From assembly GCA_014905825.1 (NCBI GenBank), contig JACGCN010000014.1:868001-932000 (forward strand): a stretch of DNA of 64,000 nt. The letters are read 5' to 3'. Position 1 is the stretch's first letter. The number at the start of each line of letters is the position of its first letter. A model generated the notes under the pieces. The model searched no databases. It saw nothing but the letters and a program-made list of their open reading frames with translations, and had not been told where the DNA came from. Below, one piece after another: positions 1 to 64,000 of the stretch. This DNA is from Lyophyllum atratum (Eukaryota; Basidiomycota; Agaricomycetes; Agaricales; Lyophyllaceae). Both the position numbers and the translations under genes were made by a program.

Positions 1-1721
1 CTCAGCCATGCTTTGGCCCTCGTCTTGGAATGCTCGTTTTCGGTCGGCCCAATGGCACGGAAATTAAGCTCGAAACACCAACACTGCTAACCTCGACCTC
101 ACGCGGTGTAGTACCGCACCTCTCCCGTGACCACGCCAGGCTCACCAAGGCGATCGGATTGGTCCACGTCCCGTTTGAGACTTTGTAAGTGAGTCGGGAC
201 GCTTTTTAGTATCTCGATCTTTTCTGATCTCTATCGCGTATGCAGTTTGGAACATTCCCCGCCGGTCCCGACGATGCAGCTGGGCCCACACGCGCTGCAC
301 CGTTTTTTGGGCTTCGTACCTGCCGACCACCTACTGTCGATGTCTGTCCGCGACCCGGCCGATGTACGTGAGATGCCTGCGAATGGGACTAGCCATGTGT
401 CGGCGTATAGTCTAAGGGGTGTGCGCAAGGTGCGTTGCTGTATTTCTCATCATTGTCTTCCCGTCCTGACCCGCGCTTTATGTAGATATCCCCAGCTGAC
501 TGGCGATCATATACAGCAGCGTGTCAGCCCGATGTCGTTGTCGCGATGACGGACACACCGTACACCACCCCGCCATTCTCCCAAAAACGCCTCACTAAGA
601 GCCTCGACCGTTCGTCCGCATGGCTCGCCAGTCTCTTCGCCCCTCCACCACCCCCAGCTCCGTCCGAAACCGTCTCGGCCGCAGTTGAACGCCAGGTCAC
701 TGCACCTGGAAACCAAGATCGAAATACGACATCGCCTGCGGTCTTTGTCCACCTCGCAGGCTCGGCCTCTCACCCCGCCCGCGCAGCATTCGCCGCCTCC
801 CTGCGAGAAACCCTGCACGGCACCGAAAGAACAGCCGTCGGTGGCCTCGCATCTCTCGATGAGGGCGTGTCAGGATACACCGCCGACCTCACGCCCCTCA
901 GACTCGCTGCAGCCGCCTCCTCTGCCTCCTCCTCCGATGTTGCCGCCGAAACTCCACCCAAAGACGACCTCCCCTCCCTCCTCCGAACCTCCCTCTCCAC
1001 CCTCCCACACACGAAACCCCGCCTCGTGAACGGAACACGTGGGCCACACGAGGTGCTACGCCTCATACGCGACGTGGGCATCGATGTCTTGGACGCGAGG
1101 TGGGCGATGGAGGCAGCGGGGTGGGGCGTTGCTTTGGATTTCGTGTTTCCTGTTCCCGAGGGCGGGGAGGAAGGAAAGAAGGAGCTGGGGCGGAACCTGT
1201 ACGACGCCGTGTATGCCTTGGATTTCGCGGGTCTCTCCGGTGTCGAGAGCTGTGTGTGTGCGGCGTGCGCCCCTGTGGTGCCTAGTACGCGCATCGTACA
1301 TGGGGCGGATCCGTCGGAGGCCGGGGACGCTCGGAACGAAGGGATCGAGGAGGTGCAGGGTCCGGGGGAGAAGAAGGAAGGGTATAAACGGGCGTATGTG
1401 CACCATCTCCTGCGTACGCATGAGATGTCGGCGCATGCGCTGCTTGTTATGCATAATATGGCGGTAGTGGACGCGTTTTTGGCGGGGGTGCGGAGGGTTC
1501 TGGGCCCCTGTGCTGGTGATTCAATTGGGCATGTGGAGGAGAGGTTTGGGGAGGAGGTGAGGCGGTTTGGGGAGGTGTACAGTGAGGAGGGGGGTGTGAT
1601 GGAGGAGGCGAGGGTGATGTGGCGGGAGGTGGAGATGGCACGTGGGAAGGGGAGGTTGGCGAGGGAGCGGGAGAAGCAGGGGCAGACGGAGGAGGGGGCT
1701 GGGGCGGAGGAGGGGATGTAG
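1..1721 (+). CDS. QTRT2: Queuine tRNA-ribosyltransferase accessory subunit 2 (5' end cut by window)
   Basis: Exons <1..184, 246..429 and 486..1721; introns of 61 and 56 nt with GTAAGT and GTGCGT donors. The protein is the non-catalytic partner of eukaryotic tRNA-guanine transglycosylase, which puts queuine into the wobble position of GUN-anticodon tRNAs. Seen in the sequence: exon 1 carries SRGVVPHLSRDH and VHVPFETF, exon 2 GPHALHRFLGF and SMSVRDPADVREMP, exon 3 the zinc site CVCAAC followed by YVHHLLRTHEMSAHALL, all typical of the TGT fold. Frames join without a stop across both introns. Exon 3 has a long low-complexity Ala/Ser/Pro stretch and a Glu/Gly-rich tail ending at TAG 1719. The true start lies left of the window. 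A catalytic TGT (QTRT1) is less likely because the alignment I recognise is to the QTRT2 branch. Confidence 0.9.
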
Positions 1722-1781
1722 AGGAGGGGTACTTGTATAATTGCTCTGGGATTTCTAGGGTTTGATGTTCACTTATTCATC

Positions 1782-2038
1782 TCATGGGGTAGACGGGTTT
1801 CGGGTACTCATGTCTAGACTGGTAGGAATTTGTAGATGCGACGAATCATTGCGCTCTAGATGATCGTTTATCGCACGGACCAGCGTCCAGACTTCCTGTT
1901 CGTTCAGCTTGACTTGCCTTTTTGCTGGGAGCTGTTGAGCTTGAAACTGGTAACCAATCTCTCTACTGAGAGGCAAAGGCACAGGGAAGGCTAGCCGTTG
2001 GTAGCTGAAATGAGGAGCGAATCGTTCCCTCCGCGTTC
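1782..2038 (-). CDS. 3' terminal coding exon of an unrecognised gene
   Basis: A minus-strand open stretch of 85 codons begins after a CTCATAG acceptor (exon from 2038) and ends at a stop at 1782. Its composition (REIGYQFQAQQL, KLNEQEVWTLVRAINDHL) looks like protein rather than a shadow frame. The matching upstream exon was not resolved; a possible donor lies near 2105 on the minus strand. It runs convergently to QTRT2. No domain recognised. Confidence 0.35.
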
Positions 2039-2522
2039 CTATGAGTGGGTAAGTCTTATTGTACCCAGAGACTAAGATGTTGCATGTTGGTGACAGGTAC
2101 TATCATGGAGCGTTCGCTGTACACGAGGACAGAGGACACGCTATCCACCTTCTACTGTGCTGACTTTGTGACGTATGGTGCTCTTTCCAACCGCAAAACG
2201 CACCCTGTGCGCGTGGGGCCCTTAACGAGTTAAAGACGATGTTGGCCGTTATAGATATAAGAATCCTTGCAACTCAAATTGGTCGAGGAGAGAGGTGAAA
2301 TAAAATACGAAAAATTCTGGGCTACACAACCAACACTCTGCTATTAGCGCTTGGTAAGGAAGATGAAGCCTCACTTCAAAGAATTTCGCTATTCATACAT
2401 AGAGTTTATCTCTTGTCCGAACTGGGTGTTCCCAAAGAAAGAGAATTAGCTCAGTCCATTACATTAACGGAAGCCCCAATAACCAGGCTCGCCTCAATCC
2501 ATACAGACTGCGAGCCCGGACC

Positions 2523-2850
2523 CTACCTCCGCCCAATGTCCTTCAACTGCGCCTTGGGCACTGCTGCGTCAAACGCCCTCCTCCCTGACCTTGTCTGCGT
2601 TCGCTGCTCATAAGCGAAGGCGAACCCAATGAGGTCAAACTCAGAAAACGCCGTCCCGAGAAAGGACAAGCCAAAGGGCACACAGGGCACTGGATAGACT
2701 GTTTCGGGGCCAGAAATTCTTATTGTATGGTGACATTTTCGGAGAAGAAGCCAAGGGGTACTTTGAAAGTGGGGACGTGGTCAGTCAGGGAAAGGAGGAA
2801 GGGAAAGGAGAAGGGAGGCTTACCGGTGACGATAGGGTTTCCGGCGATAG
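2523..2850 (-). pseudogene. Duplicated, frameshifted 3' end of the amidase gene
   Basis: The minus strand repeats the last two exons of the intact amidase at 4,488-4,803: AIAGNPIVTG, an intron with the same GTAAGC donor, then VPLGFFSENVTI and GPETVYPVPCVPFGLSFLG through QTRSGRRAFDAAVPKAQLKD to a stop. After ENVTI two extra bases give a TAA and shift the frame, so it cannot encode the family C-terminus. Retention of the intron shows a DNA-level duplication, not retrocopying. Similarity fades inside the preceding intron, so only the tail was copied or kept. Unexpressed relic most likely. Confidence 0.75.
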
Positions 2851-2902
2851 CTGGGTTCACAAGGTGAAGAATAAAGGCCAGGAAAGTGATATTGCGCGCC
2901 AG

Positions 2903-4206
2903 CTATGAAGTGATGTCTTGCCTATTCCAAGTGTCAACTTTCTCCTGCACACGTCTCTGCTCCTCTGCGGCCGCCTTCTCCTGGGTTTCTCTGAACATAG
3001 CCTGTAGCTCATTCCGTGGCACCAAGATATACGGCAGAGCCAAGAGCATGTCGAAGGTGTCGGGGCCAGCACGAGCGTTATGGCGTGCTTGACGCTCTTG
3101 CCCTTGCTTCTGCGTCCTCTGCTTGGCAAGGGCCTGTGCATCAGTGATTGAGTTGTGCTCTGCGTGTGCCTGATCCATGACCCCGCCGGAGTAGAAGGTG
3201 TCTATCCACGTCGCGATGACCACATCTTTCAGCGTCTGGGTTCCGAAATGGTGGAAAACAGTGCTAGCGTAGACGGCGTCGAAGAGAATTGCCGGGGGCC
3301 AGTCAGGAGTATCAGAAATCCGGAGGGGACTACTGAAAGGGGGTGCACCGAGGCCGCCGAAAAATGATCGGTCGCCAGGCTCGAAGAGATGTGCTGTACA
3401 CCTTTTCTCTCCTGCTGGTGCGGTGGGGTCGACGTCGGACGTGTCCATAGCAAAGTTCGGCGTCTGAGTATCAACGCCATCAGACCATCGATTAGCTATC
3501 ATACAAGCGGCACGCACTGGTAAGAATGCAACGTGCTCACCCACCCCGACATGAGTGAACTTGTTCAGAAAGAGGCCGTTTCGGACGCTGTCGATGTCCT
3601 GCACAAGGTCGCCACTGGCAGGGTCTCCACTGCGACGCTGAGTATACGCTGAAATGTACTGCCGCCATTGCAATGGTGAGCGACGATAAAATGAGAGTAA
3701 GAGCAGCATACGGTATCACCCTTGCTGTGGGCCAGGAGGTGCACAGCGTCGCAGAAGACATCTCGTATACCTGTTAAGACGCATCGGTTTCCATCCCGCG
3801 CTGCAGTGTCAGAACGAAATTGGGCCCTCCCAGTGGTGGCAACACTAGAAGTGAGGTTTGTGCGCCCACTGTTTATGTTAGGATCGACCGGGAACATTTT
3901 TTGTTTTGCGTCGTTGCTGGTGTGATAGTACAAAGCGCCGGACTCGGTTGGAAGGCCAGCATTGTAGTCCGGAATATTGAGTGAGTCGGAACTGGACGAA
4001 AGGTCACCCTCTGCTCCAACGACGATTCCGATGACGTAGCGGATCCATTTGTACGGCCTGCGCGAGAACTGGAGTACGTCTAGGGCCTTGAGTGGGAGAG
4101 TAAGGCAATGCACCCAATGCCAATTGTCCGCATCAACATTGAGGTCCGCACCAAGCGCCACGATCCGAGGGAACGACCCATATACTTGGATCTCAGCGTT
4201 GGCCAT
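2903..4206 (-). CDS. HNH-nuclease-domain protein of Agaricomycete type
   Basis: Two exons, 4206..3712 and 3658..2903, joined by a 53-nt intron (GTATGC...GGCAG), 416 residues. Around residues 135-190 the order CVLTG, then AVHLLAHSKGD spliced to YISAYTQRR, then SVRNGLFLNKFTH resembles the HNH_2-like domain found in many uncharacterised mushroom proteins (known of the family; biochemical role unproven). The remainder has no recognised domain; the C-terminus is a charged, Gln/Glu-rich likely coiled coil. It sits between the amidase gene and the broken copy of its tail, so either it was inserted between tandem copies or the second copy was deleted. Start: first ATG of an uninterrupted frame. Confidence 0.75.
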
Positions 4207-4487
4207 GACGAGAGACCTCAGCCGGCTGGGGCCAGGGTGACACCTGGGAACGTCACGTGACGGGACCCAGGGATCTCTGCCTTTTACCCTGTCCGCAAAA
4301 AGCTGTTCTTGAGGGCGATACTATGTGTTGTGTACAGCGCTGTTATGAAGCTAGTAACACTACGATGTTCTCGTTGTAGAGCAAAAGAACCATGAACATC
4401 GAACTGCCGAACATACGAATGAAATCCCAAATCATGACCTTCCTGAGGCAAAACCTCTTATGATCCATACTCGTTTCAATACCACTA

Positions 4488-6676
4488 TTAACCCCGCCCC
4501 ACAATGTCCTTCAGCTGCGTCTTCGGCACAGCCGCATCGAAGGCCCTCCTTGCCAACCGTGTCTGCGTCCGCTGCTCATATGCAAACGCGAATCCAACGA
4601 GGTCGTATTCTGAGAAGGCCGTCCCGAGGAAAGAGAGGCCGAAGGGCACGCCTGGTGCGGGGTATACAGTTTCGGGACCTGCACGCCCGATTGTCACATT
4701 GGCGGAGAAGAAGCCGAGAGGTACTGTGGGTTGATAGGATCAGTTTGGCAGAGAAGACGGAGACAGGCAGGCTTACCAGTGACGATGGGGTATCCTGCGA
4801 TGGCTAGTATACAAGTCTTTGATGAGTTGAGAGACACAAGGAGGAGGGGACGGGAACGTACCTGCTGGGCCTGTGGTGAATCCGTCCGAGGGGAGGACGA
4901 GCGCATCGAGGTTATGCGCTCTGAGAGCACCGTCGATACCTCTGGCCCCACCGAGCTCGTGGTCAGCAGCCAGCGCGGCAAAATAGGCGGCGTCTAAGCC
5001 TGGTGTAGCATCAGACTCAATCAGACTGTAACGGTATTGAGTCAACTTGTGGAGTTCTAGGGAGATAGAGGTGGATGAAACGAACCCGGATTGATCAGAG
5101 AAACCTTGGGGCTTTTCCAATGTTGGATGGGCATCATTGAACTTTATAAGATCCGCGAGGGTGCGCACGCCCGAAGGGTTTGAGACCAGACCTGCGAAAT
5201 ACTTGTTGAGCTCTTGCTAGGAGACGACATCCAATCGTCAATTTAGGGTGAGATAGAAAAGGATAGATAAAAATACCTTGAAATCGACATTAAGTACGAC
5301 CGTCTCATTGTTGGACGCCAATATTTCATCAGCAGCCGGTAAGTCCGCAGGATCGACGATAGTAGCGCCCAGATTTCGCAGCACAACGAGGGCGCGCTCG
5401 AAGGCATTGTTGACGTCGACTTCGCGACCGTTGATGGTGGCATTGAGGAAAACGCGTCGTGGGACGCCGAGACGTTTGCCCTTCAGTGCATTGTTGTTGA
5501 GAGCCTTGGTAAAGTCGGGAACGACCTGTGGTTGTGCGAGTGTGAAGTTGTCGTTGGGATCTGGACCGGCGATGATGGAGAGGACGATGGCAGCGTCTGC
5601 CACGGAACGGGTCATGGGGCCGACAGTGTCTTGGTGCGAAGAAATTGGGATAACTGGAATGAACGTCCGCGAGGTTAGATACGAGAATGAGACACGTGAA
5701 ATAACAGTATGACGCACCTCCAGCGCGTGAGGTGAGGCCGACGGTGGGCTTGATACCTGCGAGATTGTTGTTGCTTGAGGGGCAGATGATGCTGCCATCT
5801 GTCTCACTGCCAAGCGTAACGGCCGCGAGCCCGATGGAGGCTGCGATGCCTGAACCGGAGGAGGAGCCGCATGGATCGGCCTTTGGGAAATATGCATTGG
5901 TCGCTTGCCCGCCCCTACCTGACCATCCAGATGCGACGTTACCCCGAAAATGCGCCCATTCAGAGAGGTTCGCTTTGCCTGTGGAGGATAATGAGGCATG
6001 GGAGAAGGGTTTAAAGCGAGGAGAGTATGTTACCTAGGATGATCGCACCAGCTTTTCGGAGGCGTTTGACTACACCGGCATCGTCCGGGACGACGGAACC
6101 TAGGAGACTGAAGGAACCCGCAGTGGTGTTCATGCCTGGGAAGAAGTTAAGAGATGACGGCTTTATAACCGATTAGAACACACCCTCTGATGCAATGGTA
6201 GCGATATTATCCTAGCAGGACGTTCAGTAAGGTAGGTGCGATATCCCAAGAAAATTACGCACCTTCAGCAAAACCGGAATGCCGTGCAAAGCGCTCCGTG
6301 GACCTTTCTCTTTACGTTCCAAGTCTAGTGCTGCCGCCGCTTTTAGGGCAGATGGATTGATTTCGAGGACTGCCCTGAGAGCTGGCCCTCTCAAGTTCAC
6401 CTCGTCGATTCGAGCAAAGTACGCCTGAAAAGATGCAGATGAGGTGTTAGAGAGAGCTCACAACTTTAGAATATGAAGACACACTTTTACAAGATCTACG
6501 CTCGAAAAATGGCCAGCCTCGAGACCCGCTTGCAGCTCGGTTACGGACGCTTCATACAAGTCGGGGAACACAACTTCGGGCTTGCTGAGGGGATTGAGAA
6601 GTAGAGAGCTTCGCGCGAGTTGTACAAGCACCAAGAGGAGGAAGGAAAGCGCAAGAGAGCGTTTCATGTTGAACAC
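4488..6676 (-). CDS. Secreted amidase-signature hydrolase
   Basis: Nine exons: 6676..6485, 6424..6263, 6211..6184, 6135..6034, 5978..5718, 5653..5277, 5216..4862, 4803..4777, 4723..4488; 579 residues, all phases compatible. An N-terminal hydrophobic signal (MKRSLALSFLLLVLVQ) predicts secretion. Catalytic elements of the Ser-cisSer-Lys family are present: Lys in PVLLKDNIAT, the GSSSGSGIAASIG signature and the serine of SETDGSIICPSS. The family cleaves amide bonds in small molecules; the substrate cannot be read from sequence. Exons 3 and 8 are only 28 and 27 nt. Two in-frame ATGs (6676, 6667) are possible starts; the second gives a more standard signal peptide. A degenerate copy of its last exons lies at 2,523-2,850. 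Confidence 0.93.
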
Positions 6677-7252
6677 TCTTCTGAACTACGCCCAGTTAGT
6701 GGATGTATGAGAGGGAGTTACTGAAAGATTAAATGCTAACATCGCTCCAGGAAGAACTGCGCACCGCGTGGTCATGGGATTCGGAAACTGCGACGGAGAT
6801 AAGTGTTACGTACCGTGTCGACATCTTGATCCTCTCACCGGTAGTGTCCCATTTCGAGCGGTGTCCTCCCAAGGCTACAGGATGCGATGCACATTCATAG
6901 ATCGTGGCTGTAATAGATAGTTTCTGGGTAATGTCTTGGTCTCCGCAATTGAAGGATGAGCGGGTGCATGATTACATTTCGACGGACCGTATGTCTTGTT
7001 GTGGCCCTTCCATGTGCGTTGTTCCTTCGGTTCTCCTATTTCATTCCCTACATCGCTTGTAGACGCGTCGACACGGACCTCTAGCTCCATCTCACGATCG
7101 AAAAGACTTCTCTGTGGTACCAAAATATTGAGGCCCTTGAACACAACACCTAACCACTCGACGTACCTCATACTTTCCGTTGTCCATCAGCGAACCTTCA
7201 GGAATCAGATCGCTTAGCGCAGGCCCAATCCAAGGATATGTAGAGAAAAGAA
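6677..7252. other. Intergenic, amidase 5' flank
   Basis: No supported gene. A 98-codon open frame on minus (6875-7171) has no recognisable features. The LTR mini-element inserts at the right edge. Confidence 0.5.
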
Positions 7253-7470
7253 TGTTGGAATCTCGCCCGGATTAGTTAATCAGGCATGACGACATGCTGA
7301 CTTATCATAGAAGTTTTCTTATTCAGTAAAATTTACTTACAATTTTCTACATTAATAATACAGACATAGCTAGGTATATAAACGGAAATACACTGGCCAA
7401 TCTCCTTACGAGATTGTCCACCCTCGGCTTAACCGCCCCTGTGCTCGCTATCAAGCCCGAAATCACAACA
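7253..7470 (+). repeat. 5' LTR of the mini-element
   Basis: Begins TG, ends CA, 218 bp, same as 7908..8125. A TATATAAA stretch at about 7374-7381 could be the promoter TATA box for element transcription. Confidence 0.93.
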
Positions 7471-7532
7471 CAATCTCGTATAGCCTGCACACACCCTCTG
7501 CTCTCTAGTCGCCCTCTACATCTCTATCCGCG

Positions 7533-7694
7533 ATGACCGGCCAAAACACCTGTTACACTTGTGGGAAAAAGGGGCATTTAGCCCGAAATTGCCGAGACGC
7601 GAAGAAGGACAGGACAGGAAAGGATGATGACGCAAAGAAGACTGACGCGCCCGACAACGCGCACATCGCAACCGACGACGATTACGCTTTCTGA
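7533..7694 (+). CDS. 53-residue CCHC zinc-knuckle peptide of the mini-element
   Basis: The frame starts at the first ATG after the 5' LTR and ends at TGA 7692. Residues 7-20 form a complete CCHC knuckle (CYTCGKKGHLARNC, Cys7/Cys10/His15/Cys20), followed by a Lys/Asp-rich tail. Such knuckles in Gag bind packaged RNA. Nothing else of Gag is left: no capsid or matrix region. Either a functional RNA-binding microprotein or simply the last recognisable remnant of a parent gag; the intact motif and clean ATG-to-stop frame favour the first, but this is inference. Confidence 0.6.
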   Translation: MTGQNTCYTCGKKGHLARNCRDAKKDRTGKDDDAKKTDAPDNAHIATDDDYAF

Positions 7695-7907
7695 TCCCGA
7701 GATCACTTCTCGATGACGTATCCCGAGGCCAGGGAGAGCCTCGATGATGGAAGTTGATGGTTTCCAGAGCCAGGGAGAGCTTTGACGACGCGCAATGATA
7801 GAGATTCCGGGGCCACAGAGAGCCTTGAAGACAAACTCGAATTTTTAGATATACTTTCTTTTTATTTTCTAACTCTTACTATAGTGTCATGCCAGATTAA
7901 GGGAGAG

Positions 7908-8125
7908 TGTTGGAATCTCGCCCGGATTAGTTAATCAGGCATGACGACATGCTGACTTATCATAGAAGTTTTCTTATTCAGTAAAATTTACTTACAATTT
8001 TCTACATTAATAATACAGACATAGCTAGGTATATAAACGGAAATACACTGGCCAATCTCCTTACGAGATTGTCCACCCTCGGCTTAACCGCCCCTGTGCT
8101 CGCTATCAAGCCCGAAATCACAACA
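7908..8125 (+). repeat. 3' LTR of the mini-element
   Basis: 218 bp, by eye identical to the 5' LTR, preceded directly by a purine tract and followed by the AAGAA target duplication. Confidence 0.93.
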
Positions 8126-8290
8126 AAGAATTTTCTGCGAGTTGCCTGCAAGCCAACTGCGAGCTCGCTGTCAAGCTGGAGTCGAGGTGATTGAACTTGT
8201 TTGGCTTCGTTAGGCCTAGGAGGCCTCGCCTCGATCTGGCACTGCCAACTTGAACTTCATCCCGAAGTTTTCCCGACTTGAAGTACATCC

Positions 8291-9027
8291 ATGACCTCGT
8301 CAGCCGAACTGACATTGCCTCTTGACTATCGAGTCCATTGCTCCAGTCTCAGCTACGGTATCCTACACGTACTACTTTCGCCGTATTACCAACTAACTTT
8401 TTCTCCAGGCCGTGCCTCCAAGGTTTCCAGTAACTAAGACACCAGTAACGCTCCGGGATCCAGAAGAGCCTGAAGAAGATTGGTCGCAAGTCTGTGCTAA
8501 CGTTGCAGAAAAGTTCACCAATGCTTTCCCTGTATAAGCAGGGCTCGTCTGCCATATATTCCTGCCCCGAACAGTACATTTGTTCACGGTGCATCGCGAG
8601 CTCAGCTGCGATGAAGTAGCGCAGGAACTCGGAGTTGACAGCTCGTCTTTAATCGGTTCAATTGTGCTGCTAGTCCACAGTGCTGTCGAACATGAAAATA
8701 TCATACCATGCCAGATCGATCCCACTTTACATTGCAAACTCTTCGTCGCCGTGGTATGACGCCCAGTGTTGGTTCCGATGCTCGTGAAGAACTCATGAGC
8801 GGATGTTGGGGAGGCGAGGGAACGAAGGGTAGCCTTGCAAAGGATCTCAGGCATCGCCTCTCAAGCCGGATGCTTTATTGCGGAGAACACAGATTCACGT
8901 CCAAGTATAGACGCGGGATTTCAGTGCGCCAGGACCAGGACAAAAGGAGATTTCGTGGTGTTTGAGCACAGCCTAAAGTTCAACGAGGTAAAATTTGGCG
9001 CCCGTAGCCGTGATGTGACATGGAATG
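8291..9027 (+). CDS. Unrecognised multi-exon gene or remnant just upstream of the HRD1-like gene
   Basis: Several plus-strand stretches read like spliced protein: an ATG at 8291 (MTSSAELTLPLDYRVHCSSL), then LRDPEEPEEDWSQVCANVAE (to about 8530), then HLFTVHRELSCDEVAQELGV and PCQIDPTLHCKLFVAV (about 8580-8750) ending at a GTATGA donor, then SQAGCFIAENTDSRPSIDAG and KGDFVVFEHSLKFNEVKFG (to about 9027). Acceptor choice between exons is ambiguous and no single model keeps one frame throughout, so it may be decayed. No family recognised. The mini-LTR element sits 166 bp upstream of the ATG. Confidence 0.35.
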
Positions 9028-9094
9028 GTATGTCCCATGATCGCTGCCGACACGTACTTATCCCGTTCTACATCGTCGACAGTGGTCTCCAACC

Positions 9095-10322
9095 ATGCCT
9101 CTCAATGATGTTCTACGCCACAAAGCACATGCCCTGGCCAGCACCTTCAACTCTCATCGCATTCTTTGCTACAACATCGCCTCTCTCATCGCCGTCTCTA
9201 TAGTCATCGCCAGTGCGTTGTGCGACGACAGCGACTTCCACTCTGCCGTTATCTCGCTTTCCAAGAGCAGTGGGAGTGTTCTGGTACGCACGTCAGCGCT
9301 CCTCCAAGATCTCTGTAGCTCATCTCTTTATCAGGTATTGGCCAATTTGGTTTTCCTGTTCAGCCTGCTATGCGGACATGTCATCCAAGGAATCTTCTTC
9401 GGCCATCTACGAGATAACGAAGTTGAAGTATATAATCTATACGTTTGCTCAAAGGGCTTTGAACTAAACCTCTTCCCTTGAAGCGATTATACGACCGTCT
9501 GTGGTCCTTCATAGCGGAGTTTCTACTGCCGTTTACCATGTTCCGTGACGAGTTCGACATTCCATTTGCCTTGATGTTTGGATTCCTCCTGTTTGTGAAA
9601 TCGTTCCACTGGCTTGCAGGCGATCATATAGAATGGGTGAGTCTCAGGTGTCTAACGCCTTCTTCAACTCTGATTCAAGCTCATAGATGAATCAAAGTCC
9701 TTATCCTGGACCTTCCCCTCTATTCCACCTCCGAATGATCATCCTTTTTGTTATATTATGCATGACAGACTTCATGATGTTCTCAATTGCCGTAGAGACC
9801 ACACTTGCGAATGGCGTGGGAGGCATGGTGCTGTTCGCGAGCGAGGTAAGGACTGCGATTCCTTCAGTATGTTAAAACTCAAGCTCCCCAGTATGGCATC
9901 CTTATGGCTAGCGTCTTGAACACAATTTCCAAATATCTGCTCTCGGTCTATGAGTTGAGGCGCGCTGGTCGCCGCAGAAGCGAGAACGCTCCTCCTTGGG
10001 AAAACAAAAGCTTTTGGGTGCTCTATATCGAACTGGCTACAGGTATTTTATATATCATTTTCCATTGCCAACTTCATTTCACGCCTTGATACCAGATTTC
10101 CTGAAATTGACAACATACTTGTTGTTCTTTATGATCATCACCACAGTCTATGGCCTTCCTCTGAACGTCGTTCGGGATGTTTACGTTACCGCTAGATCTT
10201 TCGCCATGCGACTTCATGCGCTGCATCGATACCAGACGGCTACCAGAAATATGAATCAAAGGTACCTAGATGAGACTGCAGTTCAGCTGGTGACGATGAG
10301 TGATCAGATCCAGGTTATCTAG
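9095..10322 (+). CDS. HRD1/synoviolin-like membrane domain without RING finger
   Basis: Five exons: 9095..9427, 9484..9636, 9687..9845, 9892..10042, 10096..10322; 340 residues. HRD1 is the ER ubiquitin ligase of ER-associated degradation, with an N-terminal multi-pass membrane domain followed by a RING. Matches to the membrane part are strong: FGHLRDNEVERLYDRLWSF, FTMFRDEFDIPFALMFGFLL, SFHWLAGDHIEW, YGLPLNVVRDVYVTARSF, YQTATRNMNQRYLDETA. At this point the family continues into the RING (C-I-I-C-R-E-E). Here the frame stops at TAG 10320, and the next ~60 bases contain only a degraded echo (INGCREGG) with no usable acceptor. All upstream splice sites and frames are intact. A truncated paralog or an early-stage pseudogene; the full-length gene is presumably elsewhere. 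Confidence 0.85.
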
Positions 10323-10509
10323 ATTGATAATTTAACCTGCTTTTGGATCAACGGATGTCGGGAAGGTGGGGCTAACGACTCCACTTTCGCAAAAGATTCA
10401 TTCACGTATGCCAATGCTATTCAAGTTATATCCGCGAAAAGAAGACATAATGAACTATCACGGACACGAGTAGCCATGACCATCAGTAGCAAATAATTTC
10501 AGGAACGAG

Positions 10510-12474
10510 CTATTTCGTCGTGGTCTTCTGAATGAGCTCTATCACTTTCTCTTGCGCATTGTTAGACCGCAAAATCCCCGAAAAGGTCGCCTGATTAGCA
10601 TAATCTCGAATATCTTGATGAACCTTCGTAGCCTCTATGGTCTTGTAAGTTTCTAGCGCGGTGTCGATTTGCTCCACGGTAACGGTTTTATGGGAAGGGT
10701 GTCCAAGAAAAGTTGATCCATCACGAGCGTCAGGTCGACTATGTAGCCCATGAGGCAACGCAAGACTTCAGGGCTACAAACGGCAAGTAAATAAAATAGC
10801 TCAGAGAGTGACACGCGTATGCACACACGTTCTCAGGTAGATTCCTCGGATCCAGGTTAAGAACGCTGCTGAGAGCCCGATGGCCGCAACGGCCGGAGCG
10901 GCAGCAGCGACCACAGCTGATGTTACGCTGATGATACTGCCAATCCGGTCCACGCTCTCGCTAGTGAAGAAGGTCAATATGCTGTCAGAGCGAAGCGAGG
11001 AGCTACCAATACACACAACCACGAATTGAAATCTGAAGGATCTGGCGTGACCAGTTGCACAAGAGCCTTGATCTTCCTCTGAAAACCCTCACCAGTCAAC
11101 AGCTAGAGCAGGATGGTATCGGCTCAAAACGAGTAACGAAAATGATCGCAGGCATACATTATCTGGGTCGTTGAAGTTCCAGCTTGAGGTGATATCGACG
11201 TGAATTGTGGCTAAGCATTGCTCAAGCGTTGAACCCGAAAAATTAGAACTCGATGCAAGACCCTGCCAATATTCTAGAGGTTTGTGATCAGGTTTAATTT
11301 GGCGAGCCTAAAGGAAGACAAATTACGTTTCATGCCGACTCTGTTATGGGCGGACATGGGTTAAAAGACTGAGAGGGGATAAAAACAGCAACCCACTGAA
11401 TGGAGGAACTGATTTTAGATTGGGCGCTAGCTCTCTGGGCCATCGCAGAGACGATCCAGACATCTCCTTCCACCTCGTGCTCCACGCGACCTTGAGTAAG
11501 ATCGATGAGGTTCGTCAAAGTCGATCGGTAGTCCACTGGAAAGAAGAGAACAGATATTGAACAACAGATTAACGGCGGCAAGAATGCAGATTATCAAACC
11601 AGATGTTTTCGCATAAGGAAGCGTATTCCGGAGCTTTTGCAGAGGATCCACGCAGAGATTCTCAAATTCTACATCGGCCCTTTTTAAGCAAAGATCGTTG
11701 ATATCTTGTTCCGACATGGTTTCGAGCTCTTCATCAGTCAGGTCCTCCTCCATACGACTGATGAGTTTATCAAACTTCGTGAAGACGACCACTACGGGCG
11801 CTTGTGCTATAAAGGGTTTGGCTCGTCAGGTATGCTCAAATGGAGACTACTTGTGACTTCCACCTTTCGATGCAAACTTAAGGAATTCTTCGTCACCTGT
11901 TTCGAAGACTCGACCACCAGCAAAAGGAACCTCAATACACAACCTGAATTTTATATTTGAATGAGAGTAACATCATAGAAGTCATGGCTCACCAGACGAC
12001 ATGGAGTCGGTCCTTGAGAGGCACCTCTTTCCCATGAGATCGAATAAAGCTTTTCACCTTCTCCAAGTTCGCGATTTCGCTTGGCTCGAAACCTTGGGAA
12101 TCATGAAGCACGAAACGAGGATTCTCCGGGGATATGATTTCGGTATTGATATCACATACTCCGTGTTCTCGATGCGAGACAGTCTATGCAAGACTCAGTG
12201 ACGATCTTGTGACAAAAATGGGAAGAATTACTGCGATATCGACGTTGAATGCGTGATTGATGAGGCGGGACTTTCCTACTCCAGACTAAGTATCATCGTC
12301 AGAGCAACTGTCGAGGACGACGTTAATCACAACTGACTTTGCCGACTAACAGGATTCGGAATCTACATTGATGACAATCGATAAGCAAGCACCGACGACG
12401 GATCGTCTTTGATCGCACCTTGGACACTGCTCCAATATGTTGTCCGTCGTAGGTTGCAGTGCGTGAGTACTCAT
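10510..12474 (-). CDS. G-domain (HSR1/AIG1-like) GTPase, frameshifted near the 3' end
   Basis: Exons read as 12474..12419, 12362..12338, 12285..12232, 12183..11993, 11943..11864, 11806..11600, 11535..11397, 11340..11327, 11273..11158, 11102..11017, 10981..10829, 10773..10510. The P-loop GKSGVGKS (residues 26-33) is itself split by an intron; DSQG (G3) and TKFD (G4) follow, so it should bind GTP. The C-terminal half ends with membrane-tending AAAAPAVAAIGLSAAFLTWI and the family tail ANQATFSGILRSNNAQEKV. Between LDTLPIKP and TVEQIDTALETYK (about 10,677-10,690) the frame shifts by one base in a run of four A; five A would restore it. So the last ~65 residues are out of frame as given. Function of this large Agaricomycete family is unknown. 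Exon 8 is a 14-nt microexon. Confidence 0.85.
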
Positions 12475-12547
12475 CTTCAAGTCCAAAGATAATGGGCGAA
12501 GATGATGGGGTGAGGCACCAGACCTGGCGCGGCCTGTGCCGTGGTCT

Positions 12548-12982
12548 TCAATGAAGCAACGTTTCCACGGATGACATGTCTTGTGACTTGACGGCGTCTA
12601 TCAGCGATTTACCAGCTGCCGCAGCTATTATCTTAGGTTTAATGTAGACCAGAAGATCAAGTACATGGCGTGGTATTGTGACCGTTTCATCCTCGATCCA
12701 GATCACAATGGAAGATGCTAGGAATGCGATATGGCTGCAGATAAAGTTTGGGAGCACGTCGATCATTCATGCTGCCACGGAAACTATGGCAAGAGAAGAG
12801 GCAACCTCGGTTATGCGGCAACGCGGTATTGGTACGAGCCCGCGCCCATCCAGTTTGATAAGCTTCAACGTATGATACCGCGAAAAGCGGTATCCCAAAT
12901 CCGCATGAATGGGCAAGCCTAAGAATGCGCTTAAGACACAGACATCAAACGCAGGAGACTGGCATACCTTTGTAATAAGCAT
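12548..12982 (-). pseudogene. Unrecognised coding stretch with one in-frame TGA
   Basis: Two minus-strand frames in the same phase (12982..12767 and 12766..12548) are separated only by a TGA. Both sides look coding: LPIHADLGYRFSRYHTLKLI and LASSIVIWIEDETVTIPRHV. Hydrophobic segments suggest membrane association. It lies directly upstream of the GTPase start on the same strand. A nonsense-mutated gene, or two exons whose splice I could not place. No family recognised. Confidence 0.35.
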
Positions 12983-13013
12983 GCTCTAGGTTTGCCTATG
13001 AAACGTAGTAGAC

Positions 13014-13366
13014 ACTGGAGAAGACTTTCCCAGCAGTGCCGTCAGGAACGGTGTGGAATCCAGCCCTGTTACATGGCCTTCCGTCGGAGGAATCAGCTTG
13101 CCTAGTCGTCTCCCGTCGTTGGGCGGGAGTGGGCAAGTAACAGTCGAGGGAGCTGGAGATTTCTCGAGAGACGTTCCACCAGTGCAAACTAGAACTGCGC
13201 TAGATATACGTTTCACCTGTATAGGAAGGGAGACAGGTTGCAGACAGGTGCAACCGTTGAACTTAACGTGGCCATCGGAAGCGTGGTAGGAACGCGCGGC
13301 AACGACAGGGATCCGACCGTACTTAGTATCGTCGAACAGTGTCCAGAAGGTTCAAGTCGTTCGTAA
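13014..13366 (+). CDS. Possible short spliced gene, unknown
   Basis: Plus-strand frame EDFPSSAVRNGVESSPVTW, then VTVEGAGDFSRDVPPVQTRT ends at a GTTTCA donor (13,210) and continues after a GACAG acceptor (about 13,248) as ATVELNVAIGSVVGTRGNDR to a TAA at 13,364. The spliced frame has no stop, but no start exon was found and no family is recognised. Confidence 0.3.
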
Positions 13367-13644
13367 TTTCTGAAGCACAGGCCAGGAAGAAACGTTGAAG
13401 CGTTCACTTAATTCAAGTTCACATTCCGAGTGTGCGGGCCGGCGAGCTCGGCCATTGACATTTTTGAACCGAGGTCGGAACTTGGAGGACATCTGGGAGT
13501 TGGAAAAACCGGCGTAAATGACCGGCGGGTTTGTTGTTGCCGGTTAGCCGCCGACCTCACGATGTTCGCAAAACACACGACAACAACTCATTTTTCCTTG
13601 CCATGGCCGCCGACGACGCTCAACAGCGCACGGCAGGTTCTCAT

Positions 13645-13822
13645 CCAGGCTCCTAAAACCAGCCGCTCGAACCGCTCGTATGGTCCTTTATCCATCTGGC
13701 CACGTTCATGTTCTATCAGAATTTTTTATCTTATCTTATCTGACCAAACTAAATAAACAAAACTTCCCCCAAACTCGCGGGCTCAACACGACCGGTTCGA
13801 GCGGCTGGTTTTAGGAGCCTGG
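13645..13822. repeat. 178-bp element with 30-bp perfect terminal inverted repeats
   Basis: Bases 13645..13674 are the exact reverse complement of 13793..13822; the arms begin CCAGGCTCCTAAAACC. The 118-bp spacer is AT-rich. No target-site duplication is visible. It could be a small MITE/fold-back element, or a hairpin. It abuts the truncated MET17 relic, where homology to that gene ends at 13,826. Confidence 0.7.
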
Positions 13823-13825
13823 GGG

Positions 13826-14088
13826 CTGAGCAGATTGTCCGGAAGAAGTGGCAACAGCAGCAGCGCCACCTTCGAGGGCAGTGATGCGCTTCTCAAAGAC
13901 GTCCTAAACTACGGTTCGGCAAAGAGCAGAATGCAATGATCGGACGCGGTACGCACCGAGGTGATTCCCACTATGAGAATAGATATGGCCCGGAGCTCTG
14001 CAAAGAATTCGGATATCTATGAATGTACTTAGGCAAGGGAAATAGAAGCAAGGCGGGCGGACCTCAGATTAAACAAATCAGCGCCGTG
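13826..14088 (-). pseudogene. MET17: Relic of O-acetylhomoserine sulfhydrylase
   Basis: Two minus-strand exon remnants of this PLP enzyme (sulphide + O-acetylhomoserine to homocysteine) remain. 14088..14060 reads HGADLFNLR after a CTCACAG acceptor; 13903..13826 reads DVFEKRITALEGGAAAVATS then SGQSAQ, the well-known N-terminal sequence. Between them, the part that should read like N-I-Y-S-R-I-x-N-P-T is present but scrambled by small indels (about 13,958-14,010). Homology stops exactly where the inverted-repeat element begins. Only ~60 of ~430 residues survive, so it cannot be functional. Confidence 0.8.
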
Positions 14089-16910
14089 CTGTGAGACAAA
14101 TAACGCGTCCATGGGATACACGACGCGAGATAGAAAAAAGTTTCACAATATCTGAGAGGGAGGTATACAAGGTGCGATGGTGGAGGCAGCGCGACGGGTT
14201 GGTTCAGACTTCATGGTCAACACTACACTCGATGTGTACTACAGGTTCGATCAGCCGCCGGTCTGCCGCCGATCCTTCTCGACCGGCTGACGCCGACCTT
14301 TCCAAATGCCAGATTTACTGGGAACTTGAAAACCACCTGGCACATGGTCAACACATGGTATCTGTTACTGTACTCTAATACATACAAGGTGGCCATACAT
14401 GATCACAATGCACACCTCGAACTTGACTTGGAGTCGGATACTGGTCGGACATCCCTCATTGCACCAAGTTGCACCATACCACCGAAAACACCTCAACACG
14501 CGAGCCTGCTCCCATCGACCGCGCCATTTTGTCCTGCACCTCTCGCAAGACCTCTCGCGAGACTCTCGCAATATTACCGAGGCAATGGAGAACGTACTCA
14601 GGGCTCATGCAAGCCTTCACCCGTCTGAGTAGGTTGGGTTTCTCGCTTCTCTGTCAACACTTGCTCATGTCTACCTATAGGTAGGCAGCCTCTAGCATTC
14701 ACCGATGTGCCATGTAGCCAACTTCGCGTGAGATATATGTTTCCGTGCACGACAGCCGATATCCCCTAAGTGCACCGCAATATGGACAAAGATGGACAGA
14801 TGGACAACTACACGCTGGTAGAAGCAATCGTTTCCTATGTGCGCTTTCCGTTTCTCATCTCGTCATCTTCCCTGGCCGCCTGCAATGTAGATCCCCCCCG
14901 TCGACTGCCGCAGATACGCAAAAGCATTGAGCGAGAGCAGAGGGGTTAGTTTGAATTAGAGCAACAGCGTCCAGGACCGTTTCCAGAATGGCCGGCATGC
15001 CGAACATTGAGGTCTTGGGAGCAGTCAAGCTGGCGGTCCGGAGCATGCACCAATCCGGGATTGACGGGAATAGACCAACGTACACGGTGTGGAGCACGCT
15101 TTCGAGGGCATTCGCAGCGTCGAGCAAGATGTTTGGAATATACGAGTTGATCGAGCACATAGCGTGAATGACAAGGCTTGACGTAGTGGGCGTATATTGA
15201 GATGAACGGTGAAGAGGTAGCGTAGGTATTCTACACCCTTCTTTCACCTTGTCTCTGTGTTTATTGATGCTTTACGCCTAGACACGGAAGTACACGAACT
15301 CTTCCATTTGATTATACGACTTATCCCCTGTCATACTTTGCAACGAGTTCGAGCGCCCTCCACGTGTGACGTGTCTTCACCCAAGATTTCGACACTCAGC
15401 ACGACTCGATTCTTCACTCTTCATCGCTCCGCAAAACCCACCTCGCCACCCAGGTTGTTCCACCTACCAGGATTCCTTTCAAGCTCCATCCATCCGAGCT
15501 CCCCGAACGAGTATCATCCCTTCGAAGACCGTGGACATTGCTCGCTTCCTACACCGCCAAATGGGCCTCATGTGACCCAGACTCTGAGAAATAATTCAAT
15601 TCCCACGTAAAATGTTGACGTGTGTGTGGCCTGAACCCACGTCGAAACAGCGTGGCCCGAAATTAGCTGCCTCCGTCGTGCCCAACAATGTGATCAACAC
15701 ATTTGTAAATTGTATGGGACACACCTATCAGCCAAAAAATTGAAATACGCTGTATTTTGAATCCTGAGTGTTCAGAATCTTCAAAATGACCTCAACCGAC
15801 TCCAAAGCCAAGGTCTAAAATTTTTATTTGCCTCTATGACTAGAGCAGGTCACTGTCGAGCTTGAGCTGGGTCCGTGCACACCATCCTTCGTCTTTTTTT
15901 TTCACAAGTCATTTTGCACTCCGCTTGAATTCCAAATACAACGCAAACATTCTTCAACATCACCCCTTGTCTTCTTCCCTTACCTTGCCTTCGTCGAGAG
16001 TTCGCTGCCTCCCACATCAGTTGTCGTTCAACTTTCAACATTGACCGCTACCAGGCACACCGCTGCCTCGCTTCAAGCTTTGTGGACCTCCAAGTCGTCT
16101 TGCCCGTACCTTGCTCTCAAGACTTCGAGCCGATGATACATGGGCCGTATCCTTATGCCACCGAGGACCTTGTTCAGCCCCTGCGAAGCTGGTTTTTCGA
16201 GTCTCTGTTACCCTCCCGGATGCCATGCTTGCCTCCACCTGGACCGGAGCCGACCGTACGCGGAGCCGACCGAGCCGCCCTTCTCGAGCATCCAAGAATC
16301 ATCTTAGCCGTCCTCAGGTCATCCAGGTCCCTCTTGTTTCGCTATGTTGCTCGCTGGCTGTTTGTGCCGTAGTTTTTATGTTTAAATTGTATATGTATTA
16401 CGTGTTTCAACATGATTCCCCACCGCTGTAGCATAGTCGTGATGTATTGTCGGCTCATAGTCAGAATATAACAAATTTTGCTTGCATCCATTCGAATTCG
16501 CGTCAGTCTGTGAACGATGCCAGAAAAAAGCCAAAATATCGATGATTAATCCAAGTAACCCACATATCTACCTGCACCTGTCCACCAGGTGCCGGAAATA
16601 CGTGCTCACACGTAGACCTGGTAGCACGATGCTCAAATTTCTGATTGCATCTGGCTACCAGGTGAGTTTGGCGCGGGAATGACGGGCTTTGAACTGGGTT
16701 CTAATTTCTCAATCTCACGTTCCAGGCATGTGCAATCCAAATGCCGGTGTATCATGCTCATCGGCACGCTCCACGCTCCGCCGCCTTTTTCTCAGGAACC
16801 GCTCCCCCAAGTCATGGAAGGCTGAGTTCATCGCTTCCTCCCTCGTGCCCATACCACGCACTTTCGTCACCTTCTCTATCCCATTGCGCCCCACAAATCC
16901 TCAGGACATA
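14089..16910. other. Long stretch without a supported gene
   Basis: Many short open frames on both strands, none with a recognisable motif. The longest, minus 14,855-15,247 (130 codons, contains SSLVIHAMCSINSYIPNIL), could be a real exon but has no partner. Short runs of C or T and pyrimidine-rich tracts near 15,400-16,050 look like untranslated DNA. Nothing else seen. Confidence 0.45.
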
Positions 16911-17406
16911 ATGAGTCATTCGCCTCTCGCAGACGCGGCTTTCTCTGCACCCCTCACGGAACCTCCAGAGACATGGACAGGAGGAGCTATCATCTATATT
17001 CAGGGCTGCCTGAGTGTGTACTCGCGGGGCTCAACACTGCCTCATCTACTTCTATCTGCTAGCCTTTCCATGTCTCGGTTCTCTCCCACCTCGACTTCGA
17101 ACACCGCGGTCTGGCTTTATCGAATGAAATGCCCGTCTACCACGTCTATTTTCGCATAGTTGGAGGTTGCGGGAACATCGTGTACACTCGAAGGAGCAAG
17201 GTATGTGTTCTGAATGTGCTTCGACACGAATCATCCGTCTAACTAAGTAGGGCGAATTAAACAGCGCCTGGATTCGGTCTATATACCAACTAGGAGATCT
17301 CGCTGCGAAATCAAGAGGGACTGGGGAGGCCATTCCTCAATCAACCCCTGAGGACGACGGAATACCCGGGATCGACCAACTCACAGGGTCCCGCTGCTGT
17401 GCATAA
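16911..17406 (+). CDS. Predicted three-exon gene of unknown function
   Basis: Exons 16911..17015, 17063..17200 and 17251..17406 (introns 47 and 50 nt; GTGTAC and GTATGT donors, CTGCTAG and AAGTAG acceptors) give 132 residues with all three phases at zero. Segments read as protein: HLDFEHRGLALSNEMPVYHV, GNIVYTRRSKGELNSAWIRS. The C-terminus ends in two cysteines before the last residue. No homology recognised; support is only frame continuity and splice-site quality. Confidence 0.4.
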
Positions 17407-18018
17407 GCACCTTCCTGCAATCACGCAATCTTTATCACGGCTCTGGCATGGATACGGGCAGCCTTCCACCACCAGGATTCGTCCGCCCCCCTCCTTCCGA
17501 TTTTTCCGTCTTTTAAACCACATAACTACCCATCGCGATGGACGATGCGTCCAAGATCCTGCCGAGGTATCTCTGAAATGCGAGGTATACGGTTGTGGAT
17601 GTGGTCGATGCGGCGGCGTGGAGTCGCGCTCGTTCTGATGACATCGATGCACTGGTCGTGGGGATCATGGCTTAAGATGAAGCAGAGGAGGAGGAGGTGT
17701 GCCCTTCCGCCAGCTCGAGGAATTGTCGTGATCGGATTGGGAGGGGGGGCATGTTCGTGTGTGGCGTGCTCGCAGGTCGGGTCCGTCTAAGGCGGCGGAT
17801 GATTCTGGGAGACGGATAGCGATATCGTATTGAGTCCGATATAGATCAAGTTTACTGTACTTATGGTACCGGTTGGAATACGAAAGGCAATGGTTGAGAC
17901 AATCTGAACAACAGGCAAAGGAAACAATAAAGGACTGGTGGACATGGGGAAGGAACGTGTAGCAACATTAAAGGTAGCTGAACTTCAGAGGCAGAGTGGG
18001 CATCGACAGGCACGATAG
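17407..18018. other. Possible exons of an unresolved plus-strand gene
   Basis: A frame VVDVVDAAAWSRARSDDIDA (about 17,593-17,665) looks coding, as does an ATG at 17,538, but I could not connect them. Otherwise no gene seen. Confidence 0.25.
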
Positions 18019-18369
18019 ATCCCACGTCACCAAGGTCGAGCATATAACATTCGCACCGCGAAACCTGCGCCCGTCACCACCGCGCATGACATTCGTGAGA
18101 CTTGGTTCGATTTGGTGAAAGGAGCCAGGGTTGATGGGAGGACTATGGATGCGGTTGCTTCCTCTGCTTGCAAGCTGCACAGGCTCATGCCGCTGCTGTA
18201 CCAGACGCAGGGTGGTAGGTGGGAGATACGCAACTGAACCCCGTATCAAAAGATTTGATGAATCCCCCCGCCCACGATCTATCGGTCACGATCGAGAGTC
18301 CTGTAACCAAGTATAACGTGGTGGTGAGAGGCACGGCGATGGGGACTTCCTCGGCGTCTTCGGCTTTTT
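18019..18369 (+). CDS. Unrecognised coding exon(s), possibly frameshifted
   Basis: After an ACGATAG acceptor the frame runs QGRAYNIRTAKPAPVTTAHD, IRETWFDLVKGARVDGRTMD to LYQTQ (18,210). A second frame, offset by one, continues from 18,219 as LNPVSKDLMNPPAHDLSVTI, ESPVTKYNVVVRGTAMGTSS to a GTATTC donor at 18,370. The two belong together by composition but are separated by a frame change with no usable intron, suggesting decay or a sequence error. No family recognised. Confidence 0.3.
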
Positions 18370-19266
18370 GGGTATTCGTAAGTCAGCACCACGAGCACCG
18401 GCGGACAGAGAAGGTGGGAGAGAATTCAGGATTAAACCGGGGGGTGGGCAGGTGATATGCAGGAGCGCAACGAGGGAGGCGAAGGCCGGCGTCACGTTCG
18501 GATCAAAGCGTGAGGGCGCCGGGTCGGGGCTAGGGCGACACAGGGTGAGGCGCGAGCGAGGGGTAAGCTGGGAGGCGAGCCATATGGCCTAGACCATGGG
18601 TGAGGAGAATGGTAGGGGCAAACAGCATGCCCGCAAAGAAGGTCGAGCTGATTTACGTGTGAGTCAACGAGTTTGTGGCTGCAAAGAAAAAAGCATCAGC
18701 ACTCTGCGGTCATAGGAGAAAACGGCAGTGCAATGGTCAAAGAAACGGACGGAATTTTGAAAAATGGAAGAAATGGTGAGGACGAGAAAAGGAAGACACG
18801 TACCCATGCCCATGCCTCGTAGGTTATACAGGGGGCTCGAAGCCGGACGGCTAACCCGGATGGAATCTTAGACGGGATGGCATCCGATAATATCAACCTG
18901 GGCGGCTTCAAGAGTGTTAACATTGGGACGGGAAGCCGATGCTGGAAAGGCTGGCATGTATGTACCCAGGCGTACGTTGGTCTTGAGCAAACATTGACAA
19001 CTGCCCCTCCTTCAACCTGTCGGCCCTAGGCTGTCATCAAAATTCCTGCAAATTTCGTTTCAGAACTCCTGTGGGTACGGCGACGAGATGGTAGGATGGG
19101 AGGCGGGAAACAGCTTCAAGGGTAGGTGTTCTTGTGGGCAACTACTCGGCCCGGGATGGGTCGGACTTTCAATCGCACTTGGGGGCCTGTGCGTCTCTGT
19201 GCGTCCCATGCCACCGTCAACCTTATCTTCCTTCCACGATCTCCCCTTGCATAACAGTCATTCGGC
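18370..19266. other. No supported gene
   Basis: GC-rich, many short overlapping frames, no recognisable motifs. Probably includes the promoter of the G-domain gene starting at 19,267. Confidence 0.4.
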
Positions 19267-22200
19267 ATGCAGAACGCTATCGACCTCCGAAGTAAATGTA
19301 GGCACTTTCGAATTCTCATTATTGGCCGAGCAAATGCGGGCAAGACGACCATCCTGAAGAAAGTGTGCAATTCCATCGAAGATCCCGAGATCTTCAGTCC
19401 ATCCGGCAAAAAGGTAATCGTATCAGCACTCGACCGCGATTAAGCTACCTGATATCGTCATTCTTAACGTCCTTCAGCTTGATCCCGCAAACGTTGAAGG
19501 ATCAGCAGAGGTTTGACTTCTGTGTCCTTCCTTCAATTCGGTCACGCTTATTGTCTGAACGCAGCGCGGATTACATGATATCGAGAACCAACTTATATTC
19601 AAGAGCAACCCACAGTTCATTTTCCATGACTCCCGTGGATTCGAATCTGGCTCTATTGACGAAATGAAGATCGTACAATCCTTCATCAGCAAACGGGCGC
19701 AAAGCACAGTATTACCCGAACAACTTCACTCGATTTGGTGCATTGTTTCACACTTCACACGCAGCAGGTTGAAACTGACTGGATCCATCATAGGTATTGT
19801 CTGCCGACGGACACAGACAGGCCGCTATTGGAGGCTGATAAGAAGTTCTTCAATGAATATGGTAGTGGGAGTGGTGAGTGATCTCCTGTACGCCTATAGT
19901 TGAACTATACTAAGTATCTCTTTGACATCGAAGTGCCCGTCGTGGCAATTTTCACTAAGTTTGATGGCCTTGTCACAACGGTGTTCAACAATCTTCGGAA
20001 AGAGCTTGGCATCAGAGAAGCAAAAAATAAGAAGGTTCAACATGCACAGGAGAAGCTGAAGACCAATTTTGTAGAACCGCTCATGGCAACTAAATTCCAT
20101 CCATCAGATCATGTGCGACTGGACGGTTGGTTGACTTGCATGATGTATTTTTATATTTCTAACTTCTGACAAATTCTTTTTTCTTATTTTACGGTCAGAT
20201 ATGCGAAAGGCCAAGAGTAATTGTGCCCAGCTGATTGAGAAGACAGCAGATGGACTTGGCAATGACACCTTGCAGCTGTTATTTGTGTCCGTACAGCAGA
20301 ACAATATTGGACTTTGTATCCAGAAGGCAGTAAAAATGTGAGTGGCTTCTTGATTCATCTCTCATCTTTTTCTCATCACCAGCTGTTTTGTAGGTTTTAT
20401 GAATTGTTGGATGTCAGAAAAATAAAAGGTATGCACCAACCCTCACGTTTTATGGATTTGATATGTAGGGATGTTTTTAGGCCGTGAAACTTCTTTAGAG
20501 GTGTTTGTGCTGGAAATTTTTGCATGGTTCCCACATGTATGGGTATGTGGCAGCACAGTTTTGAAGTGAAACCATTTATAAAATGGCTGACAATGATACA
20601 GACTGTAGGTATCTGATTGTGAAATGCATTTTCACAAATATTGACCTAGGCTTGGGTCTGAATAACAGAATGTCAGTGTCCGATTATTCTGGTTATGTGA
20701 AGGATTTCTTATGTCAGGATTTCACTAGGTTGTAAGACATCAATATCTGTTCGAGTATAATCAAATAATTCTATTGTTCTAGGAGGTAAGGAGATTATTT
20801 TCATTTATTATTGGCATGCTCAGCATTTGATGAAAACAATTAGTATGTAAGTGATGAAAGTGATTTCCCATTCCCAGAATTACATTGATGACACATTTTA
20901 TATATAGGATGTGAGTGGGATTCATGACAGTAGTGCTCCCGTTACAATCATGCTTTCCTTTACAGAAGGTGAGGATACGTCCAAGTCAGAGCATTATTCT
21001 GGTGAGAAGTATCTGATTAATAATAGGAAGTAAGCCCCAATTTCATATCATCAAATCTGGGTCACTTATGCTGCATGACTTGAATTTGTGTGCAATTCAA
21101 ACAGCATGTAAGTTCGATTGTGTTTTTATGCCATGAATCAGTGTTCTTTTTGTACTTTGAGCCTGTTTCATGTCACTGACCACCTTGCCTGTGGCCTCCG
21201 TTCTCAACAGCCTGTCAGTGTCGTCCTTGTACTTTGAGCCTGGCTTTGTGTTACTGACCACCTTGCCTGTGACCTCCATTTCCAACAGGAGGTGAGTATC
21301 GTCCTTGTACTTTGACTCTGGTTTCACGTTACTGATCACCTTGCCTGTGACCTCCATTTTCAACAGGAGGTGAGTGTCGTCCTTGTACTTTGACTCTGGT
21401 TTCACGTTACTGATCACCTTGTCTCTGGCCTCTATTCTCAACAGCTGGTGAGTGTCGTCTTACTTTGAGCCTGGTTTCATGTAACTGACCGCCTTGCCTG
21501 TGACCTCCATTTTCAACAGGAGGTGAGTATCATCTTTGTACTTTGACTCTGGTTTCATGTTACTGACCGCCTTGCCTGTGGCCTCTATTTTCAACAGGCG
21601 GTGAGTATTGTCTTTGTACTTTGACTCTGGTTTCATGTTACTGACCGCCTTGCCTGTGGCGTCTATTTTGAACAGGAGGTGAGTGCCGTCTTTGTACTTT
21701 GAGCCTGTTTCATGTCACTGACCACGTTGCTTGTGGCCTCCATTTTCAACAGGAGGTGAGTATCGTCCTTGTACTTTGAGCCTGGTTTCATGTAATTGAC
21801 TGCCTTGCCTGTGGCCTTCAATCTCAACAGCCTGTCAGTGTCGTCCTTGTACTTTGAGCCTGGCTTTGTGTTACTGACCACCTTGCCCTATGGCCTCCAG
21901 TCTCCACAGTCTGTGAGTGTTGTCCTTGTACTTTGAGCCTGGTTTTGTATTACTAAACACCTTGTCTTGTGGCCTCCAATCTCAACAGGTTGTGGGTGTC
22001 ATCTTTGTACTTTGAGCCAGTTTCATGTGACTGATATCCCTCTCATTGTATGTGCAGATAGTAAGCATCAGCCATTGCTGTTATTTTGCATTATATTGAA
22101 TGTTTACACTTGATTCATCCACAACTTCAATGCAGTTTGTAAGTTTTTACATCATAATGATTTGTAGTTCCATCTTTGCTAAGTGATACTCACATTCTTC

Positions 22201-22685
22201 TCTACATAGTCACACAACATTCGATCTACCACTGGAATTCTCTTGAGCAAGTTCCCTGACTTGGTATGTTAATAAAATGTTTCATCAACCAATTATTGTA
22301 ACAATTCACATCAGAAGGAGTCATTGCAATCAGTCTTCGGAAAGGCGGAGCTCCTTGTTGGTATGATGTGGATCCATACCCTACACACCACTTCTAACTT
22401 TTTTGCAGTGCTGCGTATTTGTGGCATCTGCACACGAACAGATGTTTCCTCAAGCTTTCTCAGTTGCACTGGATGCATATGTGGAGTCAGCCATAAAGGA
22501 TGAGGTCAGCAAAGCACTCAGGGTCTTCATTGATAGAGGGGAGAGTTTGAACAGGATTATTGAACGGCTTGTGGAGGTCATAAAGAATAACTTTCTTCGT
22601 ATGTGGTTTCCTTTGCAATGCTCACGTACATATCCACTCATGATTCATGAATCATGGGACTCTTGGTTATATAGGCATCAACTGA
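19267..22685 (+). CDS. G-domain GTPase with a run of 22 predicted 3-nt microexons
   Basis: Ordinary exons: 19267..19413, 19478..19510, 19565..19737, 19794..19873, 19934..20125, 20199..20337, 20394..20428, 20469..20542. They give P-loop GRANAGKT (residues 20-27), HDSRGFE (G3), YCLPTDTDRP and TKFDG (G4), as in the Agaricomycete HSR1-like family. Then come 22 units of AG-NNN-GT at 20602, 20669, 20729, 20783, 20844, 20908, 20966, 21027, 21105, 21211, 21289, 21367, 21445, 21520, 21598, 21676, 21753, 21831, 21910, 21989, 22058 and 22136, then exons 22210..22263, 22315..22356, 22409..22598, 22675..22685. The total is 1,236 nt = 411 codons plus stop, one frame. The first donor after 22356 (GTTGGT) is weak. 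The C-terminal part (AFSVALDAYVESAIKDEVSK, FIDRGESLNRIIERLVEVI) is helical and unrecognised. If the microexons are not used, the alternative is a 1.67-kb intron, far longer than any other in the window apart from the transposon-filled one. Confidence 0.8.
21133..21991 (+). repeat. ~78-bp tandem repeat, about 11 units, each carrying acceptor + 3 nt + donor
   Basis: Acceptor ends fall at 21210, 21288, 21366, 21444, 21519, 21597, 21675, 21752, 21830, 21909, 21988, so spacing is 75-79 bp. Each unit has donor (mostly GTGAGT), a CTGAC-like branch site, a pyrimidine-rich stretch and CAACAG. The three bases after CAACAG vary (GAG in five units). Units differ by scattered substitutions, so the array is not brand new. 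Confidence 0.93.
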
Positions 22686-22983
22686 GAACACGACTACTTA
22701 CTGAAAGAAACCAAGCGCAACCTGTGATATCTTGTATTTGTATTGTGTATCTATGCGCAAGCCATACTTTCAGGCAAATTGTAGAAATATACCTTCAGAA
22801 AGATTTGAAGTCAAGGGTAGATATTCAAAGTCCCAGTGTGACAATGGGATGTCTATTCACGCTCCTATCTACTTACTCTATCATATGTGTTGCCCTGGCC
22901 AGCTACTCTTTGTATACAAATTTCTATCTACAAACTTACTGAGTAAAAAACTGTAATTGATGACCATTGTAAGGAACTACTTA

Positions 22984-23355
22984 GGGCCCGTTCAGGTCCC
23001 CAGCCTTGACCGAGACCTACCTCTGGCTCACATTTTGATGATCAGTCACATCAGTGTCACACTGACAAATCAAATGATATCGAAGTTTCAATATGTTCCT
23101 CGTTGTCCAGACTAGCAGCGCCGCTCGTTGACGCATCCCGCCGTCATGTGTCGGGGTCACATGCTGTGGCCAAAAGCTGTCTAAATCTGCTATAAACATG
23201 GCAAAAATGAATCTAATGTTTTCTTTATGATGCCCCAAAGAAGTGCACCCTCGAAAAGTGCCTGCAGATGATGTTTTCTGAGCTCACTGCTGCAAACGAC
23301 GAGCAGAAGCAATTGAAAACTTGTTCAACAACGAGCATCAAAGTCGAACGGGCCC
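22984..23355. mobile_element. MITE-like element, 10-bp TIRs, near-perfect 7-bp TSD
   Basis: Ends are GGGCCCGTTC (22984..22993) and its reverse complement (23346..23355). Flanks are CTACTTA on the left and CTACCTA on the right (6/7 match). The 372-bp element has no long reading frame. A small non-autonomous DNA transposon is the simplest reading; superfamily not determined. Confidence 0.6.
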
Positions 23356-24248
23356 CTACCTATTGGTTGTGGCTATAAGAGGGAAGGAACAAAGGCACAC
23401 TAGTAGCTGCTTACTGCGCTTCATGAAGAACTGTACACCAAGATGTTGGGACTGCGCGGAAGTAAACATGATGTGATGTCCCGTTTCGACGCAGTCTCCA
23501 AGTGCAATGATCAAGCCAAGGTAAATGATGACGGTCGAACTTGATAATTCCAGAGCTGAGGGCTTAAACTTGGAAAGCCTTGTATTGTTTGGATCATCTG
23601 CGCGACCGTCACTCCTCATCAGTCACTCGAACGAATGTCTCCAAAAGTCACGCGCTCACCTCAAAAACGCATTCCAAACTCGCTACAGCTTTCCCCACTT
23701 GACCTGCCTACGACTGCGCCGTTTATGGATACAAGTAACGAGACTTGCGAGCTCGCTGTCGGTGTTTATGGTTTGCGATCGTACACGCCGTACACGCCTT
23801 CAGTCATTTGATCATATGGACGAGTCCCTGCCGCTGGAGTTCCGTTTGCCCCGTGGAGACAGGATGGTGTGCACGAAACCATCTTCGTGGGCATAGCGGG
23901 GGGTGGGTATTGGTATAAGGAAGTCATCGGTAAATAGGAGTCCGTACCCGGTGAGCGGGTCGAAGACGATGGTTATACCTTGGGTATCGCCGCATCGTCG
24001 TCCGGTAGGGAATTAGTTTGGGATTGGGTTGAGTTCGACTGGGCACCATGAATATGGTCAAGGATCGGTCGACGGTGGGTGAGCAGAGGGTTGCAGACCT
24101 AGAAAAAGGCGAGCGATTCAGCGGGACCTGAGTAGCTCGTAGTCGAAAAGGAGAGTGAGTGTAAGGCATTAAGCATTTCATTCCCTGCCAAAATATCTGA
24201 CATCCGACATCCACCGTATAAAAAGAAAGCCACTCCCCACGCGCCCGA
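23356..24248. other. No supported gene
   Basis: A plus-strand open frame of 123 codons (23,525-23,896) has no recognisable motif. The right part is the 3' flank of the J-domain gene. Confidence 0.4.
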
Positions 24249-25307
24249 CTACCGCCAACCTCCGACGAGCCCAGCGCTCACTATAAGTAGCGTAAACACC
24301 TGCAGCGCCCTCCTCATCCCGCTCACACGCTGCACACGCTCCAGCGCCTGATGCTCCTCACTCGCCCTCGTCCGCTCCGCCCCCATTCTCGTAGGCCGCA
24401 CCTCATGCCACCTCGGCGGCTCGTAGTGCCTGCCCTGCCCTGGATGTTGCTGGGACTGCGTGTGCTGCCGGGACCAGGAGTACTCGCCGGCGTATGAGGA
24501 GGAGGATGAAGCAGATGGATGGCGTCTGCCGGTGCGCGTGTTCTCCCAGGCGTGGGTTGCACCTGGGCGGGGACGGGAGCTGTAGCCGGGGCGCGGTCCT
24601 GGTTGGTATTGGGCGCGCGGATGTTGGGGGTGGATGGGGTGGGATGGTCCTGGGTGGGAGAGGAGGGAGCGGTCGTAGAGTCGGCTGAGTGTAGATAATC
24701 ATTATGAGGGATTTTTGTGGAAATGAAACGATGAGGGGTTAGGGTTAGGGTATGGAGACACAAATGGACCCCAGGTCGGCAGGCATGGGAGTGGAATGAC
24801 AGGGGGATGCACCGAGAAACGCAACGGAGCGTATAGAAGATATAGGGACAAGAACGCACCGTTCACGATCGTTGCTCAGCACAGCGTACGCCTCCGTCAC
24901 GCGCGTAAAGATCTCCTTTGAATTGACATCCTTCGACACGTCAGGGTGATGCTTCTTGCTCAGCTGCGCATGGGTATTGCTCAGTCGCGATTCTATAACG
25001 CCACAGCAGATAATTTCGAGCCCACCTGGTAGAAATGCGACTACGGGATATGAATCGGTCAGAGAGACTCCGCGTTGACGGGTGGAGCAGTTGAGCAGAC
25101 CTTGATCTGAGCTTTACTCGCGCCTGGTGAGACACCGAGAGTCTTGTAGTGATCACAGAGCGAGCAAGAGGTCGAGAAAGGCCGGTAGCTCCTCGGAAGT
25201 TTGCTCTTGATTGTAGCGTTGTTGGGTGTTGGCTGTCGTGAAGGGAGTATGGGGCGGCGCAGCGAAGACAGTGAGGAGGGCCCTGGTATACACTTTCCTG
25301 TCACCAT
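24249..25307 (-). CDS. Mitochondrial-type J-domain (DnaJ/Hsp40) protein with C-terminal membrane helix
   Basis: Exons 25307..25101, 25040..25026 (15 nt), 24963..24860, 24684..24249; 253 residues. J-domain: [17 protein letters not shown], then SHFYQ, then [12 protein letters not shown] with the HPD loop that stimulates Hsp70 ATPase, [21 protein letters not shown]-terminal SYRPFSTS looks like a mitochondrial presequence cleavage region. A His/Pro/Gln-rich linker leads to a single C-terminal helix ([18 protein letters not shown]). Likely an inner-membrane Hsp70 co-chaperone (inference). The start ATG 25307 was chosen as the only in-frame ATG upstream of the presequence. The 175-nt intron 3 contains two TTAGGG units. 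Confidence 0.88.
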
Positions 25308-25568
25308 GAGTGGGAAAGAGAGATGAGGAGGAGAAAGAGGAGGGGTGGGGCTGGAGGTGCTTGAGGAGGTTGGGGGTCGGAGTGGGCGGAAAATCTGGAC
25401 GCGAAACAGAGACAAATAACGCGTACTTGCTTTCAACCACCGTCATATTCGATCAGCGGAAACTCGACCGCGACCATACTGTCTTGGGGTGTAAAGCATA
25501 TTCGCGATCATTGATCAGCCTGTACCCGACTACTTCTCGTCTCCCTGCATTTAACGAACGATGATGAA

Positions 25569-26410
25569 GGCCTGCGGATAGGAATGCTAGAGTACCTTCC
25601 CAATAAGACTGATGTGCTGAGAGCTAGAGAGATGACATCAGGTCTCTCAGAAACACGATTTACCGCGGGTGCTTTGTCGTACGTTCATTTGTCTCTTCCG
25701 CCTCGCACCCTGCTGGTGCAAACTCCTGTACTCATGGTCGACGTCGGAGTCTGCAAGGAGGACGGAAAAAGTGGATCCACCACTTCCAAGGCGTCACGAC
25801 TCACCTCCATTCATTTCTGCGTAGACATCAGCGAGTACGACACCGTACTGGTGGATGGAATAATCCAAGTGCGTACCCTACTCTATTTTCTTGAGTTTCC
25901 GTTAATCCTCCCTCCTCCATGGTAGAATCGCATGATAGAATCACTCATGCTTTCCGAGGCTGTTGTCAACTCGAGGTGGTTCACGCGAACGTCAATCCTC
26001 TTGGTATTCAATAAATACGATGTCTTCAGGGACAAGGTCCGGAAGGTACTCCCGCCTTACGCCATGTCTCGTTCTTACCTGACCCGCACTTCGCATGCCA
26101 AGTCCCGTTCGAGGAGTCCTTCCCAGAGTACCGTGGCGGCCCTGACTTTGCGAAGTTTTCAAAGTTTGTTTGACAGATGTTCAAGCAGGTGAACGGGGGG
26201 AAGGCTGACTGTGTGAACCCAGTACGTCTTGTCTTCTCCCTGCTGCTGCTTCTCTTCCTCTTCTTCCTTGATAAAGAGGCTCACTATGCTGGGCAGTTTT
26301 ACACAGGACACCGATGAGACCAGCGTTCCATGAACACTGCGCGGCTCCTCTTTACGGTGCTCAAGGATACGATCCTGCAGAATCAGCTGAAGGACGGACG
26401 GATCGTATAA
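25569..26410 (+). pseudogene. Decayed heterotrimeric G-protein alpha subunit
   Basis: Remnants in order: EYLPNKTDVLRAREMTSGLS and ETRFTAG (switch I region), DVG then KKWIHHFQGVT in another frame, back to FCVDISEYD in the first, [35 protein letters not shown] (G4 NKxD altered to NKYD), [20 protein letters not shown], an in-frame TGA, QMFKQVN, and TARLLFTVLKDTILQNQLKD at the end. At least two frameshifts plus a nonsense codon, and the N-terminal P-loop half is missing. It would have been a signalling GTPase. Confidence 0.85.
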
Positions 26411-26765
26411 TCAGTGCACAGCTGTTTTATTTCTGGTCATTCCTTTTCTCGTATATCTAGTAAGTCGCGTTCCGCACTTGGATTCACTCCCCGCGTTTTG
26501 TCGTTCTTATCTTGTGTGGTTTCTCGTCCTAAATCTCTTTGCCCTTGTTGATATCATGCAACAGCGCTCCCTCGGGAGCTTCTCTAACAGCTAGCTATAT
26601 GGCCGTTGCCTTATTCGGACCGTATATCATGGTCAAGCGCAAGATGCATTACGCTTAGTACATTCATTCGATGGTCAGAGACGCGGTTCAGCTCATTCGC
26701 TTCAATCCCTCTCGAGAATGATCTTGCCCGCCCGGTCGGCATAGAGGCGAAAGGCAACCTTCTAT

Positions 26766-28261
26766 TTATGAACTCATGGTCAACGGATGGCTTAATGTTA
26801 CAGCAAAAGGACGTACACTCCCTAGCTTCCTCACATCAATGGGCTGCTGGAAAAGCGCGCGGTTGATAGTGTGCGTGTCGATAAGTCTCCTTTCTGCATA
26901 GAAATGGTCAGCACAGCTTGTTGAGAAGATCTGCACCGCCGGACCTTTGTAGCCAGAGATGGCGTAAGCTTGGAGCATGACGGGGGGACCGCACATGAAT
27001 ATCTCATCCGATCTGAGATAGTTTTCCGTCGTTATCAGCGCATCAAATAAGAATGAGGACGGCAAAAGTACCTCAGACCGTCAATGTTGACCACTGGACA
27101 CAGTTGATCGGTTTCTGGTCGAGTTCGGTCGACGACACCTAAAATAGTGTTCACGATGAGTAAAATGATATGGAGCTATTATAAGTAAGCGCCAAGGCAG
27201 GACATACAAAGAGCGAATCCCTCTTTGGTCTCGGTTTTGTTGAATATTGCGTATTGAGCTGTACTGTCGACAGGCAGTTCTACTTGAAGAGAGAAATCTA
27301 GATTGTTCTCGATATCTTGCAAGACCGCGACATGCCCCGGCTGGAAAAACGTGTGAGATGTTGAACGTGATACGTGACATAGATACTCGTACCCGAACTA
27401 CGTCTGTATCCACGCGGCCAGGCTCGAATGTACTGTTGTTCTTTTGGTTGACGACGCAGAAGGCAGTTCTGCCGTGTTCCAAGTTAGTGGAGCATTTTTA
27501 ATTTTCAAATGGCTAAGAGTCACGTACTCGTCGCTCCACATAAATTCTTGCTTCTTTGAGGCTGAAATGACGACGAGGTCGGGAGATTTGTCTAGCGGCG
27601 CACACAATGGGGGCGGGCTTACTGTTTGGTTGAAATTCGAGAACCTGTACGAGAGGGGATCAACGGGTTGGATGGCAGGACATTGGAATGGGTACCTTCC
27701 AAACGATCGTGGGCCAAGACCTTCCGAAAGGCGGCGAGCCGGGGGGCGTAAGAGTAAAGACTAGCTGTGTCGGGGCGAAAATCGCGAACGAAACGTCGAT
27801 CAACTGATCCAGGTGGGAGTTCATAGGTTCGTACCTGAGTGGATGATTTCAGCTTTTTCTTCGCATCGTCTGTGTTGGTGTAAATGATAAAACGCAAAAG
27901 GCGGTTAGTGATTGTATTCGTCTGCGTTTCGGATGCACGCTGTTCTTCTTCGCTGGTGGGAGTTATAGATGGTGAGCTTATCCGCTCAGCAGAGGCGTTA
28001 CTCCGCGTACCTCGTAGATTCGTCCGCCACGGCCGTTTGGGCTTCCTCGCTGTCATCTGGTTTTTTAACGAGATTCTCTATGTTGGCCACTAGTTTCTTC
28101 CATTGGGCCTCATCCAGCGCCGGACGCGAACCCCGCTCGATCTCGTTTTGGAAATCTCCTACGATATAGACGTTGTAGTTGGTAGAGTGATTCACATTAT
28201 CGCTGTGTATTTCTGTGAAAACCCCGTCGTTGATGCTGAAGTGGCTGGCGTTCGGAAGCAT
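26766..28261 (-). CDS. Multi-exon gene of unknown function
   Basis: Exon 1 is 28261..28011 (FSINDGVFTEIHSDNVNHST, typical of mushroom proteins of unknown role), exon 2 starts after CCCACCAG (SEEEQRASETQTNTITNRLL to KKLKSSTQ), then LVFTLTPPGSPPFGRSWPTI, VWKVLEFQPN, KQEFMWSDE, TAFCVVNQKNNSTFEPGRVD, GHVAVLQDIENNLDFSLQVE, YAIFNKTETKEGFAL, DGLRSDEIFMCGPPVMLQAY. Frames join for the first five exons; the junction near 27,480-27,530 could not be made consistent, so the model is partial. Termination is probably near 26,766. No enzyme family recognised. Confidence 0.55.
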
Positions 28262-30443
28262 GCTTTCTCAACGAGTTACGAGAAGATTAACTGGAACATA
28301 TTCTCAGAGAGCATCAACAAAGATATCTCGAAGATACCCACCTGGATTTGAGTCTCTTCGGGTTGTACAATTGATGTCAAAGTAGCCTTTCTACAGCCGA
28401 CGTCGAGTATGCGATGATGTTCAGGATAGAAAGAGGCAGACTGAGACAGAAGAACTACTCTCTCCGAGCGCATTTATGCTAAAATATCCTTGAAATATCC
28501 AGATAGCGACGATCGATGATCGATGACCCTGGGCCTTGAGGCCGACCAAGGGAAGGCGCCGGCGAAGGAGGCATTCTTGAGATAATTCAGGCATGGGAGG
28601 CAAGTGCAACCCAACAGTGGGGCTCAGAAGAAGCAGGGCTTGCATTTCCGGAGTTACTGCAAGGAACCGTCGGTCACAAGGTGTTGCTGGTGTAGTTTTC
28701 TTTCGTTGGGAGGATAATGAAATTGGATAGCTTAAATTTAGAATTCGGAAGGCTTGGCTGAGGCCAACCATCCATTTTGAATGATTTTCGGCAACAATTT
28801 CTGGTCAGTCACATGGCAGGTCACAAATTTCTCTGCAGAATGTGACAAATTTGTGTTCAGCGACTATCTCCAATACCAAATCCGGCTCCATGTCGTTCTC
28901 AAAGCTCTGCAGAAACTCGCCGAGCTCCTCGTCTTGTTCTACTTCCTCCCCCAGTACAGCTTCGACCAATTGAAGCAAGAGATGACTTATATACCTCTGG
29001 TTTCAAATCGCCTCATAGCGAGAGAAAGTCGATTCGAACTCGAAGGATCGCGACGCTCCACTAGTATGTATCTAATTTAGGACGTGAGGCGACCTTAGGA
29101 CACGTTCAGTTCACCCGACCAACGTGTTCACTGCTGCATACGTGCTCGTCAAGGTGAGTTCAATTCGCTTCCCAATTTACTTTCGTTGACTGATCGATAT
29201 CTCCCCATGCGGCAGATGTTAGCCTGGGCCCTGGATTGAGCGCTAAACTGTCCGCGAAGAAACGATATCAAGTGTCGAAATAAACGCCCATCAAAAGTGA
29301 CAGACGGTATCGACAACCATGCTCCGAAATTCCGAATTACTGTAGTTCCTCGCCTGGTTGGGCTGGTTTGTCAAAAAGAAGCGCTGGGTGCCCTATGGGG
29401 GGACTTGCCCCCTCCTCCCCATATAAGTTCGTGACATTCATTTCCTTACTAATTCTTGCTTCTTATCGCTCCCATTCGCTTTCGCTTTCCCTCACACCCC
29501 GCAGATAGACGCCAAGAATGGTGATGGGGAGACACTGGTTTCCTAGTAGGTATGTTGTCCTCGGCCTCCAACAATCTATAACCTTGTCATTCCCTTTCTC
29601 ATATGTGTATTATCAGGTGTTATTCTAATTATTGGCGGTACATGTGAGTAACGCGCTCGATTCAGGAGATTGGAGTTGAGCGTCGCTTTCAGAGGCGAAG
29701 TCCACGGTTGAAGTCCCTTTCGATCAGGATTCGGCTTTTCTTACCTTGCATCACGGTACACGTACAGTAAATTGTGCCTTGTATATGGCGATGTGGCCTT
29801 CGATACTCCGGCACGGCGCCCTTTGACCTCGGAAGGGCGGGTGGAACAAGATGGGTCCTTAAAACCGGTTCCTCCGTTAGTACTTCATTCCTGGATAACC
29901 TCATTCATAAACTGGAAATGGAGCTCTGACGGCATTTACACACAAACTCGCACTGTTCGTTCGCGGCAAGACGGAAACCTCCAGTCGAAATCATAACGCC
30001 ACCTGCTCAACGGGTCCTACCATCATGGGGATAACCACCGCTCCGGCTTTACTACCCATTCACGCTCCTTGCTAGTGCGCTTTCTGAAATTCACAATCGC
30101 TTCACGACTCGCGGAAGGGGAAGGTCACCTGTACCCTTTTCAATGCTTTTTGGCGATAGCCTGGATACATATGCCACACACCTCCCACACCCTCCGGGCG
30201 GGGAACCGAACCGATAATGGGGACCCGAAGTAAGACTTTAGACCGCTTGCGAATCGTCGTAAGATATACGTTGGGCTGCGTGTGCTCCCTCGAGGCCAAG
30301 TCCAATTCTCTTCCCCCACCCCACAGTTAACCTAAGGTGGTAAAATCGGACATGCGTTCTAGTGGCAATCGCTCTATAAATCGGTGCCCACTCGACTTGG
30401 ATCCTGAGCGAACGTTCCGCCCTCCCCCCCCCCTTGCATTGCG
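28262..30443. other. No supported gene
   Basis: Short frames only. A plus-strand 99-codon frame at 28,781 (NFSAECDKFVFSDYLQYQIR) may be an exon of something unseen. Near 29,518 a short spliced ATG frame (MVMGRHWFPSR) precedes two good introns and may be 5' leader. A C homopolymer lies at 30,424. Confidence 0.35.
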
Positions 30444-31170
30444 ATGTGTCGTTTGGCCACAATTGTTCTTTTTGTCTCCCTTTTCCTCCTCGTCCTTGGG
30501 CAAGATACCATCGACGTGACGGTGCCCGCCTCTGATCCACTTATAACGTTGGAAATTTGGTCTTCCTGAGTTGAGTCTTATGCTTTGCTGGCTCCGAATC
30601 TAGGTATACAGGAACGTGGTCCACCGACGCAAGGACCGGTTGTACATTGCGATCTACCCTCGAAACTGGATCCTCCGTGTCATTCCGTTTTCGCGGTTCA
30701 TCTCTTGCTATCATCTCCGGGGGTACCTTCATGGGCTGATACGCACCACAGGGACCGCGATCAAGGTTCTGGGCACCTACGGCACCCAGGTGACACCAAC
30801 GGTGCGTCTGGACGGTGGTCCGGCGACGGTTCTGAGTACCCCGCCTACGACGCTTTGCGAGTCGCTGATATTTGAGGTGGGGGGGCTGCAAGATGTGGAA
30901 CATACGATAGAGATTGTGGCGCTGGAGGTCCCGACGAGGAATGCTACGGTTGGCGGGAGGTTGGCGTTGGGGAGCTTCGTGTACGTCGCTTGGATTCTTT
31001 TTATCTGGTGGAGGAGAGCTTGGGAGTGATCCTGAGGGTTTCTTGGGAGTTATACAGGACTTAAACCGCCGACGTCTTGTGGGTCGGGGAAGATCGCTGC
31101 GGTTGCTGTGAGTGGGGGAGGCGCGGTGGGGCTGGCGGGGCTTGCGTGGCTTACGTGGGATCATATTGGG
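30444..31170 (+). CDS. Secreted, probably membrane-anchored protein of fungal beta-sandwich type
   Basis: Exons 30444..30559, 30604..30695 and 30752..about 30,975. The N-terminus MCRLATIVLFVSLFLLVLG is a clear signal peptide. The mature part reads YTGTWSTDARTGCTLRST, SVSFRFRG, TAIKVLGTYGTQVTPTVRLD, a pattern common to fungal cell-surface proteins that end in one membrane helix. A matching helix (KIAAVAVSGGGAVGLAGLAW) lies at about 31,091-31,150, but the frame of its exon does not join with an obvious donor; an indel in a G run near 30,880 may be responsible. Function unknown. Confidence 0.6.
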
Positions 31171-32475
31171 TATGCCCTGGGGTCTCTGGTTCGTTTCTTT
31201 TTGTGCGGGATTCTCGGCGGGTGGCGCCTGAATGATTGCGTATAAGTAGTTGTTCGGGTGGTTTGGTTCGTTCGTTGGGACGAAGCGCCGGCTTTTGTTC
31301 AAGGCGTCCGAGTCTCTTACTTCAACGCAAGTTCGTGAAGGCTTTTTTTATATTGGAACTTTGTTCTCTTACCATTTGTACTAGATCTCGCTTTCCTTCA
31401 CGACCAAGAAGACTCTGGAAGACTTCCGAGAAGGGGACATGAGGAAAGGCCGCTCGTTTGGAAGGTACGTCCGCAATTTAGAGGTCGTGGCGCGTTGATC
31501 CATCCTGATTCGTGTGCAATTAGGTGTTTGATATTGGTGGTGTACGTGAGTGTTGCTTTCCTACGAGTCGGCGAAGGCCCGTTTGATTGATGATAACACA
31601 TGGGAACACGAGGGCGACGATGAAGAGGAAGAGGAAAAGAAGAAACCGGCCAAGAAGGATCCCAAGATACGGCCCAAACTGACCGCGAGAAACACTAGTG
31701 GTGTAAAACGCGGATCGCGCTGGGTGCGTGTGTCGCAATCCTGCCCGGATTGTGTGGGTCGAGTTGAACCGTATCAGGGACTTTTCATGAGGAGGAAGGC
31801 AAGGTACAGCCGTTGCTACTCGTTGAGGACATTGCGTGGGTTTGTCGATACGGAACGTGTCTTGGTATCTTATTTCCGTCGTAGGGACGGCGGAGTCTAC
31901 GAAACTCAAGCAAAGTTCTATCTTCACGCGTTCAGAACAAATGGTTACAAAGGTCCGCCCATATGGTTTCAACCTTCCGTGTATCCTTTGTTGACTTCAT
32001 ACCATCAACATCTAGCTGGGCAGTACGGCAAGTCTATGATCGGGGACATCGTTGGGGACGGACTTACTCCCGTCGAGGGAATCAAGCTATCGACGCTCAG
32101 ACCGGTGAGAACTTGAATGATACATAGCAGTCTCCTCTCGGTCTGAGGCTGACTTGGTATGCATTAGCTCACTGGCTGGCGCGTCGAACTTGCTAGTGAA
32201 GGGCGGTTGAAACTCGAGGTTGGGGATGTGGGCCGGAAGGACGTCAAGGCTTTTAAGCATAAGGTCACGATAAGCAACGAGGCGAAGGTTTGAGTGGATT
32301 TTGAAGGATGAACCCGGCGGAAACCTAGTAGATCCAGACCCGTTTACGTGATTGCCTGCTGCTGTCCTTACGACCTTTGGATATTGAAAAACTATCAAGA
32401 CATGACCAACAACATACGACAGTGAGCAAATTGTAAGATGCCGGCCGTGTGAGCAAGAGAGTGTGGACTTCAAAC
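31171..32475. other. No firmly supported gene
   Basis: Plus frame 31,550-32,116 (188 codons, with an acidic run then a basic run) is open but overlapped by a 150-codon minus frame; neither has a recognisable domain. Several intron-like signals occur at 31,440-31,540. Confidence 0.35.
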
Positions 32476-33303
32476 CTAGGGCCAAGGCTGGAAAATGAGG
32501 GTCGCACCCATCGTGGTTTGTCTAGAGATATCGACGAACACATCTTCCTCACCGGCCTGCTTGAAGCAGAGCCTGATGCCTTGTTGAACAATATAAGTCT
32601 CCCACTCGGGATCGGGCTGGTATTTGTCGTCGCATTCTTCGCGGGCAATACGAAGAGTCTCGTCGAACTGTGGGGAGTGCTGCTCGAGCTTGTCCAACGA
32701 CGCCTCGATGGACAGGACCTGGGTACTACTCGGCATCCACGCGGTTGCTTCGGAGAACACCTTGATATCGGAGGGTGTGCGCATGTGCTGTCCCCGCCCT
32801 TGACGAAGTCGAAGCAGTAGCACCCCTGGCTTGCTACATCGCCACCCCAGATACGGACCCACACCCCGTCGCTCAATGGCGCGATCTGTACATCATGGTC
32901 CTCGCCAGGGATAGGTTTACGCTGAGTCAGAGGAACAGTGTACATTGTGAGTGAGAGTGAGCTAGGCGGAAACAACACGCAAGGACAGTCGACTCACTCC
33001 AATTTCTTTAGGACGTTCACCAGGGGGAACTTACGCCTGTGCGACTGCTGCGGCGTCGTGGGCGTCGGCTGCGTGTATGAGGGCCATAGCCTTTTGGAGC
33101 GAGCCGTAATTCTCCGTGAAGGTCTCGAGGAGCTGTTCCGCTGGGATGGGGAGGAGTTTCGCCTGTGAGCGCAGGAACTCGTTTAGTTGGCGGCTTTCTG
33201 GGATGCTGTCGGCGGGTCTGGGTTGAAGCATAGTGTCTGAGGGTGGAGTTACGTAGGAAGGTGGAGCGGCGTAGTAAGATGGAGAGGCACGGCGACGGTT
33301 CAT
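32476..33303 (-). CDS. Conserved-looking protein of unknown function
   Basis: Exons 33303..33035, 32961..32838, 32787..32476; introns 73 and 50 nt; 234 residues in one frame. N-terminal Pro/Ser/Tyr-rich segment, then helical QLNEFLRSQAKLLPIPAEQL. The second half reads VRIWGGDHMRTPSDIKVFSE and VLSIEASLDKLEQHSPQFDE. No domain recognised. The start is the ATG at 33303 (an upstream GTG is ignored). It is divergent from SPO7, with 175 bp between the two starts, so they may share a promoter. Confidence 0.6.
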
Positions 33304-33478
33304 TTTGTACACGCCGAATACGAGATGAGGGAGTCAAAGAAGTTGAACGGGAAATGGGATGGTGCGAGTTGGTCAACTGGACTCTTATGTAACTGAGGAA
33401 GATCTAATCTTATCAGTGAGTGATGCACTCGGGGTAAGCCGTGGATCCGAGTCGCGACGTTGTGTTGCGGATGTCCCT

Positions 33479-34749
33479 ATGGCGCCCCGGTCGACTCCTC
33501 CTCCCAAAGGCTCCTTCTACCCGCCCAACGACGTCGCCACCTACCGCGACCTCCTTCTCTTCGAGGAGCGCCTCAAGTCCAATGCACTCAGCCTCCAGCG
33601 CCGCAAGGCCCGCTACCAGCGTGCGTAGTACACCCACGAACATCCTGCTGCTGCTCCGGCTGACCTGCCCCACGTAGTGTTCCTCGTGCAGCTCCTGCTG
33701 GTCATAGCGTTCCTCCTGTCGGAGGTGCTGCTCCCCCCACAGTCGTCGCTCCTCGCGATTCCGTATGCGATGGTGCTGCAGCGCTTGTTGCCGGAGATCT
33801 ATACGAGTGATGTGCAGGTGACGGTGCACCCGTATTTTGCGAGTGGGTTGTTGTTCGTGAGTGTGACTACGCTTGTGTTGTTTTTTGCGAGTGGGATGTA
33901 CTCGGAGAAGATCGCGTATGCCAACAAGTGAGTCGTCATCCATCCAAGTGGTGCCACCACCCCACCAACGCCCGACCCACCCATAGATACGTGCCACACG
34001 CCAACCGCGCCCTGCGCTCCTTCAACATGTACCTCAACGTCCGCAAGCCCCCGCTGGGCTCCAAAATCCGGTTCAACCCCCTCTCCTTCTTCTTCCCCCG
34101 CCCCCCCTCGCCCCCGGCCCCGGCCCCTGCGCCCTCCTCCCGGCCCGAGTCCCGCTCAAGGTCGCGCTCGCCCTCGCCCGCGGGGACCACTACCTCCCTC
34201 CCGATCCCCTCCATCCCGCCGGCGACGAACCCGCGCGGCGAGCTCATATTCTCCTCCAGGGTTGATAAGTCGTTCCGGGACGCGTATGAGCGCTATCGGG
34301 CGGCGTTTGAGAGGAAGAGGGAGGAGAGGGAGAGGATGAGGGAGGAGGAGGGGAGGTGGTGGCGGTGGGGTGTTGGGCGGTGGTCTACTGCGAGTGGGAC
34401 GGGGGGGAGTAGGAGTGGGAGCCCGTTGGTGGGGAGTGCGCCGGGGTTGAGAGTGGGGGGGTCGGGGTCGGGGGGGAGGAAGGCGGGGTCGAGGAGTAGG
34501 ACGCCGGAGGCGGGGGGGAGTGGGGGTGGGGGAGGGATTATGATGAGACAGAGGGAGAGGGGTGGGACGCCTCCTGTGAGGCAGGAGACGCCGCCCATGG
34601 GGATTGGAGAGGGTGACGAGTCGGGGTCGGGGTCGGGGTCGTCGCAGAAGGGAGGGAGGAGGCTGAGGAGGGAGGGGACGGGGGATGAAATGGCGTTGAG
34701 GACTTTTGCGCTGGAGCGCACGTTGTCGCAGAGGGAGCATCCGAAGTGA
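33479..34749 (+). CDS. SPO7: Spo7-like regulatory subunit of the Nem1-Spo7 lipin phosphatase
   Basis: Exons 33479..33620, 33678..33927, 33987..34749; 384 residues. Spo7 (CNEP1R1 in animals) holds Nem1 phosphatase in the nuclear/ER membrane, where it activates lipin and so controls phospholipid synthesis. Seen: YRDLLLFEERLKSNALSLQR just before the first membrane hairpin (VQLLLVIAFLLSEVLL), a second hydrophobic pair (PYFASGLLFVSVTTLVLFFA), then the conserved RALRSFNMYLNVRKPPL after the membrane. The C-terminal ~220 residues are a low-complexity Arg/Ser/Gly/Pro tail typical of basidiomycete versions. The start ATG 33479 is the first in frame. Confidence 0.88.
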
Positions 34750-35622
34750 TGTTTAAACTAATAGATAAAGATGGGGTTGGCGTGCGTGCGGTGGGTTGTA
34801 TGATATGATATGGTGTGGTATGGGCGTGAGGTATATTTCTGATTTATTATACCTGAATCCAGTATAGACGCTTTGATGCTTGATCTCTCCTGGTCTCCCC
34901 TCCTTGTTGCTTAGCGCCCTCCCTCACAGGCAGTGGATGGGTCGTTTCTGCGCACTTAGCGTGGAATTTAGCGAAAGGAGTGGTAGGGCGCGCGCATATA
35001 TCCACTGCTTGGTATACATCGAGCTTACCAGCGGGCACCCTCTCTATCTACTGGCCGCGCCTGATCTGAGTGTGCCTATTCCAAGTCCACATGCCGAATG
35101 CTTCGCCGTCTTTAGTGGATGACACGGGGATAGAAACTTCAGATCAACCTTGCCGCTGCGTCCTCTTTCTCTGCTTCCCTCATCAGCGCGCTTTATATCT
35201 TAGCTTCTATTCCAACTTGGCCTGCGATGCTGAACCATGATGCATGACTCTCCGTCGTGTGGACTGAATCGCCTAGTGATATCTTCTTCTTGGCGCCACT
35301 TACATATCTTGTCGGGTAAGTGTTGGTTGGTACATAGTACCTATGATATGCTATCCTGACGGTTCTCGAGCGGGTGCGGTGTGCTCAGATGAAGCTGGGC
35401 CTGGGTAATACCAGGGCTGCGAGATAACACTAGTGGATAGGTGTAAATGGATCCAATATTGGAACCGAGCGTCGACTCCACCACAGGACCTACGGCTCGT
35501 TTTTTTCTCTCTTCTCTCTTATGTGCAGATGCTGGTTTCAGCGGCCTCGGCGGCGTGAAACGTAAAATTGGTAGTTGTACAAGATACATATGAGCCATGG
35601 AAACCTATTCTACTATGAGGCT
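34750..35622. other. Intergenic between convergent SPO7 and ALDH
   Basis: No gene seen. Both genes end toward this interval, so it should hold their 3' untranslated regions and terminators. Confidence 0.5.
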
Positions 35623-38076
35623 TTACAATTGGAGTCCAATGTTGACATGGACAGCTTTTACTTGCGTGTACCTGTCCGCAAGAATCTTGATTCAATTACG
35701 ATTTCAGGGTCGGGAGAGTGCAGTACAGCGACGTACGCTTCGAGAGCGTATTCCCCCAGCTCGCGACCGATTCCGGATTGCTTGTATCCTCCAAAGGGCA
35801 CTGCGACCGACCCGTCTTGTGCAGAATTTACCTGGGTGGTGGTGAGAACCAGGCATGGAGGAAGATACGGGTGGCGTTACCCAAGCCGTTCCCGCCTCCA
35901 GCGCGTGCGCGACCCGCAGGGCGCGGGAGAGGTTTTGAGAGAAGACGTTACATGATAGGCCGTAGGTTGTGTTGTTCGCTGCCTCTATGACCTCTATAAA
36001 TAGGACTAGCATTAGTCTGGGTGTCGGGGAAACAAGTAAGGGAGGTGGTCCATACCCTCCTCGGTTTTGAACTTGATGATGACGGCGACGGGACCAAAGA
36101 TTTCCTCGCGGACGATCTTCATCTCCGGCTTGACGTGTGTGAAGATTGTGGGCTGGACGAAGTACCCTTCGGTGCCGTGGCGGGCGCCCCCGATGTGGAG
36201 GTTTGCGCCGGAGGCTTTGCCGGACTCGATGTATCCCATTACGCGCTAGGAGGGAGGGATGTTGGTAGCGGTGTGGGAGGAATAACAAAGGATGGAGAAG
36301 GAAGGAAGGAGGGACGAACGTTAAATTGGACCTCGGAGACTAGAGGCCCGTGCTGGGTCGTGAGCTCGAAGGGGTCGCCCGTGGCGCGGGCGAGGTTTTG
36401 AGCAATCTCTGTGATCTGTTCGAGGAACTTATCATAAATTCCTTCGTGAACGAAGATGCGGGAGCCGGCTATGCATGCTTGGCCTGTAGGATTATAATTA
36501 CGACGTTGTCCAAACTCCCTTGCTTACAGGAAGCGGCTCACCTGCGTTATAGCTGTGTCATGGTGAGATCATTGACGGACCATCGTCCTAGGGTAAGACC
36601 CGACTCACAAGACGCCCATGGCCGCCCATTTCACCGCCTGCTCGAGATCTGCGTCGTCGAACACGATGGTTGGGCTCTTGCCGCCGAGCTCTAGCGTGAC
36701 GGATTTCAAGTTCGACTCGGCGGCGGCGCGTAGGATCGTACGCCCCACTAAAGTGCTCCCTGTGAACGCGACCTTCGCAATCTGGGGGTGCGAGCTGATG
36801 GCGGCACCGACGGTCGGGCCTACCAGTAAATATGAACATGAAGCTTTCGGGGAATAGGTATGGAATGAAGACTTGCCGTATCCATTGACGATGTTGACGA
36901 CACCAGGGGGGAAGCCTGCTTCGTTTATGAGGTCGGCGAGTCTCAGTGCCGTTAGGGGCGTGATTTCGGAGGGCTGGAAATGAGTTCAGTATCGCGATGT
37001 AGGTGGAGGCTGGATAGTCGTGCCTTCAACACGACTGTATTTCCCGTGGCGAGGGCGGGCGCGATTTTGGCGACCGCCGTGGCCTGTGGGGGATCAGCGG
37101 GGTGTATGGGGTCAACTGGGGCTTTACATACTAAAGGGAAGTTCCATGGGATGATCTGACCCTGTTATCCCGAGCAACAAGAGGTAAGCCGTACAATGTT
37201 TCAAGGAGCGGAGCAAGGAGCACCTACCACAACCCCGTATGGCTCATGCCTCGTGTAGGCAAACTTCTTTTCGTTCGTCTATGGGCGGTGCAGGATATGG
37301 TGGTATAGTACGACGCCGGCCGTGTGCGAGTCGAAACTCACCTCGATGGTCTTTCCCTGGATTTTATCGGCCCACCCCGCGAAGTATCGAATTATAGCAA
37401 TGGAGACGGTGATGTCACCACCGCGCGCCGCGAAGAAACCTTTCCCTATAGAGAGAGTGTCTGCTCGACGTGGAACGTGGGGATGCGACTAAGTACGACG
37501 CACCAACATCCAAGGCCTCCAGTGCTGCGAATTCGTCAAGGTGTTCTTCCACGAGGTCTGCGAGTTTGTTGAGGAGCTTGCCACGCGTCGAGCCGCTGCA
37601 TTTCAGACCCCAGGTCATTTTATATGCCTAGGATCACGGAGATGAATAGAGAGTAAGCAGTCGTATCTGGAGGGGTGGGTTGTGGAAGTGGGACGTGCCT
37701 TGAGAGCAGCGGCGACGGCGATGTCTACGTCTACGGCGTCGCCTATGGAGACAGCTGTAATGACCTTTCCGTTCACTGTGAGACGCATCAGGCAAGAATC
37801 GGGCCTTCATTGATCGAATGCATGTACCAGGATTGATAACGCTAAAAGTGGTGGAGCGTCAGATGAAGACGGGTGCATAGTAGTCGCTGTCCTCACTCGA
37901 TAGTGGCTGTCTCGTTAACGGGTTTGACCCATTCTCCATTGATGAAGAGTCTTCGGTCAACCAAGCGGATCAGCTATCGCAGCCCATCGCCCACATCGAT
38001 TCGCATACCCTGTGTGGACGGTCGCGTTTCCTTTGTAGGCGGGCGTATCGAACGTGTAAGTAAATGTTTCGGACAT
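35623..38076 (-). CDS. NAD(P)-dependent aldehyde dehydrogenase
   Basis: Seventeen exons: 38076..38009, 37950..37897, 37841..37828, 37775..37699, 37627..37504, 37445..37342, 37278..37228, 37161..37132, 37083..37024, 36973..36877, 36819..36609, 36552..36542, 36483..36320, 36245..36056, 35993..35881, 35831..35737, 35671..35623; 503 residues, the family's usual length, all phases consistent. Motifs: [15 protein letters not shown] (Asn), [18 protein letters not shown] (catalytic Glu), NAGQAC (catalytic Cys), [26 protein letters not shown]. It oxidises aldehydes to acids; no targeting peptide, so probably cytosolic. Three introns use GC donors (37698, 37023, 36876). Exons 3 and 12 are 14 and 11 nt; exon 12 encodes part of the Cys motif. 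Confidence 0.95.
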
Positions 38077-41000
38077 TGCGAGGGGTTTCGGGGCTTTGGA
38101 GCTTGGAGGTAGTGGATACGGGAGCAGATGATTGATTAGAAGTTGGAGAATTGGAACGAGATGCCCGTGGGTTTACAGTCTCCCTGCGGATTGACGCTTC
38201 CTATCGGCGTGAAGCGGGTAGTGAGGCGCTCAAGCATCAGAGGTTGAGGGGAAGAAGCTTGATGGGAGATGTACAGCCACATCTCAGCAGTTTAAGCTAT
38301 CGGTGATTATATCTGAAGTTGAACTGTCGTAAAAGAAATTGAGCCGCCTGAGGAGTGATCCATAAGAAGATGTTGCCCATGGACGCACCTGATACCGCCG
38401 ATCACCGTACGAGTCAGTTTCTCCTGCTGCTAAAACCAATCATAGATCGCGCCGCACAGCTTGCTTTTCACCTTCGCAACGATGCTTATGAGGTCGTTCC
38501 GTGGAGCATATTGCTCCCTCGAGCTGCTGCAGCTGGGTTCAGCAGCGATTTCTCCGTTGATCCCGAAGTCTATAACAAATATGTGGCAAGCACCTCTTTG
38601 TGTGGCGGAGCAATCCATTAGGCGCTATATCATAGGCTGTTGCCCGCTATTGCACCAAAAACGCTGGTCCTTGAGTGAAATGCACCTCCCTGTCAAAAAA
38701 AATCTGCTTTAGGTGACTCTGTGGGTGTAAAAAAAAGAAGCGATGAAGTGGGGGGTTACTGAACGCACTTGGCTCAAACTTACCTGCAAACAAACTTTTA
38801 CTCAAGCATTCTAGGTTGAGTCTAGTTCTGAGATAGTTTCTGGTCTGGCCCACACGAGCTCTCAACGTTCAACGTCCAGGCATTCATATTCAAGCTCCAG
38901 ATGAGAAAACGACATTTAATGGATCCAGGATGAGAAGGTGCCGATTTGATCCAGCCCTTACTGATAAAGCTAATGCGGACGGGGGTGACTTTTAGAGTTA
39001 GTGATTTTACTTCGACGTACACAGGAGGACAAACCAGTTCAAGATATCTCAAGTTTCGATGGTTGACGTTGCAGGTGGCAGCGAGCGAGAACGGAACCAA
39101 CCGAGAGGTGCCGACGAACCGGACCCATCGGAGAAGCGGAGTCTGAACCGTCCTTTGAACCTAAATCCTCCGCCTCGGCTACCATATTGATATGGCTACG
39201 GGAAAGCCGCCCCCTGCCGCCCCCCCTTCCCGCCCCTCCTCCCCTAATGAACGGGTTTTCGTATTTTTTGAAACAAGGGAACTGACAACCATGCTGGCCG
39301 CTGGCGTAACTGAGTGCCCGGTTACTTCGCATCAAGCGGCATCCGTCGCTATGACAATTTACAAGAGTTCTGAGACTCACCATCGTGCACGCCGCGAGTT
39401 TCCATTGAGCGTCCACCATGCCTGCCCCTTACGCCATTATCTGTCAGGACTCTACTCCGTTTCTTTCTAGTACTGACTGATAATCATCAGCTTTGTAGCA
39501 CCCCACCCGGAGACTGGTAAGATGTCTTCGATAACCGAGCGATGTATGTATGCTGCGGTAATTATTTTAATATCTTTTACAGGACTGACTTCTCAATCCA
39601 ACCCGCAGCGAAATGGCCATTTCTCACATATGTTTATTCTTGGCCTTGACGCTGTGCATCTCCATGCCTTGAATGTTAAGGAGGATCAGGTGAAGGCTCT
39701 CACCTTCTTCTAGAAGCGAAATACGATTAGAAGGCTGGTGATCGAGAAGCTCGATGGTCTTGCGGATGCTCTTCTGCAGCATTTGAAAGATATGCGCACG
39801 AAAGAGACGATCTGATCAGCAAATATCGCAAGATCCACGTAACGCTAATCGACACCATGCAGGCCGGGAGATGCACCTGTGAAGTCACCTCCGGAAGAAC
39901 CGCAGGTGACGCTGGCTCATACAAGCATAACCTCCGTTCTGCCATGACGAGGGTCCCTACAGCTACTCAGGTTGTACGTTTCGGCTTGAGGGCTAGAGGG
40001 ATTCGACACCAACATTTGCACCATATGGCCGTTCGGCCGGTTTTCAAACGTTGCGCGGTAGAGTCCTCGGCACTTGGAACTAAACCTCGCCACCACGGAC
40101 GCGAATATCGAGGACGACGTCTCTACCATGGTCCATACACGCGAGCTATATGGATCTTTCCCCATGCCCGCGATCATCCTTGTGCGAGGCGTGACAATCG
40201 GTAGCAGTGTATGACCTCTCTAACTCCGTTTAACATCATATATCAGTGGCGACCCTGGGCGCAGCTATCACCAAGCTCGAAGGCGTGCTTGCCAGTGCTT
40301 ACTTGTGCTTACCTTCCTCCTTTTTCGGCGGTAATCCGTACCCCCGAGCCTCATCTGTAGGTCCACATCTAGCCTCGATCGTAATCTAGAGTAAGCATCG
40401 CTCCGCCATACATGTCCATCAGTTCATCATTCTACCACATACGATAGCTTACAATCCATCTTTCATCTAGAGAGTGACCATGTTGATATGATGATATCTC
40501 AATAAGCAATCTTGGGGGTTTGTCGAGAATGCGGGGTCGGTGCTGGTGTCTCCGAGGCCATTGGAATTGGGGATCCAGGGTGCCCCAACGTTGGTTGTTA
40601 TCGCTCATATCGCCATGTCCGTGATCAGTCCATACTCTACATTCGGCGTATTTGCGAAGCGATCAAACTCAGGGGTGGTGGGGAGTGGGGTCGGACATAT
40701 GACATTGACAACGACGCCATGCTGCTGCGCTTTCACGACATTGACTGTCTCTGAGATTGAACAAAGTCCTAGCTGCGAGAGGGGTAATGAGGCGGTAGCG
40801 CGTCGAGGAACCGCTGACAAGGCTATATTTCAGCAAGGACGATTATCACTGCGACTGGCGGAGAATGACACCATTGGTGATGTCCGGTTCGACATCTGCA
40901 TCAGTATATCCGCAAAATCCGCGTGTCCCAAGGTCATGCCGTCGCTCGGAAGACGACTTGGAAAACATGAACGTGTCAGTCTTGCGATTGGAACCTCGAG

Positions 41001-41234
41001 GAGAGTATTGATACGTATCTGATGCCACACCCGATGAAGGCACAGAAGTCGCACCTGGTGTCTCTTACTATGCCACGGACTCGGCGCTTGAGAAGAAGCT
41101 ACCAAGCTTATGACTGACGTGTGAGCCTGGTTCGTGTGTTCGATGTGAACCAATGGGGTATATTTGCGTACTGTACATATTTGTGTGAATGATATTGTAG
41201 GAGCCTGAGAAGGGGGTACGTCGTGTGTGGAAAC
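38077..41234. other. Long stretch without a firm gene
   Basis: A plus frame at 38,355-38,621 reads TADHRTSQFLLLLKPIIDRA and LPRAAAAGFSSDFSVDPEVY and may be a small real gene (88 residues, ending TAG) or an exon. Near 39,735 the plus strand reads LVIEKLDGLADALLQHLKDM, again exon-like. Other frames here are unconvincing. No RNA gene seen. Confidence 0.3.
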
Positions 41235-42119
41235 CTATAGTTTTGATATTCCTGGTTGCATTTTGTTGAGGAAAGCGGACGCGACGATGCGGCCTGAGGC
41301 TTTGTCGACGACCTGGATAGGTTATTGAGCATAAGCGCGAGAACGTGCGTTGGGAAGCTCACTTCGCAGCGAGAAGTCATGACCCGTCCACCTAAGGATA
41401 TCGACGTGCTGATGATGCTCAGGCGTGTACCGCTGAAAGGGGGTATGATTAAGTGGGATGGCACTGCACGATGCTCGTGACGTACATGGACGCTGGTGAG
41501 TGGAATAAGATGTTCATCCCCTGAGTGACGCCGACACCGTTGACGTTTTGGAGGAGGCCTAATACGACGAGTGGAGTGCTGCAGCAACTGTCATAGCAAC
41601 AATGACTAAGGTATCCGCAATGAATGCAATGAAAACGTACTTGTCAATCAAGTATGCCACGCATCCTCCGTGCAGCATTCCAGCACCGTTGACCATGTCT
41701 GTTTACGATGACGGGGTCCATAGCTGTCAGTCCTGTAATCTGGATGGGCAAAAGAAGGACTCACGTTTTGTCACCTGCACCTCTGCTATCGTCGTCGCTT
41801 CCATCCGACCCTGCCTCTCTTGTATCCTATCGATGCTAACATCGACGAACTTGACGGTTTTCCCGACCTTGTGGCCAAAGCAATGCTCGTCCCCGACGCC
41901 ATACGAGAAATAAGTATTGGAGTTCAGTTGCTTCACGTAGTCTGGAGCATTCCCTCTTATGGTTGAGACGTCACCATGGTCAGGTAGCGATGCAGGGTCA
42001 ACCCAAGCCTTTCCAGAAGGTCGACGGGAGGGGACATGAGATGGGACATGAGAGTGGGTGTTGGTAGAAAGTGCTGACATCGACGAGGTGGTAGCCGCGG
42101 AAGAGTGTAATCTGGACAT
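41235..42119 (-). CDS. Hot-dog fold (4HBT) thioesterase
   Basis: Exons 42119..41765, 41698..41641, 41587..41486, 41432..41363, 41312..41235; 220 residues. After a Ser-rich N-terminus the protein reads VDVSIDRIQERQGRMEATTI, then MVNGAGMLHGGCVAYLID, the HGG...D motif of acyl-CoA thioesterases of the PaaI/THEM2 type, then VTQGMNILFHSPA, ISTSISLGGRVMTSRCE and KASGRIVASAFLNK. It should hydrolyse acyl-CoA thioesters; the acyl chain cannot be told. An alternative acceptor for exon 3 at 41,606 would add six residues; the later one matches the family better. Confidence 0.85.
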
Positions 42120-44061
42120 AGTAGATGGTGTGCGAGGCGGACAGAGTTAGGCCGGTTCTACGTCAAGCGGCCTATGATATAGGGCATGCCTACTAATGGC
42201 TGGACTGGGGATGAATGGGGATTTGTGGGAGTGAGAGACAGAAGAACGATCGTTACACGTGAGATGACCATTTAGGGGATTCCACAAGCGCTCGTCAACC
42301 GGCGCGTCCTTGGAAATATATGCAAGGGAACCAGGTGGATTTTCTGCGGATCGGTGCGGGACGATTGGTCGTGCGCATGTTGCCAACCACAAAGAGGCTT
42401 TAGATCCAGAAGATCGAGAAGCCCGATCCAAAATTAGATCGATAGAACTCAATGACTTTGCACTCTACCTGTGTGCGCTTGTCACTCGCATCAGATGGAC
42501 TGCCTTTTCTTTTCTTGTGATTAACTTGAGTCGGAGGAGATCATCAACGCGGGGTAGATTAGGGCAACAGAAATATCGCCGCAAAAGGAAATTTGATGGG
42601 AAGTCAACGTTACAAGTCGCATCAGTTCACGAGCTTGTGTGGATCAGTTTGGTCTTCGGCCTAGTGGAAGGCATGACCCGATGATGATAGCTAAGGAAGA
42701 AGAAACCACTGCTACAAGGATCCAAGTGAATATAGGTAAGCTCTAGACATTTGGGTTACAGGGTCTTGACCTACCAGGTCGGACTTCGACGTTCAACTAC
42801 CCATGAGGGCCTGCTGCGGACTGCCTTGACTCCATTTTCTGTGGTCACGGCCTAGATACAGACGAGCAATGCCTGAGCTTGTGACACGACGGGAGTGACG
42901 AGTAGTTATGCCGATCAACAAGAATGGATCGCCTAACCAGGTCTGGTAAAACGTATTCCGGAGACTTGCAGCACCGCAAAGACCATACATCTATCATGCA
43001 GGTGTCAGGTTTTGCACGTATACGTCAACGAGCGATATAACTTATTTGAGTGGAATTGGCAAGGGTCATCGGTCCAGAACGGAGAGGTGTCAAGGAACGT
43101 AGATGGCAGCCATGTATGTGTCCCTTGAAGTAAGTCCATGGTGGAGCCTTTATCATCTACTTCATATTCATACTTCGCAGAAGAAGTCATTCCAGGTGTA
43201 TACGTCCGGGTCGAGCACCGAACGTCCGCTGAAAGAATTTTGGCGCGTATTCCTCATACTTCAGGCATATTCTGTCCAAAAAAAGAACCCGGATTCGCCG
43301 TAGTGACCTGCGGAGCGTCCTAGATTGAGCGGGATCGAGTGGATCGATCAATGTCTTGTCTGCAGCCCTTGCCCAGCGTGAGCAGGAGACAGGAGGAAGC
43401 GCTAGAAATCCTTCCTCCGTAGGGTGAGTGCGTATCCATGGTCATCCCAGGCAGCAGCGAGAAAACTTCAACGATAAGACAACAAGACTGAAGTAGATCA
43501 GCACGATCGGGACAGATCTAGGCATGCTTTGTTCATGTTGATTGCGATTACATCGGAAGTTGCCTCATGTCAAGGCGTGCTGCTCACTGCTGCAGCACTT
43601 CCACGATCATTCATCACGAGAAGAGAAGTTCCGAGGATGGTCAACAACCGCGAGACCTAGCGACTCCGGGTTCGTAGCTGTGGCAACCCCGCCTTGAGCA
43701 CAAAGGGAGAAGAGATCGTACTAGGAGGCTAGTGCAGCCTGTGACGGTAATCTTGAATTGGGAGGATGTTCAGCTTCTATTAGAGCCTCGTGGTCGCATG
43801 GGGTCAGCACTTTGTGGCGATGCGATTGGCGAACCGTGCCCAGAACTGGATGGCCGAAAAGACCGACGATGTGTAGCTCCTCCACCACTTATTTGCAGTC
43901 TGCCATTGATATACTAACAGGGTCGCATCGAAGGATTAAGAGTTGTGCACCTAGGATGACTATATTACATTATGGAGAGTGGTGAGCAGAGTCGCCCAAG
44001 ATAGGAATAAAATGAAAAATTAGTCGCATCAGGACCCATCGTGGATTTGGGGTCCTTGTGA
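42120..44061. other. No supported gene
   Basis: Only short frames on both strands; the longest (plus 42,310-42,684, 124 codons) shows no motif. The right edge is the 3' flank of the desaturase. Confidence 0.4.
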
Positions 44062-47000
44062 TTACATTTGAGGTTCGATAACGGCCTCTCCATATTGGTT
44101 CTTGAAGAATATGACGTCTCCCTCGCTTTCGACGAACGTGCATTGAGTAAATGATCGCCACAAAGCATATAGCGCAGGCTGGTCCAAGTGTTTAGATCGA
44201 AACTGAGAAGAATTTGCGCCTACTAACCGTAGAATCATAATTATAGTATTCCCCGAGGACTGGTTTGATCGCCTCTGTTACCTGTGGAAGATTATCTAAC
44301 AGGCAATTTTCCATCAAAGTGGCGACCTGGAGAACTGCATCAGTGACGTACAGAATGGTATCGTTGCAAAGAAGTGGTGGGCGAGATGATCGGTGCTGAT
44401 CTGGTATGTACAAAGACATTTATTAGCGGAAGACAAGGGTCCGCTCAGATCGCATTTGACAACGTACGTGGTGGAAGAAAAATCGCCCCACCCAACCAAA
44501 TAAGGGTCGGTCTACGGTTGCTAGAGCTCCGCGGGCAAAAGTCCACTGATCCTGGAAGGCCCTTAGCAACACAAAAGTGTGGGGTAGCCAGCAGGGCTGG
44601 CTGCGCAGAAGGCAGATCGACGACGGCGACGCGTCGACAACGACAGAGATCTTCACGGTCACGACATCACGACATCACGATACGTAGATTAGATTAGATA
44701 TCCCATCTACCTCATGTTTCCCATCTCCTCATGTTCCCCATATTTTCGGCTCTCGTTTTCGGTCTCGTATCATTCCCATTCCCATTCGCATTCGTGTCTA
44801 CGTGTACTACGCTACGCATACGAATATATCTCGTTTTGCTTCTCTTTTCGTTCGCGCTCGTTCCCTCTCGTCTCGCCGCTTACCCGCCATCGACTGTGCG
44901 GTCCGGATTCTTTGTCCCTCGTCCTCGCACCCTTTGGAGATCCCACATCTGGAGCCCACCGCGAGGGGACAAAAATTGTCGGAGCCCTCATCGATTCCCG
45001 TTCTGTAAACCGCCGTTTCCGTATTATCCATCATTTCTTTCGGTCAACCGCCGAAAGCCCCGTCGAAGAGAGGCAAAGGGCGCGCTCCGTCACCGCCGCC
45101 GACTAGAATCCAGCCGCATCGCAACGCAGTCACCGGATCCTCAGCAAGCCGTCCCAGACATCCACCTCTTCCCCTCCGACCACTTTACCTATTCCCCGAC
45201 GTTGTTTCCTCGCCAGCTACTATCGACCTCAGCGCCGCGACTCAAACATCAAAGACACCAGAAGAATTACGTAATCCGACACGACCGCCAACACCAGCCC
45301 TCGAAGGGACACCAAGACCTCTATCCTCAACACCATCCTCACCACTCTCATCACCGACTCCATTACCAACATCACCATCACCTCCACGTACACCGACACC
45401 AAGAACACCGACACCACCACCGCCGTCGCCACAAATGGCAACGATACCGACGCCGAAAGGCATTGCCGGCATGCCGGTACCAGGAACAAAACGCGCGCCA
45501 TACTTCGATGGGAAGGATCCTAGCGAGCTTCTTGAATTCTTCGACGAATTTGACGAGCTGGCGAAGGATTGTGCACTGACAAATGCAGAGAAAGTAAAGA
45601 TGGTGGTTAAGTATGCTAACACAAAGACGAAGAAGTTCTGGGCCAGCTTACCGGGCTATGAAGAACAGGCCTATGCTACATTGAAGAACAAGATTCTCGA
45701 CACGTATCCTGGAGCGAAGAAGGGGGAAAGGTATACAAGAAAGGATTTAGAACGTATCATCCGTCGATATGAAGCTCACCGTATTAAGACAGAAGCAGAT
45801 ATCATCGGATACTACCAGGAATTTCGCCCGGTCGCCGTCACTCTCGAGACCGACGGTCAGATCAGCGCTAACGAGAAGAATCGCATGTTCTGGGAAGGAC
45901 TGCACAAGAGCGCACAGAAGGCGATCAAGAAACGACTCGAGGTCAAGGAGGGGACGGCGTACTCGCGTTCGAAGGTCCCGGATATGGAGAAAGTTGTTGA
46001 GGCAGGGCGAGAGGTGTTTGCAGATGATGCATTCGATGCTGAGAACAGGAAGGGGAAGGCGAAGAAGAGAGGGAAGCGTCGGGATAGGGATTCGTCGAGT
46101 GAGGAGAGCAGCGAGGAGAGCAGTAGCGAGGAGAGCGAGAGCGAGGAGTCATCATCAGAAAGTGAGGAGGAGGATCGGAAGCGGAGGAAGAAGTCGAAGA
46201 AGAAGAAGAGGGAGAGCGGGCGGCGGGAGGTGGCGACGAGGAAGGTGGTGGTCAAGGAGAGCGGACGCAAGGAGATGGTGGATGAGATCGATGAGTTATC
46301 GAGACGGCTTGGAGGGATGAAGGTTGGCGACAGTGCGTATGCAGCCAGTTACGTCAAACTCGCAGTTCTGTCACCTGCAGCGGCTCAGCTCCTTCCGTCC
46401 CCCTGGCAACCGGTATCCCCTACGACTGTCACAGCTGCAGCGCCGGTATATCAACCACCTCAGAACCATCAGCTACCCCAGCAACATCACTATCCGTATC
46501 AGCCCCAGCATCAACAGTGGAACTGTGGTGGTGGAGCACGGGGATTCCAAGGGCGTGGAGGATATGGCCACGGAGGACATGGAGGTCATGGTCATGCTCC
46601 CAGCGCACCGCACGACTCCAATGGCACGTGCTACTTCTGTCGAGGGATGGGGCACATCTCGCGTAACTGTCCCGTCGCCGGCGAGCATCTTCGAGCCGGA
46701 CATATTCGCTACGACGGAGCTGTATGGGTTTGGGCAGAAAGTGGAGAGCGTATCCGACACTATCCTGGGGGAATTCGAGCGGCGGTCGAGGAGCGATATG
46801 GGGTTCTACCAGTACCGAACGGAGGAGGTGGTCCAGCTCAACCACAACCACCGCCGCCAGCCGTGGCCGGTGGTAATTTTCTTCAAGTGTTCGTACCAGA
46901 GGCGGAGTCATGTGCGATTATCGAGGATGTTGACGAGGAGGTGGTGGTGGCGGTTACCGAAGAGTGGAAGTGGGGAGATGGTGGACGACAGGGTGTGGAG

Positions 47001-50000
47001 GTGGAAGTCGAGGAGGAGGAGGTTCTGGTGTGGGGTGCGATCGAAGAGTTGGAGAAAGCGGCGGCAGGGGTTACATATGCGACGAGGTCTAAGGAAAAGA
47101 AGGGCGAGGGTCAGCGTGGTGGAGAGAAGACGAAGAAGAACGATGGATCCAGGGCGAAGGAGAAAGAGGGAAAAAGAAAGAATACTGTCAATGAAGAGGA
47201 AGAGAAGGTAAAGACCGTCACAGGAGAACAGGAGAAGGGCGAGGCGAGCGGAGAAAAGGAGAAACAGAATGAGTACTTACAGAATACCAATCCCCAGCAG
47301 CCAGCCTTCACATACCAGTCGAAAATCACCGATCCTGCTGCACCACAGAAGTTCTATCGCCGCATCGTCGACGCCATCGTTCCGAACATCACTGTCGGCG
47401 ACCTACTCTCACTCAGCGGGGAACTTCGAAAAGAAATCGTCGAGAATTCACGTACGGTGCGCGTTCCCAACCCAGCTTCAGACAACGCGACAGCCACCGC
47501 ATTACAAGCGCAGGTCAACTTGCAAGATATCCCGCTCGATTTCGTGACGCCGTTGAGGGAGATAGCGGTCAGGGTTGCAGGAGCTGAGGAGGATGCATTG
47601 TTGGATGAAGGATCAGAGATCGTGGTGGTGCGAAAGGACTTGTGGGAGGAGCTGGGGTTTACAGTGAATAAGAAGCGGTTGATGATGATGGAGACGGCGA
47701 ACGGGGGAAGGGAGGCGATGGGTGGATGTGCGGAGTTCCTGGAGATCGAGGTGGAGGGGATGAAGACATGGGCGCATGCGTATGTGGTTCCGAACGCACC
47801 TTATCGACTGTTGTTGGGGCGGCCGTGGCAGAAGAGCGTATTGTTGGCGAAGGTGGAGACGGAGGCGGGGGTGCTGGTGACGTTGAGAGATCCATTGGAC
47901 AGGAATAGGGTGAAGACGGTGTTGACGAAGGAGAGGCCCTCGGGGAAGCGGGCGACATCGTTCAGTTGCGTGGAGGAGGTGGTGGAAGCGTGGAGGAAGA
48001 GTGGGGATGGGATAGACGCCGAATCGATGGGCTCGACACAGCCACCTGTCATGACTACCTCGGGTTTTAGGGACCTCGCCCGTACTGGACCAATCGCGAT
48101 CGCCAATATCTTACTGGCCTCGACATTCACAGTCCACCCCGTTACCCATGCCTTGGCCTACAAGAAAGTCGCGAATAAAATTCTGCCAGTACCCACGACG
48201 ATGCCGGAGTATGCGAAGATCCATCGTTGCTTTCCTGAAGACCCATTGAGAACGCTGCCGGAACTCCCAGTCTTTCCATCAGAATTCGTACCCGGGGTTC
48301 GATTGACGCAGGAACGGATGGACGCGATTGGCCTAATGACAAACGAATTTTTGTGGGAGGAGGAGAGGAAGTTGGTGGCGGCGGTGTTGATGAATAACGA
48401 GATGGCGTTGGCGTGGGATGAGTCGGAGAAAGGGCGGTTTCGAGACGATTACTTCTCGCCAGTGGTGATTCCAGTGGTGGAGCACGTGCCGTGGTCGAGG
48501 AAGAGCTTGCCCATTCCGCCGGGGATACGAGAGAAGGTGGTGGAGTTGATCAAGAAGAAGGTGGCGGCGGGGGTCTACGAACCATCGAACAGCTCGTATC
48601 GGCATCAGTGGTTCTGCGTCGCAAAGAAAGATGGAAACGTACGCATTGTCCATAATCTCGGTCCACTGAACAGCATTACTGTCAAGGATTCAGCCCAGCC
48701 CCCACTCGTCGACCAGTATGCTGAACAGTGCTCAGGACGCGCGATCTACACTGGCCTGGATCTTTTTGTCGGGTATGATCACAGGACTGTCGATTCCATC
48801 TCACGCGATCTCACCACATTCGACACGCCTCTCGGAACCCATCGTCTGACAGTGCTGCCACAGGGGTGGACCGGGTCACTCCAGATATTTCATAACGATG
48901 TTGCGTTCATTCTTCAGCATGAGACGGAGATCGCGCCGAATTTTTCTGATGACATCACGGTGCTAGGAGGGAAGTCGAGGATGGAGTTGGCGGGCGGAGG
49001 ATATCAGGTGACGAAGGAGAATGCGGGGGTGCGACCGTGGGTGAGAAAGCATGCGGAGGACTTGAATAGGGTGTTGCATAGGTTGAGGCACGCGGGGGCG
49101 ACAGTTTCAGCGTTGAAGTTGCAGTTGTGCGTTCCGGAGTTGATGGTGGTCGGGCAGTTGTCGACATATGGGGGGAGGGAGCCAGACAGGGGGAAGGTGG
49201 TGAAGATTGAGACGTGGCTGCCGTGCAAGACGCCGACGGACGTGAGGGGATTCTTGGGGATGGCTGGAATGCTTCGAATCTGGATTCGGGACTTCGCGCA
49301 CATCGCCCATCCACTTGTCGAGCTCACCAAGAAGAATGTTGAGTTCATCTGGACGGACGAGCACCAGGTCGCCATGAATGAACTGAAGCAGGCCATCGTC
49401 TCCAGCTCAGCTATCCGTGCCATCGACTACACCTCCAGAAATACAGTCATCCTCTCCGTCGACTCTTCGTATCGTGCCTGCGGGTACATCCTTGCACAGC
49501 TGGATGATGAAGAAAGGCGCCGCCCTGCTCGTTTCGGCTCCATCTCCTGGAACGAACGGGAAGCCCGCTACTCCCAGGCGAAACTCGAGCTCTACGGCTT
49601 ATTTCGGTCCCTAAACGCGACGAAAATCTATATCGTCGGTGTACAGAACCTCACAATCGAAGTCGACGCGAAATACATCAAGGGCATGATTAACCGCCCT
49701 GACATACACCCGAACGCCGCTATGAACCGCTGGATAGCCGCTATTTTACTCTTCGATTTCAAACTGGTGCATGTGGCGGGGAAGAAGTTTGCGGGGCCTG
49801 ATGGGTTGTCGAGGAGGGAAAAGACTGTGGATGAGGGCGACGAGGATGGTGACGACGGCGAGGAATGGGTGGAGGAGATACTGAGCGGGGGTATATGGGT
49901 GGCGAACGCGTTGGCGGCGGCAGAGAACGGGGGTGTCCTGGAGGTGGTACGAGAGGGGGGAAATGCGGCGGTGTGTGTGGCAGTGGGAACGGGCGGCGGA

Positions 50001-53000
50001 GACGAGATGGCTGGGGTGGAGTTGCCATGGTCTGAGGAGAATGAGCGGCGGGAGGTGGAGCTGAAGGAGATCAAGACGTACCTGACAGAGCTGAAGAAGC
50101 CCAAGTTCGACGCCATCACGCTCAAACGATTCTTAAATCGCGCATGCAAGTTCTTCGTCCGTGGTGGTCGTCTGTGGCGCAAGGAGAACGGTGGGAGACA
50201 CCAGCTTGTTGTTTGGAGGGGGGATAGGCTTCGCCATCTGCGCGCAGCTCACGACGAGCTCGGACATCGTGGACAGTACGCTACCCGTCGCACAATCGCG
50301 GATCGCTTCTGGTGGCCAGCGCTCGACGACGACGTCAAGTGGTATCTTGAAACCTGTCATGCCTGTCAGTTGCGCTCGCTCGAGAAAGTCATACTACCAC
50401 CCACCGTTTCGATTCCTGCTGGACTCTTCGCCAAGATGTATGCTGATACGATGCACCTACCGACGTCGAACGGGTACAAGTACCTCGCGCAAGGCCGTTG
50501 CAGTCTGATTAGTTGGGCGGAGTGGAGGAAGTTGAGGAAGGAGAACGGGAAGGCACTGGGGTCGTTCCTGTTTGAGGAGGTGATGTGTAGGTGGGGGGCG
50601 ATAGAGGAGATCGTGGTCGATAACGGGACGCCGTGGGTTGCTGCACTCGAATGGCTGGCCGAAAAATACAACATCCGTCATATTCGCATCTCGGCCTACA
50701 ACTCGCAGTCCAACGGCGTCGTGGAGACGGCACACCGGCCCATTCGGGACTCGCTAGTGAAGATCTGTGAGGGAGATATGCGTAAGTGGTCCAACCACGT
50801 CTCCTACATCTTCTGGGCGGACAGAATTACCACTCGAAAGCGATACGGACACTCACCTTTCTTCGGCGCTACGGGAACCGAACCCCTCCTACCCTTCGAC
50901 ATCACAGAGGCCACATTCCTGTTCCCTGATTTCTCGTCTAAACTGTCCGACGCCGAGCTTATCACCAACCGCGCTATCCAGCTGGAACGTCGTGATGAGG
51001 ATCTCGCGCTTATCCACAACCGAGTACTGGCTCACCGGTATAAATCCATTGCCGACTTCGAGAAACACCACCAGAACGTCATACACGATTACAATTTCGT
51101 GCCGGGCGAGCTCGTCATGGTCCTGAACAAGAAAATTGAGCCCGATGTTGGCAAAAAGTGCCGGCCTCGTTATTTCGGTCCTATGGTCGTCGCGCAGCGC
51201 CTCAGGAGTGGAGCATACCGCCTCGCGGAAGTCAACGGCGCCCTATCCAGACTCAAATTCGCGGCTTTTCGTCTGATTCCGTACCGCGCCCGCTCCAAGG
51301 AGATTGTCGAAGTAACCGAGTATGTTGATGCCGCAGATTTGGCGGGGATAGAGGATGACGATTGAGGAGGTTCCTTGGGTTGGGGGATCAACCAGGGATG
51401 GTTGATATTTGAAAGTGTGGAGGAGATGTGGGGTAGCCAGCAGGGCTGGCTGCGCAGAAGGCAGATCGACGACGGCGACGCGTCGACAACGACAGAGATC
51501 TTCACGGTCACGACATCACGACATCACGATACGTAGATTAGATTAGATATCCCATCTACCTCATGTTTCCCATCTCCTCATGTTCCCCATATTTTCGGCT
51601 CTCGTTTTCGGTCTCGTATCATTCCCATTCCCATTCGCATTCGTGTCTACGTGTACTACGCTACGCATACGAATATATCTCGTTTTGCTTCTCTTTTCGT
51701 TCGCGCTCGTTCCCTCTCGTCTCGCCGCTTACCCGCCATCGACTGTGCGGTCCGGATTCTTTGTCCCTCGTCCTCGCACCCTTTGGAGATCCCACAAAAG
51801 AACGAGGTCATCCAACCGAGGCACACCTTGCGGTAATATGGGATTGTCGGATCGCTGTGCTGAAGATAGGTAAACATAACGATCCTGTCAGAATAGTCAG
51901 ACGTCAGTAAGGAAGGGGGGCTTGACAGGCTGCCGCATCAGGCTTACCAATTGTGCGCGACCTAAGAATGGATGTTAATAAATGTTCGACGTCAGATGTC
52001 AGGAAACGACTACGGACTAGCCACGGAAGAAAGTAATAACACCATAGCGAAGACGAACCCGCCCTGTAGGTGTAGATCGCAAGGAGAGTGAACATGATAC
52101 CCATGGCTATGTTGGACACGATTATTGATCGACCTAGCGTGATACAGTCAACACAAGCTCCCTAGAACGATTGTTATACCCTCATACGTTGCTCTGGTTT
52201 GAATAGCAAGGACGACGGCTTATAATGCTACAGTGCAATCAGTCAGAATCCCAAGATGGACTTAGGCTACGACTCACGCTGGTGCCGGGCGGATACCTTG
52301 GATTTCCTTTTCGATTATGTCTGAAGTAGAGTGATGAACTGAGACGCAGTATCGAGATTCTTGAACAACAGGGATTGCGCACATGAGATAAAGTTGGAAA
52401 CCACTGGCAGGTGATCAATGGTAACAACGAGCTGTTCATTGAATGGGAAAGATCGCACTCACAAAAATTGACGTACAAACATCTTAAAAAGTGTAAACGC
52501 GGGCGTCTCTTCCAGAATTTCGGCATAATCCATGCGGACCGCAACTTTTCCGTCAGCGAGCTTGAAATCTTTTCGTGTGGCCGGGATATATGTCTCGTCT
52601 CGTTCAATGTTATTCGTCGATTTCTGCGGCAGTTGCGGATGAGCTTCAGGAGGAAGAGCGAAACGTCGTCAGCGTACGTGGTGGGTACGATGTGTTGCGC
52701 GCCAAGCGTAAAATGGCGTTAGGACAGACGTATGGAGTATGATGCCAATCACAGCGTTCACCCACGGGTACGGTGATAGAGCCTCATGGCCGGCCTATCT
52801 CGACATAAGTAGAATACTCAATCGCTGGTGTATCACAAGCGGACGTGTACCTCATGTCCTGATTGCAGTAAACCTTTAGTATCCCAAGCGACCAGATTCA
52901 GATAGATAACATACCTAGACACCATATACCCGCAAAAGTTACACCTTGCCAACCCCAATAGAGGGTCCACAGTGTCCCTCGTACCAGACTTCGAGTCAAG

Positions 53001-53254
53001 GTATAGCCTGGTGTATCGCCACCTGATATTGTATGAGCGATTACATCGATTTGAGTCGCAATGTAATAGAAGGCATATGTGAAAGCCAAATGCCTGAAGA
53101 GGTAGAAAAGGCTCTTGAAGGTAGATTTCTCGAAAAGATGAGGTGGGACAGCATCGCGTAGATCCTTCAAAGACAAGTTTGGGGGTTTGAAGGTTCCCTT
53201 TCTCCGTCGTGCCTCGTATTCAGGACCATCTTGGAATCTTTGATACCAAATCAT
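44062..53254 (-). CDS. FAD2: Delta-12 fatty-acid desaturase interrupted by a Ty3 element inside intron 10
   Basis: Exons 53254..52915, 52873..52851, 52794..52678, 52623..52463, 52403..52383, 52320..52278, 52227..52188, 52133..52018, 51961..51948, 51884..51827, then 44551..44468, 44400..44352, 44295..44228, 44178..44062; 416 residues, one frame. It would insert the second double bond of linoleate in the ER membrane. Three histidine boxes: GHEAGHEALSPYPW, THRTHH, TDHLAHHFF; also FTYLQHSDPTIPYYR before and WTFARGALATVDRP after the element, and the C-terminal ALWRSFTQC, FVESEGDVIFFKN. Intron 10 is now 7,275 nt; removing the element and one target repeat leaves 52 nt with intact GT and AG. Exon 9 is a 14-nt microexon. 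Whether the allele is still expressed is unknown. The start ATG 53254 is tentative; an upstream exon is possible. Confidence 0.93.
44578..44947 (+). repeat. 5' LTR of the Ty3 element
   Basis: 370 bp, begins TGTGGGGTAG, ends GATCCCACA; contains the promoter for the element and a GCCAGC/GCTGGC palindrome near its start. A long pyrimidine-rich segment occupies the middle. Confidence 0.95.
45435..51365 (+). CDS. Gag-Pol polyprotein of the Ty3 element, single uninterrupted frame
   Basis: 1,976 residues. Gag (about 1-300) starts with a capsid-like helical domain (FDGKDPSELLEFFDEFDELA), then a Ser/Glu-rich acidic run and a Lys/Arg run; CCHC knuckle from Cys399 (CYFCRGMGHISRNC). Protease-like region LLDEGSEIVVV with Asp724 (D-E-G in place of the usual D-S/T-G). 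Reverse transcriptase: Asp1109 in GLDLFVGYD, FSDD at 1170-1173 in the YxDD position. RNase H: Asp1343 (LSVDSSY), Glu in AKLELYG, GPDGLSRR. Integrase: HDELGHRG...CHAC zinc site (His1606, His1611) and D1671, D1729, E1764 with 35-residue D-E spacing; GPY/F-like module at about 1912-1930. No chromodomain. Gag and Pol are fused with no frameshift, so their ratio must be set another way. Confidence 0.95.
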   Translation: MATIPTPKGIAGMPVPGTKRAPYFDGKDPSELLEFFDEFDELAKDCALTNAEKVKMVVKYANTKTKKFWASLPGYEEQAYATLKNKILDTYPGAKKGERYTRKDLERIIRRYEAHRIKTEADIIGYYQEFRPVAVTLETDGQISANEKNRMFWEGLHKSAQKAIKKRLEVKEGTAYSRSKVPDMEKVVEAGREVFADDAFDAENRKGKAKKRGKRRDRDSSSEESSEESSSEESESEESSSESEEEDRKRRKKSKKKKRESGRREVATRKVVVKESGRKEMVDEIDELSRRLGGMKVGDSAYAASYVKLAVLSPAAAQLLPSPWQPVSPTTVTAAAPVYQPPQNHQLPQQHHYPYQPQHQQWNCGGGARGFQGRGGYGHGGHGGHGHAPSAPHDSNGTCYFCRGMGHISRNCPVAGEHLRAGHIRYDGAVWVWAESGERIRHYPGGIRAAVEERYGVLPVPNGGGGPAQPQPPPPAVAGGNFLQVFVPEAESCAIIEDVDEEVVVAVTEEWKWGDGGRQGVEVEVEEEEVLVWGAIEELEKAAAGVTYATRSKEKKGEGQRGGEKTKKNDGSRAKEKEGKRKNTVNEEEEKVKTVTGEQEKGEASGEKEKQNEYLQNTNPQQPAFTYQSKITDPAAPQKFYRRIVDAIVPNITVGDLLSLSGELRKEIVENSRTVRVPNPASDNATATALQAQVNLQDIPLDFVTPLREIAVRVAGAEEDALLDEGSEIVVVRKDLWEELGFTVNKKRLMMMETANGGREAMGGCAEFLEIEVEGMKTWAHAYVVPNAPYRLLLGRPWQKSVLLAKVETEAGVLVTLRDPLDRNRVKTVLTKERPSGKRATSFSCVEEVVEAWRKSGDGIDAESMGSTQPPVMTTSGFRDLARTGPIAIANILLASTFTVHPVTHALAYKKVANKILPVPTTMPEYAKIHRCFPEDPLRTLPELPVFPSEFVPGVRLTQERMDAIGLMTNEFLWEEERKLVAAVLMNNEMALAWDESEKGRFRDDYFSPVVIPVVEHVPWSRKSLPIPPGIREKVVELIKKKVAAGVYEPSNSSYRHQWFCVAKKDGNVRIVHNLGPLNSITVKDSAQPPLVDQYAEQCSGRAIYTGLDLFVGYDHRTVDSISRDLTTFDTPLGTHRLTVLPQGWTGSLQIFHNDVAFILQHETEIAPNFSDDITVLGGKSRMELAGGGYQVTKENAGVRPWVRKHAEDLNRVLHRLRHAGATVSALKLQLCVPELMVVGQLSTYGGREPDRGKVVKIETWLPCKTPTDVRGFLGMAGMLRIWIRDFAHIAHPLVELTKKNVEFIWTDEHQVAMNELKQAIVSSSAIRAIDYTSRNTVILSVDSSYRACGYILAQLDDEERRRPARFGSISWNEREARYSQAKLELYGLFRSLNATKIYIVGVQNLTIEVDAKYIKGMINRPDIHPNAAMNRWIAAILLFDFKLVHVAGKKFAGPDGLSRREKTVDEGDEDGDDGEEWVEEILSGGIWVANALAAAENGGVLEVVREGGNAAVCVAVGTGGGDEMAGVELPWSEENERREVELKEIKTYLTELKKPKFDAITLKRFLNRACKFFVRGGRLWRKENGGRHQLVVWRGDRLRHLRAAHDELGHRGQYATRRTIADRFWWPALDDDVKWYLETCHACQLRSLEKVILPPTVSIPAGLFAKMYADTMHLPTSNGYKYLAQGRCSLISWAEWRKLRKENGKALGSFLFEEVMCRWGAIEEIVVDNGTPWVAALEWLAEKYNIRHIRISAYNSQSNGVVETAHRPIRDSLVKICEGDMRKWSNHVSYIFWADRITTRKRYGHSPFFGATGTEPLLPFDITEATFLFPDFSSKLSDAELITNRAIQLERRDEDLALIHNRVLAHRYKSIADFEKHHQNVIHDYNFVPGELVMVLNKKIEPDVGKKCRPRYFGPMVVAQRLRSGAYRLAEVNGALSRLKFAAFRLIPYRARSKEIVEVTEYVDAADLAGIEDDD
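51427..51796 (+). repeat. 3' LTR of the Ty3 element
   Basis: 370 bp, by eye identical to the 5' LTR; preceded by GTGGAGGAGA. Confidence 0.95.
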
Positions 53255-56200
53255 GATGGAAAAGAGTAGGAAACGGGCGAGTCTCAGCAGGGAAGAAAAG
53301 GTTTATCGTACCCAGGCTTGGGGGCGCTTTATATGTACTTTTGAGGGTATCGTGACGGTTTGGAAAGATCCAAAGATCGCCGCCTGACGCATCAAAGCCG
53401 GAATGGAAAGATTCCGGGTTGTGGCACAAGATCTGAATAATAGATTTTCTCATGGAGATGATGCGTTGGTACCTACGCCCCCAGAGTCGGAATCTGCAGC
53501 GTTCAGGCGCTCAAAGCGATAGTAAGAGTAGATCTGCGACATACTTTGTCAAAACGCCAGCTGTATATGCTTCGGCCTGCATTGTTATCCCTGGTCGAAA
53601 TCGAAAAGCAGGCGTCAATGCGGCCAGAATGAAACTTTTCAAAGTAAACTTTCGACGACATGAGGCATGACATGCACTTGTTCTGAAAGTTGAGTGCTCC
53701 GTGTTGTGATGGTATCAAGATCCCAGGTTTTCCCACGTGGACATTAGTAATAATCCTGCTTGCCACCATTCTCCGTGTACTTTTCCCTCCTCCGGGTCCT
53801 CCCTGACCAGTTGCTGCTCCGGGATGCGGCACACTCCGATTTGACCCTCAGATCCCAACATGGAACTCCATTTTGTCATGCGATTATTATCTTCAGGTGT
53901 GTATTGACGACATGTTACCGACCCTTCAAGTTGTGATCCAGTGGAGGTTTCTAATTGTTTTCTAGATCTGGATACTACCAAAGTTCTCGACTCTGGAGGA
54001 TAGGCGGCCACCCCGGGATACCTAGGAAGTTATTTTCATGAGATTCCAAGGCCGAACCACCGCTGAAACTTCTGTTGGCCTAAAAATACTGTCCTTGTTG
54101 TCATTCCGAGTCGCCAGCTTATCGGGGTGAGCACTGCCTTTAGGGTTCAACTAAAGAGATGTATACTTCAGACACACTCTTCCTTTCCATCGACTCAGAC
54201 GTGAGTTAGATTTGTTTTGGAATATCTCCCGATGCTCATGGACCTCAGAGCTGTTGTTGTAAAGCCTATTCCCTGGGGATATTCAGCTGCGCATGTTGTT
54301 GTCTTCATTATCTGGCTCCTTTTCGAGGATGTGAAAAAAGTTCCCCACGCGGATCCTATTCCGACCATTTTCCTGCTCAAGCTACCGAACCTGCCGATCG
54401 TTGATTGGGGATATCAATGCCTTCGTGCTTCCGATTCTTCGATGCGTGCCCCTGGGCCACCATCGATCATCAAAAACCTCCACCACGCAAGGCCTCCCAG
54501 ACCATAGGCGCTTCATGATGCTGATTTACGCCCACCCGTATGTCGTTCTTGTTCATCCATCCATACGGCATGAAGAGGTGAGATAGGATCCTCATCCGAT
54601 GATTGAGATATTGACGGACGGACGACATACAAGTTGTAAACAGGAGACTTGTCGGCCTATGAAATCCGTCGTCCGATGTTCCAGATGGAGGAATGTGACG
54701 TATTGTTCGACCTGGATACGACGTTCACAGCTTCCAGTTCCACAATCACGCAGCGAGGGCCGTCACCTCAGGTCCAGAAGCCTTGGAAGTTGATCGGGCA
54801 GGTTTTCATCGGGTCGCTAGGTCCCATGTCATGGAATAACGTCGGGTTCCTGAGGTTGGGCCTGATATAACGACCTTGTCACGGATATAGGTCAGCCCTG
54901 GACAGTGGAGAGATCTCGAGTCCATGTGTTGGTGGAGGCGTGGGAGGTGGGCATAAGGAAGGAGAATAAAGCACGGTCAGTAACTTAGGATGATCGGAAC
55001 GCGTGACCCTTGTCATCATTCACTTGTGTTAGTGGTGATAAGTGGTAGGCTGCGAGTCACCTTCGTTGACGGAAACTGGTATTCCTTTGATTTTCAGTTC
55101 AGTCAAGCTGTAACGGGAAATTCCAATCACCTTCGTCATCTGAGCCTAGCTAGAACTAATCGAATAGTGGCAGCTGAGCTTTGTTGTCTTGGATCGCCGA
55201 GCGCGCCAGCAGTCATACCGCGTCATTTGCATTTTAGCGCTGTCAAGTGAGTCCGCTGAACAATGACAGGTGTTATATTTCCTACGCCAGTTGCCTCAAG
55301 TTCGTATGCTATGATACGTTCCGCTACTGGCGGTCTATCCGCGAACAGATACCACCGCTTAGAACGTTGACGGTGTTATCGCGCATCGCGCCAGAATTAA
55401 ACCTGGCACGCCACGCCATCGTGTAGCGCGGCATCGCTAAGCTTGGAGCGCCGCGACCTACATGATCTTGACTTACCCATATCTTCCGGCGCCAAGTTAT
55501 ATCCGGACCTAAAGGAGAGACGGGACCTTTGCTTTGTAGCGTCTAACTGCAAATACCACGTCAAAATGGAATAGTCATGACAAGGGAGCATACCACCGGG
55601 AATGAATCTTATTTTTCATCGTAGGTCTGGGCTCGGTCCCGAGTAATCTACACCAATCCTCTCGTTTGGAGGTACACTGCGAATGGTGATCCGTCGGTAT
55701 AGGCGAATTCTCTAAAATGTTCCGCCCATAATCGAATTTTGACGATGTTAGCGCTCGCGCTAATTACGCCAAGAACCTATGTTGATTTGGACGCGATGAG
55801 ACGCCACGATATTTAGCGTCAGCGGAACGCGGGATGGATAGATACCCGTGCGAAATGGCAGCTACACGGGTCTTAGATCTTCCGCAGGATGAAGACATGC
55901 CTGGCCAGAAAATCATTTGCGCGGACATCAGAAGGTGCGACGGAAGCGGTTTGAAGACCTCAAGTACCACCCAGATTCGTGACCTGACCCGGGCCCCTTG
56001 TGCGGCAGAATTATGATGTATGGTGAAGCAGTGGCGGCTCTCGGCGAAGGGCGGACGGGGCGTGGGGGGTCCGGAGGATATTGAAGGGAGGAGATAGTGG
56101 ACGGACTATGACGCGACAAGGCCGTTCAATATACAGAGGGCTTTCCTGATATATCTTGGAGGGAGTTGAGAGCCTGGAGGTTCTTGATCGCAATGGTGAT

Positions 56201-57165
56201 TGCGTTGCGCATCATGCGGCGTCGAGGGAACGTGCCATGGCATGAGAGATAGATCGATAGAAAATGACCAGATTTTGGCTGAATCAATCCTCAGATACGT
56301 GAAGATGTCTCGCTCATGAGACCGCTGTGGAACCGGAGGCCTGTAATTCCTGTCATGTGGAGGACATAAGAAATAGTCGGTCGACATCAACCTGTCTCTG
56401 CAGCCACTTGATTGAATTCGCATCTTCAAGCCCGCCAGGGAATATGTAACAAGAGTCAATGACGTGAGGTCCTAACGCTGGTATGTTGACTTCGAAAGCA
56501 TATCTTGTATTGGGGGGCAGCAAGAAATAGTAGATAAGTAGAAAGAAAATGTCTCCTAAGCTGATTAGTCGCGCAATCCCTCGGAAAATAACAATGAGAT
56601 AAACGACATGCCCAGTTCAGGGGTCCACGTATGGTCCATCTTCGCGTCCACCTACAGCGGAACCTCCACATGAAAGAAGGTTCTGCAAAAAAGATGGCGA
56701 GGTGACTGTAAGGAAACAAGAAGAAATTTGGAACTCCGAATATAAGTTCTCTTGGGTGGTCCGTGCGCGGTCCCATCGCTTGCTATATATACGCGACGCC
56801 GAACAATCTTTTTTCCCTTATCGAAAGTCACCTCGTGGGTGATATTTGGGTTTCTTCCTCGAACTCTCGACGGGAGGAACTTGAACCCATTCAACGAAGG
56901 GAGAGAGACTCCTTCCACCCAAGATCGCACCGATATTTCTAGGTCGGCGGCGGCCCGTATGGACGGTATAAACTGTAATATCTACCTGTAGTTGTGATTT
57001 GAGGGGATGAACAATATATGTAATTTGTGGCACTATCTCGCGTTTGGCTCTCGTTTCTTCCCCCACGGGCGGAGCCTGTGAACGCATTTGGGCTGGCGTT
57101 GTTTGTCCTTGCTGTAAGCTGAGGCCAATGTTGGGATCACGTGATATGCCAGATTTTTCGTCGGG
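53255..57165. other. Nearly 4 kb without a supported gene
   Basis: Short frames only. Candidates I could not support: plus 54,217-54,507 (contains SAAHVVVFIIWLLFEDVKKV) and plus 54,649-54,870. The stretch 55,230-55,830 has several GCGC-rich near-palindromes and looks like non-coding repeat-derived DNA. No tRNA or rRNA seen. Confidence 0.4.
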
Positions 57166-57321
57166 ATGACGGACTTCCGCTCACCGTCGTTCGTTGCAGC
57201 GAACTCTGGCTCCTTTCCTAACCAGGTATTGCAACAACGCTAGTCCTCGTCGTATGCTGATACAAATCTATAGGAAGCTTGGTTAGCTTATGATGTTCCA
57301 AGTCACGACACAAATACGTAG
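57166..57321 (+). promoter_or_regulatory. Spliced upstream ORF overlapping the ferredoxin start
   Basis: An ATG at 57166 opens 20 codons to a GTATTG donor (57226); a CTATAG acceptor ends at 57273 and 15 further codons end at TAG 57319. The 35-codon frame overlaps the ferredoxin ATG (57290) in a different frame, so if the leader is transcribed and spliced this way it would reduce main-frame translation. It could instead be an unrelated leader. Confidence 0.35.
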
Positions 57322-58158
57322 AAGAGCCCCACGGATTTGCACCTCATCTCATCGCCACTTTTCGACGCGCCTTAGAACATGCACTGCGTCAAATAGCCAA
57401 CTTCCTCGTCTTTCAGGACTGCAGGCGTGTTTCAGGCGGCAGAACGCCTCACTGTATGCTCCGGAGGGGTGGCTTTCGAATTTCCGGAGGCGAGGACTAC
57501 ATTCTTCTACCGGTATGTCCCATCCAGCTTGTCACGCTTTTCTGGTTTGACAGCTCGCGACGCAGTCATACGCCATGGCCACATTGAACGCCCAAAGCCA
57601 GGGACTGGGTACGCGTCCAAGAATTTCGTTGCTACACCTTTCTGAGTTCTCTTCGCAGAATCAAGGTTCATTTCAAGGACTCCAAGGGAAACCTGATTAG
57701 AACTGTCGAGGGAAATGAGGGCGATGATTTGCTATCTCTTGCACACGAGTACGACATCGATTTGGAGGGTGCGTCGTCCGCCTGTCAACGCCTAACTCCA
57801 TTCTGACTGTTAATCTATCCCGTATCCCCTGTCCTCGCATCTTGGTCTCCCATCCACTTCCAAACCACTCCCGCAATTCCGCCGTTGGACACCCTCGTAA
57901 TCGTCAAACTTCGAATCCCATTCATCAGGGGCGTGCGAAGGATCAGTGGCCTGCTCCACTTGTCATGTAATTCTTACACCTGAATACTATGACCGTCTTC
58001 CCGAACCTGAGGACGAAGAAAACGACATGCTTGATATGGCATTCGGTTTAACGGATACGAGTCGCTTAGGGTGCCAGGTGGTGCTTAAGCCGGAGCTCGA
58101 TGGCATGACGGCGGCACTGCCGTCGGCCACAAGGAATATGTTTGTCGACGGTGGGTAG
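57290..58158 (+). CDS. YAH1: Mitochondrial adrenodoxin-type [2Fe-2S] ferredoxin
   Basis: Exons 57290..57512, 57554..57608, 57659..57768, 57929..58158; 205 residues. Arg/Ser-rich N-terminus with repeated RR and GLHSST fits a mitochondrial presequence. The ferredoxin fold follows: [20 protein letters not shown], then cluster cysteines in [18 protein letters not shown] and RLGCQ, with [14 protein letters not shown], the acidic helix that docks ferredoxin reductase. Known role of Yah1: electrons for Fe-S cluster and haem A synthesis. Intron 3 is long for this region (160 nt). A second ATG lies at 57293. Confidence 0.93.
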
Positions 58159-58340
58159 TCGATCCCCTTTTTGCGTGCGGACTAGTGCCCCTTCTGTATT
58201 GTCTGCTTATGCATTATTCCGCAGGAAAAAAGTCGACGCACTAATATATTGTGCAGAACGCCTGTTCTGCACAACTTATACATATATATCGTTGTTTAAT
58301 ACAGACAACCACTTCACTCGAAACTAGCATTCCTAAAGCA

Positions 58341-58918
58341 TGATGGACACTTTACGGAGATGTCCAAGTCTTGGTGACAGCTTCGATGCTGTGCTTTCAT
58401 TTCTCGGATGTCAAGACCTGAGCATGGCGCTCCGCCTGCTTAACCTGACATATGGACAAGGTCTCCATGACGTGCATGCTCCCGCAGATCCTTCTCGAAG
58501 TATACTCTGATCGCCTAAGCTGTCTACCTTCAACTTCGGGCACCCTTGGCGTGCCTAGGGATTCACAGCAGCAAAAAATCGAGGTTCTCGTGCAACTCGG
58601 TGATACCTCTCTTTACCTCACCTCTGTGAAATCAAGGATGACATGCTTACGCTGCTTCACGAAGCCAGCGGCGTCTCCGTTCACGCACTTCCAAAAACGG
58701 AGCGCCTTTCTTTCCTATCAAAAGTTGTACGGGACCCCCTTTTCTTATCAACGTTATCTGCCAACATTGCCAACCGTGTTGTGCGATATGTGAGTTGACA
58801 GGTGCATCATTGCTGCGCCGCTGACACCGAAAACACCGTGCAGTGTGTACTCTCGGGGAGTAGAAGGACGATCTTATTCGCTTTCCATCGCGCTCATCTG
58901 GCTAGGATGACCTCATCC
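58341..58918 (+). CDS. Possible small gene, unknown
   Basis: An ATG at 58,341 opens DTLRRCPSLGDSFDAVLSFL and LSMALRLLNLTYGQGLHDVH. After a possible intron (acceptor AATCAAG near 58,636) the frame DDMLTLLHEASGVSVHALPK, TERLSFLSKVVRDPLFLSTL, SANIANRVVRY ends at a GTGAGT donor (58,790), followed after GTGCAG by VLSGSRRTILFAFHRAHLA to a TGA. Exon joins are uncertain, and no family recognised. Confidence 0.35.
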
Positions 58919-59059
58919 CGCACGGCCAACGCCTGCTGTTCATGATATAAGGCCTCGTTGTGTGTTCGATGGGTGGCCGCAATTGTATCCCGCCTTCTGT
59001 GAGGGTTTCCACACAAAGTTACCCATAACACCATCCGCATCCTCCTCTCTTCAATCGCC

Positions 59060-60466
59060 ATGGCGGCGAAGATGAGCCCTCAAGGAGATGCGAACGTCAT
59101 TGTCGTAAGCCTCTCGGCATGACGCTCTTTATATAACGAGGCTCAACTCATTGATTCGCGGCAGGGTATCACCACAAAAGATGGGGTCTTGGTTCGAGAC
59201 GCAGGCGGTGAATCCCCCATCTTTCTATTGAAGACAACTTTCAATGAACCCGGGGTCGTCGCGCATCCCGCGAAGAATCGTGATGACCTTTTCGTCAGAC
59301 GCCCCGTCCGCTCTTCCCCTCTCGCAGGCCCTCCTCTGTCCGAGCAGTCCTTGGACGGAGCCGCAAGCGATAACGGCATCAAGAATGAGTTTCCTTCCAC
59401 GTCTTTGTCCTCACCACGTCCTTCCCTCGCGATCTCGAGCCCAAATAAGCCCAAGAAGGGCCCAGTCCGGTTCTCCATCCCTCCAATTCCGGACCATCCT
59501 CATACATCCTCCTACGTGACGTCCTCGCCGCCCAGACACTCGTCTCTTCATAAAGCCGCGAGGCCGCCTCCTCGTCAATCCCGATCTGCACCCCTCTGGG
59601 ACCTTCCTGTGCTGCCCTACATGCCTCCCCCTCCCAGTACAAGTACGGAAGGCATGCCGCAACCTTTTCCCTCCACAAGCACGCTTCGCCCTCGCGTGCC
59701 ACCTGGAGATTCGTACCCGGATTTCGGGCCGCCTCCGCCATACATTCATTTCCGATACCCATCAACGTCGCCAGATCCTTCGAAGAACTGGATGGCGACT
59801 AACACGTACGAGACGACGCCGCCTTTTTCGCGTCTGAGCATGCCTGCTTCGGGCGTTGTCCTTCCGATCGCGGCTCGTGACTATAAACGGGTCAACACAG
59901 GGAGACGGGCATCGGAGGACTGGCGGCCAGCCACGCCTCCTTCGTCAGCTCTGGATGTTTCAGAGTCCACCTCTTTGACAAGACCATGCAGCGCCAACTC
60001 GTCCAGCGAAACATTGCCGCTATCGTCCGCGTTCAGCGTCAGGACAAGCAGCAGGAGCTCGTCTGACATGGGCACCATCATCGAAGATAGCGAAGAAGAC
60101 AAGAGCAGGTCTTCCTGCGCGTCGATCGGCATCGGTATCGGCATCAGCGGGGAACTCAAGGTGCAGAAGGGATACCCTCTTATCGCGATAACCACAAAAA
60201 CAACCCTCGGCCACGACGCGCGGGCGCCCTATCGCAGTCCTTCCTTCAACGCGCACCGCGAATCTGTCCCCGACTGTTGTGCTGTTGTGGCACCGCAATC
60301 GGGCAAGGCGATGGGAGAATGCTGGGTTGCAGAGATGAGGCTGGAAGGGAACGGCCTGGTCAAACCTGGCGAACCTTATGCGGCGCGGCATGGAGAGAAG
60401 ACAGGTGGTGGGACGGCTGCCCGGTTGTGGAGAAAGCTATGGCTCCGTCGGAAATCGGACTTGTAG
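59060..60466 (+). CDS. Ser/Pro-rich protein of unknown function
   Basis: Exons 59060..59104 and 59165..60466, 448 residues. Mostly low complexity (Pro, Ser, Thr), with ordered-looking ends: VIVGITTKDGVLVRDAGGES near the start, GYPLIAITTKTTLGHDARAP and RLWRKLWLRRKSDL at the end. Polyproline stretches suggest SH3/WW-type contacts or a cell-wall role (speculation). No signal peptide or membrane segment. The stop codon is the first of seven tandem TAG triplets. Confidence 0.7.
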
Positions 60467-60484
60467 TAGTAGTAGTAGTAGTAG
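60464..60484 (+). repeat. (TAG)7 microsatellite forming seven in-frame stops
   Basis: The repeat begins exactly at the stop codon of the preceding gene and stays in frame. Confidence 0.95.
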
Positions 60485-61772
60485 TATATTACTGGCATGG
60501 TCCAATCGCTGAACGCCAGGGTTCCGAGAGTTTCCCGATGATAAGTACAGGCAAGCTATCTACTTATCTATTATACTAATAACATCTTCGTCTCGGGCCC
60601 GTAATCACAACTTCTAGCGGGCGAAGCCGCATCTGAGGTCGATCACTAGATAGCCATGACCAGGGCATGGGGTGTAATACCCCGATTATATTTTTTTGTA
60701 CGCGGGTATCGTTCATACACAGCGTTTTCTAGTCTCTCCTAGGCGTTTTCCGGAACATAAATGGGTAGTATGGGTACAACCTCATAAAGTGTGAACTTTG
60801 CAAACAGTCTGAATGATGTGCTTTGCTTCAAACTCATCTTGAGAAGGTCAATAGCGGAGACCACTGGGCTTGGAGCGGGTTTGGAATCTGGATTTCCATT
60901 CTGAAACCATATCTCAGGTCTCGCTGTTTGCTCAGTGTGCAGAGCCACAGGCCGAAAAGGAGGCGCGGTGTTTGGCTGTGTGGTGCAAGAGCACTTGATT
61001 CAGATCAACGGCCCGTCCCGCCGTTACACGTGATGAGCAGGGCCAAGGGTTCGCAGCGGCAGGAGTGCCCATCGTTATGAACGACGTCAAGACTCACAGC
61101 GCCGACCGTTCAGCTATTTGCTTCCGCGCTCTCCACCATCACCTGCTGCTGGTGCAGTATAGAGAGGCCGTACGGGGAGTGACGGGTGTTGAAGACAGTC
61201 AGCTATGTTGTCGGGGCGAGGTGGGAGTCCCAAAATCGATGGGCCTGCCAATCGTTTTTTACGTCAATCAGCCGAAAAGGCGGATTCTTAGGCAGTGTAT
61301 ACACAACCAGTATCTATTGACTCTTAACGCAGATCGTCGTTTGCAGCCTGCTAAGCAGAACCTGAGTTAAGACGGGTTTTATCTGGTTTTTGAGTTTTTG
61401 ATGATGGTGGTTGTGGTTGTTGTTTCTTTTGATCTTGAAGGAAGTCACTTCTTCATCTTCGTTCGAGACCTTCAGCAAAGCGGAATGGAGATGGCTGCGT
61501 AGCTTGCAAATGAATTCACTACTTACATGGTCCTTTGTGCCATGACCTGCGACCATATCAACATCCAGCTGTGATCAAGTATGAGCTGAAGAAGGTTGAC
61601 ATGGTCGGCGGCGAAGCCGAGAGCTGAGCTGACTTTGCATCTGTTCGCCGCATGTTCTGCTCCCCACGAACGAATTCGGAGTGGACGTCGCCAATTGCCG
61701 GAACGTTATGTGCAGTACGACACGGGTATGATTCTATTAGAGAATATAATGGGCACAACTCAAGTCCAATGA
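60485..61772. other. No firm gene; one possible small minus-strand frame
   Basis: Minus 60,739-60,948 (69 codons, NPDSKPAPSPVVSAIDLLKM, ending IYVPENA) reads as protein and may be the last exon of an unresolved gene extending toward 61,560. Nothing else seen. Confidence 0.3.
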
Positions 61773-63938
61773 TTAAAGGAACATCAATAGTACAGCAGGT
61801 ACAGAAAGTACCAGAGCCCAAAGACTAGCGGACGTCGAAGGTGCAGAGTTCGGCGCGCCGACCTCCATCGTGGACGAGATGTTGACTGCATCGAGCTGCG
61901 TGTCCATAAAGAACCCGATTCCGACCCCGGCAGTGTCAAGGGTGAAGGAGAGGGACTGCTGCCCGTTGGGGCCTAGCACTACGTCAGCCCTATATCGTAC
62001 GACAGTAAGTACCATGTTCATTGGGAGAAACAGGACACGGACGTGCCTAGCATGCTCATCTCCGAGATAATCAAGCACACGCAGCGAAGACACAGTTCCC
62101 TGATTTACACGTGTATTGATGGTATACCTAAGGAGGAACGAGGATTGATTCGATGTTTTAGAGGACGAGAACAAGTAAAGGGTACGCACGTTCCGGCGGG
62201 GAGATCGCCAATGGAGTGTATCACGGTGTTGCTCGTGTCCATTTCCGTAAACGGCGGGAAGGATTCCGCTGTTGTAAACATCAGTCGAAGCACCTCGAGC
62301 AGGATACCAGAAGCTTACTTTCATCGTCTTCTATCCCTCCCGGCAGGAGATCTCGTTTTGAAGGTGAGAGCAGTTGCTCCCCAGGTGTGCCCAAAAGTTT
62401 AGCGATCATGCCGCTCTCATCGTCAGCAATGGATGCCGCAGCGCCATTCATTGCGGGGGCGGGGCTGTTGGTGGCGCAGTTGTAGCCGGTAATCTGGAAC
62501 TTGTAGTGCTCGCCGGATTGCATGCTGTTCCGTTGCTTGAAGGAGGAGATGACGCCGCCTTGGATGTTTTGACCCCTGTGCAATCCAGAGATGTGATTAG
62601 CTGGGCAGAGTGATGAGCGTGAGGAAGGGCTACGCACATGACGAGAATACAGCTGAACACGGCGTTTGCGCCTCCGTCTGTCGTGCTGGCGAAAGGGAAC
62701 TAGGGAATAGGATGCGTATGAGGGAGGATAGAGTGGGCGAGGAGAAATGTGGGCATACCTCGTCGCATGAGGTTCCTGAAGTTCCGGTGCCGCAAGGGCT
62801 CCCGGTGCAGCCAGCCTTCGCGCGATTGTCGCTCTTGACTTTTTGGTCGTCGGTGAAAGTAAAGATCGACTCCGAGGCCTCTCCCCGAGCTTTCAGGCCT
62901 TCAAATTGTACTGTTACCTCGGTGGCTAGAGTAGAAGAATCGCGAGGTATGTACCTTTACACATGCTCTCGAATAGCTGAGAAGGGGCGGGGAAAGAGTC
63001 AGTGACGCTTTTCTGTCAGATGTGTAGGTACGAACGGACCTGATCGACGGCCTTTTCACGCTTTGCCTGCTTCGTGGCACTCATCCTCTTCTTCCCCCTC
63101 CTCAAACGTTCGTAATCAAAAGTCATCGTCGCAACGGGTACGCGAGTCTCTGTCGGTCGAGACGGCGGTAATGAATTCGTCGGCGCTGTGCCAGTATGTC
63201 AAGAAATTGCTTTACAAGGTCGAGGAAGCGGCATACTAGGGCAGTTTGGTAATTGTCGCCCCTCTACATCGCGTCCGTTGAGAGGACAGCTGGTAGCGGT
63301 AGAAAAGATAGGCGTGCTGAACGTCGATGTCGTACGTGGGGTGGTGACCGGTGGTGGAGGAGGTGCGATGCATTGTCCGTTCGAGCACTTGAATCCTTTG
63401 GTGCAGCAGGTAGTACCACAGCAAATCGCCCTAGAGCAGTTTATTGATTCAGGTTGAGAGAGGAAGGGAGAGAGGAGGAACGCACGTTGCTGGGTTGCAG
63501 CAGGCTCGGCCGTTACATTGAAGTCCGTAGCTGGGACAGCACCATCCTCGCCCTGTACCTCTTGGGCTTACGAGTTGAGAAAGAAGATCAACGTAAGGGT
63601 AAGAGCTATACGAAGGAGAGAGCCACATACTTGTTGGGTTGACAGATCTGTCCGGGCTGACAGCAGAAGTTTGCGTTTGAGCAGGGGACTGAAGGAACGA
63701 AAAATGAAGATGAGTCGGTCGGTGATGGAGAGGAGTGCGAAAGGTGGAAGTGGAACGCACCGTATGCCGGATTATTGCATGTACGGGTCTGACGCCGCCC
63801 AAGCAAGTTGGATAGCTTCGACGATTCGCTACGCGGTGATCCCGTCCCAAGTACGAGATCGGGTGAGATGCCTGTGTGGGCTGCGACGCGCGTCGCGGTC
63901 TGTAACAATAGGAACAGGGAGAGGGCGTAGATCTTCAT
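61773..63938 (-). CDS. Secreted Cys-rich, GPI-anchored protein with NucA/NucB DNase-like domain
   Basis: Exons 1-3 are 63938..63761, 63688..63631, 63560..63486; exon 4 starts 63430. Later exons lie at about 63,196-63,040, 62,930-62,763, 62,699-62,642, 62,575-62,310, 62,250-62,000 and to 61,773; some junctions are uncertain. Signal peptide MKIYALSLFLLLQTATRVAA, then small Cys clusters (ANFCCQPGQICQ, WCCPSYGLQCNGRACC, AICCGTTCC, FKCSNGQC), a Pro/Thr linker, a basic helix, then CDEFPFASTTDGGANAVFSC, the hallmark of bacterial and fungal NucA/NucB-type nucleases (DEFPF with downstream Glu/Gly residues). The C-terminus (ASLWALVLSVPAVLLMFL after small residues) is a GPI signal. Likely a wall- or membrane-bound extracellular nuclease; activity is inference. 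Confidence 0.75.
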
Positions 63939-64000
63939 AATCACGACAAGTGGGGGATACAAAAACCACCGACGAGAACTGTGTAGAGTCACCCATTTAT

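Follow-up and report, generated by a model that had tools for sequence, protein, structure and literature searches.

We find that a GTPase gene carries a run of 22 consecutive units in which a splice acceptor and the following splice donor are separated by exactly one codon, and that four more arrays with this layout occur in the same genome. Judged from the sequence, these arrays very probably consist of working short introns between predicted exons of 3 nt. In-phase 3-nt microexons, the reading put forward in a preliminary description of this DNA, remain the best explanation, which now draws on the four additional arrays and on conserved splice signals. The first array lies in the stretch of DNA under analysis (the window, 64 kb, C46:868,001–932,000), and its coordinates are given as positions within that stretch. 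The genome searched comprises 64.8 Mb in 151 contigs, of which C46, C76, C24, and C81 are referred to below. Judging by the size of its introns and the style of its genes, the DNA is likely to be from a filamentous fungus, probably one that forms mushrooms.

A scripted pattern scan identifies 22 YAG-NNN-GTnnG units between 20,543 and 22,209, all with an acceptor-to-donor distance of exactly 3 nt; each of the other spacings from 0 to 30 yields between zero and two matches in that interval. There are no spacing-3 sites on the opposite strand of the interval and no chains of three or more spacing-3 units elsewhere in the window on either strand. The 23 introns of the array are 51–103 nt long, and all 23 have GT-AG ends and a G at donor position +5. 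In our hand-built model, the frame is at phase 0 on leaving the exon that ends at 20,542, at each triplet, and again at 22,210; translated in order, the triplets read TNVEYDKEHPEELEAEEPSVIF. The number of units, the uniform +5 G with intervening lengths of 51–103 nt, and the preserved frame had all been proposed in the preliminary description and are borne out. It had also placed the first nine and the last two units outside the tandem repeat and argued that duplication alone could not explain the pattern. Tandem Repeats Finder delimits a 78-bp repeat that leaves these 11 units outside (nine leading and two trailing), where 2,000 dinucleotide shuffles produce 0.34 units on average and never more than four. 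The shuffles and the table of spacings together rule out a chance origin of this array.

The gene is modeled by hand as eight ordinary exons, the 22 microexons, and three further exons (Table 1), the microexons totaling 66 nt and the eight exons upstream of them 843 nt. The earlier label "GTPase" is founded on motifs seen in the translation: GRANAGKT, HDSRGFE, and FTKFD correspond to GxxxxGK[ST], DxxG, and [NT]KxD, which we take to be the motif definition of a TRAFAC-type GTPase. In a Pfam scan of residues 1–337 of the model (E ≤ 0.001), only Arf and MMR_HSR1 are reported, both just under their curated cut-offs (20.8 vs. 22.3 bits and 20.3 vs. 21.9 bits, respectively), and neither NACHT nor ankyrin domains are found. 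The acceptor of ordinary exon 8 was chosen because the copies on C46 and C76 (see below) both stay open with it. The last modeled exon on C46 is 20 nt shorter than its C76 counterpart and out of frame, and the modeled reading therefore stops early, at ~22,503; the last modeled exon on C76 is open. The ordinary exons of these GTPase genes are under constraint, with dN/dS of 0.031/0.112 between C46 and C76 and 0.148/0.471 between paralogs. Some gene copies may be inactive, since the last exon is off frame on C46 and the second exon is interrupted on C81.

Table 1. Modeled exons and tandem repeat of the array-bearing gene (positions within the window)
Feature	Position	Strand	Source
Ordinary exon 1, with start codon ATG and the P-loop motif GRANAGKT	19267..19413	+	hand-built model
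Ordinary exon 2	19478..19510	+	hand-built model
Ordinary exon 3, HDSRGFE	19565..19737	+	hand-built model
Ordinary exon 4	19794..19873	+	hand-built model
Ordinary exon 5, FTKFD	19934..20125	+	hand-built model
Ordinary exon 6	20199..20337	+	hand-built model
Ordinary exon 7	20394..20428	+	hand-built model
Ordinary exon 8, phase 0 at its end	20499..20542	+	hand-built model
Microexon 1 ACT (T)	20602..20604	+	pattern scan, hand-built model
Microexon 2 AAT (N)	20669..20671	+	pattern scan, hand-built model
Microexon 3 GTT (V)	20729..20731	+	pattern scan, hand-built model
Microexon 4 GAG (E)	20783..20785	+	pattern scan, hand-built model
Microexon 5 TAT (Y)	20844..20846	+	pattern scan, hand-built model
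Microexon 6 GAT (D)	20908..20910	+	pattern scan, hand-built model
Microexon 7 AAG (K)	20966..20968	+	pattern scan, hand-built model
Microexon 8 GAA (E)	21027..21029	+	pattern scan, hand-built model
Microexon 9 CAT (H)	21105..21107	+	pattern scan, hand-built model
78-bp tandem repeat, unit = one intron + one codon	21150..22034	+	Tandem Repeats Finder
Microexon 10 CCT (P)	21211..21213	+	pattern scan, hand-built model
Microexon 11 GAG (E)	21289..21291	+	pattern scan, hand-built model
Microexon 12 GAG (E)	21367..21369	+	pattern scan, hand-built model
Microexon 13 CTG (L)	21445..21447	+	pattern scan, hand-built model
Microexon 14 GAG (E)	21520..21522	+	pattern scan, hand-built model
Microexon 15 GCG (A)	21598..21600	+	pattern scan, hand-built model
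Microexon 16 GAG (E)	21676..21678	+	pattern scan, hand-built model
Microexon 17 GAG (E)	21753..21755	+	pattern scan, hand-built model
Microexon 18 CCT (P)	21831..21833	+	pattern scan, hand-built model
Microexon 19 TCT (S)	21910..21912	+	pattern scan, hand-built model
Microexon 20 GTT (V)	21989..21991	+	pattern scan, hand-built model
Microexon 21 ATA (I)	22058..22060	+	pattern scan, hand-built model
Microexon 22 TTT (F)	22136..22138	+	pattern scan, hand-built model
Ordinary exon 3' of array, phase 0, SHNIRSTTGILLSKFPDL	22210..22263	+	hand-built model
Ordinary exon	22315..22360	+	hand-built model
Last modeled exon, C46	22409..22598	+	hand-built model

A second copy of the locus lies on C76 and, in a hand-built model, runs in frame through 37 microexons (TNAKYDKEHAPLLAAMAVALAVAAEEEVAVVAESVIF). 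Upstream of the gene, the two copies share 96.4% identity across 3,553 aligned positions, and downstream they share 94.3% across a stretch of 1,554; the C76 copy is probably the other haplotype of the C46 locus. Across the 12 introns that can be aligned between the two copies, 39 of 690 interior letters have changed, compared with none of the 60 letters in the GT, +5, and AG columns. Two of 33 letters differ in the 11 alignable nonrepeat triplets. For one of the 12, the copies disagree in intron length by 1 nt, a difference that would break the frame if the region were left unspliced.

We located related GTPase genes by a protein search of the same genome and found long runs in three of the six stretches fetched (L022, L023, and L024), and none in the other three (L025, L026, and L027, the last being the stretch that follows the window). 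The array in L023 (C24b) has 40 units, one of them with a GC donor. The array in L022 (C24a) has 18, including one with CT in place of the GT donor and one without the +5 G, and that in L024 (C81) has 41, its 42 array introns all being GT-AG with a +5 G. C24a and C81 probably represent two haplotypes of one locus. All three arrays are built of a 69-bp unit distinct from the 78-bp unit of C46. The layout of the ordinary exons is common to both lineages: The last three exons before the array have phases 2, 1, and 0, and the array is entered at phase 0 in C46, C76, C24b, C24a, and C81 alike. On the 3' side of the C24-type arrays, we read a short phase-0 exon followed by a 57-nt exon. There are thus five arrays in three gene lineages, with 22 (C46), 37 (C76), 40 (C24b), 18 (C24a), and 41 (C81) units. 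All 158 triplets are 3 nt long, at phase 0 on both sides, and free of stops, and 155 of the 158 units match the strict YAG-NNN-GTnnG pattern. The family members without arrays, in L025, in L026, and at 12,168–11,992 (–) in the window, are too distant for alignment at the array position; the last, a distant GTPase relative without a microexon chain, has a counterpart on C76.

A 24-base word of the C46 unit, allowing up to three mismatches, occurs at 22 places genome-wide, on C46 and C76 only. A two-unit query of the 69-bp repeat has at least 41 matches genome-wide, and those among the matches listed are on C24 and C81 only. As short exact patterns, consensus-flanked GAT, CGT, and GAG (three of the 61 sense triplets) give 64, 35, and 59 matches genome-wide, and two or more such matches inside 1 kb are found in the five arrays only.

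We also note several insertions and repeats at these loci and in the window. The C76 copy has ~1.1 kb (L009 7311–8450) that is extra relative to window ~23,744–23,750; its ends are mutually inverted repeats (CCCAGTGAGAACGGGC...), which gives it the look of a DNA transposon of small size. In the C81 GTPase copy, exon 2 is split by a ~6.5-kb insertion with inverted-repeat-like ends (L024/L025, C81 ~71.8–78.3 kb). In the window, identical 370-bp direct repeats at 44,578–44,947 and 51,427–51,796 (~6.8 kb apart) fit the termini of an LTR retrotransposon, and 222-bp direct repeats of 99.55% identity lie at 7249–7470 and 7904–8125, 655 bp apart.

Among the 163 introns of the five arrays, 161 are GT-AG, one has a GC donor, and one has CT; 162 have a G at +5. 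Their lengths are not tied to the codon: 22 of the 41 introns in C24b are not divisible by three. Mean donor scores per array are 5.9–7.5 bits, vs. 6.4 in ordinary introns (n = 21) and 0.7 for all GT. Mean acceptor scores are 5.2–5.4 bits, vs. 5.7 in the ordinary introns (n = 21) and 1.1 for all AG, with the acceptors of nonrepeat units being weaker (4.45 vs. 5.69 bits in ordinary introns). The branch-point motif CTRAY is present in 32 of the 41 C24b introns (5.3 in shuffles) and is enriched in all five arrays; it is found in 10 of 21 ordinary introns and in one of 11 introns beside the nonrepeat units of C46 (shuffle mean 1.6). The units of C24b are old, with a mean pairwise intron identity of 0.65, and 577 of their 2287 interior intron letters (25%) are off consensus, vs. 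one of 194 letters at GT, +5, and AG (nominal binomial P = 2e-23, which is indicative only, as the units share descent). The branch-point columns of C24b are off consensus in 5% (C), 3% (T), 3% (A), and 11% (Y) of cases, and R is also well kept. In the other four arrays, the GT/+5/AG letters off consensus number 0/200, 0/125, 0/50, and 2/85, compared with 10%–13% in the interior.

These patterns bear on whether the arrays are a noncoding minisatellite, or decayed exons, within a single intron, with a splice-like motif copied along with each unit. Much of the arrays is tandem repeat, and copy number differs between the probable haplotypes, as such an origin would have it. The 11 nonrepeat units of C46, however, have nothing in common except their splice-site layout; the C24b units keep their splice letters at 65% mean identity; and other loci show the identical layout with a different repeat. 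We consider this origin very unlikely, and the decayed exons mentioned in the preliminary description are weakened further by the unchanged splice columns between C46 and C76.

The preliminary description had also raised the alternative that a single long intron is excised in steps, in a recursive-like manner, with the NNN as staging sites and nothing left in the mRNA. The phases of the flanking exons match, and a product with 0 nt would keep the frame too. Zero-nucleotide (recursive) splice sites have AG|GT junctions, and here the likeness ends with the stepwise removal across a region: AG directly abutting GT (k = 0) has a count of 0 in the C46 array, as in the other four. Moreover, use of AG-NNN-GT leaves the NNN in the product except when a unit is skipped. 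This alternative is therefore the weaker one, and we regard it as unlikely.

Still less probable, and in our view highly improbable, is a coding repeat in antisense. With sizes of 78 bp and 69 bp, the units contain complete codons only, and the opposite strand can stay open: Its longest stop-free stretches are 446 amino acids in C81, 173 in C24a, 150 in C76, and 120 in C46; the length reached in C81 is due to the 69-bp unit holding no partial codon. However, C24b has at most 86 amino acids, units whose length is not divisible by three interrupt the antisense frame, and an antisense frame offers no explanation for the conservation of GT, branch point, and AG. We therefore rejected the antisense ORF. 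Structured RNAs encoded in the introns were likewise rejected: The Rfam matches are subthreshold (snoZ196, 27.5 vs. 55 bits; NEAT1_2 twice, 24.8 and 21.3 vs. 60 bits) and are taken as chance.

The triplets themselves add less. Column frequencies predict 0.5–2.7 stops per array (154 of 158 units, GTC-starting donors being left out), including 1.1 in C24b, where none is observed; stop avoidance is weak evidence because the units are not independent and few stops are expected. The constant length of three is also weak evidence, because only ~1.4 indels are expected in the 120 exon letters of C24b, as estimated from 29 distinct gap spans in its introns.

Unit number differs within both probable haplotype pairs (22/37 in C46/C76 and 18/41 in C24a/C81). 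Units 1–4 and 16–18 of C24a match the first and last units of C81 in order and with identical codons. Among C81 unit pairs that are eight apart, seven have a flank identity of ≥0.95, and the codon is identical in all seven, which indicates block duplication of intron and codon together. In C24b, C24a, and C81, CTA is the last codon and TTT is the second unit, and from these shared positions, part of the array is probably older than the paralog split (dS 0.47).

Growth of this kind can be set against an introner-like insertion, in which copies of one intron were put into an existing exon at successive codon boundaries. Introner-like elements are near-identical introns found in many copies dispersed over many genes. 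The similar introns and diverse triplets seen here recall them, but the copies are found only in tandem and in one gene family, the unit not being found beyond these loci in the genome searches (for the 69-bp query, among the matches listed). The constant spacing of exactly 3 would also be unexplained, and both the unequal peptide lengths within the haplotype pairs and the shared codons of the C81 block duplicates speak against such insertion, which we hold to be very improbable.

Per-column diversity was calculated over 10 C46, 25 C76, 37 C24b, 14 C24a, and 37 C81 units. Mean diversity is 0.55–0.63 in the triplets and 0.15–0.34 in the introns of the five arrays, and no three-column intron window reaches the diversity of the triplets (0/73, 0/73, 0/64, 0/64, and 0/64 in C46, C76, C24b, C24a, and C81, respectively). 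In C24b, the third codon position does not stand out: Its diversity is matched in 24 of 66 intron columns. Three readings of this contrast remain: diversifying selection on the residues, homogenization of the introns with each codon kept by selection, or constraint on the introns with the codons free. Under the first two, the triplets must be translated. The orthologous nonrepeat triplets of C46 and C76 change at the intron rate (2/33 vs. 39/690), which counts against fast codon change, and we do not adopt diversifying selection as a settled claim.

If the arrays are spliced as one-codon exons, each unit would be an ordinary short spliceosomal intron (51–103 nt in C46) together with one codon. 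Recognition across the intron is usual for short fungal introns, and the array introns would be recognized in this way and taken out singly; after excision of a neighboring intron, the splice site that follows would adjoin an exon of normal length, and a 3-nt exon would then be no obstacle. Because every array intron is at phase 0, the frame would be kept whether any number of units is used or skipped. We lean toward full inclusion of the triplets as the predicted main isoform. Combinatorial use, which is a sub-case of the one-codon-exon explanation and not separate from it, would have real exons that are variably skipped, giving linkers of 0 to 22 (or 37, 40, 41) residues. It is plausible, although we would not bet on it: With all triplets at phase 0 any skip is in frame, and the codon-sized microexons of Tuber are described as alternatively spliced (PMC4986451), but the splice sites in the arrays match ordinary introns in strength, from which heavy skipping is not predicted. 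The arrays may lengthen and shorten through unequal exchange of intron-plus-codon units, each gain or loss adding or removing one residue in the linker between the GTPase-containing and C-terminal parts. More speculatively, the arrays could be a device for single-codon diversification, in which units are freely gained and lost, splice choice might add further variation to the linker, and codons are kept or driven diverse amid homogenized introns, giving a hypervariable GTPase peptide that may serve to recognize self or other organisms.

Micro-exon genes (MEGs) of Schistosoma have many symmetrical microexons in series, of ~6–36 nt, which account for the larger part of the coding sequence and can be skipped in frame. 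The serial, symmetrical arrangement is alike, but here every microexon has 3 nt, and together they constitute a single insert in a gene that is ordinary elsewhere. Plants and animals have single very small exons, down to 1 nt; spliceosomes there likewise join exons of a few bases, but those exons are isolated, compared with runs of tens here. The preliminary description knew of no described gene with such a run. Codon-sized microexons are, however, already known as a kind: A 2012 study, as described in PMC4986451, reported that a fast-evolving family of fungal NTPase genes in Tuber contains codon-sized exons in runs. The likeness lies in the run of codon-sized exons, a feature to which all 158 triplets of the five arrays conform. 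Going by that description, the genes in Tuber are of the NACHT-ankyrin type, whereas ours encode a small GTPase-like protein in arrays that are partly tandem repeats and vary in copy number between probable haplotypes. Apparently new are the GTPase family, to our knowledge the length of the arrays and the change in unit number within the probable haplotype pairs, and the finding that in each of the five arrays the triplets exceed every stretch of intron in variability.

If spliced in this way, series of as many as 41 exons of 3 nt each would put the ability of the spliceosome to find exons to an extreme test, since with exons of 3 nt, exon definition is barely possible and adjacent introns cannot be occupied simultaneously. 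Ranging from 18 to 41 units and of very different divergence, the arrays would provide a natural series for splice order, fidelity, and frame-safe skipping, and they point to a route by which a protein may grow by single residues, through intron duplication.
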